Translations under genes and position numbers: made by a program
Virus record (IMG/VR): IMGVR_UViG_3300033144_007115
Location: 1-47,466 of that record
DNA from: a virus
DNA: 47,466 bases
Reading direction: 5' to 3' (one strand)
Notes under the pieces: generated by a model
Told to the model about the DNA's origin: nothing
What the model saw: the letters and a program-made list of their open reading frames with translations, nothing else
Databases searched by the model: none
Shown here: piece by piece, positions 1-47,466 of the stretch
How the letters are laid out: each line of letters begins with the position of its first letter
How positions within the stretch are numbered: the first letter of the stretch is position 1

Positions 1-1
1 A

Positions 2-2050
2 ATTAATACATATGCTCCCCTTCCTTATCAAGAGATTTTACAAGGTCTTGCAGCTAAGGAAAAACAACAAGCTTCTGCTATGTCAGGAGCTTTTGAGTTA
101 GGAGAGAAAGAATTTCAATTTTTAGGTGCTGATAGAGATAAAGCTTTGACTGAACAGAATTGGTTAGAGACTGAATCTAATAAACTAGCAGGAACAGATT
201 TAACTACTCCTGAAGGTAAAAGAGCACATAGAAAGTTCTTATCTGAGGGTAAAAAGAAGTTTGGACAGTTTGGTGCTATAGGTGCAATGCAGTCTAATTA
301 TAATGCCTATACTGCAGCTGTTGAAAGAGAAAGAAAAAGAATAGGTAAAAAAGATGGAATTAGTCAAAAACAATTTGAAACTGTAACCAAAGAACTATTA
401 AGAGAATATCAAGGAATTGGTGAAGGTGGTCCAAGTGGTTTTTCTAATATTAATATTGAAGATATTGCTAAAAGAGTAAGTTCTACTGAATTTGCTGATA
501 AGTATGGTAAAGGTATTATGTCTGATATTCAAGCAAGAGCTTATGCTAATACTGATGGTAAATACATTCAATCAGGCAAATCTTCAATGGAATTTGTTGA
601 CCCAGAAGAAGTAAAGCAAATCTTAATGAATTATGCTAAGGGTGACCCTGAGTTGATGAATTATCTTCAACAAGGTGAAAAATATGGTTATGCCAATGTT
701 GATGAGCTAATGAGTGCTATATCAGGAGCAGAACAGAAATTTGGATTCCAGAAACAAACAAAATCACAAGACCTTAAAACTGATACTTATGGTACTCAGA
801 AAGCACAAAATGAATTAGACAATCCATTAGTAGATTGGCATTTTAGTGAACAAGGAATGCAGTATCAGTCTAAATCAGGATTAGATGCAAATGCATTACA
901 AGCTAATTTAGCAGGTTTTGAGGCTGAAAGCCAAGATTTTGTAAATACTATGCTAGAAGCTGCTGGAGCTAATGGTGCATTATTGCAAAAATCACTAGAC
1001 AAAATTGATTGGGCTAACAAAGACTTGGTGATGGAAGCCTTTGGTAAGAGTGAAATATCTCCTGATTTAGGAGAACAAATGTATGGTAATTATATGAATC
1101 TTAAAAGAAGAGAATCATTAGCTATGCAAAAAGATAGAGAAGCTAGAGAAGCTACTGGTTATACAGGAGACCCTTCTAAATTAAGTCCAGAATTACAAGA
1201 ACAACTTAGGAAAAAAGAAGAGGAATTAATGGTAATGGGAGCAGTTAATTATGCAGACGATAAAATGATAGCTATAGCAGACCAATGGGAAGCAGAAGCT
1301 ATACGTGTATATGGTTCTGCAGAGAATGTTCCTTTTGAAGTTAAAGAAGAGTTTAAAAATAAAACTATAGCAGCTCTTAAAAGAGATAATCCTAAATTTG
1401 CTGAAAGTTTTGATAAAGCTATGTCAGAGGAATATAAAGAGATAGACCCTAAATATGCTGAATATAATAAGTATGTTGCAGATAATTCTACTCAAAATCT
1501 ATCTGTAGAATCTTCTTGGAATATGGCAGGATTAGATGCTGCTTCTAGAACTGAACTTCAGAAAGCTAGAAGAACCTTAAAAGATGTTCTTAAAGACCCT
1601 TCTAGAATTGCAGGTTATCCGATTAAATCTAGTAACAAAGAACTTAATGGTAAATCTTTAAATGAATTAATAACAGAGAAAGATTTAAAGTTTATTGGTA
1701 CTGGAGCAAATTCTAAAATAAATGCTGAAGCTGTTACTGTAACTGACCAAGCAATAGATGGAGATAAATTACACTTTGCTATTCCTATTAATATGAATGG
1801 TGAGAATGAAATGATTTATATTAGTACAGATAGTTTTTCTAATGATAATATAGACAAAGTAATGAGTTCTCCTACTTTTAGAGCTAATTTAGAGTATAAT
1901 AGAGGAAAAGCTGAGGGAGTGCATTCATGGCAACCCCCTGCTTATGGCGGAGTAGTTACTTTCAATTATGATAATGAGTACCAACCTGTTGAAATAGGTG
2001 GTCAAACTTATTCTTTAAAAGACTTCTTAAGGTTTGCAAAAGACCTTTAA
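2..2050 (+). CDS. Probable virion/ejection protein upstream of the giant RNA polymerase, 5'-partial
   Basis: The first internal ATG is at 80, but the frame stays open without a stop back to base 2 (26 more codons, including YAPLPYQEIL and a run AAKEKQQ). The true start is therefore probably outside the window and this entry is partial. The visible product is soluble, strongly charged and helix-rich, rich in Glu, Lys, Ala and Gln, with no signal peptide or membrane segment and no catalytic motif I recognise. It ends 22 bases before the giant RNA polymerase gene on the same strand. In crAss-like phages the genes around the virion RNA polymerase encode capsid-packaged proteins delivered into the cell, so a virion cargo or portal-proximal role is inferred from position only. 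A tail or scaffold protein is an alternative. Confidence 0.6.
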   Translation: MNTYAPLPYQEILQGLAAKEKQQASAMSGAFELGEKEFQFLGADRDKALTEQNWLETESNKLAGTDLTTPEGKRAHRKFLSEGKKKFGQFGAIGAMQSNYNAYTAAVERERKRIGKKDGISQKQFETVTKELLREYQGIGEGGPSGFSNINIEDIAKRVSSTEFADKYGKGIMSDIQARAYANTDGKYIQSGKSSMEFVDPEEVKQILMNYAKGDPELMNYLQQGEKYGYANVDELMSAISGAEQKFGFQKQTKSQDLKTDTYGTQKAQNELDNPLVDWHFSEQGMQYQSKSGLDANALQANLAGFEAESQDFVNTMLEAAGANGALLQKSLDKIDWANKDLVMEAFGKSEISPDLGEQMYGNYMNLKRRESLAMQKDREAREATGYTGDPSKLSPELQEQLRKKEEELMVMGAVNYADDKMIAIADQWEAEAIRVYGSAENVPFEVKEEFKNKTIAALKRDNPKFAESFDKAMSEEYKEIDPKYAEYNKYVADNSTQNLSVESSWNMAGLDAASRTELQKARRTLKDVLKDPSRIAGYPIKSSNKELNGKSLNELITEKDLKFIGTGANSKINAEAVTVTDQAIDGDKLHFAIPINMNGENEMIYISTDSFSNDNIDKVMSSPTFRANLEYNRGKAEGVHSWQPPAYGGVVTFNYDNEYQPVEIGGQTYSLKDFLRFAKDL

Positions 2051-2072
2051 TAACAAAAGATAATATTTATAT

Positions 2073-5000
2073 ATGGCAAATGGGAATGATACCACAGCTC
2101 CTTCAGAAATTAATCCGTTAACTGGATTACCTGTAGGACAAGGTAGAAAAACTACCTCTTTAGATAAAAAGGTAGAAGCTGTACAAGGAAGTGCTGCTAA
2201 CGTATATGATTTTAACTTAGCTAAGGGGGAATCACTTTCTGATTATGTAGAAAGAGGTGTTGATATATACCCTAGTGTTGATTTAGACAAACAAAGAGCA
2301 AGATTACAGTCTGGTTGGGACCAGATGGGTAATGCCATAGTTGGGGGAATAGGGAAAGGATTACTTACTTTAGTAGAGAATATTGGTTACATAGGAGATG
2401 TAGCTGAATGGACAGGTGCATGGGATGAAGAAGATGCATCATATACTAACTGGTTGTCAGAAATGGCTAAATCAGGTAAAGAAAGTATAGATGAAAGTCT
2501 TCCTATATTTAGACAAAATCCAAATGCTACATGGGATGTTGGAGATGGAGCATGGTGGTGGTCTAATGTTCAAGGACTGATTGACTCAGGTATTGGGTTT
2601 GGTGGTACTGGAGCACTTGCTGGAGCTGGTTTAAGAGGCTTAGGAGCCCTTACTAATCTTCAGAAGATAGGAGCTACAGGAGAAAGTCTTGTAACCTCTC
2701 TAGGAGCAGGTTCTGCTATGAACTATGCTGAATCTAAAATGATGTCTGTAGAGTTGTTTAAAACTTCTTATGAAGAGTTAGTTTCACAAGGTATAGATGA
2801 AGCTGAAGCTAGTGAGATTGCTGCTAAAAATGCAAATGAATTTATCTGGGCAAATAAAGTCAACATCCTTACAGATGCTATGGCTATGCACTCTGCCTTT
2901 AGAGGTAAGAACTGGACTAGAAACTTACAAAGTAGTAAACTAGTAGGTAAAGGAAGAAAAGCTAGAACTCTTACAGGAGATGCTCTTAAAGAAGGTTTTG
3001 AAGAAATTTCAGCAGGAGCTTTACAACAAGAATTTGAATACCAATCTTTGGCTGAAGCTGGTCTTAGTACAGAAGAGTATGAGGATAGCTTTTTAGGCAG
3101 AGCACTAGACTATTCAATGTCTGGAGAAGGTATGTTAGAATTCACCCTAGGACTTGCAGGAGGACCTGTACAGAAAGGGATTGCTAGTAGTACTTATGGA
3201 AGAGTAGGTAAAAAAGCTAGAGTTGAACACCACAGAAGACAAGAGGAGCAAGCTCAATACAATGAAGAGCATCTAGCTTCTATTCTTAATGAAGAGGCTG
3301 GTAAGATTAAAGAAATGCAAGGTGCATATGAAAGAGGTAATGATGATATGGCCTCTAGTATGCAGGATAACATTTTCTCTGATTTAGCTTATAAAAACTT
3401 TGAGAATGGTACTACTGAGTACCTTAAAAAACAATTACAAGATATTAGTAGCCTGTCTTCTGAAGAAGCTCAAGTTAAAGGGTATGGTGAAGACTATAGA
3501 GAAATAGCTACTGATAATATTGAAAAATTAGACTTACTTGAAAAAGAGTATATTAAGACTAGAAAGAAATTAAATGCTCCTGAAGATGCTCCTTTTAGAA
3601 AGGCAGCTTATGGGATGACTGTTAATAGAAGATTAGCTCAAGAACAACTTAAGAAAGTTACTTTTGAGAAAGAAGAACTATTAAACTCTCTTAGAGGAAC
3701 TGCTGAAGCAGAAGCTAGAGCAGAAGGTCAAAAATTTGAAGGATTCTCAGCTGAAGTGGCTGTAATAGATGCTAGAATTAATTCTGTAGCTAAAGAAAGA
3801 GAATCTCTTATTGCTAGAAGAAAAGATGAACTTATACTTGAGAAATCAGGTAAAGTAAGTACTAATAAAAAGTCTATTGCTAAAGTAGATAAGAAGTATA
3901 ATAAATCTATTGAAGCTCTAACTAAGCAAGGTATTAAACTTAAAGGAGAGAAAATAGCTACTAATAAGAAGATACAAGCTTCTGATGAAAAAATCAAACA
4001 GCTTAAATTAGAAGATTATTCTCAACATGATGATATTCAAGCAGCTAGTGATAAAGAAGTATCTCTTAGAGGCTCTATTACTCATCTTAATAGTGAATTA
4101 GCTAAAGTTAATAATCCTAAGAAAAGAAAAGAAATTCTAGCTGAACTAGAAAAAGCAAAAGAGAGTTTTAAAAAGGAAGTTGTAGATGAAGCAAGTCAAG
4201 AAGCTGAAGATGCTACTACTCCTGAAGCTGAAAATGCAGCTAGAGAAAATGCTAAGGTAGTAGACCCTACTTCTAATAAAGTAGATAAAGCTATTACCCA
4301 GAAAAATAGAGATAAGTCTAAAGGAGCTACAGCAATTAATCCAAGTAAACTTAAAAGCTCTTTAGAAGCTAGGTATAAAGATAATCCTGAATTACTTGCT
4401 AGTGAGTTAAATCTTATTAATGAGGAACTAGATGCTGCTAATTTACCTAAAATTCCTTCTACATTGGATACTTCTGAGAAATTAGCTAAAGTACTTACTT
4501 CTCATAAGAATATTGGTTCTCCTTTATTTCCAATTGTAATGAGTTTTTATGACTCTATTGAAATAGAAGGTTCTACAATTGATAATATTGAGAATGAGCA
4601 GGAAGATGAAATAGATAATACTGTATCAGACTCTAAAGAAGGGCAAATTACCCCTAGTTCTGACCCAGAGGGAGATGCTGAGAACATTATTAGAAATAGA
4701 CAATATGAGTATATAGAAGAAGAAGGAGAAACTCTTGCTTTTATTGCTTTTAAGGACAGGCTTCCAATAGTAGCAGATGATTTCCTTAAGATGACTAAAG
4801 AAGATTGGGAATATATCAATAATCCTAATAATCTTAAGATAGGAGAACAAGTTACTTTAGAGGTAGATTTAGATGATTCTTATAATAAGAAACTTAAAAA
4901 AGGTACGACTGAATATACAGAAAACTACCAAATTAAAATAGTTAAGACTGTTAACGGTAATAAACGTACTTTAGGAATACTATCTGCACATACAACAGAC

Positions 5001-8000
5001 CCTAAATTACTGGATATTAGAAGTCGAATAGAGGGAGAAATAGGAAATAAAACATCAGGTGTATTTACCTCTAAGACTAAACTTTCTGTTAAAAAGAAGT
5101 TTAATGGTAATTACCTTAATTCAACAGACGTTGTTAAAGTAAATTTTGATAGTTTACATAATCCTTCTAATATTACTGAAGAACATAAAGTTAGTAACTC
5201 TCATGGGGAGGTATTAGTGGGATATGCATCTAGTAAGAATGGTGTACATCTATTAGAAGTACCTAACTCTAAGGAGAAGATTCCTGTATACGATAATGTA
5301 GTTCCTGGTGCTTTGTATATGCTTATACAGTCTGGTAATGGTACTCCTGTACCTGTTAGATTGAAGACTAGGCAGATTAACAAGGAAGAGCAAAAAGCTG
5401 TAGGAGAATTAATATCTCAAATGGCTATTGAGAAAGAACAGGCTAAAACTGAGAGAAGAGATTATACTACTAAAGAGTGGACAGAAATTGCTGATAAAAT
5501 CAAAGCTATTGCTGTTATTAATGTTAAACCTAGTAAGTTAGGTAGTAGTTATGTAAATGTGGGAGGCAAAGATATAGATATGTCTAATCTTATTCCTGGA
5601 TTAGGCTCTTTCCTAGCACAAGTAGATGCTAAGTCTTTAAATACTAAAGGATATAATGAAAGTGTATTAGGAGATAAGTTAAGAGTTAATCTTAATCTTG
5701 AGAATCCTATTGCTAATACTAATTTTAGTGTTGAACTAGATACTACTATTATTACTCCAGAAGCAACTACTGAAAAAAGTAGTGATTTACAGCAGGCTAA
5801 AAGAGTTAAAGCTCCTAGAGTTGGCCCTAGAAAAAGACCTTCTATAGGTAAACCTACTAAGAAGTTTAGAAAAGCAACTCCTTATAGAGTTGAAAAGTGG
5901 GACTCAGCTACTGAACTTGCATGGCTTGGGAAAAAACTACCTTTTGTAGAAGCAAAAGTTTTAAAAGACCTGCATAATATTCACAAAGTAGGCGGAGTTG
6001 AGGCATGGGGCTTATTTGCCAATGCTATGATTTACATTCAAGAGAATGCTGGTACTGGTACTGCCTATCATGAAGGTTTCCATGCAGTATTTAATCTTAT
6101 GCTTTCTGATAAAGAAAGAAGAACATTATTATTACAGGCTCAAACTAAATATGGGTTACAAGATGATATTGAGCTTGAGGAAGCTATGGCAGATGAATTC
6201 ATGAATTATGTTATTGCAAATGAAGCTACTAAACCTTATAAAGGAACTTGGTTGGGGAGACTATTTAGCAGAATTATGAGAATGTTTGATATTGTTAATA
6301 CTAAGAGACTTACTATTGACAGTGTGTTTGAAGACATTAATTCTGGTAGATATAATAACAAACTAGAAGGAACTGCACTTAAAAGAAATGTAGCCCAATT
6401 TAAAGATGAAACTAGGTTTAAAATACCTGGAATGAATCCTATTGAGAAAAGAGAGAGAGTTTCAATGCTCTCTAATATGCTTATTAAGAACCTAGAGTCA
6501 CTTTCTAGTGAAGAGGCTTACTCTGATATGGCTATGGAAGAGATAGTGGCTAAAAGAGGACTTGTAGACCTTAGTAATGAAGTCTATGAGGAAATTAATA
6601 ACATAGTTTTTGACCTTATTGACTATAAAGCAGAATGGGAAAGTGCTTTAGAAGGAGATTATGAATATATTGTTGACCAATATGATTTAACTTCTGAATA
6701 CTTTGCAACTTTGTTTGATGAAGCACTAAGACAGCTTCCTAGTCATGGTTTAAACTATAAGAAATCCAACAAACAAGGGCTTGTAGAAGACCTATATGAG
6801 GACTTAGAAGATGAGCATAAGTCTATTGTAGAAGGATGGCAACATTCTACTTTTGAAGCTTCTACTAAAGAAACTGTTACAGATAAAGTAAAACAATTAT
6901 TATCTAGAATTCCCAATGTAGACACTGAAGGAAAGGTAATCAATGATTCTGTTGGTTATCCTACTTATCTACCTTATGATGAAGTATTCAATGACTTAAA
7001 GCGTACTTTGACTAATATCTATTCTTTCTCTGAAATGAAGGATAAGATGAAGTCTATGACTAAACAAAAGCCTTATTATGCAGAAGTAATTAAAGTGATT
7101 GAATCTGATACTAAAGCTAAGTCTTCTTTCTTTTCTGCCATGTCCACACAAGCAGCTAAATTTGCTTTAGTACTTAGGGTAGATAAAACTCAAAGAATGG
7201 AAGATGGTACATTAATACCTACTTCTGAGTATGTTATTATTGATTCTAATAGAAAGAGTCCTGAGAAAATAGTAATTGCTAACTGGCAATCTAATTTTGA
7301 GAATAGAATTCTTGTAGGAGCCAATATAAGCAAGAAAGGTAAGGACATAGTTGCAAAAATTAAAGGTAACTTGGAAAGTAAGAAAGTGAATAAGGCTTCA
7401 ATTTCTTCAAATCTTTCTGAACTTGGGTTTGATTTCCCATTAGAGATACTAGAAAACTTTGACAATAATGAGTTCAAAGAATTTAGTATTAACCTTAAAG
7501 TAGTATTAAATACTATTGAAAAAGGTAAGAATCCTTTTGAAGAAGAGGGAAGCTCATTAAAGGCTCTTGCAGGGTATAATGTAGCACACAATTTGGATAT
7601 TTATGAACAAAGTTTTAAAAATGTTGAAAATAAAATTATATTCTCTAATATCTTACCTAATCACATTTCTAAAACTTTTTCTAAACTAACCAAAGATAAC
7701 GAAACTATTGATTGGTATCAGAAAGATGCTTTCTATAAAAGAAACAAATGGCTAAATGACCTTAGGGAAAATGATGCTAAAGAACTCTTTAGTTATGTAT
7801 ATCTTGATGGTTTAAAAGTACAAGGGCAAGACAAAGGTACTAAGTATACTGGTATGTCATCTTCAGACCTTACTACTACTAAAGTACAGATGTTTAATAA
7901 TCAAGGTAACAAAAATGTTGCTTATTACTCTATGCCTATTTTAGCAGATGCTCCACAGTCTATCTTTATTAAGTTTAATAAGTATAGTAATGAGGAAGCT

Positions 8001-11000
8001 TTAGAAGGTTTATATGAGATTGCTCTACAAGAGTATGAGAGAAATGCTTGGGCAGATAAAAATGATTTGGAGGTTAAGAACTTTAAAGATAGAAAAGTTT
8101 ATATGCCTTTTGTAAAAGATGCGACTAATAAAGAAGCTACTATTGAAAGTATTAAAGCAAATCTTTTGATTAAAGAGGCTAGTACTACTTTAGATACATT
8201 AGAGGACTTTGGACTTATTATAAAGAAAGAGGATGGTACTTATAGTATTACAAAGCAAATGCCTGTTAATTTTAAGGAGGAGAATATAGAAGAATTTGTG
8301 AAAAATTATGTCTATAATACTACTTTAGCTAACTTTAATATTGGTCAGATATTTTCAGGTGATTTAGCATTCTATAAGAATGTTGAAGATTTTGCCAAAA
8401 GAAATAAACAAGTCAGTAATCCAGGAAGAGCACTAGATACATCAGATATAGGAGCTACCTATAATACTATATATGTAAATGATGAGGTAATGCCTTCTGT
8501 AATGTTAGGAGCATATTCTGAAGCTTTAGAAGGTAATCCTAAGAGGGAAGCCATTCTTAGTCAATATAATGATGTTAATGGTACTGATGCACAGGCCTAC
8601 ATATCCTTAGACAGGTATAGAGACATCCTTACAGGGGTTGGTATGTGGTCTGATAAACATGAGGCTGCTTATCCTAGACTTAAGTCAGGAAAAGGGAATA
8701 CAGAAGATATAGGACTGTTCTTACAGCCTATCAAGCCTTTCTACTTTGGTAAGATATTTATGAAAGGTAAAATTGTGCCTACTCAAAATAAAAACTCTGA
8801 GTATGTAGTATTACCACAAATGGCTGAAGGTAATCCTAAGATGCAAGCTATGTTAGATAAGTTTGATGAAGGTATTGCCAGTATTCAATTTGTTTCTGCT
8901 GTTAAAGTGGGAATACATAATAATGTATCTTTTGATAACTTAGGAAAGGCAACCCCTATTGAGTTATTCAATGATGACTATAGTATTCAACTAGATATTC
9001 CTGAACACCATGTTGATACTTCTAACTTATTTGGTACTCAAATTAGAAAACTTGTTATCTCAGATTTAGTAACTAATTTGGAGCATAAATATAATGTAAA
9101 GGATGCACAACTTAATCCTACTGAGATATTTGATACTTACCAAGATATTATATCTGCTGATATTAATTCAGCTTATGATAGTTTAGCTAAAATGATGGAA
9201 TCTCCTAAAGAACTTCAAAAACTTCTGTTAGAGGAGGTTAAAAGTAGAGACTTAGGTATTCAATTAGAACAAGCTTTAGAACTTAATGAAAATGATGAGT
9301 TTATACACCCATTATTTCACCCTCTACATTCTAAAAGAAATGAGTCTTTAATGAACTCTTTATTTAAGAATAGAGTGACTAAGCAAAAGATTAGAGGAGC
9401 TGCACTTGTTCAAGTGTCTGATTATGCTCTATCTGATAGATTGGTAGTTAATATAGAAAAAGGTAAACTGAAGAGTGTACAGGCTAGATTACCTCATTAC
9501 TCTAAGAAGTACTTTAAGCCTTTCATGGATGAAAATGGTGATATAGATATGGAAGCTATTAGAGAACAAGCTCCTGAATTATTAGAGGCTATCTCCTATA
9601 GAATTCCTACTGAAGATAAATATTCAATGCTTCCTATTGAAATAGTTGGATTTAGCCCCTCTATTGCTGGAGGTACTATTATGTTACCAGCTGATATAAC
9701 TAAGGTTACAGGAGCTGATTTTGATATTGATAAAATGTTTATCATGTTCAATAGCTTTGAAATGGTTGAAGATAAGCCTAAGTATATATCTTATGACTAC
9801 TCTAAGCCTGCAGCAGAACAGTCTAAAGCAGCTAGAGACAATGGTAAAATTGATATTATCAAAGGAATCTTAACTGATAAGAATAACTTTGAAAATTGGA
9901 TTACTCCAGGTGGATTTGATAACCTTTCTAGAAATAAAGAAGAAATTACTGCTCTTAAGCCAGCAACTGATGCTCTTAATGTTGGATTACAGTCTACTTA
10001 CTTAGAGCTGTTCAATAGAAACATGTCTGGACTAGACTTGATTGGTATTTATGCAAATCATAATGTTAATCACTCTCTTACTCAACATACAGATATAGGT
10101 TTTACTGACGCTATTAAATTTGACGGTAATAGTAGAAATATGCTTAATGTAACTGAGGATACTGAAGGTAATAGAATATCTAGAACCCTTGCAGAATTCT
10201 TAGCTGCTGCTGTGGATAATGCTAAAGACCCTGTTGCAGGTGAACTTAACATTAACACGTTTACAGCTGATATAGTAGCTTCTATTATTAGAGTAGGGTA
10301 TCCTTTAGAGACTGCGTTGTATTTGGTTAATCAACCTATTATATTACAACTTGCACAAGACCATTTTAACTCTGGAGCAAAAAGAAGCCAAATTGGTAAA
10401 TTAATTAATGAAGCTAAAAAGAACTTAATTGCTAAAGGTGCTAATGCTGAAATAGAAGGTAGAAAAAACTTTAATCTAAATACGGATGTGCTTAAGAAAA
10501 ATATTAGTCTTAGTACAGACAACCTTTCTGATAAAGAGGCTGACCACCAATTAACTGTATTAAGTGTATTTGATAAGTTACAGAGTATGGGAGATGACTT
10601 AGGTAAACTAGTTAGAGGATTAAGAGCTGATAGTGTAGGGGCAGGTCCTACTATGTCTGCTAACTCCTTATTTTTATCTAATGTAGAAGCTACTAAAATT
10701 AATCCAGGTTTCTTACCAGGAACGGTGGAAAAAGCGTTTACAGACTATAAAATGGCAGAAGAGTTTACAGATAAAGGAATTAGAAAAGCACAAGAAAACT
10801 TGTCTAATTATTTCCCTTGGGATAATCCTTTATTTAGTACTGTAAGAAATAGTATTGCATCTGATATTAAAGGCATAGATTTAACTGCTGAAGAGATGGA
10901 ATTTGCTAATTATGCACTTCTTTCTTATTTGGCTTCTGACTTTGAGTTCTTTAACTTGCGTACAGAGGACTACAGTAAATTAATTACTAAATTACCTGCT

Positions 11001-12155
11001 ACATATAAAAGCAAATTAGATAGTGACCCTATTCTAAGTAACTTATTTTTAACTAAGTTATTGGCTTATGAGAATGTTAAAGGAGTAGAGAGTATTAAAT
11101 TTAATACTAACTCTAAACTATCTACATTACAAAAAGAAAGATTAACAGAAGACTTTGAATATCTATTGGCTAATGATAAATACAGAGCTTTAGGAGAAGA
11201 CCTAATTAAGTATAGTTATGCTGTAAGTGGCTTTAGATTTACCCCTAGTTCATTTAATCACTTGATACCAATGAGTTTCTATAACTCACTGTCAGATGAG
11301 ACAGGTCAAACTTTCAATGACTTTATTAAAGACAAAGTAGAGACTGCAGCTATTAATGGAACAAGTACTGAATTTGTAGATAAATTTATTAGAAACTTCT
11401 ACTATAAGTTTGACTTCCTTCCAGCAGTTAATAATACTCCCAAGCTTAAGAATATCTCTGGGATTAAAAGAGCAGATAACGGTATTCCAATGTCAATTAA
11501 AATTGATAATAATAGCGATTCTGATATTAAAGGTGCTCCATATATTAAGTATGAACAAGGGGGAAAAACATATTTATTTGGACTTACTAATTTAATATCT
11601 GATGCTAGTAATATACATGTACAGGAAGGTACTTACATATACAATGTAGTACTTACTTTAGGGCTTCCTAATAGAGTTAATGAGCTATCCACTAGTACAG
11701 CTTATAGTGCTTTTGAGAAAGAAAATTCTCTTAGATTGAAACTTGGTGGAAAAATGGTTAACTATAATACTAATGATGTTAGTAAGCTTCAGACTGTATT
11801 AGCTAAAAATGATATTGAAGTTAATAAATACTTTTACACTGAGGAAAATACAGTGGGAGCTGTAGAGCCTAATATTGTAGAAGAAACCTCTTTAGAGTTA
11901 TTTGGAGCTGAAGAGAATTTAGAATCAACACTATATAATGATTCTCCTACATTAGCTAACCCTAGTACTGGTCAAAATATTGCTCCAGGTAATATTGCTA
12001 TAGACTATACTACAGGAGAAGCATATATATTTGATGTCACTTCTAAATCACAGCTTGTGGCTAAACCAAATGATAATGGTAGTGTAGAGTGGTTGATTGA
12101 TACAGAAGAGATAAGTAAAGCACAGTTTAAATTAATTGAAAACCTTTGTAAGTAA
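2073..12155 (+). CDS. Giant crAss-like virion RNA polymerase polyprotein with embedded zincin domain
   Basis: Residues 2547-2554 read TGADFDIDK, with Asp2549, Asp2551 and Asp2553 forming the DxDxD metal-binding motif of the double-psi beta-barrel RNA polymerases that crAss-like phages package and inject to transcribe early genes. At 3360 residues it is much longer than phi14:2 gp66 (about 2180). The N-terminal 220 residues contain glycine-rich hydrophobic stretches (GIGKGLLTLV, GTGALAGAGLRGLGAL) that could contact membranes during ejection. Residues about 380-700 are charged and coiled-coil-like. Residues 1333-1337 are HEGFH, a zincin HExxH motif, followed by EEAMADEF, where the third metal ligand is expected. 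The stop overlaps the next start by one base (TAATG). Catalysis and injection are inferred from the motif and family; the zincin may process virion proteins. No frameshift was seen. Confidence 0.85.
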   Translation: MANGNDTTAPSEINPLTGLPVGQGRKTTSLDKKVEAVQGSAANVYDFNLAKGESLSDYVERGVDIYPSVDLDKQRARLQSGWDQMGNAIVGGIGKGLLTLVENIGYIGDVAEWTGAWDEEDASYTNWLSEMAKSGKESIDESLPIFRQNPNATWDVGDGAWWWSNVQGLIDSGIGFGGTGALAGAGLRGLGALTNLQKIGATGESLVTSLGAGSAMNYAESKMMSVELFKTSYEELVSQGIDEAEASEIAAKNANEFIWANKVNILTDAMAMHSAFRGKNWTRNLQSSKLVGKGRKARTLTGDALKEGFEEISAGALQQEFEYQSLAEAGLSTEEYEDSFLGRALDYSMSGEGMLEFTLGLAGGPVQKGIASSTYGRVGKKARVEHHRRQEEQAQYNEEHLASILNEEAGKIKEMQGAYERGNDDMASSMQDNIFSDLAYKNFENGTTEYLKKQLQDISSLSSEEAQVKGYGEDYREIATDNIEKLDLLEKEYIKTRKKLNAPEDAPFRKAAYGMTVNRRLAQEQLKKVTFEKEELLNSLRGTAEAEARAEGQKFEGFSAEVAVIDARINSVAKERESLIARRKDELILEKSGKVSTNKKSIAKVDKKYNKSIEALTKQGIKLKGEKIATNKKIQASDEKIKQLKLEDYSQHDDIQAASDKEVSLRGSITHLNSELAKVNNPKKRKEILAELEKAKESFKKEVVDEASQEAEDATTPEAENAARENAKVVDPTSNKVDKAITQKNRDKSKGATAINPSKLKSSLEARYKDNPELLASELNLINEELDAANLPKIPSTLDTSEKLAKVLTSHKNIGSPLFPIVMSFYDSIEIEGSTIDNIENEQEDEIDNTVSDSKEGQITPSSDPEGDAENIIRNRQYEYIEEEGETLAFIAFKDRLPIVADDFLKMTKEDWEYINNPNNLKIGEQVTLEVDLDDSYNKKLKKGTTEYTENYQIKIVKTVNGNKRTLGILSAHTTDPKLLDIRSRIEGEIGNKTSGVFTSKTKLSVKKKFNGNYLNSTDVVKVNFDSLHNPSNITEEHKVSNSHGEVLVGYASSKNGVHLLEVPNSKEKIPVYDNVVPGALYMLIQSGNGTPVPVRLKTRQINKEEQKAVGELISQMAIEKEQAKTERRDYTTKEWTEIADKIKAIAVINVKPSKLGSSYVNVGGKDIDMSNLIPGLGSFLAQVDAKSLNTKGYNESVLGDKLRVNLNLENPIANTNFSVELDTTIITPEATTEKSSDLQQAKRVKAPRVGPRKRPSIGKPTKKFRKATPYRVEKWDSATELAWLGKKLPFVEAKVLKDLHNIHKVGGVEAWGLFANAMIYIQENAGTGTAYHEGFHAVFNLMLSDKERRTLLLQAQTKYGLQDDIELEEAMADEFMNYVIANEATKPYKGTWLGRLFSRIMRMFDIVNTKRLTIDSVFEDINSGRYNNKLEGTALKRNVAQFKDETRFKIPGMNPIEKRERVSMLSNMLIKNLESLSSEEAYSDMAMEEIVAKRGLVDLSNEVYEEINNIVFDLIDYKAEWESALEGDYEYIVDQYDLTSEYFATLFDEALRQLPSHGLNYKKSNKQGLVEDLYEDLEDEHKSIVEGWQHSTFEASTKETVTDKVKQLLSRIPNVDTEGKVINDSVGYPTYLPYDEVFNDLKRTLTNIYSFSEMKDKMKSMTKQKPYYAEVIKVIESDTKAKSSFFSAMSTQAAKFALVLRVDKTQRMEDGTLIPTSEYVIIDSNRKSPEKIVIANWQSNFENRILVGANISKKGKDIVAKIKGNLESKKVNKASISSNLSELGFDFPLEILENFDNNEFKEFSINLKVVLNTIEKGKNPFEEEGSSLKALAGYNVAHNLDIYEQSFKNVENKIIFSNILPNHISKTFSKLTKDNETIDWYQKDAFYKRNKWLNDLRENDAKELFSYVYLDGLKVQGQDKGTKYTGMSSSDLTTTKVQMFNNQGNKNVAYYSMPILADAPQSIFIKFNKYSNEEALEGLYEIALQEYERNAWADKNDLEVKNFKDRKVYMPFVKDATNKEATIESIKANLLIKEASTTLDTLEDFGLIIKKEDGTYSITKQMPVNFKEENIEEFVKNYVYNTTLANFNIGQIFSGDLAFYKNVEDFAKRNKQVSNPGRALDTSDIGATYNTIYVNDEVMPSVMLGAYSEALEGNPKREAILSQYNDVNGTDAQAYISLDRYRDILTGVGMWSDKHEAAYPRLKSGKGNTEDIGLFLQPIKPFYFGKIFMKGKIVPTQNKNSEYVVLPQMAEGNPKMQAMLDKFDEGIASIQFVSAVKVGIHNNVSFDNLGKATPIELFNDDYSIQLDIPEHHVDTSNLFGTQIRKLVISDLVTNLEHKYNVKDAQLNPTEIFDTYQDIISADINSAYDSLAKMMESPKELQKLLLEEVKSRDLGIQLEQALELNENDEFIHPLFHPLHSKRNESLMNSLFKNRVTKQKIRGAALVQVSDYALSDRLVVNIEKGKLKSVQARLPHYSKKYFKPFMDENGDIDMEAIREQAPELLEAISYRIPTEDKYSMLPIEIVGFSPSIAGGTIMLPADITKVTGADFDIDKMFIMFNSFEMVEDKPKYISYDYSKPAAEQSKAARDNGKIDIIKGILTDKNNFENWITPGGFDNLSRNKEEITALKPATDALNVGLQSTYLELFNRNMSGLDLIGIYANHNVNHSLTQHTDIGFTDAIKFDGNSRNMLNVTEDTEGNRISRTLAEFLAAAVDNAKDPVAGELNINTFTADIVASIIRVGYPLETALYLVNQPIILQLAQDHFNSGAKRSQIGKLINEAKKNLIAKGANAEIEGRKNFNLNTDVLKKNISLSTDNLSDKEADHQLTVLSVFDKLQSMGDDLGKLVRGLRADSVGAGPTMSANSLFLSNVEATKINPGFLPGTVEKAFTDYKMAEEFTDKGIRKAQENLSNYFPWDNPLFSTVRNSIASDIKGIDLTAEEMEFANYALLSYLASDFEFFNLRTEDYSKLITKLPATYKSKLDSDPILSNLFLTKLLAYENVKGVESIKFNTNSKLSTLQKERLTEDFEYLLANDKYRALGEDLIKYSYAVSGFRFTPSSFNHLIPMSFYNSLSDETGQTFNDFIKDKVETAAINGTSTEFVDKFIRNFYYKFDFLPAVNNTPKLKNISGIKRADNGIPMSIKIDNNSDSDIKGAPYIKYEQGGKTYLFGLTNLISDASNIHVQEGTYIYNVVLTLGLPNRVNELSTSTAYSAFEKENSLRLKLGGKMVNYNTNDVSKLQTVLAKNDIEVNKYFYTEENTVGAVEPNIVEETSLELFGAEENLESTLYNDSPTLANPSTGQNIAPGNIAIDYTTGEAYIFDVTSKSQLVAKPNDNGSVEWLIDTEEISKAQFKLIENLCK

Positions 12156-15100
12156 TGGCAAAAGATTGTTTAATTTACCCACAAGACAGTAGAGGGAATA
12201 ATAGTTTATTATACATAGACCTTGAAAGTAAACTCAAGTTGTCCAGAGAAAAGACTATTCAGTACTATAAAAAAGCTAAATCTAAGTCTTTTATAGAGAA
12301 GAATGGAGACTGGGAAAATGACCCTTATAGATTAGAGGAAGAACATGCTCTAAGACATTCTGATGGTGTTAGAAAAAGGTACTTGGAGAGTGCTTTAGAT
12401 AATACTAAGTCTAAGGCAATACGTATTACTAAGGAATTAGCTAGTACACCTTATAAAGCAGTTATTACAAAAATAGCTGGTGAAAAGGGAGATAAGAGAA
12501 TATATAATACTATTAAGATTGTTCCTAAATTCTTGTATAAGGATGAAACCATCTATAAGCAAAGTAAGAGTGATAAAGTAGAAGCTCCTTCTGAGAAAAT
12601 CAATAGTCAATTACTTGGTTTCTTAAATCACTATGGTATTACTGTAGAACATGTTGATACTTTGAAAGATAGAGTAGGTACCGATGCTGTAGGAGCAGCT
12701 GATATCTTCAATAAGCTTATTCTAATATCTAAAGACAAAGAAAAGATAGATACTCTTCCAGAAGAGGTTGCTCACTTTGCAGTTGAACTGTTAGGTCCTG
12801 ATAATCCTATGGTTGTTAAAATGCTTAATATAGTAGACAAGACTGATACTTATACTGAAGTATATGAGCAGTATAAAGATGAATATTTAGATGAAGAGGG
12901 TAATCCAGACCTAACTAAGATTAAAAAGGAAGCAATTGGTAAGTTAATTGCTGAAAACATCATTAAAAGTAACCCTATAGGGCCTTCTAAAGGCATCTTA
13001 GCCACTCTAAATAGAATGTGGGATAGATTTATGTCCTACTTCAAAAGAATGGACCACACACGATATAATCAAGAAGTTGACCACTTAGCTGCCAAGGTAG
13101 CAAAAGATATTACTGAGAACTCTTTAGATGGAGATGTTGCTAATTTAGCAGCTACTAGAGAAATATTCTTACAAACAGATTCAGAGGTTGAGTATGCTAC
13201 TAAGGAAGAAAAGTTTCTAGATAAGTCTATCAAGGCTTTAGAGTCAAGAATGAAGTCTCTTAAGAAGATTTTTAAAAGAGATGAGGCTAAAAGTGTTAAA
13301 CAACAAGTTGATATACTTAAAGACATGTTGGATAATAAGAAAATGAAACTTGGTATGTCTACATTTGTTTCAAAAGCTGAAAAGGATGTTGATAAAATAA
13401 TGGATTATATCACTAAGGCTGAAAAAGGGGAAATTACTACTAATATTACTCCTGCATTTATTAATGAGATGCATGACTTTATTATCACTTATGACATACT
13501 ATTAACTGATATGATTTCTATCTTAAATGACAATGCTACCTCTAGGGAGGAATTTGCAACTGTTATTGCTAGAGCTCAAGATGTTACTGCTGAAATGCTT
13601 AAAGTAAAGGCATTTTATCATAAAGTATTTAAAGCTAGGGGTAAGGAATACATTCAAGAAATAAATGATGGTAGATTAGATATTGAAGATGATATCCTAA
13701 CTACTGACGCTAATGAAGATACTAATACTATTAGGAGAGTTGCAGGTACTATGAAGAATGCTTCTGATAAAGTACTTAAACTTGTATATGATAGTATTAA
13801 AACTGTTAAAAGTAATACCTATAGATACACTTTTGAATTAGGTAGAGAGCTTACTAAATTACAATTAGAATTAGAGCAAACAGGTTTTAAAGATTTTAAA
13901 TCTTTTTATGAGGTTGACTCTGAAGGTAAGAAAACTGGGTTTATTGTAAGTGAATATAATAGAGGGGCTTATTATGAGGCTTTTGATGAAAATCTACAAG
14001 CAATTGCTGATGCATTTGAAGTGGAGAGTTATTCAGAAATTAATCAAGAGGCTTTATCTAAAGTAGAAAAAAAGAAATTTAATACTTTATGGAGTAAGTT
14101 TTTTAGAGAACATACTGATACTAATAGTTTTGGAGAAGTAGTACCTAAGAAATCAAAGTATTCAAACAAAGATTTTAGTAAAATAACTGGTAATAAAGCT
14201 GTATATTCTTTTTACAATAAACTACTAAAGATTAAGAATACTGAGGATAAGAAGATACCTGTTCAGAAAGCTGATAGACAGGAATACTTAATGCCTCAAA
14301 TAAGAAAAGACACTTTAGAGAGGCTTAAAAATAGAGATGGTAATATATTTAAGAATGTTAAAGAGGTAGTTAAAGAATCTGCCCTAATAACTGAAGATGA
14401 TATTGAATATAATGAACAGGAGATTATTAAAGACATCAAAGGTAATGAGGTTAAATTTTTACCAGTACATTATACTAGGAGTTTAAAAGACATGGATAAC
14501 CTCTCTGAGGATGTTACTTCTATGTTTATTGCTTATGCACATATGTCTGAGAATTACAAACAAAGTGCTGAAATAGTAGACGACTTGGAGATTGTTAAAA
14601 GGTCTATAGGAGAAAGACAAATATCAGGAAAGAAGCTTGCTAAAGAAGGCAAAGAAAGTAATACTTATGCGATGTTAGATACATTCATGGATATGCACTT
14701 ATACGGAAATCTTAGAAAGAAAGACCAAGTATTGGAAATAGGAGGTAAGAAGATTAACTATGGTAAGGCTTTAGATTCCTTTAACTCCTATGTAAGAAGA
14801 AATAACCTTGCATTTAATGTATTTGCCTCTACAGCTTCCTATACTACAGGTAGTATCTTCTCTAAAATTGAAGATATAGTAGGACAGTACACAAATCAAG
14901 AGTCTAAGACATTTGCAGAAAAAGAATTTGATGCTAACTTGCCTAGAGTAATGGCTCAATTAGGTAAAAGAAGGCCTACTAATAAAATGCATTTAATGTT
15001 TCAAAGGAATGGTTTCATTAGAGACAATTTTGAAGATTTAAATGTTAAAACTGTAGCAGGTAGAGAGCTTAAGAATATTTTCTTCTCTACTTACCAATTA

Positions 15101-16051
15101 GCTGATTATAGAGTTAAAGGTAAGCTTTCTGTTGCTATCATGGATAACATGAGACTAGTTAATGGAGAGTGGTTAACTAAGGACCAGTTTAAAAGAAATA
15201 ACTCTAAATTAGATAAGTCTGAAATCAATAGTGAATGGAAAAAGCATAGAGAGAATAGCTTTTATAATGCATTTGAAGTAGTTGAGGGAGAATTAGTAAT
15301 TAAGAAAGAGTTTAAAGATACTATTACTCCTAAAATTGAGAATAATATCAAGAATAGAATTGAACACATTGGCAACAGGGCTGATGGTCTATTATCTGAC
15401 TTAGATAAAGGAGCTATCTTTAAGAATACATGGGGTAGACTTATAATGACTCACAGAGGCTGGTTAGTAAAAGGTGTAGAAGATAGATTTAAGAAAAGTG
15501 ATATTAACTTAGATACTGGAGAAAAAGAAGAAGGACACTATAGAACTATGGGTAGTTTAGTTATAGGAAGTGCTTTTGAAATGTTTAAAGAGAAATCACT
15601 TTCATTTAAACCTTATATTCAAAATTACAACAATCTAGAACCTCATCAAAAGCAAAACTTAAGAAGAGGTATGGCTGAATTAGCCTTTATAACTGCTATC
15701 TCATTATTAGCTTCTATGCTTGAATCAATGGGAGGAGAAGATGAAGAAGATGATTGGATATACAACTTTGCTTTATATACTGTTTATAGAACTAATGTTG
15801 AGATTGGTGCATTTTGGAATCCAGGGGAAATTACTACATTATTGAAATCTCCCGCTGCTGCTATGAATCAACTAGAATCATTAGGAGAAGTTTGGGGCAT
15901 AGTAACAGGTAAAGCCTATGAAACTATTGAAAGAGGTAGATTCAAGGATATGACTAGACTTGAGAAGTTAATGATACAGAGGTCATTTATGAAGAACTTT
16001 TATGATGCTCAATTCCCTAAAGAGAAACTTGGTTATATTAAATCAATATAA
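12155..16051 (+). CDS. Large companion protein of the virion RNA polymerase, with degenerate zincin motif
   Basis: A 1298-residue protein translationally coupled to the RNA polymerase gene through a TAATG overlap. Residues 203-207 read EEVAH inside TLPEEVAHFAVELLG, with a helix containing EAIGKLIAENI about 50 residues later. This matches the layout of the HEGFH...EEAMADEF zincin of the preceding protein, but with Glu in place of the first His, so it is probably a catalytically dead copy. Residues about 340-500 are Lys/Glu-rich and probably coiled coil. Near residue 1180 a hydrophobic helix (ELAFITAISLLASML) precedes an acidic GGEDEEDD stretch and a conserved-looking C-terminus. As the last gene of the late block it is likely a second large virion/ejection protein. 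No polymerase motif was found in it. Function is inferred from position. Confidence 0.7.
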   Translation: MAKDCLIYPQDSRGNNSLLYIDLESKLKLSREKTIQYYKKAKSKSFIEKNGDWENDPYRLEEEHALRHSDGVRKRYLESALDNTKSKAIRITKELASTPYKAVITKIAGEKGDKRIYNTIKIVPKFLYKDETIYKQSKSDKVEAPSEKINSQLLGFLNHYGITVEHVDTLKDRVGTDAVGAADIFNKLILISKDKEKIDTLPEEVAHFAVELLGPDNPMVVKMLNIVDKTDTYTEVYEQYKDEYLDEEGNPDLTKIKKEAIGKLIAENIIKSNPIGPSKGILATLNRMWDRFMSYFKRMDHTRYNQEVDHLAAKVAKDITENSLDGDVANLAATREIFLQTDSEVEYATKEEKFLDKSIKALESRMKSLKKIFKRDEAKSVKQQVDILKDMLDNKKMKLGMSTFVSKAEKDVDKIMDYITKAEKGEITTNITPAFINEMHDFIITYDILLTDMISILNDNATSREEFATVIARAQDVTAEMLKVKAFYHKVFKARGKEYIQEINDGRLDIEDDILTTDANEDTNTIRRVAGTMKNASDKVLKLVYDSIKTVKSNTYRYTFELGRELTKLQLELEQTGFKDFKSFYEVDSEGKKTGFIVSEYNRGAYYEAFDENLQAIADAFEVESYSEINQEALSKVEKKKFNTLWSKFFREHTDTNSFGEVVPKKSKYSNKDFSKITGNKAVYSFYNKLLKIKNTEDKKIPVQKADRQEYLMPQIRKDTLERLKNRDGNIFKNVKEVVKESALITEDDIEYNEQEIIKDIKGNEVKFLPVHYTRSLKDMDNLSEDVTSMFIAYAHMSENYKQSAEIVDDLEIVKRSIGERQISGKKLAKEGKESNTYAMLDTFMDMHLYGNLRKKDQVLEIGGKKINYGKALDSFNSYVRRNNLAFNVFASTASYTTGSIFSKIEDIVGQYTNQESKTFAEKEFDANLPRVMAQLGKRRPTNKMHLMFQRNGFIRDNFEDLNVKTVAGRELKNIFFSTYQLADYRVKGKLSVAIMDNMRLVNGEWLTKDQFKRNNSKLDKSEINSEWKKHRENSFYNAFEVVEGELVIKKEFKDTITPKIENNIKNRIEHIGNRADGLLSDLDKGAIFKNTWGRLIMTHRGWLVKGVEDRFKKSDINLDTGEKEEGHYRTMGSLVIGSAFEMFKEKSLSFKPYIQNYNNLEPHQKQNLRRGMAELAFITAISLLASMLESMGGEDEEDDWIYNFALYTVYRTNVEIGAFWNPGEITTLLKSPAAAMNQLESLGEVWGIVTGKAYETIERGRFKDMTRLEKLMIQRSFMKNFYDAQFPKEKLGYIKSI

Positions 16052-16078
16052 AAGCAACAAATAAATAAAAAAAACTTG

Positions 16079-16104
16079 AAGCCCTCCTAATTAAAGGGGG
16101 GTTT
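16079..16104. terminator. Bidirectional rho-independent terminator between convergent operons
   Basis: A GC-rich hairpin (AAGCCCTCC, loop TAATTAAA, GGGGGGTTT) lies between the plus-strand late genes ending at 16051 and the minus-strand operon. On the minus strand it is followed within four bases by a run of eight T; on the plus strand by CTTGTTT. It overlaps the last codons of the 41-residue minus-strand ORF. Confidence 0.8.
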
Positions 16105-16216
16105 CTTGTTTAGTATCTTGACACTTTTCACATATTAACATTTGATGTAACAAATATTTAGGCACATAAAAAATATTCTTGCACTTAGAATTAACACATT
16201 CTTTTGGTTTACTCAT
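16091..16216 (-). CDS. Small zinc-ribbon-like protein, 41 residues
   Basis: The frame encodes MSKPKECVNSKCKNIFYVPK and onwards, with two CxxxxC/CxxC pairs (Cys7/Cys12 and Cys29/Cys32), the pattern of a small zinc ribbon. Its start overlaps the stop of the 44-residue gene before it by 8 bases, and its stop falls in the terminator hairpin, so it is the last gene of the long minus-strand operon. Function unknown; nucleic-acid or protein binding is possible. Confidence 0.55.
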   Translation of the reverse strand: MSKPKECVNSKCKNIFYVPKYLLHQMLICEKCQDTKQETPL

Positions 16217-16343
16217 CTTTCTTTTGGTTTAATATCTTAATAACATCTTCTAACCAAACTGCTCCTGTAGCACCATTTGGTAAATGTAATTGGTCTAAGT
16301 TATTTAGTTTTTCAATTATAGTTTCTAATTCTTCTTTAGTCAT
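16209..16343 (-). CDS. Small hypothetical protein, 44 residues
   Basis: The frame encodes a helix-forming, acidic 44-residue protein beginning MTKEELETIIEKLNNL. The start is preceded by the A-rich leader AAACCAAAACAAAG, like that of the next small gene. It overlaps both neighbours by 8 bases, as genes do throughout this operon. No family recognised. Confidence 0.5.
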   Translation of the reverse strand: MTKEELETIIEKLNNLDQLHLPNGATGAVWLEDVIKILNQKKDE

Positions 16344-16545
16344 CTTTGTTTTGGTTTAATTCATCTTTAGTTGTAATGTGGTTAGTGAAGTGTTCATCAA
16401 AGAATGAGCATTTAACCAAAACAGTGCCTTCAATAAAACCATCTATTCTTACTTTAACTAACTCATTGTCTTTGTCAATAGGATACCCATCGTGTAGCAT
16501 TATATCTCCAATGTTTATTTTAAGGATGTTTTGTTCTTCACTCAT
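16336..16545 (-). CDS. Small hypothetical protein, 69 residues
   Basis: A 69-residue protein (MSEEQNILKINIGD...) with alternating beta-type segments and an acidic/Asn-rich tail (NQNKDD). It overlaps the following 44-residue gene by 8 bases. The opposite-strand frame at 16346-16564 covers the same DNA but is judged a shadow, because this frame continues the operon and has an A-rich leader (AAACAAAGAAG). Unrecognised. Confidence 0.6.
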   Translation of the reverse strand: MSEEQNILKINIGDIMLHDGYPIDKDNELVKVRIDGFIEGTVLVKCSFFDEHFTNHITTKDELNQNKDD

Positions 16546-16560
16546 CTTCTTTGTTTTGTC

Positions 16561-16650
16561 TTAAGTTATAGTTGATATACCAAACGCTATTAAAGCTAAT
16601 GTACCTGCTGTAAAAAATCCCATAAGGAAATAAAATTCTTTTCTATTCAT
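16561..16650 (-). CDS. Very small membrane protein, 29 residues
   Basis: The frame encodes MNRKEFYFLMGFFTAGTLAL followed by IAFGISTIT: a short charged N-terminus, then one continuous hydrophobic helix long enough to span a membrane. It overlaps the stop of the preceding 123-residue gene by 8 bases, as expected for coupled translation. Function unknown. Confidence 0.5.
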   Translation of the reverse strand: MNRKEFYFLMGFFTAGTLALIAFGISTIT

Positions 16651-17014
16651 TTTTATTGCTTTTTACAACTTCAATTAGTTTTTTGATGCAAGTTAGTTCT
16701 GCTTCTTCGTAGGTATCGTAAGAGTTGCTTAATCTGTGCGACTGTATTTCATAGCAGTAAAAAACGTTATCGTCAATCCCTTTTCCTTTTCTTACAAAGG
16801 AAAATAAATCGTGTTTCTCTCTAAACCATCTAAATGATTGTTGGTATAGTGGTGCTAGAGTCCATAAATAACTAGATATTTTGTACCGCTTATTGTAAGC
16901 TACTTTGCCAATACCTAGAGTACCATCATCATAATGAGCCAAACACTCTTCATCAAACCCCAATTCTTTTAAAGCCAATGCTTCTTCATATGGTATAAAT
17001 TCTTTGTCTTCCAT
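16643..17014 (-). CDS. Conserved-looking phage hypothetical protein, 123 residues
   Basis: A compact 123-residue protein with the segments IPYEEALALKELGFDEECL, FRWFREKHDL and TYEEAELTCIKKLIEVVK. I recognise this pattern from small hypothetical proteins of Bacteroidota genomes and their phages, which have no assigned function. Aromatic and charged residues suggest a small soluble alpha/beta fold; there is no signal peptide or catalytic motif. It is the first gene after the terminator at 17059-17082 and heads a run of four tiny overlapping genes that ends the operon. Confidence 0.65.
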   Translation of the reverse strand: MEDKEFIPYEEALALKELGFDEECLAHYDDGTLGIGKVAYNKRYKISSYLWTLAPLYQQSFRWFREKHDLFSFVRKGKGIDDNVFYCYEIQSHRLSNSYDTYEEAELTCIKKLIEVVKSNKNE

Positions 17015-17058
17015 TATATTTTTATTAATTCGTCTAATGCTTTTATCTTTTAAAATAA

Positions 17059-17082
17059 ACCCCCTCCAATTAAGGAAGGGGT
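17059..17082 (-). terminator. Rho-independent terminator after the NAD operon
   Basis: On the minus strand ACCCCTTCC, loop TTAATT, GGAGGGGGT forms a hairpin followed by TTATTTTAAAAG. It lies just downstream of the 112-residue gene that ends the Prs/HAD/NAMPT operon. About 45 bases then lead to the next start, enough for a promoter, though none is obvious. Confidence 0.75.
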
Positions 17083-17090
17083 ATTATTAA

Positions 17091-17429
17091 TTACTTAGTA
17101 GTAGTATCTATTACCTCCATACAAGTTAGTGTCTTAGACATCTTAGTAAGGGCATTCTTAGCCTTTCTAGAAGTTCCAAATGGCTTACTCATTGCAAGCA
17201 CTGTACCATTATTAGCCCTTAGTTGAAAAGTATTAAACCTTTCATTGATAACAAAGTTATCAGGATTACTACTGAATCTTTTTACAGAATCAATACTCCT
17301 TTGTAAATCATGTTTCCTAGTTCTTTTCTCAGAAAACATTATTACTTTTCTACTGTTACCTTTTTTACCATTTGTAATTTCATAGTAGAAATTACCTGTT
17401 CTTTTATTCTTTTTAATCTCAAACTTCAT
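17091..17429 (-). CDS. YegP/DUF1508-like small protein
   Basis: A 112-residue basic protein built of two similar halves. The first has GNFYYEITNGKKGNSRKVIM followed by an Ile-x-x-Val segment; the second has FQLRANNGTVLAMSKPFGTS followed by a Lys/Ala helix. This two-repeat pattern (aromatic, NG turn, Ser, Lys-rich helix) resembles the DUF1508/YegP family, whose role is unclear. The start overlaps the end of the NAMPT-like gene by 11 bases, so it is co-translated with the NAD genes, and the operon terminates just after it. A part in NAD chemistry is not shown by the sequence. Confidence 0.55.
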   Translation of the reverse strand: MKFEIKKNKRTGNFYYEITNGKKGNSRKVIMFSEKRTRKHDLQRSIDSVKRFSSNPDNFVINERFNTFQLRANNGTVLAMSKPFGTSRKAKNALTKMSKTLTCMEVIDTTTK

Positions 17430-19110
17430 TCAACTCTAATTTATTATTATTAATTCTCTCTCTCACTTGTGTAAGAGTAGTTTTATTATAAAACTTACCG
17501 TCTTCAAAGATAGTTTGTAAAGCTCCAGCCTCTTCATTTTCCCATTTACATTGGTCTATTAATACATATCCAGTATCAAAATCCTTTGCAACAGTTAACA
17601 AACCTTTAGCACTTTTCTTAGTACCATCATCAGTAATAGGGTCTTTAAAGATTTCTCTTCCCTCTGTTTCTGGTAAATTAGGATTTCTAGGTGCATTTAG
17701 GTCTTTAATGATTTCTACATAGGTAGCCTTCATTGCAAATCCAAATGTATCTCTAGTATTAAACTGATAAGTAAAACTACCAATACCCAATACAATATTT
17801 GTACTAGCAAAACCTTTATCTTCTAATCTCTTACAGATTTCTTCAGCTCTTTCTAAAGTAATAGAATCACCATAGATAGCTCCAATATGAGGGTCAAGTA
17901 CTTTATAACCTTGATTGTTCACTGTACCACCAAAAGTATCCCAAAGAAGTTCAATTACTCCTTTACTTTCAGGAGTATCTTCTAAATTTGCTTCTTCATA
18001 AAAATCTTCAATACCTGATTCCCATAAAGTAGCTTGTTCACTACCATAGTCCTCGCGGAATTGCTCAATTTCAGATGTTAAAGGTTTGTAGATAACTCCT
18101 TTATATTTAAAAAGATTACCTTTTTCTAATAATGAATCATCAATTTCCTCTACTTCTATAATATATCCCGGAATTGTACCACAAATAATCTCCACTGGGT
18201 CACCTGAATCAGGTCTAATTACTAATTTACCATCTCTAGCAAGAATCTCTTCTTTAAGTTCTGGTAAGTACTCTGTTAAAACTTTCCACAAATCCCAAGT
18301 ATCTGAAACTACTGAAAGTATACCTGTTGGGAAAGTTTTCATTAATCTTCTAAAAGTACCAAGTTCATCATCCTTACTACCTGCACACATAACACTGTGT
18401 TCAGTAGCATTTACAGAATGTACAACTGGTCCTGTTTCATCATAGTACTTTCTAGCACCATAAATAGTAGGTAAAGAATCATCCCCTAAAAATGATGTAG
18501 CATGGCCTAAGCCAGCGTTTATAGTAGATTCTATACCATCCATTCCTCTCATTGAGAAATTATGTCCTTGAAAATTTACAAAATCTACATTATTTTCATC
18601 TGTAGCTAAAGCATACTTTGTAAGATTACTCTTATATTGATGTGCAATAGTTGCAGCTGTCATTGGTTTCCATAACATAGTAGAAATTAAAGTCTCTAAA
18701 AAGTTAGTTAACCAATAAAAATCTGGGTTAGTATTATAAATAGTTAATACTGGTACACCCATAGGTACTAAAGTACCTTCTGGTAATGCTTTTACTTTTA
18801 AAGGTAAATATCCAAAATCATGGAGCCTCTCAATATGAGATACATCATAATCAGTATTTAAATACATTGAATATTCCCTCTTAATTTCTTCGCATACTTC
18901 TACCTTATCTTTATTAAAGAAATCATTTTCAAATATCTCTTGTATCTTCCTCATTACCATTTGTTGTCCAAATGACATTACTTTATCACATCCTTTAGGA
19001 GCATGTCTATTGCTTCTAGGTGTGAAATTACTATATACTAATGTTGTCCCTTTTGGGTACATTAGATGATGGCCTGTTTTATAGCCATCCGTTGCTAAAA
19101 ATGGATTCAT
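17419..19110 (-). CDS. nadV: Nicotinamide phosphoribosyltransferase-like enzyme (NAMPT/NadV, or NARP1 Namat)
   Basis: A 563-residue protein with the full NAMPT signature: TDGYKTGHHLMYP at the N-terminus, His238 in NATEHSV (the phosphorylated His of human NAMPT, His247), Asp270 in VSDTWD, RPDSGDP at 299-305, FGGTVNNQGYKVL, IYGDSITLERAEEI and LGIGSFTYQFNTRDTFGFAMK. An approximately 90-residue insert after RPDSGDP is common in bacterial and phage members. Classic members make NMN from nicotinamide and PRPP. In phages an almost identical-looking enzyme, Namat, joins nicotinamide to ADP-ribose pyrophosphate and so makes NAD+ directly; its partner is a Prs-like protein, exactly as found two genes upstream here. 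The start overlaps the HAD gene by four bases (ATGA). Motifs alone cannot tell NAMPT from Namat; no NMN adenylyltransferase is visible in this window. Confidence 0.92.
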   Translation of the reverse strand: MNPFLATDGYKTGHHLMYPKGTTLVYSNFTPRSNRHAPKGCDKVMSFGQQMVMRKIQEIFENDFFNKDKVEVCEEIKREYSMYLNTDYDVSHIERLHDFGYLPLKVKALPEGTLVPMGVPVLTIYNTNPDFYWLTNFLETLISTMLWKPMTAATIAHQYKSNLTKYALATDENNVDFVNFQGHNFSMRGMDGIESTINAGLGHATSFLGDDSLPTIYGARKYYDETGPVVHSVNATEHSVMCAGSKDDELGTFRRLMKTFPTGILSVVSDTWDLWKVLTEYLPELKEEILARDGKLVIRPDSGDPVEIICGTIPGYIIEVEEIDDSLLEKGNLFKYKGVIYKPLTSEIEQFREDYGSEQATLWESGIEDFYEEANLEDTPESKGVIELLWDTFGGTVNNQGYKVLDPHIGAIYGDSITLERAEEICKRLEDKGFASTNIVLGIGSFTYQFNTRDTFGFAMKATYVEIIKDLNAPRNPNLPETEGREIFKDPITDDGTKKSAKGLLTVAKDFDTGYVLIDQCKWENEEAGALQTIFEDGKFYNKTTLTQVRERINNNKLELNEV

Positions 19111-19532
19111 CCTACTTCAGTTAATGTTTCACCTTTGTTTTTATTTTTTATTGAAAGTACTTGTTTAGCAGCACCTTCTAATACTGTATATGCATAGTCT
19201 AAACCTGACCTATCACACAATTGCCAATTATAATAAGGTTTCCCTTCATTCCCATAAGGAAGTTCAATTGGATTTTGATTAATAGAGTCAATAAATAGAC
19301 CTTTACTAATACAATACTCTGTTATTTCACTATATCTACTTTCATTAGAGGCAGTGTGAATCATAATATAAGCACCAATAGTTTTACACCATTTCACTAA
19401 TTCCATGACTTTATCACAATCTTCTTTTGAATTATATTTCCAATGAAATAAAGTATCATCATAATCAACAGCTAAAACAATTTTTCCATGTTCTATCCAT
19501 TCTTTGACTAATCTTTCTATATCTTTTTTCAT
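19107..19532 (-). CDS. HAD-superfamily phosphatase inside the NAD operon
   Basis: A 141-residue protein with HAD motif I at residues 23-27 (DYDDT, in VDYDDTLFHW), motif II at HTAS, and a late KPYYNWQLCDRSGLD segment that supplies the Lys and acidic residues of motifs III/IV. It has no cap domain of any size, so it resembles the short phage HAD hydrolases that act on nucleotides or DNA ends. It overlaps the Prs-like gene by four bases upstream and the NAMPT-like gene by four bases downstream, so the three are almost certainly made together. Its substrate is unknown; a phosphorylated ribose or nucleotide intermediate of NAD chemistry is the natural guess. Confidence 0.75.
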   Translation of the reverse strand: MKKDIERLVKEWIEHGKIVLAVDYDDTLFHWKYNSKEDCDKVMELVKWCKTIGAYIMIHTASNESRYSEITEYCISKGLFIDSINQNPIELPYGNEGKPYYNWQLCDRSGLDYAYTVLEGAAKQVLSIKNKNKGETLTEVG

Positions 19533-20440
19533 AAAATTTCATTAAGTTTAATTTGGGTTGCAACTTCTCCTATTGTTTTACCTTTAAAAAGATACCACCC
19601 ATCATAACCACTATTTCTAATAGAGTCTGTATAGTAAATATGTTTAAAAGTCTGCCCTAAGTCTTCAAACCCTCTACTAAATATACCATGACTAACTACT
19701 AGAAATAAATCTCCCGCATCTTTTTTCTTAAGTTCCTCCGCTAATCCCATAAAAGTACCCCCACCATCACAAATATCATCTACAATAACACAGGGTCTTT
19801 TGGCTAAATTACCAGAATATACTTCAAAACCAGATAATTTACCTGTTTCCAAGTCTCTAGTTTTATCACACTTAATCATACTATAATCTTTAGCAGGTTT
19901 AAGTGTTTTCATTAAAGCAACAATCTTTTTATTAGCCCCAGCATCTGGGCAAATTACAGTAGGTACTTTACCTTTAGTATGCTTCTTAACTATGTCTTGA
20001 ATAGCCATATTGACAAAAGCATGATTATCTATAATCACAGGCTTATCAAGAGCTATTCCAACTCCATCAGAATGTGGGTCAAAAACAGTGACTTTTGCAA
20101 ATCCCATTCTATTAATCATATTAGCATATACTTTTACAGTTAATGCTTCTCCTGGATTACAAACTCTATCCTGCCTAGCTCCTGGAAAATAAGGTAAAAA
20201 TAAATTTATCTTTTCTACAGGATACTCATGCCTTTTAATAGCATCTACAGCTATCGCTAATAATCCTAAGTCATTAAATGAGTTAATTCTATGAGTTATA
20301 GTTATTGTTTTTGCTAATTTAATGTCTAATATTCTAAAATTAGGTTCTCCCCCACTAAAAATACTACTTTTAAAGTTAATACCTTTTGAAGTTGATTTTT
20401 TAAAAATATCAAAATTTGAAGATAAGTTTAAGTACATCAT
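19529..20440 (-). CDS. prs: Ribose-phosphate pyrophosphokinase-like enzyme (Prs, or NARP1 Adps)
   Basis: A 303-residue PRPP-synthetase family protein: PYFPGARQDR at 83-92, PDAGANKK at 165-172, a catalytic flexible loop KCDKTR at 190-195, and the PRPP-binding loop VIVDDICDGGGTF at 218-230. The usual DLHAxQIQGFF segment is replaced by DPHSDGVGIAL, so it is a divergent member. The housekeeping reaction is ATP plus ribose-5-phosphate to PRPP. Phage homologues called Adps instead pyrophosphorylate ADP-ribose, feeding the Namat step of NAD+ reconstitution. Coupling to a HAD and a NAMPT-like gene favours an NAD role, but PRPP supply for NAMPT is equally consistent with sequence. A second ATG lies one codon downstream. 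Confidence 0.9.
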   Translation of the reverse strand: MMYLNLSSNFDIFKKSTSKGINFKSSIFSGGEPNFRILDIKLAKTITITHRINSFNDLGLLAIAVDAIKRHEYPVEKINLFLPYFPGARQDRVCNPGEALTVKVYANMINRMGFAKVTVFDPHSDGVGIALDKPVIIDNHAFVNMAIQDIVKKHTKGKVPTVICPDAGANKKIVALMKTLKPAKDYSMIKCDKTRDLETGKLSGFEVYSGNLAKRPCVIVDDICDGGGTFMGLAEELKKKDAGDLFLVVSHGIFSRGFEDLGQTFKHIYYTDSIRNSGYDGWYLFKGKTIGEVATQIKLNEIL

Positions 20441-20454
20441 ATTTTAAATTTTTT

Positions 20455-20469
20455 GGGGATTATCTCCCC
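20455..20469 (-). promoter_or_regulatory. Intercistronic hairpin upstream of the Prs-like gene
   Basis: GGGGAGATAATCCCC on the minus strand forms a five-base-pair GC stem that contains the stop codon of the phosphatase gene and ends 14 bases before the Prs-like start. It is followed by A residues, not T, so it is not a standard terminator. Its placement copies the terminators at 22387 and 28008, suggesting a role in mRNA processing or in setting expression of the next gene. Confidence 0.4.
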
Positions 20470-21245
20470 ATTTCTCCTGGATATAAATCACTAGAATAAT
20501 CACTTTGCCAATATTCTTTTGTGTCTATATCCATAATTGTTAATTTACCACTATGTCCAGCCCCTGTATCTAAATTCCATACATTGCACCTATTCATTGG
20601 TATTGTTATTTGTTTATTATTCTTCTCTATTACATACTCAGGATAATGTGGTTTACATTTCCAATTTGTTGTTGCAGTGTGCCCTATAAATACTTCTTTA
20701 TGCTTTAAAAATCTAGTATATTTAGGAGGAACATCATTTTTAAGGTCTTTATTTCCATGTGACATTAAGGCCAAATTCCATAAATCTCTGTCCCAATAAT
20801 AATCAGCTTGGTACTTCTCATGCCCTAATCCCTTTCTAGAGATGAAACCACCATGAACAAAACCATTATTATCCTCATCTATGTAATAATTATGTAATTT
20901 TCTAAAAAATGCCCTATGCTCCTCATCTGCTAATAAGCCAGTTCTAATATAAGAGTCAATTGTTGTTTTTGCTCCTTGTTCTACCCACATACTAGGAGAT
21001 TGTCCTCTTAATAGCCATTCTTCACACCATTTATCATGATTACCTCTTAAAAATACAGTACCATATTTAGCTTTTTTATCTATATCTATTAAATACTGAA
21101 TAAGCTCAGAACTATGGGACCAACCATCAACATAGTCTCCTAAAAATATTAATTTGTCTTTAGTATAGTCATAACTACACCTAGTTAGACACTGTATTAG
21201 AGCTATTAGAGCACCATGTATGTCCCCTACTACTAGTTTTCTCAT
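20460..21245 (-). CDS. Calcineurin-like metallophosphatase (ApaH/PrpE type)
   Basis: A 261-residue protein with the PPP-family motifs in order: GDIHG at 8-12, GDYVDG at 37-42, RGNHDKW at about residue 69, and GHTATTNW plus a later His near the C-terminus. The length and the GDxHG/GDxxDG/GNHD set match symmetrical Ap4A hydrolases and protein phosphatases of the ApaH/PrpE/lambda-PP type. Likely substrates are dinucleoside polyphosphates or phosphoproteins; sequence does not decide. It directly precedes the Prs-like gene (19 bases apart, with a hairpin between), so it may belong to the same nucleotide-metabolism transcript. Confidence 0.85.
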   Translation of the reverse strand: MRKLVVGDIHGALIALIQCLTRCSYDYTKDKLIFLGDYVDGWSHSSELIQYLIDIDKKAKYGTVFLRGNHDKWCEEWLLRGQSPSMWVEQGAKTTIDSYIRTGLLADEEHRAFFRKLHNYYIDEDNNGFVHGGFISRKGLGHEKYQADYYWDRDLWNLALMSHGNKDLKNDVPPKYTRFLKHKEVFIGHTATTNWKCKPHYPEYVIEKNNKQITIPMNRCNVWNLDTGAGHSGKLTIMDIDTKEYWQSDYSSDLYPGEMGR

Positions 21246-21246
21246 C

Positions 21247-21420
21247 TTAAATGTCTAAATCTACATCTATAGTTACACATTTTCCTTTACACTTTGCACA
21301 ATCTTTATTCCCCTGTGCATCTTTTAAAATATATAACTGTTTCTTTTCTTCCCACTCTGCCCAAGCATCTATAACCTCGCTTTCGGCTTGGCAAATTTTA
21401 CATACTTTCTTTATTTTCAT
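21247..21420 (-). CDS. Small zinc-ribbon protein, 57 residues
   Basis: The frame encodes MKIKKVCKICQAESEVIDAW and onwards, with CxxC at residues 7-10 and a second pair CAKCKGKC near residues 41-48: a four-cysteine zinc ribbon. It ends one base before the phosphatase start. Its leader is AAATTTTAAAGATATG, a start context shared with several genes in this operon. Function unknown. Confidence 0.6.
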   Translation of the reverse strand: MKIKKVCKICQAESEVIDAWAEWEEKKQLYILKDAQGNKDCAKCKGKCVTIDVDLDI

Positions 21421-21442
21421 ATCTTTAAAATTTAATCTTTAC

Positions 21443-22090
21443 TTATTGCCTTTTTGTATAAAAAAGTGTGTCTTTTCCAACATGTTTAAATAATTCTTTA
21501 GTGCCCCTAATTAATAGTCTTTTTTTAGTATAGGCAGCAGAATGGTGACTTGAAAATTTGGAGGTACTACAAGCTACTTTATTAGCCCATAAAAGTCTTT
21601 TTAATGGGTCTTTACATCTCTTAGAGTTTTTTAACGTAGTAAAGAATTTATCTCTATCAAAATATTCCCCACCAGGAGTATGCCATAAGTATCTTATAAA
21701 ATTTAAAACTACTAAATTTTGCCCATAAGTATCTAATAGCTTATATTTAATATGGTGCCTACCCTTTAATTTTACTATTTCACAAGGAGTAATTTGATTC
21801 ACTATTCCTACTACTAAGTCAACATATTTTAAGGTTTCCTTTTCTTTATATTTAACTATATAAATATTTCCATCTTTGGATATTTTCTTATATATTCCTA
21901 TATTTGGAATATTGTAATTAGTTCTATTTTTTGAAAAACCCCATTTATCAAATTTTAATAAATTTTTTAAAACATATTTTTTGTTAATAGTAGAATAGCT
22001 AATTCCTTGCCAACAAGCACTATTACTATTTTTTACTATTTCTCCATATTTTTTTGTAATTATGGAATAATAACATTGACATCCTCTCAT
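21443..22090 (-). CDS. Hypothetical basic protein, 215 residues
   Basis: A strongly basic protein with several Cys and His residues in the N-terminal 30 residues and near residue 170 (SSHHSAAYTKKRLLI). No known family recognised. A central segment (HHIKYKLLDTYGQN, then VLNFIRYLWHTPGGEYFDRD) loosely resembles a segment of the 335-residue protein at 40019-41026. It ends 22 bases before the 57-residue zinc-ribbon gene and starts 3 bases after the 93-residue gene stops. A DNA- or RNA-binding role would fit the charge but is not shown. Confidence 0.6.
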   Translation of the reverse strand: MRGCQCYYSIITKKYGEIVKNSNSACWQGISYSTINKKYVLKNLLKFDKWGFSKNRTNYNIPNIGIYKKISKDGNIYIVKYKEKETLKYVDLVVGIVNQITPCEIVKLKGRHHIKYKLLDTYGQNLVVLNFIRYLWHTPGGEYFDRDKFFTTLKNSKRCKDPLKRLLWANKVACSTSKFSSHHSAAYTKKRLLIRGTKELFKHVGKDTLFYTKRQ

Positions 22091-22093
22091 TTC

Positions 22094-22375
22094 TTATTTC
22101 TTTATTATGGTTAAAATTTCATGAATACCTATAATGCTTCCACTAACTTTTATATTTCTAACTATTATTGCTCCAATATGCCTATCTTCAGGATATTTTT
22201 CAGTTAATTCTTTGGGCCTCATCCTTGTTATTTTAAATTCTAATACTTTACTACTATGAGTTGTATAAGGATGTTTATGACTTTTATAAGTAACATAATC
22301 TCCTACTGACAATAACTCATCTCCTACCCAGAAGCAATCTAAAGGGTAATTAAATACTCTACTATATTCACTCAT
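22094..22375 (-). CDS. Hypothetical protein, 93 residues
   Basis: A 93-residue protein, mostly beta by appearance, with a segment VGDELLSVGDYVTYKSHKHP that suggests an SH3/KOW-like barrel. The start codon lies 11 bases after the terminator hairpin that follows the ribonucleotide reductase gene, so there is no room for a promoter, and expression must come by read-through or RNA processing. Family not recognised. Confidence 0.6.
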   Translation of the reverse strand: MSEYSRVFNYPLDCFWVGDELLSVGDYVTYKSHKHPYTTHSSKVLEFKITRMRPKELTEKYPEDRHIGAIIVRNIKVSGSIIGIHEILTIIKK

Positions 22376-22386
22376 AATTAATAAAA

Positions 22387-22404
22387 GGGGAGTATTACCT
22401 CCCC
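22387..22404 (-). terminator. Terminator-like hairpin after the ribonucleotide reductase
   Basis: GGGGAG, loop GTAATA, CTCCCC followed by TTTTATT on the minus strand: an intrinsic terminator just after the reductase stop. The next ATG is only 11 bases further, so it probably acts as a partial terminator or attenuator within the operon. Confidence 0.7.
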
Positions 22405-22412
22405 TATTTTTT

Positions 22413-24374
22413 TTAAATTATACAAGAATCGTTGTTACAAAACTTTTCTACTGTAGAGTCTTCAGAAAGTGCTTTCAAATTTAATAATTTTAAATCCTTA
22501 GCCTTTTCTATAAACTCCTCTTTTGTTATTCCTTCATATGGCATTTGCTCATATGCTCCTTCCTTAGTTTTAGGTAAAAAACTGATTCCTTTTAAATCAT
22601 ATTGTGCATAATTCAATACTTGTTTAATTTGGTCAGCTTCATGCTCTTTAGATGAAACTGTACAACTAACTTGATTGTCTGCCCAATATCTCTGTACAAA
22701 TGTAGCTAACCATACTTGTTCCCACATTGATACTTTTTCAACTGTTCTTACCCCCTCTAATTTAGAGACAGGAACTTCTACTACCATGGAGGAGCTATCA
22801 TATTTGTCCTCTTCTACATGGTAACCGCCTTTCTTACAGATTTCCCATAATTTGGATAATTTTGAAATTCTGATTCTTCTTATGTAATAGTCTCTCTCTG
22901 GAAAGTGTATCCCAGGTGATGCACCAGCTAGTAAACTAACTGTACCACTTGGCTTTACAGAGGTAGTCTTTATACTTCTAGGAATAGCTAACCAATCTGA
23001 ATATAATTCATCATAGTGTTGAATAGTTTTATATCCTATTTCACACCATCTTTTATACTCATGTATTCCTCTTCTATCTAAGAACATTGCAATACCTGAC
23101 TGAGATAGTCCTATCCTTCTATTTCTAAGCATTACTCTGTTAGACTCAACCCAATGGGTAGAAACTAAAGTAACTGTCTTAGAATAGAGATATGCGAACT
23201 TCAGAGTTCTTTGGTAGTCCTCTATACTATCATGATGCTCAGGGAATGTTTCCACTAAGTTACATAACTCTTTATCTTCTAAGGTTTGCTCTAAGCAAGG
23301 ATTACCTCCCATTGCTTTTTTGTCCTTATAATTACGAGCTTCACACATTCTTCCATAATCTTGTGCATTCTGCAGGTATTCATAACCTGGTTCACCATTA
23401 ATGGAAGTTCTTTGGGCTGGAATACTATAATCCATACCTACATCAGCAAATATTGAATTATTAGAAGTCCACCCAAATTCTTGTCTGTGCTCGTTAATCT
23501 TATAATTTTTGAGGTCTAGATATTCAGCTTTATTAGGCCCAAATACTATCTCAGCAGTTCTTCTTACATTACCTGCAACTACACAAACCCCAATCCAATT
23601 CATTATATCTGTGATATTAGTAATACTAATAGGTTTCCCTATTACTTTATCTAATAAATCAGTTATTGTAGTATGAATTCTTTTAAGTGGGTCTGGTCCT
23701 GAACTTACTCCCCCAAATGTTTTAATAGGTGCCCCTTCTGGCCTGATTTTGCTATAATCAAATTCAGGATATGCCTCTCCTTTAAAATAAGCATTAATAA
23801 GGATACCTAAACTATCTACCCAACCTTCTCTTGTATCAGGTATAGTATATTTGATAATTCCAACTGGTTTTTTGATTGTTAATTTATTCTCCCCTTTAAC
23901 ATCAAAACCAACTCCTACACCTAACATAGACATGTCCATTAGAAATTCAAATGGTTTTGAAAATTCTTTGTCTATATTTAAAGTAGTAGTAAAAGCGCAA
24001 TTATTAAGGGCTGCGCCTAACCCTCTTTCTTCTATGATATCTGTACCCATAGCCCACAAACCTCTACCAGGAGGTGTAAACTTAAAGTTCCAAATTCTTT
24101 CAAACATCTCTGATGCTGATTCTTGTGCTTTAACTTCATCCCATCCTAAACCATTGCTTATGATATGCCTCTTTTGTATAGAATAAGTTCCATTTACTAC
24201 TCTTTCTACACAATCAGTCCAGTCTTCATTTCTCCCATTTTCTTTTAACCTAGAATAAGTTCTATAAAAAGTTAATTCTCCTAATACACCAAAACCAAAT
24301 TTAGGTGTTTTAGTTTTGAATTCTTTTATAATTCCTTTATCTAGATTAAATTTTTCTCTAGTACTTTTACTCAT
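22413..24374 (-). CDS. nrdJ: Adenosylcobalamin-dependent ribonucleoside-triphosphate reductase (class II RNR)
   Basis: A 653-residue monomeric class II reductase of the Lactobacillus RTPR type. Cys126 in ALNNCAF and Cys371 in ELCNLVETFP match the redox pair; Cys360 and Glu362 in NPCLEQ match the thiyl-radical Cys and the catalytic Glu. Cys646 and Cys651 in the C-terminal FCNNDSCII match the swinging dithiol that re-reduces the active site. It makes dNTPs from NTPs for phage DNA synthesis and needs cobalamin from the host, but works with or without oxygen. RTPRs are usually around 740 residues, so this is a trimmed version. It ends just before a terminator hairpin and overlaps the 199-residue gene by 8 bases. 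Confidence 0.93.
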   Translation of the reverse strand: MSKSTREKFNLDKGIIKEFKTKTPKFGFGVLGELTFYRTYSRLKENGRNEDWTDCVERVVNGTYSIQKRHIISNGLGWDEVKAQESASEMFERIWNFKFTPPGRGLWAMGTDIIEERGLGAALNNCAFTTTLNIDKEFSKPFEFLMDMSMLGVGVGFDVKGENKLTIKKPVGIIKYTIPDTREGWVDSLGILINAYFKGEAYPEFDYSKIRPEGAPIKTFGGVSSGPDPLKRIHTTITDLLDKVIGKPISITNITDIMNWIGVCVVAGNVRRTAEIVFGPNKAEYLDLKNYKINEHRQEFGWTSNNSIFADVGMDYSIPAQRTSINGEPGYEYLQNAQDYGRMCEARNYKDKKAMGGNPCLEQTLEDKELCNLVETFPEHHDSIEDYQRTLKFAYLYSKTVTLVSTHWVESNRVMLRNRRIGLSQSGIAMFLDRRGIHEYKRWCEIGYKTIQHYDELYSDWLAIPRSIKTTSVKPSGTVSLLAGASPGIHFPERDYYIRRIRISKLSKLWEICKKGGYHVEEDKYDSSSMVVEVPVSKLEGVRTVEKVSMWEQVWLATFVQRYWADNQVSCTVSSKEHEADQIKQVLNYAQYDLKGISFLPKTKEGAYEQMPYEGITKEEFIEKAKDLKLLNLKALSEDSTVEKFCNNDSCII

Positions 24375-24939
24375 TTTCTCCTTCTTCTCTTAGCTCTTCA
24401 AATTTAAAAGTATTTGTTTTCATATATTCCTGAAATATTTCTACTTTTGTATCTGGTATAGAGCCTATTTCTTGATTTCTATCAATTTTTTGTCCGACTT
24501 TTCTCTCCCACTCTCTAAATTTATCTTCTGTTCTATAAAGGACTTTACCTACATCACTTTTACTCCCTATATTGTGAAATTTAAAAATCTTTCTTTTATA
24601 TTCATCAGAAAATATTGAATACTTTCCTTTTTTAAAAAGTTCATATTCTTTCTTATACTTTTCAGGTACTTCAAAATAATACATAACATGTGTATTATCA
24701 GGGTCATAATTTCCCCCATAATTTGGATACATTTTTATGTATTTTTCATACTCTTCAAACCTTTTTTCACCAGAAAATTTTAACAATAAGAATATCTTAT
24801 TCTCAAGTTCTGGTTTGTTCCTATCACCAATAAAACAATTTACTACGAAATTGAATTCTTTAGCATTATTACCTAACATAGGGAAAATATAGGTGTAAGA
24901 ACGTGTCTTCTTATCAACTGCCCATAATTCCTCAGTCAT
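24367..24939 (-). CDS. Hypothetical protein, about 190 residues
   Basis: A charged, soluble protein rich in Lys, Glu, Tyr and Phe, with no recognised motif. I place the start at the tenth codon of the open frame (MTEELWAVDKKTR), directly after the exonuclease stop (TAAAATG). The nine preceding codons are only the exonuclease end read out of frame; an ATG at 24966 is possible. The C-terminus overlaps the ribonucleotide reductase start. Between a nuclease and the reductase, a role in DNA or nucleotide metabolism is a guess. Confidence 0.6.
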   Translation of the reverse strand: MTEELWAVDKKTRSYTYIFPMLGNNAKEFNFVVNCFIGDRNKPELENKIFLLLKFSGEKRFEEYEKYIKMYPNYGGNYDPDNTHVMYYFEVPEKYKKEYELFKKGKYSIFSDEYKRKIFKFHNIGSKSDVGKVLYRTEDKFREWERKVGQKIDRNQEIGSIPDTKVEIFQEYMKTNTFKFEELREEGENE

Positions 24940-24940
24940 T

Positions 24941-25681
24941 TTACATAAAATTTTCCATGTCATCAAAATTCACTTCTCTCACTTCTGGTAGTTCAATATC
25001 TCTACCTATCTCTCTCTTCATATCTTCAGTGTTTTTTAAAAGGTACACTAATCTAAAATTCTCTTGAAATCTATATATTCCATTGGCAATCCCAAAGTGT
25101 TTTATATAAGCATCAAGTACAATATTTTTGTATGCGGTATCACCTTCACTAAGCAGTTTCTCTGCTTTTTTAGGGCCAATACCTGGTATACCTTCTATAT
25201 TATCAGTGGAATCTCCCATTAAGGTTTGCTTCCACAAAAAATGTTCAGCATTTGCTACACTAGTTGTAACAAACTCTCTTTTACCATAGTTATAATGTTT
25301 TCCTGCTGTCTGATATAAAACATCTTTATCAGGACTACATACTATAGTGTTCTCAGGGTCTTTATATTTAAAATAAGAAACTAGGTCATCTGCCTCAAGT
25401 AACTTTACTCCATGGCCTCCATGTCCTTGTCTTAAATATTGCAATAATGAGGGTAAAAGAATTGACTCTGATTTCTTTCTTTTGCCTTTATACGGTCTAG
25501 CATCAGCTATTTGATATCTGTAAGACTTGTTAGAAACAAATAATATATATTTCTCTGTTTCACAAGCATTCAAAATAATACTAATGTAATTATCTATGTT
25601 TTGAATTCCCTCTTCAAGAGTTGGATATCCCATAGAATAATAGGCTAAACTATCCCCATCAATTAACGCTAATTTGCTCAT
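24941..25681 (-). CDS. 5'-3' exonuclease / flap endonuclease
   Basis: A 246-residue FEN-family nuclease. The N-terminal LALIDGDSLAYY carries the first metal-binding Asp; EADDL at 96-100 and SPDKD at 116-120 carry further acidic ligands; GDSTDNIEGIPGIGPKKA at 156-173 is the helix-hairpin-helix DNA-binding motif with its acidic cluster. It removes 5' flaps and primers. The phage DNA polymerase at 41027 lacks the 5' nuclease domain of bacterial Pol I, so this separate protein supplies it. The C-terminus abuts the next gene, and the start overlaps the 98-residue gene by 23 bases. Confidence 0.9.
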   Translation of the reverse strand: MSKLALIDGDSLAYYSMGYPTLEEGIQNIDNYISIILNACETEKYILFVSNKSYRYQIADARPYKGKRKKSESILLPSLLQYLRQGHGGHGVKLLEADDLVSYFKYKDPENTIVCSPDKDVLYQTAGKHYNYGKREFVTTSVANAEHFLWKQTLMGDSTDNIEGIPGIGPKKAEKLLSEGDTAYKNIVLDAYIKHFGIANGIYRFQENFRLVYLLKNTEDMKREIGRDIELPEVREVNFDDMENFM

Positions 25682-25955
25682 ATCTATCTAAATGTTCAGC
25701 ATACATTTCCATAAATTCAGAATATAATTTTCTTCTGTCTAAAAACGTATGCTTTTTATCTTTCCTGAGTTTGGCTCTACCCATAAGGTCAATTTCTTTC
25801 CCATATAGGCTAGAGTCCTCCATTCCCCATTCTAAAAGATGTCTAATTTTTGTATGATTTTCAGACTCAAGAGCTTTGACTAATTCCAAAACTCTACCTG
25901 TCCATCTAAATACTCTAAAACATTTAGTTTTAAAATCATTACTGTATTCCATCAA
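25659..25955 (-). CDS. Hypothetical helical protein, 98 residues
   Basis: A 98-residue, mostly helical, charged protein (VLELVKALESENHTKIRHLL, later DRRKLYSEFMEMYAEHLDRY) with no family recognised. It overlaps the lysin gene by 17 bases and the exonuclease gene by 23. The frame begins with two consecutive Met codons, either of which could be used. It could be an accessory factor of the neighbouring nuclease. Confidence 0.6.
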   Translation of the reverse strand: MMEYSNDFKTKCFRVFRWTGRVLELVKALESENHTKIRHLLEWGMEDSSLYGKEIDLMGRAKLRKDKKHTFLDRRKLYSEFMEMYAEHLDRYEQISVN

Positions 25956-26352
25956 TTTTGATGTTTTTTAAAATGGTAGTGTACATAGGATTTGTTGCGT
26001 ACCTAGCACATACTCCATTTTTATGTTTCCAGAGGCAGTTAAGAAAATCATAATAATTTCCCCCTTTATACCACTTTGTCTGCCATCTTTTATAATATTT
26101 TATACTATCTTTCCAAGTAGCATAAGAAAGATATTTTCCTTTAACTTGAAAACCAAATAGGTTATTTTTATTGAGGCAACAGTTTGTACAATTAAGCCAA
26201 CCTGTTTCTACTATAATTTGCCTTAGGACGATTCCTGGCCACTTTATGTCTTGTAACACTAATTCCTTTTTAATGTTGCTTAAACTTAATGTATTTGAGC
26301 CAGAAGGCCTAAATGACATCAGTATCAAGCTCAATATCATCAACTTTTTCAT
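25939..26352 (-). CDS. Exported glucosaminidase-type peptidoglycan hydrolase (putative endolysin)
   Basis: A 137-residue protein starting MKKLMILSLILMSFRPSG, a short signal peptide. The rest resembles a minimal Glucosaminidase/FlgJ-type domain: RQIIVETGWLN with candidate catalytic Glu49, then NKNNLFGFQ at 62-69, and SYATWKDSIKYYKRW matching the family's later Tyr/Trp motif. It would cleave the glycan strand of peptidoglycan in the periplasm after Sec export. The domain is short for the family, with four Cys near residues 55-59 and 114. It overlaps the nuclease gene upstream by 44 bases. A housekeeping or structural lysozyme is an alternative, but no other lysin is visible in this window. Confidence 0.7.
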   Translation of the reverse strand: MKKLMILSLILMSFRPSGSNTLSLSNIKKELVLQDIKWPGIVLRQIIVETGWLNCTNCCLNKNNLFGFQVKGKYLSYATWKDSIKYYKRWQTKWYKGGNYYDFLNCLWKHKNGVCARYATNPMYTTILKNIKIDGIQ

Positions 26353-26806
26353 GATTTTTTCGTTTTAAGATAAGTTCTACTACTTCTCTTACTTGTTTTT
26401 GTGAAGTAGGCTTGTATAATGTATAAGGAGTATCTCTTAACAAATTCTTAAACATTTTCCACTTTAATGGAAATGCATCATTTGCGTATCCTTTTACTTC
26501 TATAATCCAATTATCCTCTTCACTTACAAAATCAGGTAAATAAGTTATTCCTCTAACTTTGTTTTTTATTAAACCAAAATATTTTACTTTCTTACTTTTG
26601 TAAGATTCAAAACTATCTGCAGGGTATTCAAACTTTTCTAATAAAGTAAACTTTTTACTTTCATATTCAAAAGTTAATCCTGCCTTTGTAAGATGGTCAT
26701 AAGTATAAGCTTCTAACTTACTTCTAAAATTAATACCATCAATTGTAATTGCTGTTGCATTTTTTACTTTTTGGTTCCCTGTTTTATTTTTACTCTTTTT
26801 GTACAT
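26309..26806 (-). CDS. PD-(D/E)XK nuclease, DUF1064-like
   Basis: A small basic protein with the DUF1064 layout of phage endonucleases: GINFRSKLEAYTYDHL with an early Glu, TYLPDFV with the motif-II Asp, and WIIEVKGY with the ExK catalytic pair. The Lys-rich N-terminus (MYKKSKNKTGNQK) is the chosen start; an ATG five codons earlier (26821) would lengthen the overlap with the 66-residue gene. Members are proposed to cut branched or junction DNA during replication and recombination, which fits a location next to primase and SSB genes. Specificity cannot be read from sequence. Confidence 0.8.
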   Translation of the reverse strand: MYKKSKNKTGNQKVKNATAITIDGINFRSKLEAYTYDHLTKAGLTFEYESKKFTLLEKFEYPADSFESYKSKKVKYFGLIKNKVRGITYLPDFVSEEDNWIIEVKGYANDAFPLKWKMFKNLLRDTPYTLYKPTSQKQVREVVELILKRKNHEKVDDIELDTDVI

Positions 26807-26990
26807 AATTCTTACTAGCATCTTTAAGTAATGCTCTAACTACTTCTCCTAAATCTGCATCATTAGGATTCTGCCCCACCAACTCAATTATATTATTATA
26901 GGCGGTGATAACTTCTTTTTGTCTAATAGTCATACGTGTAAAAGAAACATGTCCTTCTTTAGGATGTTTTACTATTTTTGTATTTTCCAT
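26790..26990 (-). CDS. Small hypothetical protein, 66 residues
   Basis: A 66-residue protein (MENTKIVKHPKEGHVSFTRM...) with an amphipathic C-terminal half (DLGEVVRALLKDASKNYV). Its start context is AAATTTTAAGATATG, shared with several other genes here. It lies between primase and nuclease genes. Unrecognised. Confidence 0.6.
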   Translation of the reverse strand: MENTKIVKHPKEGHVSFTRMTIRQKEVITAYNNIIELVGQNPNDADLGEVVRALLKDASKNYVQKE

Positions 26991-27000
26991 ATCTTAAAAT

Positions 27001-27999
27001 TTAATAATTTTGTAATAATCCATCTAACAGTAAACTAGTATTTTCTTTACCATATGCTTTACTATAGTCTGATATATCTTTTTCTCCTGAATCTAAAGGT
27101 ACTTTTATACTAGGTAAACTATGTTCATTAACTAGTTTATTACTTCCAGTAATACCTGCTTCATCATTATCATAAAATATAACTATATTTTTAAATCTTT
27201 TTCTAAGTCCTCCCATGAATTCCACAGTAATCTCTGTGTTTTCATTTTGAGGTGCTATTGCTGGTATACCAAAAGAGGCTAATACCATAACATCCTTTAA
27301 AGACTTAGTAATAATAAGCGTTTCTCCTACCCAAGGTAATTGGTCATACCCTTGAAAATAACTCTTATCTACATTGCTAACCCACTTATGTCCATCATCA
27401 CTATAAGGAGAAAGTATTTTATATTTTCCTTTTCCCAAGTAATAGGCATAAGAAGGCTTATTATTAGGTACTTTAATTAATGTGCCATTTAACCATAAGT
27501 GACTTATAGGAATTACATTATATTCATTTAATATTTCACAAGATATTTGATATTGTGACCAATATATTTTATCTACTCCTGCATTCCAATTCCTTGTCTT
27601 TATTTGTATGGTTGTATTTCTTCTATGTCTTTCTGTTTTAGCTTTTTCATAATGCCCTATTAATAAAGGGGAAGCTTTAACTGGATTTTTTCCATTTAAT
27701 CCCAGTTTAAAATCATTGTTTATAATATTAAGAGTCTCATAGAAGGTAACTCCAAATTTAGCTTGAATGTATTTAAAACAATCAAAATATTCACTAGTAC
27801 CAAAGTCAGTGTATAAAGCATCTCCACCTGGTCTAGTTATTATACTACAAGAAGGTTTTTTATCTTTTCTTATCTCGCTACAAAATGGTTTATCCTCCCT
27901 TTCATACCCAGATATATAAAACTCAAATATCTGTATAGGAGTAATTCTTTCCAATATGTTCCTTCTTGATACTTCTTTATAAGTTTTTGTAGTATACAT
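27001..27999 (-). CDS. Toprim DNA primase, divergent
   Basis: A 332-residue primase-like protein. The N-terminus resembles a CHC2 zinc-finger domain (PFCSEIRKDKKPSCSI, then ALYTDFG) but has lost the second cysteine pair. The Toprim core is at 228-290: TLIITKSLKDVMVLASFG, then NIVIFYDNDEAG at 271-282, the acidic DxD metal site. At the position of the usual catalytic Glu of motif I (EGxxD) this protein has Lys232. It should make RNA primers with the DnaB-like helicase encoded at 29553. The start codon is only 8 bases after a terminator hairpin, so its level may be throttled relative to SSB. Confidence 0.8.
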   Translation of the reverse strand: MYTTKTYKEVSRRNILERITPIQIFEFYISGYEREDKPFCSEIRKDKKPSCSIITRPGGDALYTDFGTSEYFDCFKYIQAKFGVTFYETLNIINNDFKLGLNGKNPVKASPLLIGHYEKAKTERHRRNTTIQIKTRNWNAGVDKIYWSQYQISCEILNEYNVIPISHLWLNGTLIKVPNNKPSYAYYLGKGKYKILSPYSDDGHKWVSNVDKSYFQGYDQLPWVGETLIITKSLKDVMVLASFGIPAIAPQNENTEITVEFMGGLRKRFKNIVIFYDNDEAGITGSNKLVNEHSLPSIKVPLDSGEKDISDYSKAYGKENTSLLLDGLLQNY

Positions 28000-28007
28000 A
28001 AAAAAAT

Positions 28008-28031
28008 AAAGGGGGAACTTAGCCCCCCTTT
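28008..28031 (-). terminator. Strong terminator-like hairpin between SSB and primase genes
   Basis: AAAGGGGGG, loop CTAAGTT, CCCCCTTT followed by ATTTTTTTATG on the minus strand. The U-tract runs into the primase start codon, leaving no room for a promoter. It probably ends most SSB transcripts and lets a fraction continue. Confidence 0.8.
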
Positions 28032-28042
28032 GAGTTAGTTAA

Positions 28043-28612
28043 TTAAAAGGGTAGGTCATCAGTTGTTGATGTAGCTACCATGTCTTCTTCTGTAGGCTCT
28101 GGTAATTTTTCAAGGTGTTTTTCCTCATTAAAAGTGATTTTACTCTCTTCTTGAGTTACTTCTAAACCTTCTATCTGAGCGTAAAATGGAAGAGTAGCTT
28201 TGAACCAATTGTTCTTACCATCTCTACCTTCTACCTCTTCACCAATAAATAGGAATCTAGCCCATATTCCTACAATATGTGGAGTAATTGCTTCTACATA
28301 CTCTTTAGCTCCATCTACTTCAACAGCGTCTAGTGCCTCTCTTGTATCAAAGGCTGATGCCATTCTAGTTAAAGTTCTTTGAGTATATTCCCATGCTTTT
28401 TCACTTAACCATAAAGAGGTTTCCGCAACAGGCCCATCTAATTGTTCCCCCACTTTTCTCCCTTCAAAGGTAAATTTAATACCTGGTGTACCTTTTTTAC
28501 TACTTTCAAAGTATTCAATACTTTTTACTTTTGCTTCATGCACACCTGGTCTAATATAAGGGGATGCAAATTCTTTTTCTTCTTCTTCAAATCCGTTTGT
28601 TGAAAAATTCAT
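28043..28612 (-). CDS. Single-stranded DNA-binding protein (phage type)
   Basis: A 189-residue protein with a beta-rich core (RPGVHEAKVKSIEYFES, GIKFTFEGRKVG) and an acidic tail ending in TTDDLPF. The DDLPF ending is the classic C-terminal peptide by which SSBs recruit other replication proteins. The core does not look like bacterial Ssb, so it is probably a phage OB-fold variant. It would coat single-stranded DNA during replication and recombination. It sits between the recombination ATPase and the primase genes, and the following terminator suggests it is made in excess of the primase. The call rests mainly on tail, size and context. Confidence 0.75.
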   Translation of the reverse strand: MNFSTNGFEEEEKEFASPYIRPGVHEAKVKSIEYFESSKKGTPGIKFTFEGRKVGEQLDGPVAETSLWLSEKAWEYTQRTLTRMASAFDTREALDAVEVDGAKEYVEAITPHIVGIWARFLFIGEEVEGRDGKNNWFKATLPFYAQIEGLEVTQEESKITFNEEKHLEKLPEPTEEDMVATSTTDDLPF

Positions 28613-28632
28613 TCTTTTTATTTTTTTAATTA

Positions 28633-29343
28633 TTAATCTATGTAAATCTTATCCCAGGCAAATACAAAATCTTGCCCTTTTAAGTGTTCACATCTACTTC
28701 CACATACTAATTCTTCTTTAGCTTGAAAGTTAATTCTTAGTTCATCTTTGTCTCTATATAAGAAACCCACTGCATCAGCATTTGCACAAGTTATAGTCCT
28801 AATCTGACCTGTAAGTGCTAAATCCTTTGCTGCTACTTCTTTACCATCTTTGTTAATCATTTTATCTTTTAAATGACCTACTAAAATAATGTGCTCTGCT
28901 AATGTTCCACAATAGTCTAGCCATTTTTTAAACGCAAGTCTAAGATATAGATATCCTGCACCATTTGGTAAAGTTAATACTGATTCACCTTTAAAGTTTT
29001 TGCCCATAGGGGTCTTCATGTACATACTTTTAGCAGTCTCTTCACACCATTGCTCAAGAGCAGTAATGGTATCAATTGCTACATACTTATAAGGTTTTCC
29101 TTTTGCTTTTATTTGTTCTCCTACTTTATAAAGTTCCTTTAGGCTACTAACCTTAACTTTTAAAGCTTCAACAAAATCTGAACCACTCTCTAAATCTATT
29201 AGCAAACAGTCTGGTAACTCTGCTATTAGGGTGGTTTTTCCCATCTTTGGCTGTGAATATATAATAGTAGTCCTTGGATTCCTATTTGTCACAGCTATTT
29301 TCTCACTAGGTAGAACTATCTCTACCTCTTCTTCATCACTCAT
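28633..29343 (-). CDS. Sak4-like RecA-fold recombination ATPase (AAA_24)
   Basis: A 236-residue P-loop protein. Walker A is YSQPKMGKTT at 29-38; the acidic LLIDLESGSDF follows at 47-57; the Walker B segment is YVAIDTITALEQW near Asp91; and IILVGHLKDK is a RecA-type motif. This is the layout of phage nucleotide-binding proteins (AAA_24), including Sak4 single-strand annealing ATPases. Such proteins are often encoded next to the SSB that stimulates them, as here. It overlaps the DUF3310 gene by 8 bases. Annealing activity is inferred from family and neighbour. Confidence 0.82.
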   Translation of the reverse strand: MSDEEEVEIVLPSEKIAVTNRNPRTTIIYSQPKMGKTTLIAELPDCLLIDLESGSDFVEALKVKVSSLKELYKVGEQIKAKGKPYKYVAIDTITALEQWCEETAKSMYMKTPMGKNFKGESVLTLPNGAGYLYLRLAFKKWLDYCGTLAEHIILVGHLKDKMINKDGKEVAAKDLALTGQIRTITCANADAVGFLYRDKDELRINFQAKEELVCGSRCEHLKGQDFVFAWDKIYID

Positions 29344-29581
29344 TTAAGATTTCATTTAAAATTTCATTGTAAGTTTCAATCTTACTTATTTCTCTCTCTA
29401 CGCTTTCACCTGGCTTCTTTCCCATTCTCATTTGGTACTTAATAATATTTCCTTTACAGTATCCAATAAATTCTTCTTCTGTAAGTAAACTTCTGTGAAG
29501 TTCAAATGTCCGCATCCCTTTCCAAAGTCTATAATGCTTTGGTTTCACATAATCATAATCCTCTGATTCTGGCATATTCAT
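29336..29581 (-). CDS. DUF3310 protein
   Basis: An 81-residue protein with the DUF3310 pattern: PKHYRLWKGMRTFELHRSL, then EEFIGYCKGNIIKYQMRMG, ending in a helical Glu-rich tail with a short repeat (NEILNEILNE). DUF3310 proteins are common beside phage replication genes; some have been called nucleotide-kinase-like without proof. It overlaps the helicase gene by 29 bases and the ATPase gene by 8. A Met two codons downstream is another possible start. Confidence 0.8.
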   Translation of the reverse strand: MNMPESEDYDYVKPKHYRLWKGMRTFELHRSLLTEEEFIGYCKGNIIKYQMRMGKKPGESVEREISKIETYNEILNEILNE

Positions 29582-30608
29582 CTTTATTCATTTCTTCTGC
29601 CCTAGGCATTTCTGTAAATAAGCCCATCTCACCCAAAAACTGGAATCCTACTCTAAAGTCATCAATACCGTATGAATTCTTTAAAGCTGTAATAGACCTA
29701 AATCTATTAAATCCGTTTCTATTAACCATATTTGATATATCGTACTCCATATGGTCCATTATCTTAAATTTATATGGGTTGAATAAAGCTAATGCTACAT
29801 CACAATCTTCATATAAATTCCCAGTATCTTTGAAATCATCTGGGTCAGGAGTTATCTCCTTGTTTCTAGCTCTTTGAGAGTCTGATAAGTTTCTATTAAA
29901 CTGAGATATAGCTACTGGGCTAAAACCGTAGAAGTCCCTAGCTTCACTGAAATAATCAGATAGTTTATCTATATTCTCTTTTTTACTAAAACCTCTTTCT
30001 CTCTTTAACTTACCAACGTGGTCAGCTATTATTAATGTAATTAGATTAGGGTCATTAGGAATATACTTCTTCTCATATTGAGAAATAGCCTCTATTTTAC
30101 CATTTTGTAAAGCATGGTCACTAATATGTCTCCTAATACCAGTTGGATTTTCAGCCCCATCTATAATATCCACTACATCCTCCATTCTGTTAAAATAATC
30201 TCTACAACTTTTTATTTTATCATATGTCTCTTGTGGTATATGATTCTTTCTACTTCCCCAACCAAACATAGTGGGAACATCTAACAATACACCATAATCT
30301 TTATACATCTTCCAACAAACCCATTTACCTATCTTAAAGCTCTTTTTTCTTTCCATTGAACGGTAAAGAATTTTTAACTTTATATCAGTCTTGTCTTTGT
30401 TCTCAATATACCAATCATAGGGGTTTAACACATAAGAACAATCTGTAAAACCTGTTTTACCTGTTCCTGAATTACCTCCTATCAAGGTATAGATGCTTTG
30501 TCCAACTCCAATATGTTCTCCTAATTTATCATGACCAATGGGAATCCATTTACTCCCACCTGACATTCCAACTTCTACTTCTTGTAGTACGTTATCAAAA
30601 CTAGACAT
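29553..30608 (-). CDS. DnaB-like replicative helicase (RecA-fold core)
   Basis: A 351-residue hexameric-helicase-type ATPase. Walker A is GGNSGTGKT at 44-52, followed by LYRSMERKKS (the S-x-E segment of DnaB motif 1a), Walker B at LITLIIADHVGKL, and VAISQFNRN carrying the motif-3 Gln. There is no N-terminal primase-binding domain; the protein is essentially the motor. It would unwind the phage fork together with the Toprim primase at 27001. It overlaps the upstream 201-residue gene by one base, a spacing seen between helicases and their loaders. Confidence 0.85.
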   Translation of the reverse strand: MSSFDNVLQEVEVGMSGGSKWIPIGHDKLGEHIGVGQSIYTLIGGNSGTGKTGFTDCSYVLNPYDWYIENKDKTDIKLKILYRSMERKKSFKIGKWVCWKMYKDYGVLLDVPTMFGWGSRKNHIPQETYDKIKSCRDYFNRMEDVVDIIDGAENPTGIRRHISDHALQNGKIEAISQYEKKYIPNDPNLITLIIADHVGKLKRERGFSKKENIDKLSDYFSEARDFYGFSPVAISQFNRNLSDSQRARNKEITPDPDDFKDTGNLYEDCDVALALFNPYKFKIMDHMEYDISNMVNRNGFNRFRSITALKNSYGIDDFRVGFQFLGEMGLFTEMPRAEEMNKDEYARIRGL

Positions 30609-31213
30609 TATAAGTTGATTACATTATTTTTCTCTTCCATTTCTCCTCCTTCAACTATTAATTCACAAAATGCAGCTAAATTACTTGTTCTATTCTTATC
30701 AATAAAGTAATGCGCTCCTTGTAAATATCTATATTCATCTTTCTTTTTCTCTAATATGTAAGCTCTGGTAGCTTTAAATATAATATCTTTATCATATTCA
30801 GGGTATTTTTGTATAAAGGTTTTCATCTTCTTTATACATCCTTTTTTATCTCCTCTACTAGGATACCCATTTGTCTTACCAGCAGGGAATAACGCCCTCC
30901 AACTTTGTATCCATTCCTCTATTTCATTATTTTTTACAATAACTTTTTCAGTAATGGTATCATCTAAAATATCTTTAAATTTATCTCTGATAAATAACTC
31001 ATGCACATCAATGTTAGGAGTGGCCCCAGAATATTTGAGCCACCCCTTTTCACATAAACTATAAATACATCGAGTATATTCTCTTTGTCTATTTGAAACA
31101 AGGTTAATTAATTCACTATGTTTCTTTAAATAGATTAAATTTAAAATAGTATACTCATTTGGACTTAACTTATTATCAATTAAATTAATTGTATTAAGCT
31201 TTATTTCCATCAT
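30608..31213 (-). CDS. Putative replication initiation/helicase-loading protein, winged-helix-like
   Basis: A 201-residue protein. The first 70 residues (LSPNEYTILNLIYLKKHSEL, then RQREYTRCIYSLCEKGWLKY) look like a winged helix-turn-helix. The middle (WIQSWRALFPAGKTNGYPSR, then KGCIKKMKTFIQKYPEY) resembles the C-terminal domains of phage replisome-organiser proteins. It is directly upstream of, and overlaps by one base, the helicase gene, which supports a loader or origin-recognition role. No origin repeats were noticed nearby. Two Met codons open the frame. Confidence 0.55.
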   Translation of the reverse strand: MMEIKLNTINLIDNKLSPNEYTILNLIYLKKHSELINLVSNRQREYTRCIYSLCEKGWLKYSGATPNIDVHELFIRDKFKDILDDTITEKVIVKNNEIEEWIQSWRALFPAGKTNGYPSRGDKKGCIKKMKTFIQKYPEYDKDIIFKATRAYILEKKKDEYRYLQGAHYFIDKNRTSNLAAFCELIVEGGEMEEKNNVINL

Positions 31214-31331
31214 TTTGTTCTATTTGACAATGACAAGTAGAAGCACTTTTACCATCGTATAACTCTCCAGTATCTAGACAATCATCACATTTTACACCGT
31301 CTTCTATTATATATTCTCCATTTTCTGTCAT
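31194..31331 (-). CDS. Small zinc-ribbon-like protein, 45 residues
   Basis: The frame encodes MTENGEYIIEDGVKCDDCLD and onwards, with CxxC at residues 15-18 and CHC near residues 33-35, an acidic mini zinc-binding protein. It fills the gap between two annotated frames and overlaps the next start by 20 bases. Function unknown. Confidence 0.5.
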   Translation of the reverse strand: MTENGEYIIEDGVKCDDCLDTGELYDGKSASTCHCQIEQNDGNKA

Positions 31332-31336
31332 TATTT

Positions 31337-31582
31337 TTATGTATTATGTTCATAAATTAATCTTCTATCTTCTGACTCTTCCTCAATATTAGGTGAATAA
31401 AATTCATCTATATCTCTTTCAATACATAGACATTCAAATTCAACTGATATTACATGGGCAAGTAATTTATTATTTTCAATTGCATCCTTAGGGTAATCTT
31501 CCTTAACTAATTCAATAGCATCTTTCAATGCACTGTAATCTAATTTAGTATAATTCTTGTTTAATTTGAATGTTTGTATCAT
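31337..31582 (-). CDS. Hypothetical acidic protein, 81 residues
   Basis: An 81-residue acidic protein (YSALKDAIELVKEDYPKDAI in the middle, EEESEDRR near the end) with no recognised family. It overlaps the end of the degenerate helicase gene by four bases, so the two are coupled and may form a complex. Confidence 0.6.
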   Translation of the reverse strand: MIQTFKLNKNYTKLDYSALKDAIELVKEDYPKDAIENNKLLAHVISVEFECLCIERDIDEFYSPNIEEESEDRRLIYEHNT

Positions 31583-32748
31583 ATATCGCTTGTATATTTA
31601 ATCCATTTAGGTATTTGATTTTTCTGTGCATTGTTTAAATACTTTTTATCTATAGTATCTTCAACATATAAATTAACAATTTGAGTAATACAATTATCTA
31701 GAAAATGATACATATTATTGTATCCCTTGTAGGGTTTCCCAGAACTTACTAAGTTAATTATAAGGTCAGCTTTAATATCTTTTCCATACAAACACATAAT
31801 ATCATCACTGATAATAGTGCTAGACTTTTTATTAGGACGATTAAAATCTTCTAATATTTTTTCTATAAATTTTTCTGGAGAGTTACTTGTAACTACCTCA
31901 GATAAACCTTTTGTCTCTTTTTGTATTTTATAGGCAACAGTAATATTATTACAGACTACAAGTACTCTAAAGTAAGTATAGGCTTTAATTATTTCTATTG
32001 TTTTTTCAATTTTATTTTCCGCTGTATCTAGAAGTTTTATAACTTCTGCTTTCTTCTGTAAACTCTTTTTCAAGTGCTTTCCAGTAGTTTCACCTTTTTT
32101 CTTATATAACTGATAAAGTTCAATAAATCTTTGGTGTGTACCAATATTTTTTTGACAGTATTCTATATATCTATGTTTACTAACGTATTTTTTTGTCTCC
32201 TCTCTTGTTAAAGAAACATTTAGATTATATATTCTAGGTAACTTACTCAGCCTTAATCTATCGCAAAAAACAGTTCCTATATTATATATAATAGGAGCTC
32301 TCTTTTTTATAAACTCATTCCTAATTAATCCCTCTGAATAATTTACTCCTAAGCATAGTACACTCTCAGTAGCTACTGAAGCATATATTTTAAGTAACGT
32401 ACTTGTTGCAAATATATCAACATCATCTATAATTAGAAAATCTGTAAATCTATCAAGTTTAAATAAATCATCTACACAGATAACTGTTACATAGTCCTCA
32501 AGTTTAGCTTTAAGTATTTCATTTTCCCAAAGTATTCTATTATTTCCAGTAGCTACTACTACTGACACATTGCTAGAATAGTTTGTAGATATTAAAATTC
32601 TCTCACTACCTAATAAAGCTGCGCTTATTCTATTGAATACTTCAGGAGCTAAAACTGTTCCTCCTTCATTTCGTGTAAATAAACTTTTGATTCTATTAGC
32701 AATACCATTTATAGTAGCTGCTTCTTTAATTAAATCAGGCATTTCCAT
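31579..32748 (-). CDS. SF2 helicase-like protein lacking a P-loop
   Basis: A 389-residue protein with the general course of an SF2 helicase. Segment VSVVVATGNNRILWENEIL at 61-79 resembles motif Ia, FLIIDDVDIF at 104-113 resembles motif II (DExD) as DDVD, and the C-terminal RecA-like half has FRVLVVCNNITVAYKIQ and KADLIINLVSSGKPYKGY, resembling motifs IV and V/VI. Where motif I (GxGKT) should be there is RILISTNYSSN at 50-60, with no glycine or lysine, so ATP hydrolysis is unlikely. crAss-like phages commonly carry SF2/SNF2-type helicases; this looks like an inactive descendant, possibly scaffolding. It overlaps the 81-residue gene by four bases. Confidence 0.55.
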   Translation of the reverse strand: MEMPDLIKEAATINGIANRIKSLFTRNEGGTVLAPEVFNRISAALLGSERILISTNYSSNVSVVVATGNNRILWENEILKAKLEDYVTVICVDDLFKLDRFTDFLIIDDVDIFATSTLLKIYASVATESVLCLGVNYSEGLIRNEFIKKRAPIIYNIGTVFCDRLRLSKLPRIYNLNVSLTREETKKYVSKHRYIEYCQKNIGTHQRFIELYQLYKKKGETTGKHLKKSLQKKAEVIKLLDTAENKIEKTIEIIKAYTYFRVLVVCNNITVAYKIQKETKGLSEVVTSNSPEKFIEKILEDFNRPNKKSSTIISDDIMCLYGKDIKADLIINLVSSGKPYKGYNNMYHFLDNCITQIVNLYVEDTIDKKYLNNAQKNQIPKWIKYTSDI

Positions 32749-32749
32749 A

Positions 32750-33493
32750 TTAATCTGGTATTTGTTGTTGTCCTCTAAACTGTTGTCTAATAACTTCTTC
32801 TTGTTCCTCTACTGATTTATAATAACTATTAGAATATTTTAAATTTCCTTCAGTTATGAAATCTCCCAATAAAGCCATAGGCCTATCATCAGGAAAAAGA
32901 ATAGCTAACTTATTAAAAGTCATGATATCTTCATATAGTTTAGGAGTATATTCTCTAGCTAATATTAGCTCATCAATCATTCCTTCCCTACTTAAAAAAT
33001 GTTTTACAAAATAATAAGTATCAGACATACTTTTTAGTTTTCCATGTTTCTTTCTTTCTTTTTTAGTCTGATATTCATATCTAGTTGGATTATAATTCCA
33101 AAAAGTACCATTATGGGCAGCAACAGGTCTTTTAACTCTGTGACTGTCCAAGATTATATTTTTAGAATTATTACTCACTACATAAGGATGACAGTTTGAA
33201 ATAGAATCTTCTCCTGCAGTACTATACCTTAAATGAACTACTAATTCATCCTCAATCCCAACATTTTGACGCATAATTGCACCAAATAATTGAGATTCTT
33301 GTCTTTCATTTAATAAATCATTTTCTAAATACTCATCAAAATAACCTTTGGAAATTAAGATTCTCTCTTCATTTACCTTTTTAAGGGCAAACCCACTCCC
33401 ATCATTATTTCTATATAGACCATTATTTATAGCTTTTTCTAGTTCATCAGGGTCAAATTCAATTCCCTTTTGTTTTGCAATAATTATACACAT
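32750..33493 (-). CDS. Class II glutamine amidotransferase-like Ntn hydrolase (247 residues)
   Basis: Begins MCIIIAKQKG, placing Cys2 as the N-terminal nucleophile after Met removal. It then shows the class II order: RNNDGSGFAL, VVHLRYSTAGEDSISNCHPY, AAHNGTFWNY and MSDTYYFVKHFLS, and ends with LAILFPDDRPMALLGD. Class II domains hydrolyse glutamine to pass ammonia to a ligase, or act as related amidases/peptidases. It overlaps the 522-residue amidoligase gene by 10 bases, so it is probably that enzyme's direct partner. It is clearly different from the second such protein at 35074. Confidence 0.85.
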   Translation of the reverse strand: MCIIIAKQKGIEFDPDELEKAINNGLYRNNDGSGFALKKVNEERILISKGYFDEYLENDLLNERQESQLFGAIMRQNVGIEDELVVHLRYSTAGEDSISNCHPYVVSNNSKNIILDSHRVKRPVAAHNGTFWNYNPTRYEYQTKKERKKHGKLKSMSDTYYFVKHFLSREGMIDELILAREYTPKLYEDIMTFNKLAILFPDDRPMALLGDFITEGNLKYSNSYYKSVEEQEEVIRQQFRGQQQIPD

Positions 33494-35052
33494 AAATCTT
33501 TAATCTTTACATTTTCATGATAAGAAACATCTCTATCATTTTCATATTCTATTTTACTCTCTTCTTCAATACTAAGCTTAGTAGAGAATCTAGATTTTCT
33601 TTCTTGAACATATTTTAACAATGAGTCTGCATTTTTATTATAAGCAGATACAATTAAATCTTCAATTGTAATTTTATCATTATTAAGTATATCTTCTTTA
33701 TTGTTCTGTATGAAGTCCACATAGGCCATACAAATTAAAACCCAATTCTTAATTTTAGCATAATTAAGAGAAGCTGAATGATTTCTAAACTCAATTGTAA
33801 GGGGTCTATTTCTATCTGCCTTACTTCTTTCTTTTTGATTAGGAATCCTTGCTCCCCTTGTATTAAAATTACAAGTAACAAGATTTAACCATTTATACCT
33901 AAGTATTTTATCTAAATCAATTCCATTATATTGACCACAATACCTCCCATCAGGATGTAATTTGTCTTTATTGAATTTTTGAGATAATTCTCTACCGTTA
34001 GATAGAGCTTTAAATAGTTTTTCATATGCTAAATCAATACCATATTCATAACCATATTCATCTATGATTTTTTCTAGCCCAAGACTAGGTAAATTACCGC
34101 AGTATATGTTTTTACTTCTAGAAGGAGGCAACATAGAAAATACATCATCTTGTAATTTCCTACCTAAAATATAAGCCAATACATTGAATTCTTTATTAAA
34201 TATTGCTCCACCAATATGAACATGTATACCACATGTTTTATCAATTTTACATCTACTTGCTACTTCCTTCACTGATTTATATAGATTTCTAAATCCAGCA
34301 TCTCCAGTTAAAATACCTGTAACATACTCTCCCCCTTCAATAGAGCCATCGTGAGTACATTCTAAGTTTAATCTGTTCTCTTCATATACATTGCGTCTTA
34401 AGAATCCACTACAGGTCTCTATTTCAACTCCAAATGTATATTTTTTTCCTTCAGAAATTCTATGAGAAATAGATTTTATACCTAATTCTAAATCTCTGTG
34501 CCTACGTTGTTCCTTACCTTGAGGGTCATCCGAATATTTACCTGTCTTCTTATTAGGGGCTACAAATCTTTTGGCCTCTTTTAGATAAGCTTTATACTTA
34601 ACACTATTTTTTTTTAAGAAATTCCCTGTAAAAGGATTTTCAGCAAAACCAGCTTTTATTAGTATCTTAGAAGATACTGCATATGCAGACTTTGTTCCAA
34701 AAGTGTTTGCTTCTAATTTAGGTAAAGAATCATAATCTAAATATTGGTAAGTATAATTGAGTTTTTTTTTCACATAAGGGATAATATCTCTAACATGAAC
34801 ATGTTCAAACTTCTTTTTTATTTCGTTATATCCAGTTATAATAGTATAACAATGGCTTTTCCTATACCATACTTTAGTAATACTCTCTTGAATATAATGT
34901 TTAGGGTTGTAAATGACCCAAGAATAATCCTCTAAGTATATAACTTGAGGTGGACTTTCCACTGATTTGTCATAGTTGTTTCCATCTATACAAACAAGGT
35001 TTTTTTCCTTTATTTCTTTTCCGTCTATTACACCAATAATCTTATTTGGCAT
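33484..35052 (-). CDS. Amidoligase_2-family COOH-NH2 ligase (glutamine-synthetase fold)
   Basis: A 522-residue protein. The ligase domain starts near residue 205 and shows the Amidoligase_2 signature: TFGVEIET at 206-213, HDGSIEGGEYVT at 234-245, CGIHVHIGG at 274-282, RYKWLNL at 385-391 and EFRNHSAS at 421-428. The Glu, His and Arg residues in these motifs would bind metal and ATP as in glutamine synthetase. The 200-residue N-terminal part is not recognised. Family members join a carboxyl to an amine, giving an amide or isopeptide bond on a peptide, protein or metabolite. It sits between two class II amidotransferases in the island. Substrate unknown. Confidence 0.85.
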   Translation of the reverse strand: MPNKIIGVIDGKEIKEKNLVCIDGNNYDKSVESPPQVIYLEDYSWVIYNPKHYIQESITKVWYRKSHCYTIITGYNEIKKKFEHVHVRDIIPYVKKKLNYTYQYLDYDSLPKLEANTFGTKSAYAVSSKILIKAGFAENPFTGNFLKKNSVKYKAYLKEAKRFVAPNKKTGKYSDDPQGKEQRRHRDLELGIKSISHRISEGKKYTFGVEIETCSGFLRRNVYEENRLNLECTHDGSIEGGEYVTGILTGDAGFRNLYKSVKEVASRCKIDKTCGIHVHIGGAIFNKEFNVLAYILGRKLQDDVFSMLPPSRSKNIYCGNLPSLGLEKIIDEYGYEYGIDLAYEKLFKALSNGRELSQKFNKDKLHPDGRYCGQYNGIDLDKILRYKWLNLVTCNFNTRGARIPNQKERSKADRNRPLTIEFRNHSASLNYAKIKNWVLICMAYVDFIQNNKEDILNNDKITIEDLIVSAYNKNADSLLKYVQERKSRFSTKLSIEEESKIEYENDRDVSYHENVKIKDLCV

Positions 35053-35073
35053 TTTTATAAAAGTTTTAAATTA

Positions 35074-36345
35074 TTATTCTTCAGTTGCAAAAGTAAGGTC
35101 ATGTTCGATATACTCCTTTAGTTTATCTAACTTAATTACCTCTTCCTCTATTGAACTACTTGCATTGGCTCTCAAATTATTAGCAACAGCTCCTATCTTA
35201 TTATGAAGGTCATTCATAATATCAATATGGCTTGATAAAAAATCATCTGAGGTACTAATTAACTCAGTCTTGGCATCTTTAGCAAGGTCAAGTAGACGTT
35301 CACCATTTTCAGGATTGAAATGAATACCAGGTAATCCAAGTCTAAACTCATGATAACCACCATCATTATATTCAACCTTTAAAATATGAAAGGCTCTTTT
35401 AGGACAAAGAATAATCTCTTGTCTAACTATTATAGAAGGAAGACTATATACCTTTCTTCTTCTAGATATAGTTAAATCTGAGAATTTCTCTACTCTCCAT
35501 TTTACCAATCCATTACTAATTATATGATGCTCTTTAAGAGTACAAAGTTGAAAAGGTAGTTTTGCTTTTTTCTCTTCTACTACTCTTTCTGCCTCTCTTT
35601 TAGCTTTAGCCTCACTCTCTCTCAAAACTCTAGCTTCTGCATCAACAGTAGCTTCTTTTAAAGGATTAGAGGCAATAGCTTTATTCTTTACAATTTTCCC
35701 CTCCTTAATAATATAAAGCCTTTGGTCTTTAAACTTTTGAATATTATTGCATTCAATTGCTTTAAGTGCTTCCTCTAAAGAAGAAATATACATAGAAGTA
35801 GAACCATCTTTATTCTTAATAGTTCCTCTAAATAAACTTCTATCTTCATGCTTAAAGATATACATAGTATTTTTATCTTTTTTATCTACCCAAACAAGAT
35901 TAGCAGCTCCCTCAAATTGAGAAAGAATTTCTGTGTCTTTATATTTATCCAAGTAAGCAAAAAAAGTTTTACTATCCATGTTAACTTCATCACTAAGTTT
36001 ATGCTCCCTTTTTAATATCGTCCAATTTTTAACAGTACCATTATGTACTCCTACAATATTATTGAATATGAAAGGGTGAGCATTACTAATAGTTTTAGCA
36101 TGTCCTTGGGTTGCAGCCCTAACATGCCCAATAAATAGGTTAGTTTCTTTTAAACCTATACTTGGTATCATTTTTTTACTAACTAACCCTTCTATTTTAA
36201 AGATTCTATCTTCAAAAGGTATAGAAGTATCATGATTATAAAAACCACAAGCATCTTTACCTCTTTCTTCATTGTACATCAATGCCATTTTAATCTTATC
36301 TTTGCTAAATTTACTAGGTCCAGAGTAAGCGACTATTCCACACAT
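35074..36345 (-). CDS. Class II glutamine amidotransferase-like Ntn hydrolase with coiled-coil extension (423 residues)
   Basis: Begins MCGIVAYSGPSKFSKDKI, the standard GlmS/PurF-like start with Cys2 nucleophile. Then come ERGKDACGFYN, LFIGHVRAATQGHAKTISNA, VGVHNGTVKNW and DSKTFFAYLDKY, giving a complete class II domain of about 220 residues. The remaining half is a Lys/Glu/Ala-rich coiled coil near 225-260 (EARVLRESEAKAKREAERV) and a C-terminal region of no known family. There is no sugar isomerase or PRTase domain, so it must work with a separate ligase; the 522-residue amidoligase starts 21 bases downstream and the cyclotransferase ends 19 bases upstream. Confidence 0.85.
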   Translation of the reverse strand: MCGIVAYSGPSKFSKDKIKMALMYNEERGKDACGFYNHDTSIPFEDRIFKIEGLVSKKMIPSIGLKETNLFIGHVRAATQGHAKTISNAHPFIFNNIVGVHNGTVKNWTILKREHKLSDEVNMDSKTFFAYLDKYKDTEILSQFEGAANLVWVDKKDKNTMYIFKHEDRSLFRGTIKNKDGSTSMYISSLEEALKAIECNNIQKFKDQRLYIIKEGKIVKNKAIASNPLKEATVDAEARVLRESEAKAKREAERVVEEKKAKLPFQLCTLKEHHIISNGLVKWRVEKFSDLTISRRRKVYSLPSIIVRQEIILCPKRAFHILKVEYNDGGYHEFRLGLPGIHFNPENGERLLDLAKDAKTELISTSDDFLSSHIDIMNDLHNKIGAVANNLRANASSSIEEEVIKLDKLKEYIEHDLTFATEE

Positions 36346-36364
36346 ATTTATATAGTTATTTTAA

Positions 36365-36784
36365 TTATACTAATTCTACTTCTTCTACTTTTTCTTCATT
36401 GTTTCTATCATTGTAATCACCAGTTTTCACTCGTTTATTACCAATAGAACTTCTGTCAGGCATAAAATATAACCATGCCTCTAATTCTTCACCATTTTCT
36501 GTAAGAACAGGCGTAAGCTTTCTCTCATACCAATTTGGATGACTTTCTAAACCATCAATGAAAGGTAAAGCATCTGCATGAACTTCATATAGTTCTCCCT
36601 TAATAGTAGAAATTTGTTCATCTGGATATACAAAAGGAATACCCCTTGTATATAATGCAAATTTATTTATAGTTTCACACTTCCCTTTAAATACTTGGGC
36701 TTGAATATAACCGTGATTACCAAAACCTTGCATTAAAGTCCCATATACCATCATAAGTATAGGAGTATTTTTTTTATAACTCAT
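36365..36784 (-). CDS. Gamma-glutamylcyclotransferase (GGCT/AIG2-like)
   Basis: A 139-residue AIG2-like protein with the substrate-binding VYGTLM at 13-18, KGELYEVHADALPFIDGLE at 62-80, where Glu80 is at the catalytic position, and NWYERKLTPV afterwards. Family members release 5-oxoproline from gamma-glutamyl amines or peptides. In an island of amide-forming ligases it could remove gamma-glutamyl groups or edit ligation products. The C-terminus is acidic (NNEEKVEEVELV), beyond the conserved fold. It abuts the 148-residue gene. Confidence 0.85.
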   Translation of the reverse strand: MSYKKNTPILMMVYGTLMQGFGNHGYIQAQVFKGKCETINKFALYTRGIPFVYPDEQISTIKGELYEVHADALPFIDGLESHPNWYERKLTPVLTENGEELEAWLYFMPDRSSIGNKRVKTGDYNDRNNEEKVEEVELV

Positions 36785-37231
36785 TTATTTTAATTTATGT
36801 TCATAAGTACTAATTAAAGCTCCACTTCTTCCAACACAGTTTTCTGAAATTTTAGTCCATTTACTACTTCTACTTAAACTTTTGTTAATTGCTATTTGTG
36901 TATTGGTAACAGTGTATAATACAGAGCCATAATTTAATTCTCTAGCAATATCTATTCCTAGATTTAACTTTTTAGAACAATTATATTTTCCTATATTAGA
37001 AATAACAGCTATACCACAACAACCAGGTACAGAAGTAATAAATACTGAACCAATGCCAGTAGCAACTTGGCAAGAAGGATACATATAATTTTGAAATAAA
37101 GCCTCTTGATTAAAACTTAATACTACTTTACCAAATAGCTTTTTATTTTTATTGTATTTGTACTTATCAATAAAAAATTTTTTTTTAGCTTCTCCCACTG
37201 TCCACCTTGCATCCTCCCATATATTACTCAT
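36785..37231 (-). CDS. Unknown protein of the amidoligase island, possibly GNAT-fold
   Basis: A 148-residue protein. The middle and end (GSVFITSVPGCCGIAVISNI, later LNYGSVLYTVTNTQIAINKS and SKWTKISENCVGRSG) recall the last strands and helix of a GNAT fold, where a late Asn precedes a helix. This is weak. GNAT-fold enzymes can act as peptide ligases using aminoacyl donors and occur in amidoligase neighbourhoods, which would make sense here. It overlaps the ATP-grasp gene by 8 bases and directly precedes the cyclotransferase. Confidence 0.5.
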   Translation of the reverse strand: MSNIWEDARWTVGEAKKKFFIDKYKYNKNKKLFGKVVLSFNQEALFQNYMYPSCQVATGIGSVFITSVPGCCGIAVISNIGKYNCSKKLNLGIDIARELNYGSVLYTVTNTQIAINKSLSRSSKWTKISENCVGRSGALISTYEHKLK

Positions 37232-38042
37232 TATTCATTTTTTTAATTATTATACTAGGAATAATTTTTCTCCATTCTATACCTGTCTGTTCTCCAAAAC
37301 TAGGTGCTGAATTGATTTCAATTACTTTAAATTTATGAGTTCTATCCTCTTCAGCTTTTCCTTTGACTCTTACATCACAAGCTCCAATATCAAGACCTAC
37401 TGCTTTCAATGATTTTACACAATGTTCAACAATACTATCCCAATTAAAGGGTTTATCAAATTGCTCATTATCTTCAAGAAACCAAACACAATTAGAATCA
37501 TTTCTGACAAATTTTCTATGTTCTGGAGTTCCTTCTTTAAGCATTTTTCTACAAGTGTAGAAGCATCCATCTTCAGTTATATGAAGTCTATACTCTCTTG
37601 TATAGTTGTAATATTTCTCAAAGTAATAACCTTCGTTATTTTCCTCTAAAAATTCTTCCCATTGATTTTGGTTATCAATTTTTCTGATACCTCTTCCTCT
37701 AGAGCCAAAAACTTTTTTAGCTATAATTGGAAATGGAATATCTTCTATATTGTTAACTTCAGCAATGTTCTTCCACCATTCAGGAGTTTCTACTTCAGCA
37801 GCTTTAAAACAATTCTTCATTTTAAGTTTGCTAGAACTATTTTGAATAGATTCAATAGAGTTAATTTGGATTCCAGTCTTGTCCCAATTGGTAGTACTTC
37901 CTAATCTAATACAAGCTAATGCTGGTACTAGTACTCCTTTTCTCTCATCTACTCTTCCCTTAATAGGTTTTCTCAATATTCTATGAGAAGGATGTCTACT
38001 AAGTACTCTTATATACCTTTTATTAAAGGTTTTGCTTTCCAT
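37224..38042 (-). CDS. ATP-grasp ligase (RimK-like)
   Basis: A 272-residue ATP-grasp protein: FPIIAKKVFGSRGRGI at 104-119 gives the ATP-binding Lys and the glycine-rich loop; YYFEKYYNYTREYRLHI at 139-155 is the second nucleotide-binding segment; CDVRVKGK at 222-229 and KVIEINSAPSFGEQ at 239-252 give the Mg-binding Asp, Glu and Asn. RimK-like enzymes activate a carboxylate as acyl-phosphate and attach it to an amine, often adding Glu residues to a protein or peptide. It lies between a protein of unknown fold (38057) and the GNAT-like protein. Its leader is AAATTTTAAATATG. Confidence 0.88.
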   Translation of the reverse strand: MESKTFNKRYIRVLSRHPSHRILRKPIKGRVDERKGVLVPALACIRLGSTTNWDKTGIQINSIESIQNSSSKLKMKNCFKAAEVETPEWWKNIAEVNNIEDIPFPIIAKKVFGSRGRGIRKIDNQNQWEEFLEENNEGYYFEKYYNYTREYRLHITEDGCFYTCRKMLKEGTPEHRKFVRNDSNCVWFLEDNEQFDKPFNWDSIVEHCVKSLKAVGLDIGACDVRVKGKAEEDRTHKFKVIEINSAPSFGEQTGIEWRKIIPSIIIKKMNNE

Positions 38043-38056
38043 ATTTAAAATTTAAA

Positions 38057-39184
38057 TTATTCATTGTCTATTATATCCCCAATAGCTTGCCAGATATCAT
38101 TTCCATTTCTATCTTTAGGCTTATAATAATTAAGAGCTTTTTTAATTACTTTCGCCTTCTTATACTTACTTTTATCTTTAGGCCTAACTTCTCTGCTGTT
38201 TACATAAGTATAGTTGCCTTTATCATCTTTAAGTTTAAGAATTATAGTATTAGTGCTAACTATTTTTTTAACTTTTTCAATAATGTATTCTCCCTCTAAA
38301 GTAAAATTATAATGTTTACCTCTAAAAATTACTACGTCTGTTTTCTTAGGGGTATAGTGTTTTTTATTATTTCTCCTTTTTTCCAATGCCAAAAACGTTG
38401 CTAGTTCTAGTTGTTCAGCTATTTTTGCCATTCCTTGGGCTCTACTTATTCTAGTTAATAAATAATTACTAATATTATACTCATTTTCCCTTAGTTTAAT
38501 AACTATTTTCTGTGAATTAGCCATTTCTTGAGTTATTCGTACTACTTCAGTACTCTCACTTATAAGGGATATAGGTATTATATCTATAGGAACTCCAAAA
38601 GAATCTGAAATAGTTAATCTAGTTGCCAGTTCTTGTATTCTAAATTTAGAGCTATTTTCAGGCCATTCCCTTTGAAACTTAAGTCTAACAAAGTCTCCAA
38701 CTCTTAATGTAAGATTAATTACTTTTACTTTGGGGTCATCCATCATGAAAGTATAAGTATTATTAGTTCCTAGCTCTACAGCTGTAAATAATCCTATTCC
38801 AATGCTCACCTGCATAACTTGGAATTCTCTATTTGAGAAAGATTCTCCATCATAAGATATAATAGTTCCAGGCCTAATGGAAAAATTTTTACTTCTTACC
38901 CCTATTAAATTACTAGGGGTAAATCTATTATGTTTAAATTTACCTCTAATGCCTACCAAAGTAACTCCTTTAGCGTCTACAGTGCGTATAGTGTATCTTC
39001 TACCTATATTATTAAGGTTATTTCCATTATACCCCATTAAATTAGTTAGAGTAACATCCTGCGCTTCAAAATACAAGTAATTTTCTACCTTAAACATACC
39101 TTCAGGGATAATTTCCTGTGGCGCAAAAGGGTCCCACCCTCCATTACCTCTTCTTCTTCCTCTATTTTCTACATTTTCAGGCAT
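38057..39184 (-). CDS. Unknown beta-rich protein of the amidoligase island, candidate substrate or carrier
   Basis: A 375-residue protein with an exposed N-terminus (MPENVENRGRRRGNGGWDPF) rich in Arg and Gly, then alternating beta segments suggesting several small barrels, and a basic C-terminal third (VVIFRGKHYNFTLEGEYIIE, then KYKKAKVIKKALNYYKPKD). No catalytic motif was found. Its start overlaps the type-2 amidoligase gene by 8 bases and its end is 14 bases from the ATP-grasp gene. Sitting between two ligases, it could be the protein they modify or a scaffold. That is inference; a structural role is possible. Confidence 0.6.
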   Translation of the reverse strand: MPENVENRGRRRGNGGWDPFAPQEIIPEGMFKVENYLYFEAQDVTLTNLMGYNGNNLNNIGRRYTIRTVDAKGVTLVGIRGKFKHNRFTPSNLIGVRSKNFSIRPGTIISYDGESFSNREFQVMQVSIGIGLFTAVELGTNNTYTFMMDDPKVKVINLTLRVGDFVRLKFQREWPENSSKFRIQELATRLTISDSFGVPIDIIPISLISESTEVVRITQEMANSQKIVIKLRENEYNISNYLLTRISRAQGMAKIAEQLELATFLALEKRRNNKKHYTPKKTDVVIFRGKHYNFTLEGEYIIEKVKKIVSTNTIILKLKDDKGNYTYVNSREVRPKDKSKYKKAKVIKKALNYYKPKDRNGNDIWQAIGDIIDNE

Positions 39185-39989
39185 TTTCTTTTACTTTTTC
39201 AGTTTCTATAATTGCTAATTTAAATTTCTTAATCAAAGCTTTAGCTATTTTCTTATCAGAATTATTAATACATTTTTGAATTCTTTCTGAATCTTTATCT
39301 GTTAGATTTAAATTCTGAGCAAATTCAATTGCTTTAATAGTATTCTCATAAGCCCATTCCATTAATTCAGTTGATGATATCCAAAAATTAGATAAAACTC
39401 TGTATTCCACCCCAAAAGGCTTATTTCTGAAGGCTCCAGCATTTCCATACATAGACCTTCTAAGAGTATCTTCATCCATAATTATACTTGGTACACCTAA
39501 GAATAAATCCATTGCTTGAATAATCTTTAAATTATCTTCAATTTCTGGATTATCATATCCAACATGAATATGTCCACCACAAGTTCTCAATCTTGAGAAA
39601 GGTTCAGGGGATTCATTCACATATTCTGTCCAAGCATTAAAATCAGGTTCACAACCAAATTCACATGCTCTAGGATGCATTAAATCATCTATTTCAAATT
39701 CCCCAGAAGGTTGAATAGCTAACTCTAATCCCATTTCCATAGACTTTTCTTCTAAGTGGTCCATTACAAAATCAATTTCTCTTACAAAAGATTCTTTATC
39801 AATACAAGGAGGAATGTTAAATTCTACAGCTACATTATCTTCTTGTATACAATGCCCATTATCAGAAATAGGTTTTGGATTTTCTTTTGTACCTCCAAAT
39901 TTATCAATGGCAGATACAAGATTTCCATCAAAATCTTTAACAAAAAGTTCAGGGTCACATCCTAAAGTTATGTTATTATATTTTTTCAT
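39177..39989 (-). CDS. phiEco32-type COOH-NH2 ligase (type 2 amidoligase)
   Basis: A 270-residue protein matching the phiEco32-like type-2 amidoligases: LGCDPELFVKDFDG at 9-22, QEDNVAVEFNIP at 49-60, MHPRACEFGCEPDFNAW at 104-120, RTCGGHIHVGYD at 135-146 and EYRVLSNFW at 195-203. The paired acidic and His residues correspond to the metal and ATP sites of the glutamine-synthetase fold. It forms an amide or isopeptide bond on an unknown substrate. It is a different subfamily from the 522-residue ligase at 33484, so the island holds two GS-fold ligases plus an ATP-grasp. Its start follows the leader AATTAAATATG. Confidence 0.88.
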   Translation of the reverse strand: MKKYNNITLGCDPELFVKDFDGNLVSAIDKFGGTKENPKPISDNGHCIQEDNVAVEFNIPPCIDKESFVREIDFVMDHLEEKSMEMGLELAIQPSGEFEIDDLMHPRACEFGCEPDFNAWTEYVNESPEPFSRLRTCGGHIHVGYDNPEIEDNLKIIQAMDLFLGVPSIIMDEDTLRRSMYGNAGAFRNKPFGVEYRVLSNFWISSTELMEWAYENTIKAIEFAQNLNLTDKDSERIQKCINNSDKKIAKALIKKFKLAIIETEKVKENA

Positions 39990-40018
39990 ATTTAATTATT
40001 TTTTTAATTTATTGAAAC

Positions 40019-41026
40019 TCAAGTTCCGAAAAATAGCTGACTGAAATTTTTATCTAGTTTCTTCTGATTTCTATAATATATTAAATCATTTCTAGTCATA
40101 ATAATTGAAGATTTAAGTTTATACTTAAAATTATATGTACCTCCATATTTTAATTCACGTTTTACTAAATAACGTGTTTTATATATACCTGCTTCTCTAT
40201 ATATACCTGCAACTTTAATTACTTTGCCTGCATCACCATATTTTTCTCCAATAACTATGTTATTTTCTACTTCTTCTATCTCTATGTTTAATATATTACA
40301 AACTTCTTTTAAAGGATTTTTTAATAGTTTTTTTAAATATTTCCTCATTTTTGGAATGTTATATTCATATTCTTTAAAAGTAGAAACAATAATTGGTAAA
40401 ATATCCGTAGTAAATAGACTTACAGTAAAAGAATCAAATCTAAATAATGGGTATATCTTAGAATAATTAGGCAAAGTTTTTGCTATTTTTAATCTTTCTT
40501 TAAACTGTTTTTTATTTATAGGTAAGAAAAGACAATTATTTCCTGCTGGAGAATTTGCGCCATAAAAGTGCTCTTGTTTTACATATCCTAAATATGCAAT
40601 ACATTCTACCCAAGAAAGTTTTGGATTTTTTTTCTTAAGCATGAATAAGTCCTCATAGGCAGTTGCATAAAAAGTAGTATTATATATAAATCTTAATATT
40701 TGTATTCCAGCTAATGCATGGGCTCCACAAGTATAATTTTTATATTCTAATTTAATTTCTATACTATCTCCAACAGTAGTACAATTACTATTTAAATCTA
40801 CAATTTTCATAGGGAATCCAGCCCCTTTTAAAATTTTTATGAATTTTTTTAATTCTTTTATTGTTTTATTATTATTTTTTAAAAAATCTTTTCTAATATA
40901 AAACATAACATAGCCTGTTTTCTCAAAAGAATGATTTATACTCTCACAACAATCGTTACCCTTACCATCATTTATAAGTTCATTAGATTTGCTATATATT
41001 TCATAATAATGTATATCAGTATGCAT
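40019..41026 (-). CDS. Unknown protein at the head of the amidoligase island, 335 residues
   Basis: A 335-residue basic protein with a Cys/His pair in YTCGAHALAGIQILRFIY and an NSPAGNNC segment, reminiscent of but not convincing as a cysteine peptidase (Cys then His then Asn). It follows the DNA polymerase by one base and precedes the type-2 amidoligase by 29 bases. Its central region weakly resembles the 215-residue protein at 21443. Peptidases are frequent partners of amidoligases, so a peptidase test is worthwhile; the function is otherwise unknown. Confidence 0.55.
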   Translation of the reverse strand: MHTDIHYYEIYSKSNELINDGKGNDCCESINHSFEKTGYVMFYIRKDFLKNNNKTIKELKKFIKILKGAGFPMKIVDLNSNCTTVGDSIEIKLEYKNYTCGAHALAGIQILRFIYNTTFYATAYEDLFMLKKKNPKLSWVECIAYLGYVKQEHFYGANSPAGNNCLFLPINKKQFKERLKIAKTLPNYSKIYPLFRFDSFTVSLFTTDILPIIVSTFKEYEYNIPKMRKYLKKLLKNPLKEVCNILNIEIEEVENNIVIGEKYGDAGKVIKVAGIYREAGIYKTRYLVKRELKYGGTYNFKYKLKSSIIMTRNDLIYYRNQKKLDKNFSQLFFGT

Positions 41027-42967
41027 TTAATGTTCCCAATAATTTACCACAACTGCTTCTGCAATCATAGGTACTTTTTTACAAAAATATTTACCTGCTC
41101 TTTCCATACATTCAGATAGAACAGTACTAGCTTCTTCAGCCAGCCTTTTTAAACTTTCTACTACAATCTCATCATGTACTAGATTTACTATTTTTACTTC
41201 TTCATACCATTTTCTTTTAGTTATTTCTTCTTTGAAAAAGATAGCTGCTAATTTGGTCATAGACCCTGCACAGCCTTGAATAGGGAAGTTCTTAGACATT
41301 CTTTCTATCTTTCCCTTATATGTGTAATACTTTCTTACTTTGTCTCTGTAGAAGTCTTTATTTATCTTATAATCTTCCCAAAAACCTTTTCTTTCAATTA
41401 ACTTTTTAAGTTCTAAATATTCTTCAAAAAATTCTATAAAATACTTTCTTTTAGTTACATTATCAATTAAGATATAACCATTAGTAAAAGTTTCTTTACT
41501 CTTTTTTTTAAAATATTCTTGTTTAACTGGAAAAGCTTCAGCAAGTGCATCAATAAATTCTTGTGCCTCTTCCTCAGATACTTTTAAGTCATCTTTTACA
41601 GTATAAGCAGAGCCTCCATAATCTAATTTAAGATTTAAAATCTTTCCAATTTGTCTTTTAGGGTCACCCTTCTTAATAATAACTTCAGTGCCTTCAATTA
41701 TTGAAAACATTTTAGAAGCTACCATAGAATGAGTATCACCATCACCAGTAAGATAAAAATCAATTAAATCTGGGTCACCTGATACATCTGCAGTTATTCT
41801 AGGCTCTTGCTGTGAATAATCACACACAATTAATTTATTACCTTTTTCAGGTATAAAACATTCCCTATGTATACCAGCAGGTATATTTTGTAAGTTAGGT
41901 TTACTACTAGAAATTCTACCAGTATCTAATATTTGCCAATAGTTAGAATGTACTCTACCTGTTATTGGGTTTATATTCTTAAGAAATTCTATTCCATAAG
42001 TACTTAATGATTTCTTAAGTTTCTTATAATTAAGGTATAACTTAACAAATTCATGCTTACTTTTTTTAATTTGTTTCTCTTCAACACTTTCTTTAGTATC
42101 CCCCGTTTTCCTATCTACTACTGTAGTATCTATACCCAACTTTTTAGCAAATAATACTACTTGTTGAGGTGAATCCCAATTAATATCACACTTATTTTCA
42201 GTTTCAAATAAATCTAGTTGCGCCCTTATAAACTCTGTATGTCCATTGTTTATTACATAACTATCTAAAATTTTCTTAGCAGTGTAATACTTCTCTTTAT
42301 TACTATTTTCTAAGCCAGTCCATAAGGCCCTGTCTAAATAAAACCCACCTAATTCAATATCTACTAATACTTTTACAAATTTGTTTTCTAATCTCAGACA
42401 ATCATGTAAATCTTTTTCAGTTAATTTGGTATCTTGTATCTCCTTAATATCAATAAGATATTCAACATCTCTAGCACCATAATCAATCTGTTTTTCAGTA
42501 AAAGGTCTTCCTTCTAATCCAATAAACTTATTTCTAATGTCTTTATCTAAGATTACTCCTAAATCTCTTTCACATATTCCTCCTAATGATAGAGTTCTAT
42601 CCTCATGTCCATTAGTTAATAAGGCTTCTGCTAAGAATCCATCATAAATATTATTAGTATCTATATTATAAAAATACTTTATAAAGGCAAGGTCAAACTT
42701 TGCATTCCAAAAGATTTTGCATATAGTATTATCTTCTAGTACTTCTTTTAAGGGGGAGATATCTACAGTTCTTGTATCTATTACAAATTGATTCTCTTTA
42801 TCTCCAATTTGAAACATTATTGTTTTATTTTGGTGATTAAAAAGCCCCTCTGTCTCTGTATCTACCCCTAAAACTTTCTTACTTTTACAATAATCTGCTA
42901 TTTTTTCTACAGTAGTATTTGTAAACTCTTGAAAGTTACCCTTTTGTCCACTTACGTAATATATCAT
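41027..42967 (-). CDS. polA: Family A DNA polymerase with 3'-5' exonuclease
   Basis: A 646-residue replicative polymerase. The exonuclease domain begins with GVDTETEGL at 34-42 (Asp36, Glu38) and ends with YGARDVEYL. Polymerase motif A is VCDYSQQEPRITA at 381-393, motif B is KRQIGKILNLKLDYGGSAY at 437-455, and motif C is NLVHDEIVVES at 595-605. In motif B Arg438, Lys442 and Tyr450 match E. coli Arg754, Lys758 and Tyr766, and Leu446 occupies the position of Phe762. There is no 5' nuclease domain; that function is encoded at 24941. It overlaps the small membrane protein gene upstream by 32 bases. Confidence 0.95.
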   Translation of the reverse strand: MIYYVSGQKGNFQEFTNTTVEKIADYCKSKKVLGVDTETEGLFNHQNKTIMFQIGDKENQFVIDTRTVDISPLKEVLEDNTICKIFWNAKFDLAFIKYFYNIDTNNIYDGFLAEALLTNGHEDRTLSLGGICERDLGVILDKDIRNKFIGLEGRPFTEKQIDYGARDVEYLIDIKEIQDTKLTEKDLHDCLRLENKFVKVLVDIELGGFYLDRALWTGLENSNKEKYYTAKKILDSYVINNGHTEFIRAQLDLFETENKCDINWDSPQQVVLFAKKLGIDTTVVDRKTGDTKESVEEKQIKKSKHEFVKLYLNYKKLKKSLSTYGIEFLKNINPITGRVHSNYWQILDTGRISSSKPNLQNIPAGIHRECFIPEKGNKLIVCDYSQQEPRITADVSGDPDLIDFYLTGDGDTHSMVASKMFSIIEGTEVIIKKGDPKRQIGKILNLKLDYGGSAYTVKDDLKVSEEEAQEFIDALAEAFPVKQEYFKKKSKETFTNGYILIDNVTKRKYFIEFFEEYLELKKLIERKGFWEDYKINKDFYRDKVRKYYTYKGKIERMSKNFPIQGCAGSMTKLAAIFFKEEITKRKWYEEVKIVNLVHDEIVVESLKRLAEEASTVLSECMERAGKYFCKKVPMIAEAVVVNYWEH

Positions 42968-43160
42968 ATCTAGTTAATCCATATATACAAAATAAATCAT
43001 ATATAATAAACATTATTCCTAATTCTATTTCTCCACTCTTAAACTGCAAGATTGCACAACAAGTATTTGAGATTAGCCAACAAATATAAGAATACTTTAA
43101 TTTTCTATTTATATTATATAAATATCCTAATGTTGCTAATATTAGTATTAAAATTTTCAT
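42936..43160 (-). CDS. Small three-helix membrane protein, PnuC/SemiSWEET-like half
   Basis: A 74-residue hydrophobic protein with about three membrane helices: MKILILILATLGYLYN, then YSYICWLISNTCCAIL and LGIMFIIYDLFCIYGL, ending in a basic tail (RYDILRKWTKG). The pattern of Trp-x-x-x-Asn in helix 2 and Tyr-Gly in helix 3 recalls small phage proteins related to the nicotinamide riboside transporter PnuC. That resemblance is weak, but of interest because the phage has NAD genes. Holin or an unrelated membrane protein are alternatives. Confidence 0.6.
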   Translation of the reverse strand: MKILILILATLGYLYNINRKLKYSYICWLISNTCCAILQFKSGEIELGIMFIIYDLFCIYGLTRYDILRKWTKG

Positions 43161-43166
43161 ATTCTT

Positions 43167-43523
43167 TTAATTTAACATTCCATTTAAAACTCCCCATCCA
43201 AAATTATCTTGAAAAGGGGCATTATATTTGCCTTTTACTAATACTCCTAAGTCTGTGTATATAAAGTTTAAATCATAATCTAATATAGACACTTTTCTTA
43301 TATAAGTAAATTTACTTACTCTTTCAAACAAGTTTTGATTTATATCTTGCATAATAGACCAAGGAGCATTTCTTACAATATGAGTAACTGGTAATGCTTC
43401 AAATAAACCTTGTAAATCTTCTAATATAACTACTTTTGAACCATATCCCCAAGGCTTAATTAAAGCAATACTTTCCTCAGGGACTAATCTAGTAGCTTCA
43501 TCCTTTATCTTTAATTTTATCAT
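43167..43523 (-). CDS. Hypothetical protein, 118 residues
   Basis: A 118-residue soluble alpha/beta protein (VPEESIALIKPWGYGSKVVI, then LFEALPVTHIVRNAPWSIMQ) without recognised motifs. It overlaps the 54-residue gene upstream by four bases (ATGA) and ends 6 bases before the small membrane protein gene. Confidence 0.6.
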   Translation of the reverse strand: MIKLKIKDEATRLVPEESIALIKPWGYGSKVVILEDLQGLFEALPVTHIVRNAPWSIMQDINQNLFERVSKFTYIRKVSILDYDLNFIYTDLGVLVKGKYNAPFQDNFGWGVLNGMLN

Positions 43524-43684
43524 TTAGTATCTTCTAAGTATATATACGTTGTTTTAAAAGTATATATTGGTACATATTTAAAAATAAAAAACTTTGCAGT
43601 TGAAATATAAAATAAACATTCTTTACCTTTTAAATTCTTGGTAATATATTTACTTCCTGATTTCTTAACTGTTATGCATTTCAT
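43520..43684 (-). CDS. Small basic hypothetical protein, 54 residues
   Basis: The frame encodes MKCITVKKSGSKYITKNLKG and onwards, a basic, aromatic-rich 54-residue protein. It is joined to both neighbours by ATGA overlaps (43681-43684 and 43520-43523), which is strong evidence that it is translated. Function unknown. Confidence 0.65.
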   Translation of the reverse strand: MKCITVKKSGSKYITKNLKGKECLFYISTAKFFIFKYVPIYTFKTTYIYLEDTK

Positions 43685-43965
43685 TTCTCTTCCTTTGTTT
43701 CATCTTCAGTGAAATCCTCTACTATAAATTCAGCTTTGTTCCAAATAGTATCTCCAATATCTTCACCATGTAAGGCGTTAACATGAGGTCCAGCTACTTG
43801 TCCTGTACTTCCTATAGGCATATTAGGGTTCCATACTGTGAAACCTTTAAGATACCTAGCTATTAGCTTCTTTGCTAATTTTCTTCTTTTCTTATAGTCC
43901 TCAAAAGATTCATCTTTCAACCTTTTAGGACTAATATTCACTTTTGTTGTTACTTTTAATGTCAT
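43681..43965 (-). CDS. Hypothetical protein, 94 residues
   Basis: A 94-residue protein with a basic helix (FEDYKKRRKLAKKLIARYLK) and an acidic tail (EDFTEDETKEEK), possibly nucleic-acid or structural. It overlaps the next gene by four bases. The middle (NPNMPIGSTGQVAGPHVNAL) is conserved-looking but unassigned. Confidence 0.6.
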   Translation of the reverse strand: MTLKVTTKVNISPKRLKDESFEDYKKRRKLAKKLIARYLKGFTVWNPNMPIGSTGQVAGPHVNALHGEDIGDTIWNKAEFIVEDFTEDETKEEK

Positions 43966-44207
43966 TAATCTTCTTTCATGGCAAATGCCGTTATTTCTAT
44001 TACTTTTAGTTTAAAACTTTCAAGGATTTTTTCACAATGTCCTTGATTAATTCTTATAAGTAATAGAGTGTGCTTTTTATATCCTTCAATATGGTCAGCC
44101 CAATGCCCATAATTTTTATAACTAACCTTTTCAGAATCAGCTAATCTAAGTATGGCTTTATCAGCAATCTCTACAACTTTTTGTCTACTTTTTACTAATG
44201 TTTTCAT
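43965..44207 (-). CDS. Hypothetical protein, 80 residues
   Basis: An 80-residue basic protein (MKTLVKSRQKVVEIADKAIL...) with three His residues (GHWADHIEGYKKH) in its middle. It shares one base with each neighbour (stop/start overlaps). Unrecognised. Confidence 0.6.
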   Translation of the reverse strand: MKTLVKSRQKVVEIADKAILRLADSEKVSYKNYGHWADHIEGYKKHTLLLIRINQGHCEKILESFKLKVIEITAFAMKED

Positions 44208-44503
44208 TATTTCATAGCATTAAAGGGAATTATTACAGTAAGACTATGATTTGGATGTTCTTTTTTCCAATTTAACTTAGCCTTTTTAAGCATAGCTTTT
44301 TCATATCTATTTTTTCTGAATTCCCTTCTGTTAATATTTACAGGTTCTGCCCAAATACCTAAGTCAATCATGACTTGTTCTCTGGTAATCTTTTTATTTT
44401 GCTCAATTAAGGCTGTTAAAGACCTGTTAGGATTGATAGCTCTACCTTGTATGAGAGCTAATACATCTAAACGTTGGTGTTTCTTTTTTTTAAATCTACC
44501 CAT
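44207..44503 (-). CDS. Hypothetical very basic protein, 98 residues
   Basis: A 98-residue Lys/Arg-rich protein (MGRFKKKKHQRLDVLALIQG, later REFRKNRYEKAMLKKAKLNW), probably binding nucleic acid. There is no named family. It lies 18 bases downstream of a very small membrane ORF. Confidence 0.6.
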   Translation of the reverse strand: MGRFKKKKHQRLDVLALIQGRAINPNRSLTALIEQNKKITREQVMIDLGIWAEPVNINRREFRKNRYEKAMLKKAKLNWKKEHPNHSLTVIIPFNAMK

Positions 44504-44520
44504 TTTTTACTTATTTTTGT

Positions 44521-44613
44521 TTAAAATACTAAAAAAAACATTCCTAGGACTGTTATAGTTCCTACAAAGATTATGAATATAACTCCTTTCCAAAATTCAC
44601 TCATTTCTTTCAT
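44521..44613 (-). CDS. Very small membrane protein, 30 residues
   Basis: The frame encodes MKEMSEFWKGVIFIIFVGTI and onwards, one hydrophobic helix after a charged start. It overlaps the 62-residue membrane protein gene by 17 bases; a Met three codons in (44604) is another start. Possibly part of a lysis or membrane complex with its two upstream neighbours. Confidence 0.5.
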   Translation of the reverse strand: MKEMSEFWKGVIFIIFVGTITVLGMFFLVF

Positions 44614-44785
44614 GATAATCTATTAATAAGGTGAATAATAATACAAAGGTTAATAATGCGCCTCCTAAACTACTGTAATCAGCAGTTTCTATGCATTTTA
44701 CTAATGTATCTACTAGAAAAACTACTGAAATTAATACTACAATCAGATAGGCAATCTTATGGCCCCAAATCAATATCTTTCTCAT
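44597..44785 (-). CDS. Small membrane protein, 62 residues
   Basis: Two hydrophobic helices (AYLIVVLISVVFLVDTLVK and LGGALLTFVLLFTLLI) joined by a short acidic loop, ending in DYHERNE. It overlaps the 100-residue membrane protein gene by 29 bases. The three adjacent small membrane genes could include the holin, but they are far from the lysin at 25939. Confidence 0.6.
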   Translation of the reverse strand: MRKILIWGHKIAYLIVVLISVVFLVDTLVKCIETADYSSLGGALLTFVLLFTLLIDYHERNE

Positions 44786-45059
44786 AATTTTTCTTTTTGT
44801 CTAATGTTATTGCAGTATATGTGCCTAATGCACCTGCTATTATGTGAGCTACTACAGTTATTATATGACCTTTAAGTATAGCATTTACACCTAAACTCAT
44901 TGATATTAACCATAGTAAGCCTACCAATATTCCAGACAATACTGCCTTTGTAACATTTCTATCTACCACATGAAACAGATTAATTGTTTTCAAATATATG
45001 AATAGGAATGAAGATACTAGCACTAATAGTGTTTGTACCCATATTGGTAAATCTTCCAT
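44757..45059 (-). CDS. Membrane protein, 100 residues, holin candidate
   Basis: Three to four hydrophobic segments (LLVLVSSFLFIYL, VLSGILVGLLWLISMSLGV, HIITVVAHIIAGALGTYTAI) and a charged tail (LDKKKNYEKDIDLGP). Size and topology would suit a holin or a small superinfection-related membrane protein; no family was recognised. Confidence 0.6.
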   Translation of the reverse strand: MEDLPIWVQTLLVLVSSFLFIYLKTINLFHVVDRNVTKAVLSGILVGLLWLISMSLGVNAILKGHIITVVAHIIAGALGTYTAITLDKKKNYEKDIDLGP

Positions 45060-45060
45060 A

Positions 45061-45132
45061 TTATTTCTTTTTTAAACTCTCTAACCATACTCTTAAGCAT
45101 GGTACTTTTTGGTGATTACTGCTTGTCGGCAT
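45061..45132 (-). CDS. Possible very small basic protein, 23 residues
   Basis: The frame MPTSSNHQKVPCLRVWLESL plus KKK exactly fills the gap between two genes, ending 2 bases before the next start, with an AT-only leader (TTTTAAAAAATTAAATATG). Its length makes it uncertain. Confidence 0.35.
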   Translation of the reverse strand: MPTSSNHQKVPCLRVWLESLKKK

Positions 45133-45134
45133 AT

Positions 45135-45350
45135 TTAATTTTTTAAAATTTCATTAATACATGTTGATAATTCTACTCCTTTAGTAGTAGGATTAAACTT
45201 AGTACCCTTAATTCTGTCAGCAACAGAAGGATACATAAATTCAAGGGCTACAAAAAATACTTTTTCAGCTGACCAATCTGGTTCATCCTCTAACATTTCT
45301 TCTGCAGTTTCTTTTACTAACTTAAGTTGTGCTAAACTTATATATTCCAT
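45135..45350 (-). CDS. Hypothetical protein, 71 residues
   Basis: A 71-residue helical acidic protein (LAQLKLVKETAEEMLEDEPD, later FFVALEFMYPSVADRIKG). It shares one base with the upstream gene. Unrecognised. Confidence 0.6.
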   Translation of the reverse strand: MEYISLAQLKLVKETAEEMLEDEPDWSAEKVFFVALEFMYPSVADRIKGTKFNPTTKGVELSTCINEILKN

Positions 45351-45631
45351 TATTCCTTTTTGAATGTGTAGCTAGTATTACCATCACTATACATTATTAT
45401 ATAATAATCTCCTTGTTTGATATCGTTATAGTTTATCTCTTGTCCTAATAGGTTAAGGTATTTAACAATAGTTCTCCTAAGTTCCTTACACTGTACATAT
45501 ACAGGTATATAAGGGTCTACATCACCATTATAATCAACAGGTACTAACATGTAATAACCACTGATTTCAGCCATCAAATACCTATATATATTAGGAGTAA
45601 TACTTGTACCTGCTCCATCTACTGTATCCAT
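45350..45631 (-). CDS. Hypothetical protein, 93 residues
   Basis: A 93-residue beta-rich acidic protein (GYYMLVPVDYNGDVDPYIPV, later GDYYIIMYSDGNTSYTFKKE). Its start overlaps the stop of the secreted-protein gene (TAATG), so both are on one phage transcript. No family recognised. Confidence 0.6.
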   Translation of the reverse strand: MDTVDGAGTSITPNIYRYLMAEISGYYMLVPVDYNGDVDPYIPVYVQCKELRRTIVKYLNLLGQEINYNDIKQGDYYIIMYSDGNTSYTFKKE

Positions 45632-46158
45632 TAATCACATTTTCCAGTAAAGTAGGCTAATTCAATTGGTAATACTAGAGGTGTCTGGTCTATATAGTAA
45701 GGACAAAAATTGTCAAAACCATTACAGCCTGGGCCTCCAAATGCTCTCATATTGAGGCACCAAGTATATGTTGCTCCTGATGTTAAACCTGTAAAGGATA
45801 ATCCAGTTCCCACAACTGAACATCCAGCATCATATAATGTAAAGCCTCCAAAACTTATATTATTACATGTATGACTAAATCCAGCATTAAAATCAAGAGC
45901 TGTACCTGGGGATACTACTGTAAAACATGCAGTCATTGCGCTTGTTGTGGGATAGTTGTATAAACAATATCCATTATCTTCTAAATATTGATAATCAGGT
46001 GGTGGTGCTGTTATTAAAGTTGTAGGCCCATCAGGACTACCACAGCTACCAGCTTTGTATTGTAGGTTAGTATCTGATATAAATGCATCTATAGTTGAAT
46101 ATTGACTATAACTTGCCATTGATATTAATAACATTCCTATTGTTAATAGTTTTTTCAT
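45631..46158 (-). CDS. Secreted Bacteroidota-like surface protein fragment
   Basis: I start the gene at the Met of MKKLLTIGMLLISMASYSQ, a Bacteroidota-type signal peptide ending in SYSQ; an ATG 11 codons earlier is possible but would spoil the signal. The mature protein is rich in Gly, Thr, Ser and Cys (eight or more Cys), with SFTGLTSGATYTWCLN and the ending LPIELAYFTGKCD. In Bacteroidota secreted proteins, LPIELL-type segments usually introduce a further domain and a T9SS sorting signal. Here the protein stops right after it, so it looks like a truncated host-derived cell-surface protein. It is coupled to the phage gene downstream and lies directly beside the cassette-like repeats. Confidence 0.7.
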   Translation of the reverse strand: MKKLLTIGMLLISMASYSQYSTIDAFISDTNLQYKAGSCGSPDGPTTLITAPPPDYQYLEDNGYCLYNYPTTSAMTACFTVVSPGTALDFNAGFSHTCNNISFGGFTLYDAGCSVVGTGLSFTGLTSGATYTWCLNMRAFGGPGCNGFDNFCPYYIDQTPLVLPIELAYFTGKCD

Positions 46159-46199
46159 TGTATTATTTTTAATTAGATGTACTACCCTCATTTACACAT

Positions 46200-46265
46200 T
46201 TTTTTAACACTGTATAAAAGTAACCCTTCGGGTCGCACAAGCTTACTTTTATACTTGCGTTATGC
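46200..46265 (-). repeat. attC-like palindrome 1
   Basis: On the minus strand GCATAAC, then GTATAAAAGTAA, a short CCCGAAGGG hairpin, TTACTTTTATAC and GTGTTAAAA. The 12-bp arms (46212-46223 and 46243-46254) are perfect inverted repeats. The flanking AAC and GTT triplets sit as in integron attC sites, and the stop codon of the 97-residue gene lies in the GCATAAC core. The site also resembles a terminator hairpin. Confidence 0.5.
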
Positions 46266-46553
46266 ACAAATTACTACACTCTCGTAATCCTTTAACATTT
46301 CGTCAAAGTTGGTTGCAGTTTCATTGTGTAATAAAAATGGTTCTTTTTGGAAAACAGTTACATTGTTATTTTTCTCATAGGTTCTAAATCCTAAGTTCTT
46401 GAATCCTTCGTGCCATTTAATTGTATCTTTTTTCATTGTGTGGCATAGGCAACCAACTTCAAGAGCAATCTCCTGTATTTTTTGGTGGTTGTTTTCATTT
46501 ACCCAATAGAAGTTGTTGGTAAAATACTTTTGTTTAAATTCTTGTAAGTTCAT
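46260..46553 (-). CDS. Cassette-like hypothetical protein, 97 residues
   Basis: A 97-residue soluble protein (IQEIALEVGCLCHTMKKDTI, then WHEGFKNLGFRTYEKNNNVT) of no recognised family. Its stop codon TAA forms part of the palindrome core just downstream, as in integron cassettes. Another palindrome follows upstream of its start, so the gene is bracketed by repeats. All genes of this zone have the same orientation. Confidence 0.6.
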   Translation of the reverse strand: MNLQEFKQKYFTNNFYWVNENNHQKIQEIALEVGCLCHTMKKDTIKWHEGFKNLGFRTYEKNNNVTVFQKEPFLLHNETATNFDEMLKDYESVVICA

Positions 46554-46583
46554 ATCATTTTGTTTTTAAAATCCGTAATCAGT

Positions 46584-46654
46584 GCATAACAACGTGTCAT
46601 ACTCCATATTCCGTTGCACTCCATACAGAGCATACACAAGCGTTCGTTGTACGC
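46584..46654 (-). repeat. attC-like palindrome 2
   Basis: The minus strand runs from GCGTACAACG through TGTGTATGCTC ... GAGTATGACACGTTGT to TATGC. The arms pair imperfectly over about 20 bases with bulges, a typical attC feature. The element lies between the 53-residue gene (stop 8 bases away) and the 97-residue gene. Confidence 0.5.
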
Positions 46655-46662
46655 AATAAAAA

Positions 46663-46824
46663 TTACTCTTCATCAAATCTTATTTCCTCATCAAATTCTA
46701 TTTCGATACCATCCGCCAAAACAGTAGTATCATTTATTTTTTCTACTTTAATGGCAGTTATTATTGCTGTTCCAATGTATTCCCATCCGTTTTGACTTAT
46801 TTCTATTGTCCATTGTTTTTTCAT
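46663..46824 (-). CDS. Cassette-like small acidic protein, 53 residues
   Basis: The frame encodes MKKQWTIEISQNGWEYIGTA and onwards, with an acidic end (EFDEEIRFDEE). It is flanked by palindromes at 46584-46654 and 46842-46939, one ORF between two repeats, which is the cassette pattern. Beta-rich; function unknown. Confidence 0.6.
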   Translation of the reverse strand: MKKQWTIEISQNGWEYIGTAIITAIKVEKINDTTVLADGIEIEFDEEIRFDEE

Positions 46825-46841
46825 AAATCGTAATTTTAAAA

Positions 46842-46939
46842 GCGTACAACATTGTATAAAGTTAATACGCTATGATGGTCAGTACTTTAATTTAAACATT
46901 GTGCTACGCTTTACGGTGCATAGCCAAACCGTTGTATGC
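46842..46939 (-). repeat. attC-like palindrome 3
   Basis: A 98-bp element whose ends are GCATACAACGG and GTTGTACGC on the minus strand, with an inner pair GGCTATG / CATAGCG and a structured centre (GCACCGTAAAGCGTAGCAC). It shares the segment TTTATACAATGTTGTA with the element at 47093. Confidence 0.5.
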
Positions 46940-46951
46940 AATTAAAAAAGA

Positions 46952-47081
46952 CATACAACAATAAATATAAGTAATAAGGCGGTGGAAATCGGTCATAGAG
47001 CTTAATTCAGCAACCTACAAAACCACCTTCAGTTTTTTTAATTTATAAAGCCTTACTACTCATATTCTTGTCATTGTATGC
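46952..47081 (-). repeat. attC-like palindrome 4, ORF-free
   Basis: A 130-bp element. The end arms of about 31 bases (GCATACAATGACAAGAATAT, then GAGTAGTAAGGC; pairing with GCCTTATTACTTATATTTAT, then TGTTGTATG) match at most positions, and inner GGTGG/CCACC segments form a second stem. No coding frame was seen. Only 12 bases separate it from palindrome 3. Confidence 0.5.
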
Positions 47082-47092
47082 AATTAAAAAAG

Positions 47093-47362
47093 AGATACAA
47101 CATTGTATAAAAAGAATACGCTCATTCCTTCCATACCCTTTGCATAATGTTATCATTATAGTTCTTTGCTATTTTTATGCACATCCATTGTTCCAATTTA
47201 CCTTCGTCCCAATTTGAGCAGGTGTAAATCTTACCAAGTTCATTAGGGCAACAAATCCTTATCTCCCTTTGGCATTTCCACACAGGCTGTGCTTTACCTG
47301 TCTTATATCCTTTCGTTAGTCTCGCCATTCGCTTTACTCTTTTTATACTAGACCGTTATAAA
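47093..47362 (-). repeat. Two half-sites of an attC-like palindrome surrounding a small ORF
   Basis: Minus strand TTATAACGGTCTAGTATAAA plus AAGAGTAAAGCG (about 47331-47362) pairs with GCGTATTCTTTTTATACAAT plus GTTGTATC (47093-47118). The 68-residue frame lies between the halves, in what would be the loop. Read as a unit it resembles the other elements with an enlarged centre. Confidence 0.4.
47122..47328 (-). CDS. Cassette-like small Cys-rich protein, 68 residues
   Basis: A 68-residue basic protein (MARLTKGYKTGKAQPVWKCQ and onwards) with four or five Cys (KCQREIRICC, YTC, MCIKI), possibly metal-binding. It lies between two palindrome halves. Base composition is less AT-rich than the phage genes. 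Unrecognised. Confidence 0.5.
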   Translation of the reverse strand: MARLTKGYKTGKAQPVWKCQREIRICCPNELGKIYTCSNWDEGKLEQWMCIKIAKNYNDNIMQRVWKE

Positions 47363-47466
47363 TGCTTCACAAAATAATCACTAAGCCCTGGCTCTGTACC
47401 GTCAAACTCGTACCCTCTCGATATATACCAACGGTGAGGCCATGCCCTAGCATCTGCCCACAAGAT
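47356..47466 (-). CDS. GNAT acetyltransferase, C-terminal end only
   Basis: The last 36 codons of a gene that begins outside the window. WPHRWYISRGYEF followed by GTEPGLSDYFVKHL matches the ending of GNAT N-acetyltransferases (Trp/Phe-Tyr, Gly-Tyr/Phe, then His/Tyr-Phe-x-Lys). Such genes are common integron cassettes. Its stop TAA lies in a TTATAACGG core, as at palindrome 1. Confidence 0.55.
   Translation of the reverse strand: MLWADARAWPHRWYISRGYEFDGTEPGLSDYFVKHL

Follow-up and report, generated by a model that had tools for sequence, protein, structure and literature searches.

An amidoligase cassette in a crAss-like phage: a crAss-lineage variant that may build and edit a gamma-glutamyl conjugate

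What does a phage do with three amide-bond ligases kept beside its replication genes? The window analysed here, a 47,466-bp IMG/VR fragment (IMGVR_UViG_3300033144_007115) of a crAss-like phage, raises this question with nine minus-strand ORFs at 32750-41026, directly after the DNA polymerase gene (41027-42967). They encode two GS-fold ligases, a RimK-like ATP-grasp protein, a GNAT-like protein, a gamma-glutamylcyclotransferase (GGCT), two class II glutamine amidotransferases (GATases) and two orphans (Table 1). A first-pass annotation had described an amidoligase island of eight to nine genes here, and all nine ORFs are present in that arrangement. From the DNA polymerase on, the intergenic gaps are 0, 29, -8, 14, -8, 0, 19, 21 and -10 nt; since they span only -10 to +29 nt, the nine genes make up one compact operon. 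The cassette sits in the early/replication region of the phage, with PolA directly upstream and genes for a Sak4-like ATPase, a helicase and a primase downstream. The RNA polymerase subunit has matches that are all or nearly all crAss-like, as are the best matches of the DNA polymerase, except for Leptolyngbya phage Lbo-JY46. Judged by these polymerase relatives the phage belongs to Crassvirales, in agreement with the first-pass annotation. Each recognised cassette enzyme retains, in alignments, the active-site residues conserved among its relatives, so that the pathway proposed in that annotation stands on this point. No cassette protein has an obvious membrane segment, and PADLOC models found no relevant defence system in the window.

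Table 1. Genes of the cassette, in order of position in the window
Feature	Position	Strand	Best matches and remarks
Second, stand-alone class II GATase; overlaps Amidoligase_2 stop	32750..33493	-	GATase_6 1.7e-4, below Pfam cut-off
Amidoligase_2, GS-fold ligase with N-terminal extension	33484..35052	-	PF12224 1.6e-9
Class II GATase, N-terminal Cys, plus C-terminal region without assigned function	35074..36345	-	PF13522 (GATase_6) 5e-13
Gamma-glutamyl(amine) cyclotransferase (GGCT), AIG2/YtfP family	36365..36784	-	PF06094 (GGACT) 6e-26
(C/N)CG-motif family, possibly GNAT-fold	36785..37231	-	Recurrent in these cassettes
RimK-like ATP-grasp ligase	37224..38042	-	phrog_2599 1e-33; TIGR00768 3e-10
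Orphan, 375 aa, between COOH-NH2 ligase and ATP-grasp	38057..39184	-	Without family match
COOH-NH2 ligase type 2, GS-fold carboxylate-amine ligase	39177..39989	-	PF14395 E=1.8e-14; phrog_3815 2e-78
Orphan, 335 aa, cassette head	40019..41026	-	Without family match

Both GS-fold subfamilies are represented, as the first-pass annotation had it: one ligase matches PF14395 and the other PF12224, and both are predicted to adopt the GS/glutamate-cysteine-ligase fold with conserved Glu, His and Arg residues. The AlphaFold2 model of the COOH-NH2 ligase (pLDDT 95.3) gave Foldseek matches to YbdK (1.2e-5), glutamate-cysteine ligase, GmaS and glutamine synthetase, the first two being its nearest relatives; residues G10, D12, E14, H140, R177, E195 and R197 are invariant. 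The Amidoligase_2 model (pLDDT 80) matches glutamine synthetase (1.9e-4) and, weakly, the depupylase Dop (E=0.05), with E210, E212, D235, E242, H277, H279, N390, E421 and R423 invariant. Neither amidoligase has a sequence-level relative in the PDB. The GS-fold part of Amidoligase_2 covers residues ~206-475 and is preceded by a crAss-lineage extension (~1-205) that is present in 34 survey loci. This extension occurs in 0 loci together with the ~200-aa phrog_4877-type protein that lies between the amidoligases in 73 of 121 loci and is absent from the window. The phrog_4877 family has no profile similarity to the extension, and the idea of a fusion into the Amidoligase_2 N-terminus was rejected on that ground; as the extended enzymes form almost one clade in the tree of the ligase, the pattern indicates one lineage event and is not proof that phrog_4877 was replaced. 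A uracil-DNA glycosylase gene adjoins Amidoligase_2 in many crAss-type cassettes.

The ATP-grasp enzyme has RimK/alpha-L-glutamate ligase as its PDB profile match (1e-18), and the glutamate ligases RimK, MptN and CofF are its nearest relatives; K72, E150, R152, K166, D223, E242 and N244 are invariant. For the GGCT, PDB matches are YtfP and AIG2-like proteins, and both the VYGTL motif and E80 are invariant. The small protein between them belongs to a (C/N)CG family (hhalign 99.9%) of 8 members at 7 loci, the window protein itself included, with the others at L011, L041, L060, L068, L071 and L081. It has no match to a GNAT profile; its relative at L071 matches weakly (E=0.007), on which basis it possibly has a GNAT fold.

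Of the two GATases, the longer has PDB matches to PurF and GlmS and NCBIfam matches to GlmS, PurF and EgtC, with C2, R76, N102, G103 and D124 invariant. The second has a weak GATase_6 match, and its class II identity is confirmed by 10 homologues in the same slot (L040, L041, L042, L043, L044, L046, L053, L081, L083 and L084), all or nearly all of which keep Cys2, HxR, CHP, HNG and SDT. The two are thus of the same class, as first annotated. The class I GATase (C26-type) that is usual in such cassettes has no match within the window, which is an incomplete genome fragment; in relatives, this protein is nearest to gamma-glutamyl-CDP-amidate hydrolase, PuuD and related solved amidotransferases.

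The 335-aa orphan has no Pfam, NCBIfam or tblastn match and only PHROG matches at E>=0.026. Judging from the maps, it occupies the slot that holds the class I GATase in L042, L043, L044 and L046. By eye it could plausibly be a divergent form of the 220-330-aa unknowns adjacent to other cassettes (PaP3 orf49/50, L008, L033, L039 and others), but this was rejected, as profile comparison gave a 0.2% probability, which does not exceed that of controls. The 375-aa orphan has no Pfam, PHROG, NCBIfam or tblastn match, and its slot is held by unrelated 290-460-aa proteins in relatives; as a counterpart of the phrog_4877 family it was rejected, for want of profile similarity.

How widespread is this combination? 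The COOH-NH2 ligase was found in 313 of 50,697 phage records and in at least 554 IMG/VR stretches; hundreds of phages carry the cassette, and the combination of enzymes is not special to the window phage. In the 48 IMG/VR contigs that offer 7 kb of flank on either side of the ligase, same-strand neighbours were class II GATase (48), Amidoligase_2 (46), class I GATase (46), primase (38), ATP-grasp (36) and GGCT (25), and profile counts in the 121 loci were 111, 108, 103, 89, 109 and 46 in the same order; because the loci were collected via the ligase, the sampling behind these counts is biased, and some contigs nearly duplicate one another. The parts do co-occur, as the proposed pathway implied. 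Ligase and GATase matches in phage records gave almost the same host tallies, with phages of Pseudomonas (121/120), Escherichia (93/90), Vibrio (22/22) and Proteus (8/8), and all hosts among the matches listed are Gram-negative or cyanobacterial. A small zinc-ribbon protein with an acidic tail occurs in 51 survey loci; a part for it as LysW-like amino-group carrier was rejected, since it resembles a general phage protein and no match to it was found in the window. In 84,980 species genomes we found 12 loci, all on MAG contigs, which indicates an essentially phage-borne system.

Phages that infect Pseudomonas, Escherichia, Vibrio, Bacteroidota and cyanobacteria keep this set of three amide ligases and various trimming enzymes together. 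Since the cassette is retained across such phages and is almost absent from cellular genomes, it must matter early in infection. The survey defines a common core and lineage-specific parts, and BASEL phages such as Bas91, which bear the core in a laboratory host, offer a clean experimental system.

On balance, we lean towards a cytosolic role early in infection: this crAss-lineage variant of the cassette would assemble and then edit an amide or peptide conjugate made at a gamma-glutamyl group (or another side-chain carboxyl). In the scheme that we infer, with its reaction order, substrates and a single pathway for all members, the YbdK/glutamate-cysteine-ligase-like COOH-NH2 ligase would activate a glutamate-type carboxylate at the expense of ATP and couple it to an amine, the RimK-like enzyme would add a further amino acid, and Amidoligase_2 would form a third amide, for which the class II GATase(s) would release ammonia from glutamine. 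GGCT would strip gamma-glutamyl groups, as would the PuuD/SpuA-like class I hydrolase of most relatives, for which the second class II GATase perhaps stands in here. The GATases could also be EgtC-like hydrolases rather than ammonia donors, and the two orphans may lie outside the pathway. The gamma-glutamyl theme derives from relatives (YbdK/glutamate-cysteine ligase, RimK/MptN/CofF, gamma-glutamyl-CDP-amidate hydrolase/PuuD) and from GGCT; many enzymes of the GS-fold and ATP-grasp families are non-glutamyl, so that substrates cannot be read off from fold and motifs. An early substrate in the cytosol is suggested by the close linkage to replication genes and by the lack of obvious membrane segments, and nothing in the analysis favours a virion protein. 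Mass spectrometry detected the ATP-grasp, GATase and YtfP/GGCT proteins of kuravirus SU10, which were assigned to its early gene products (PMC4281155).

As for the acceptor, all candidates are weak. A peptidoglycan stem-peptide precursor ranks first, as a tentative choice, before a protein, a small amine and DNA. Amides or amino acids would be added or swapped on the stem peptide of lipid II or of cytosolic UDP-MurNAc-peptide, so that the infected cell's wall would change and superinfecting phages would be shut out. Such a role is proposed for the same cassette in PMC5498523, PMC11945000 and PMC10580990 and goes back to Iyer 2009 and Hardies 2013; it suits the Gram-negative or cyanobacterial hosts among the matches listed and enzymes that look cytosolic, as expected of precursor enzymes. 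However, the published assignment is a conjecture, the cassette has no relatives of Mur, Fem or lipid II enzymes and no lysis, holin or membrane partner for remodelling the wall at an early stage, and the host tally may merely mirror phage lineages.

RimK, which glutamylates ribosomal protein S6, is among the closest solved relatives of the ATP-grasp enzyme, and together with the amidoligases such a ligase might put glutamate or short peptides on a host or phage protein early in infection, for example a ribosomal protein, RNA polymerase or a replication protein. The weak fold similarity of Amidoligase_2 to Dop would fit, as would the tagging that Iyer and colleagues predicted for linked peptide ligases, in the form in which PMC4431377 cites it. 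We nevertheless consider a protein acceptor unlikely: no Pup-like or other constant small carrier, and no constant small acidic protein, was found in the surveyed cassettes, and the three trimming enzymes fit a small-molecule pathway better.

In a pathway of that kind, an amine (polyamine, amino acid or antibiotic-like metabolite) would be gamma-glutamylated, processed and deprotected, or nitrogen salvaged, on the model of PuuA-PuuD, EgtA-EgtC and butirosin BtrJ-BtrG, which are gamma-glutamyl protect/deprotect pathways. The matches of the relatives' class I GATase to PuuD and gamma-glutamyl-CDP-amidate hydrolase, of the class II GATase to EgtC and of the ligase fold to GmaS are consistent with this, but the precursor-making enzymes of these pathways are absent from the cassette, and the class I GATase was not found in the window fragment. 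Phage-ZRK32, which carries genes of this kind, is reported to affect growth and nitrogen use (PMC10945688), although the effect is not linked to single genes. This too we regard as doubtful.

Improbable, finally, is DNA hypermodification, in which the ligases would decorate a modified base or nucleotide and shield phage DNA from restriction. Replication genes do adjoin the cassette in phages of widely differing kinds (38 of 48 contigs have a primase within 7 kb; PolA lies directly upstream in the window), and in kuravirus Bas91, whose subfamily is strikingly restriction-modification resistant for reasons not known (PMC11990801), it is followed by primase/helicase, exonuclease, nucleotidyltransferase and dCTP deaminase genes. 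Phage nucleotides carrying ligated glutamate or peptide groups would explain both the replication-gene link across unrelated phages and the kuravirus resistance, but we think this very improbable: DNA of the cassette-bearing LUZ24-like phages tf and U17 is cut normally by RsaI, HpaI, EcoRV, SmaI and HaeIII (tf; PMC3517423) and by 11 of 16 enzymes (U17; PMC11945000), the cassette has no nucleic-acid-modifying partner enzyme, and the uracil-DNA glycosylase gene mentioned above argues against it.

How, then, does the cassette compare with known systems? The ATP-grasp enzyme shares fold and catalytic residues with RimK/LysX alpha-glutamate ligases but is a short phage form (272 aa) that scores below NCBIfam cut-offs. 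With PuuA-PuuD, EgtA-EgtC and BtrJ-BtrG the cassette has in common that a gamma-glutamyl ligase, of GS-fold or ATP-grasp type, is paired with an enzyme for deprotection, GATase-like or GGCT; in contrast, its ligases are not orthologous and number three instead of one, and pathway-specific partners are missing. Much closer is the gene set that PMC5498523 and PMC11945000, citing Iyer 2009 and Hardies 2013, call the "peptidoglycan modification cassette", described in RIO-1-like podoviruses, phiEco32, 7-11, PA11, tf, LUZ24, PaP3 and CW02 (PMC5498523, PMC11945000, PMC10580990). The RIO-1/phiEco32/LUZ24-type cassette likewise combines both amidoligases (COOH-NH2 ligase and Amidoligase_2) with ATP-grasp, class II GATase and GGCT, and lies beside replication genes in the early region. 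It differs in gene order, in a class I GATase beside the ligase and, mostly, in a phrog_4877-type protein between the amidoligases; neither protein was found in the window, and neither is defining in the cited descriptions of the cassette. The window in turn adds the Amidoligase_2 extension, the second class II GATase, the (C/N)CG protein and two orphans.

Within the crAss-like phages, phi14:2 has all five core enzymes and an extended Amidoligase_2; unlike in the window, the order is GGCT-ATP-grasp-ligase-GATase-Amidoligase_2 after the primase, the GATase is longer (639 aa) and there is no second class II GATase. Phage cr108_1 has four core enzymes, again with an extended Amidoligase_2; GGCT was not found there, and it has a class I GATase, of which none was found in the window. 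What survives of the first-pass pathway claim is therefore the functional-looking multi-enzyme set for amide bonds; the view that the full set is exceptional in a crAss-like phage is not supported for a widespread, named cassette already present in phi14:2 and, apart from GGCT, in cr108_1. What the window carries is a crAss-lineage form of the known phage amidoligase cassette, lacking the ligase-side class I GATase and marked by an N-terminally extended Amidoligase_2 and a second, stand-alone class II GATase.

The window carries its phage amidoligase cassette, published elsewhere under the name "peptidoglycan modification cassette", as a block of nine ORFs with intergenic gaps of -10 to +29 nt, directly preceded by a family A DNA polymerase gene. 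The IMG/VR record is incomplete, and the closest relatives of its DNA polymerase and RNA polymerase subunit are those of crAss-like phages. Recognisable ORFs were assigned by Pfam, PHROG and NCBIfam. In these searches neither the 375-aa nor the 335-aa protein had detectable relatives, the latter also when profiles were compared with other cassette proteins.

Features of the amidoligase cassette and other genes of the window
Feature	Position	Strand	Assignment
Cassette, nine ORFs	32750-41026	-	
335-aa protein, cassette head	40019-41026	-	
COOH-NH2 ligase type 2 (PF14395)	39177-39989	-	Pfam, PHROG, NCBIfam
375-aa protein	38057-39184	-	
RimK-like ATP-grasp	37224-38042	-	PHROG, NCBIfam
148-aa protein	36785-37231	-	(C/N)CG family
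Gamma-glutamylcyclotransferase (GGCT)	36365-36784	-	Pfam
Class II glutamine amidotransferase (GATase), C-terminal part without assignment	35074-36345	-	Pfam, NCBIfam
Amidoligase_2 (PF12224)	33484-35052	-	Pfam
Second class II GATase	32750-33493	-	match weak on its own
NAMPT/NAPRTase-like protein, 563 aa	17419-19110		
Ribose-phosphate pyrophosphokinase-like protein, 303 aa	19529-20440		
Glucosaminidase-domain protein, 137 aa	25939-26352		PF01832
186-aa protein	45631-46191		

Judged from alignments with relatives, the active sites are intact: the ligase keeps G10/D12/E14, H140, R177 and E195/R197; Amidoligase_2 keeps E210/E212, D235, E242, H277/H279 and E421/R423; the ATP-grasp keeps E242/N244 and D223; GGCT keeps VYGTL and E80; and both class II GATases keep Cys2 and the HxR and HNG motifs. 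Since a sequence search gave no solved relative of either amidoligase, predicted models were compared instead. For the ligase (pLDDT 95) the hits are YbdK, plant glutamate-cysteine ligase, gamma-glutamylmethylamide synthetase and glutamine synthetase, with E of 1e-5 to 1e-4. For Amidoligase_2 (pLDDT 80) the glutamine synthetase match is weaker (2e-4), with a low overall TM because of an N-terminal extension. The matches of both models therefore support the two GS-fold ligases proposed in the first-pass annotation, whose gene list for the block agrees with the ORF map and the assignments.

Of 50,697 phage records, 313 encode the ligase, at no more than 60% identity to that of the window; in IMG/VR it occurs in at least 554 stretches. 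A pattern scan of 84,980 species genomes yielded just 12 confirmed loci, each of them on a MAG contig. We retrieved about 120 loci and labelled their genes with profiles made for this analysis. Because these loci were chosen via the ligase and some are near-identical, the counts are descriptions and not unbiased rates: ligase 120/121, class II GATase 111/121, ATP-grasp 109/121, Amidoligase_2 108/121, class I GATase of PuuD type 103/121, primase 89/121, the approximately 200-aa family phrog_4877 73/121, a small zinc-ribbon protein 51/121 and GGCT 46/121. Where a contig extends 7 kb to either side of the ligase (48 cases), a class II GATase lies nearby on the same strand in all 48, Amidoligase_2 in 46, a class I GATase likewise in 46 and a primase in 38. 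Such an association cannot be due to chance.

The window's order (PolA, class I GATase or orphan, ligase, variable protein, ATP-grasp, GGCT, GATase, Amidoligase_2, second GATase) recurs fully or largely in eight compared contigs (L041, L042, L043, L044, L046, L053, L083 and L084), and the second class II GATase, its catalytic residues conserved, is common to ten. Amidoligase_2 has an extension of approximately 200 N-terminal residues in 34 loci, none of which contains phrog_4877. Loci with the extended form make up nearly a single branch of the ligase tree, so that the extension marks the crAss lineage without proving functional replacement of phrog_4877. That family, for which no Pfam or PDB relative was found, carries an RxPxRQWxRG motif and lies between both amidoligases in podovirus-type cassettes (L012:10776-11396 and 72 other loci; alignment A1). 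Several cassettes encode relatives of the 148-aa protein (L011:9072-9518, L011:9556-10005 and L071:1588-2046); this family, which may be GNAT-like, has a (C/N)CG motif and a conserved N-terminal half. In L010, L016, L054, L070 and others, the CCG motif is also seen in a second cluster, encoded upstream of the class I GATase.

Gamma-glutamyl or glutamate-ligation chemistry is common to relatives of the cassette parts, GGCT itself included: YbdK/GCL/GmaS for the ligase; RimK, MptN and CofF for the ATP-grasp; EgtC, GlmS and PurF for the class II GATase; and gamma-glutamyl-CDP-amidate hydrolase and PuuD for the class I GATase of the window's relatives. We infer, as we do the reaction order and the acceptor itself, that the enzymes would act on a cytosolic acceptor, forming two or three amide bonds, and that the pathway would trim gamma-glutamyl groups. 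Support for early expression comes from kuravirus SU10, whose ATP-grasp, GATase and YtfP/GGCT proteins were detected by mass spectrometry and assigned to the early gene products (PMC4281155).

As acceptor, a peptidoglycan precursor is our tentative first choice. It has published precedent (PMC5498523, repeated in PMC11945000 and PMC10580990, the target being a hypothesis in all three); hosts are Gram-negative or cyanobacterial throughout among the matches listed, and the cassette proteins have no obvious membrane segments. Protein modification, to which the similarity of the ATP-grasp to RimK points, is rather doubtful, and we regard a small-molecule or nitrogen role as similarly so: it is consistent with the phenotype in PMC10945688, although no single gene was linked to that effect. 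We also raise DNA modification, as an improbable reading: in phage Bas91 (L122, 11980-23857) the cassette is directly followed by primase/helicase, exonuclease, nucleotidyltransferase and dCTP deaminase genes, and the Bas91 subfamily resists restriction for unexplained reasons (PMC11990801), but DNA of cassette-bearing LUZ24-like phages is readily cut (PMC3517423; PMC11945000) and a uracil-DNA glycosylase gene follows many crAss-type cassettes, immediately downstream of Amidoligase_2 (L004, L006, L045, L051, L057, L069 and others).

Elsewhere in the window, the NAMPT/NAPRTase-like gene and the nearby ribose-phosphate pyrophosphokinase-like gene would be the pair expected for anti-defence NAD+ reconstitution of the NARP1 kind, a pathway of Adps and Namat (PMC12774641). 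In Leptolyngbya phage Lbo-JY46 (L005, 1-12185), nicotinate phosphoribosyltransferase and PRPP synthetase genes directly precede the cassette, which there encodes three class I GATase-like proteins. The Glucosaminidase-domain protein, within the replication-side gene block, is possibly a lysis enzyme in an unusual place. In the 186-aa protein, a signal sequence of Bacteroidota type (MKKLLTIGMLLISMASYSQ) is combined with a C-terminus (VLPIELAYFTGKCD) similar to type IX secretion sorting motifs; from these features, its gene may be a secreted host-type cargo gene.

A seven-gene cassette was described in RIO-1-like podoviruses, with phiEco32, 7-11, PA11, tf, MR299-2, LUZ24, PaP3 and CW02 as further carriers (PMC5498523). 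We find it in the records of RIO-1, PaP3, phi14:2, cr108_1 and Bas91, with no GGCT found in that of cr108_1. Its function is now easily testable. The first-pass observation stands, and its interpretation is partly supported: the multi-enzyme co-occurrence with intact active sites holds; the idea of an exceptional set is not supported, the cassette having already been published. The window's cassette is of a known kind, and what is new in it is limited to a lineage-specific version that includes a second class II GATase.
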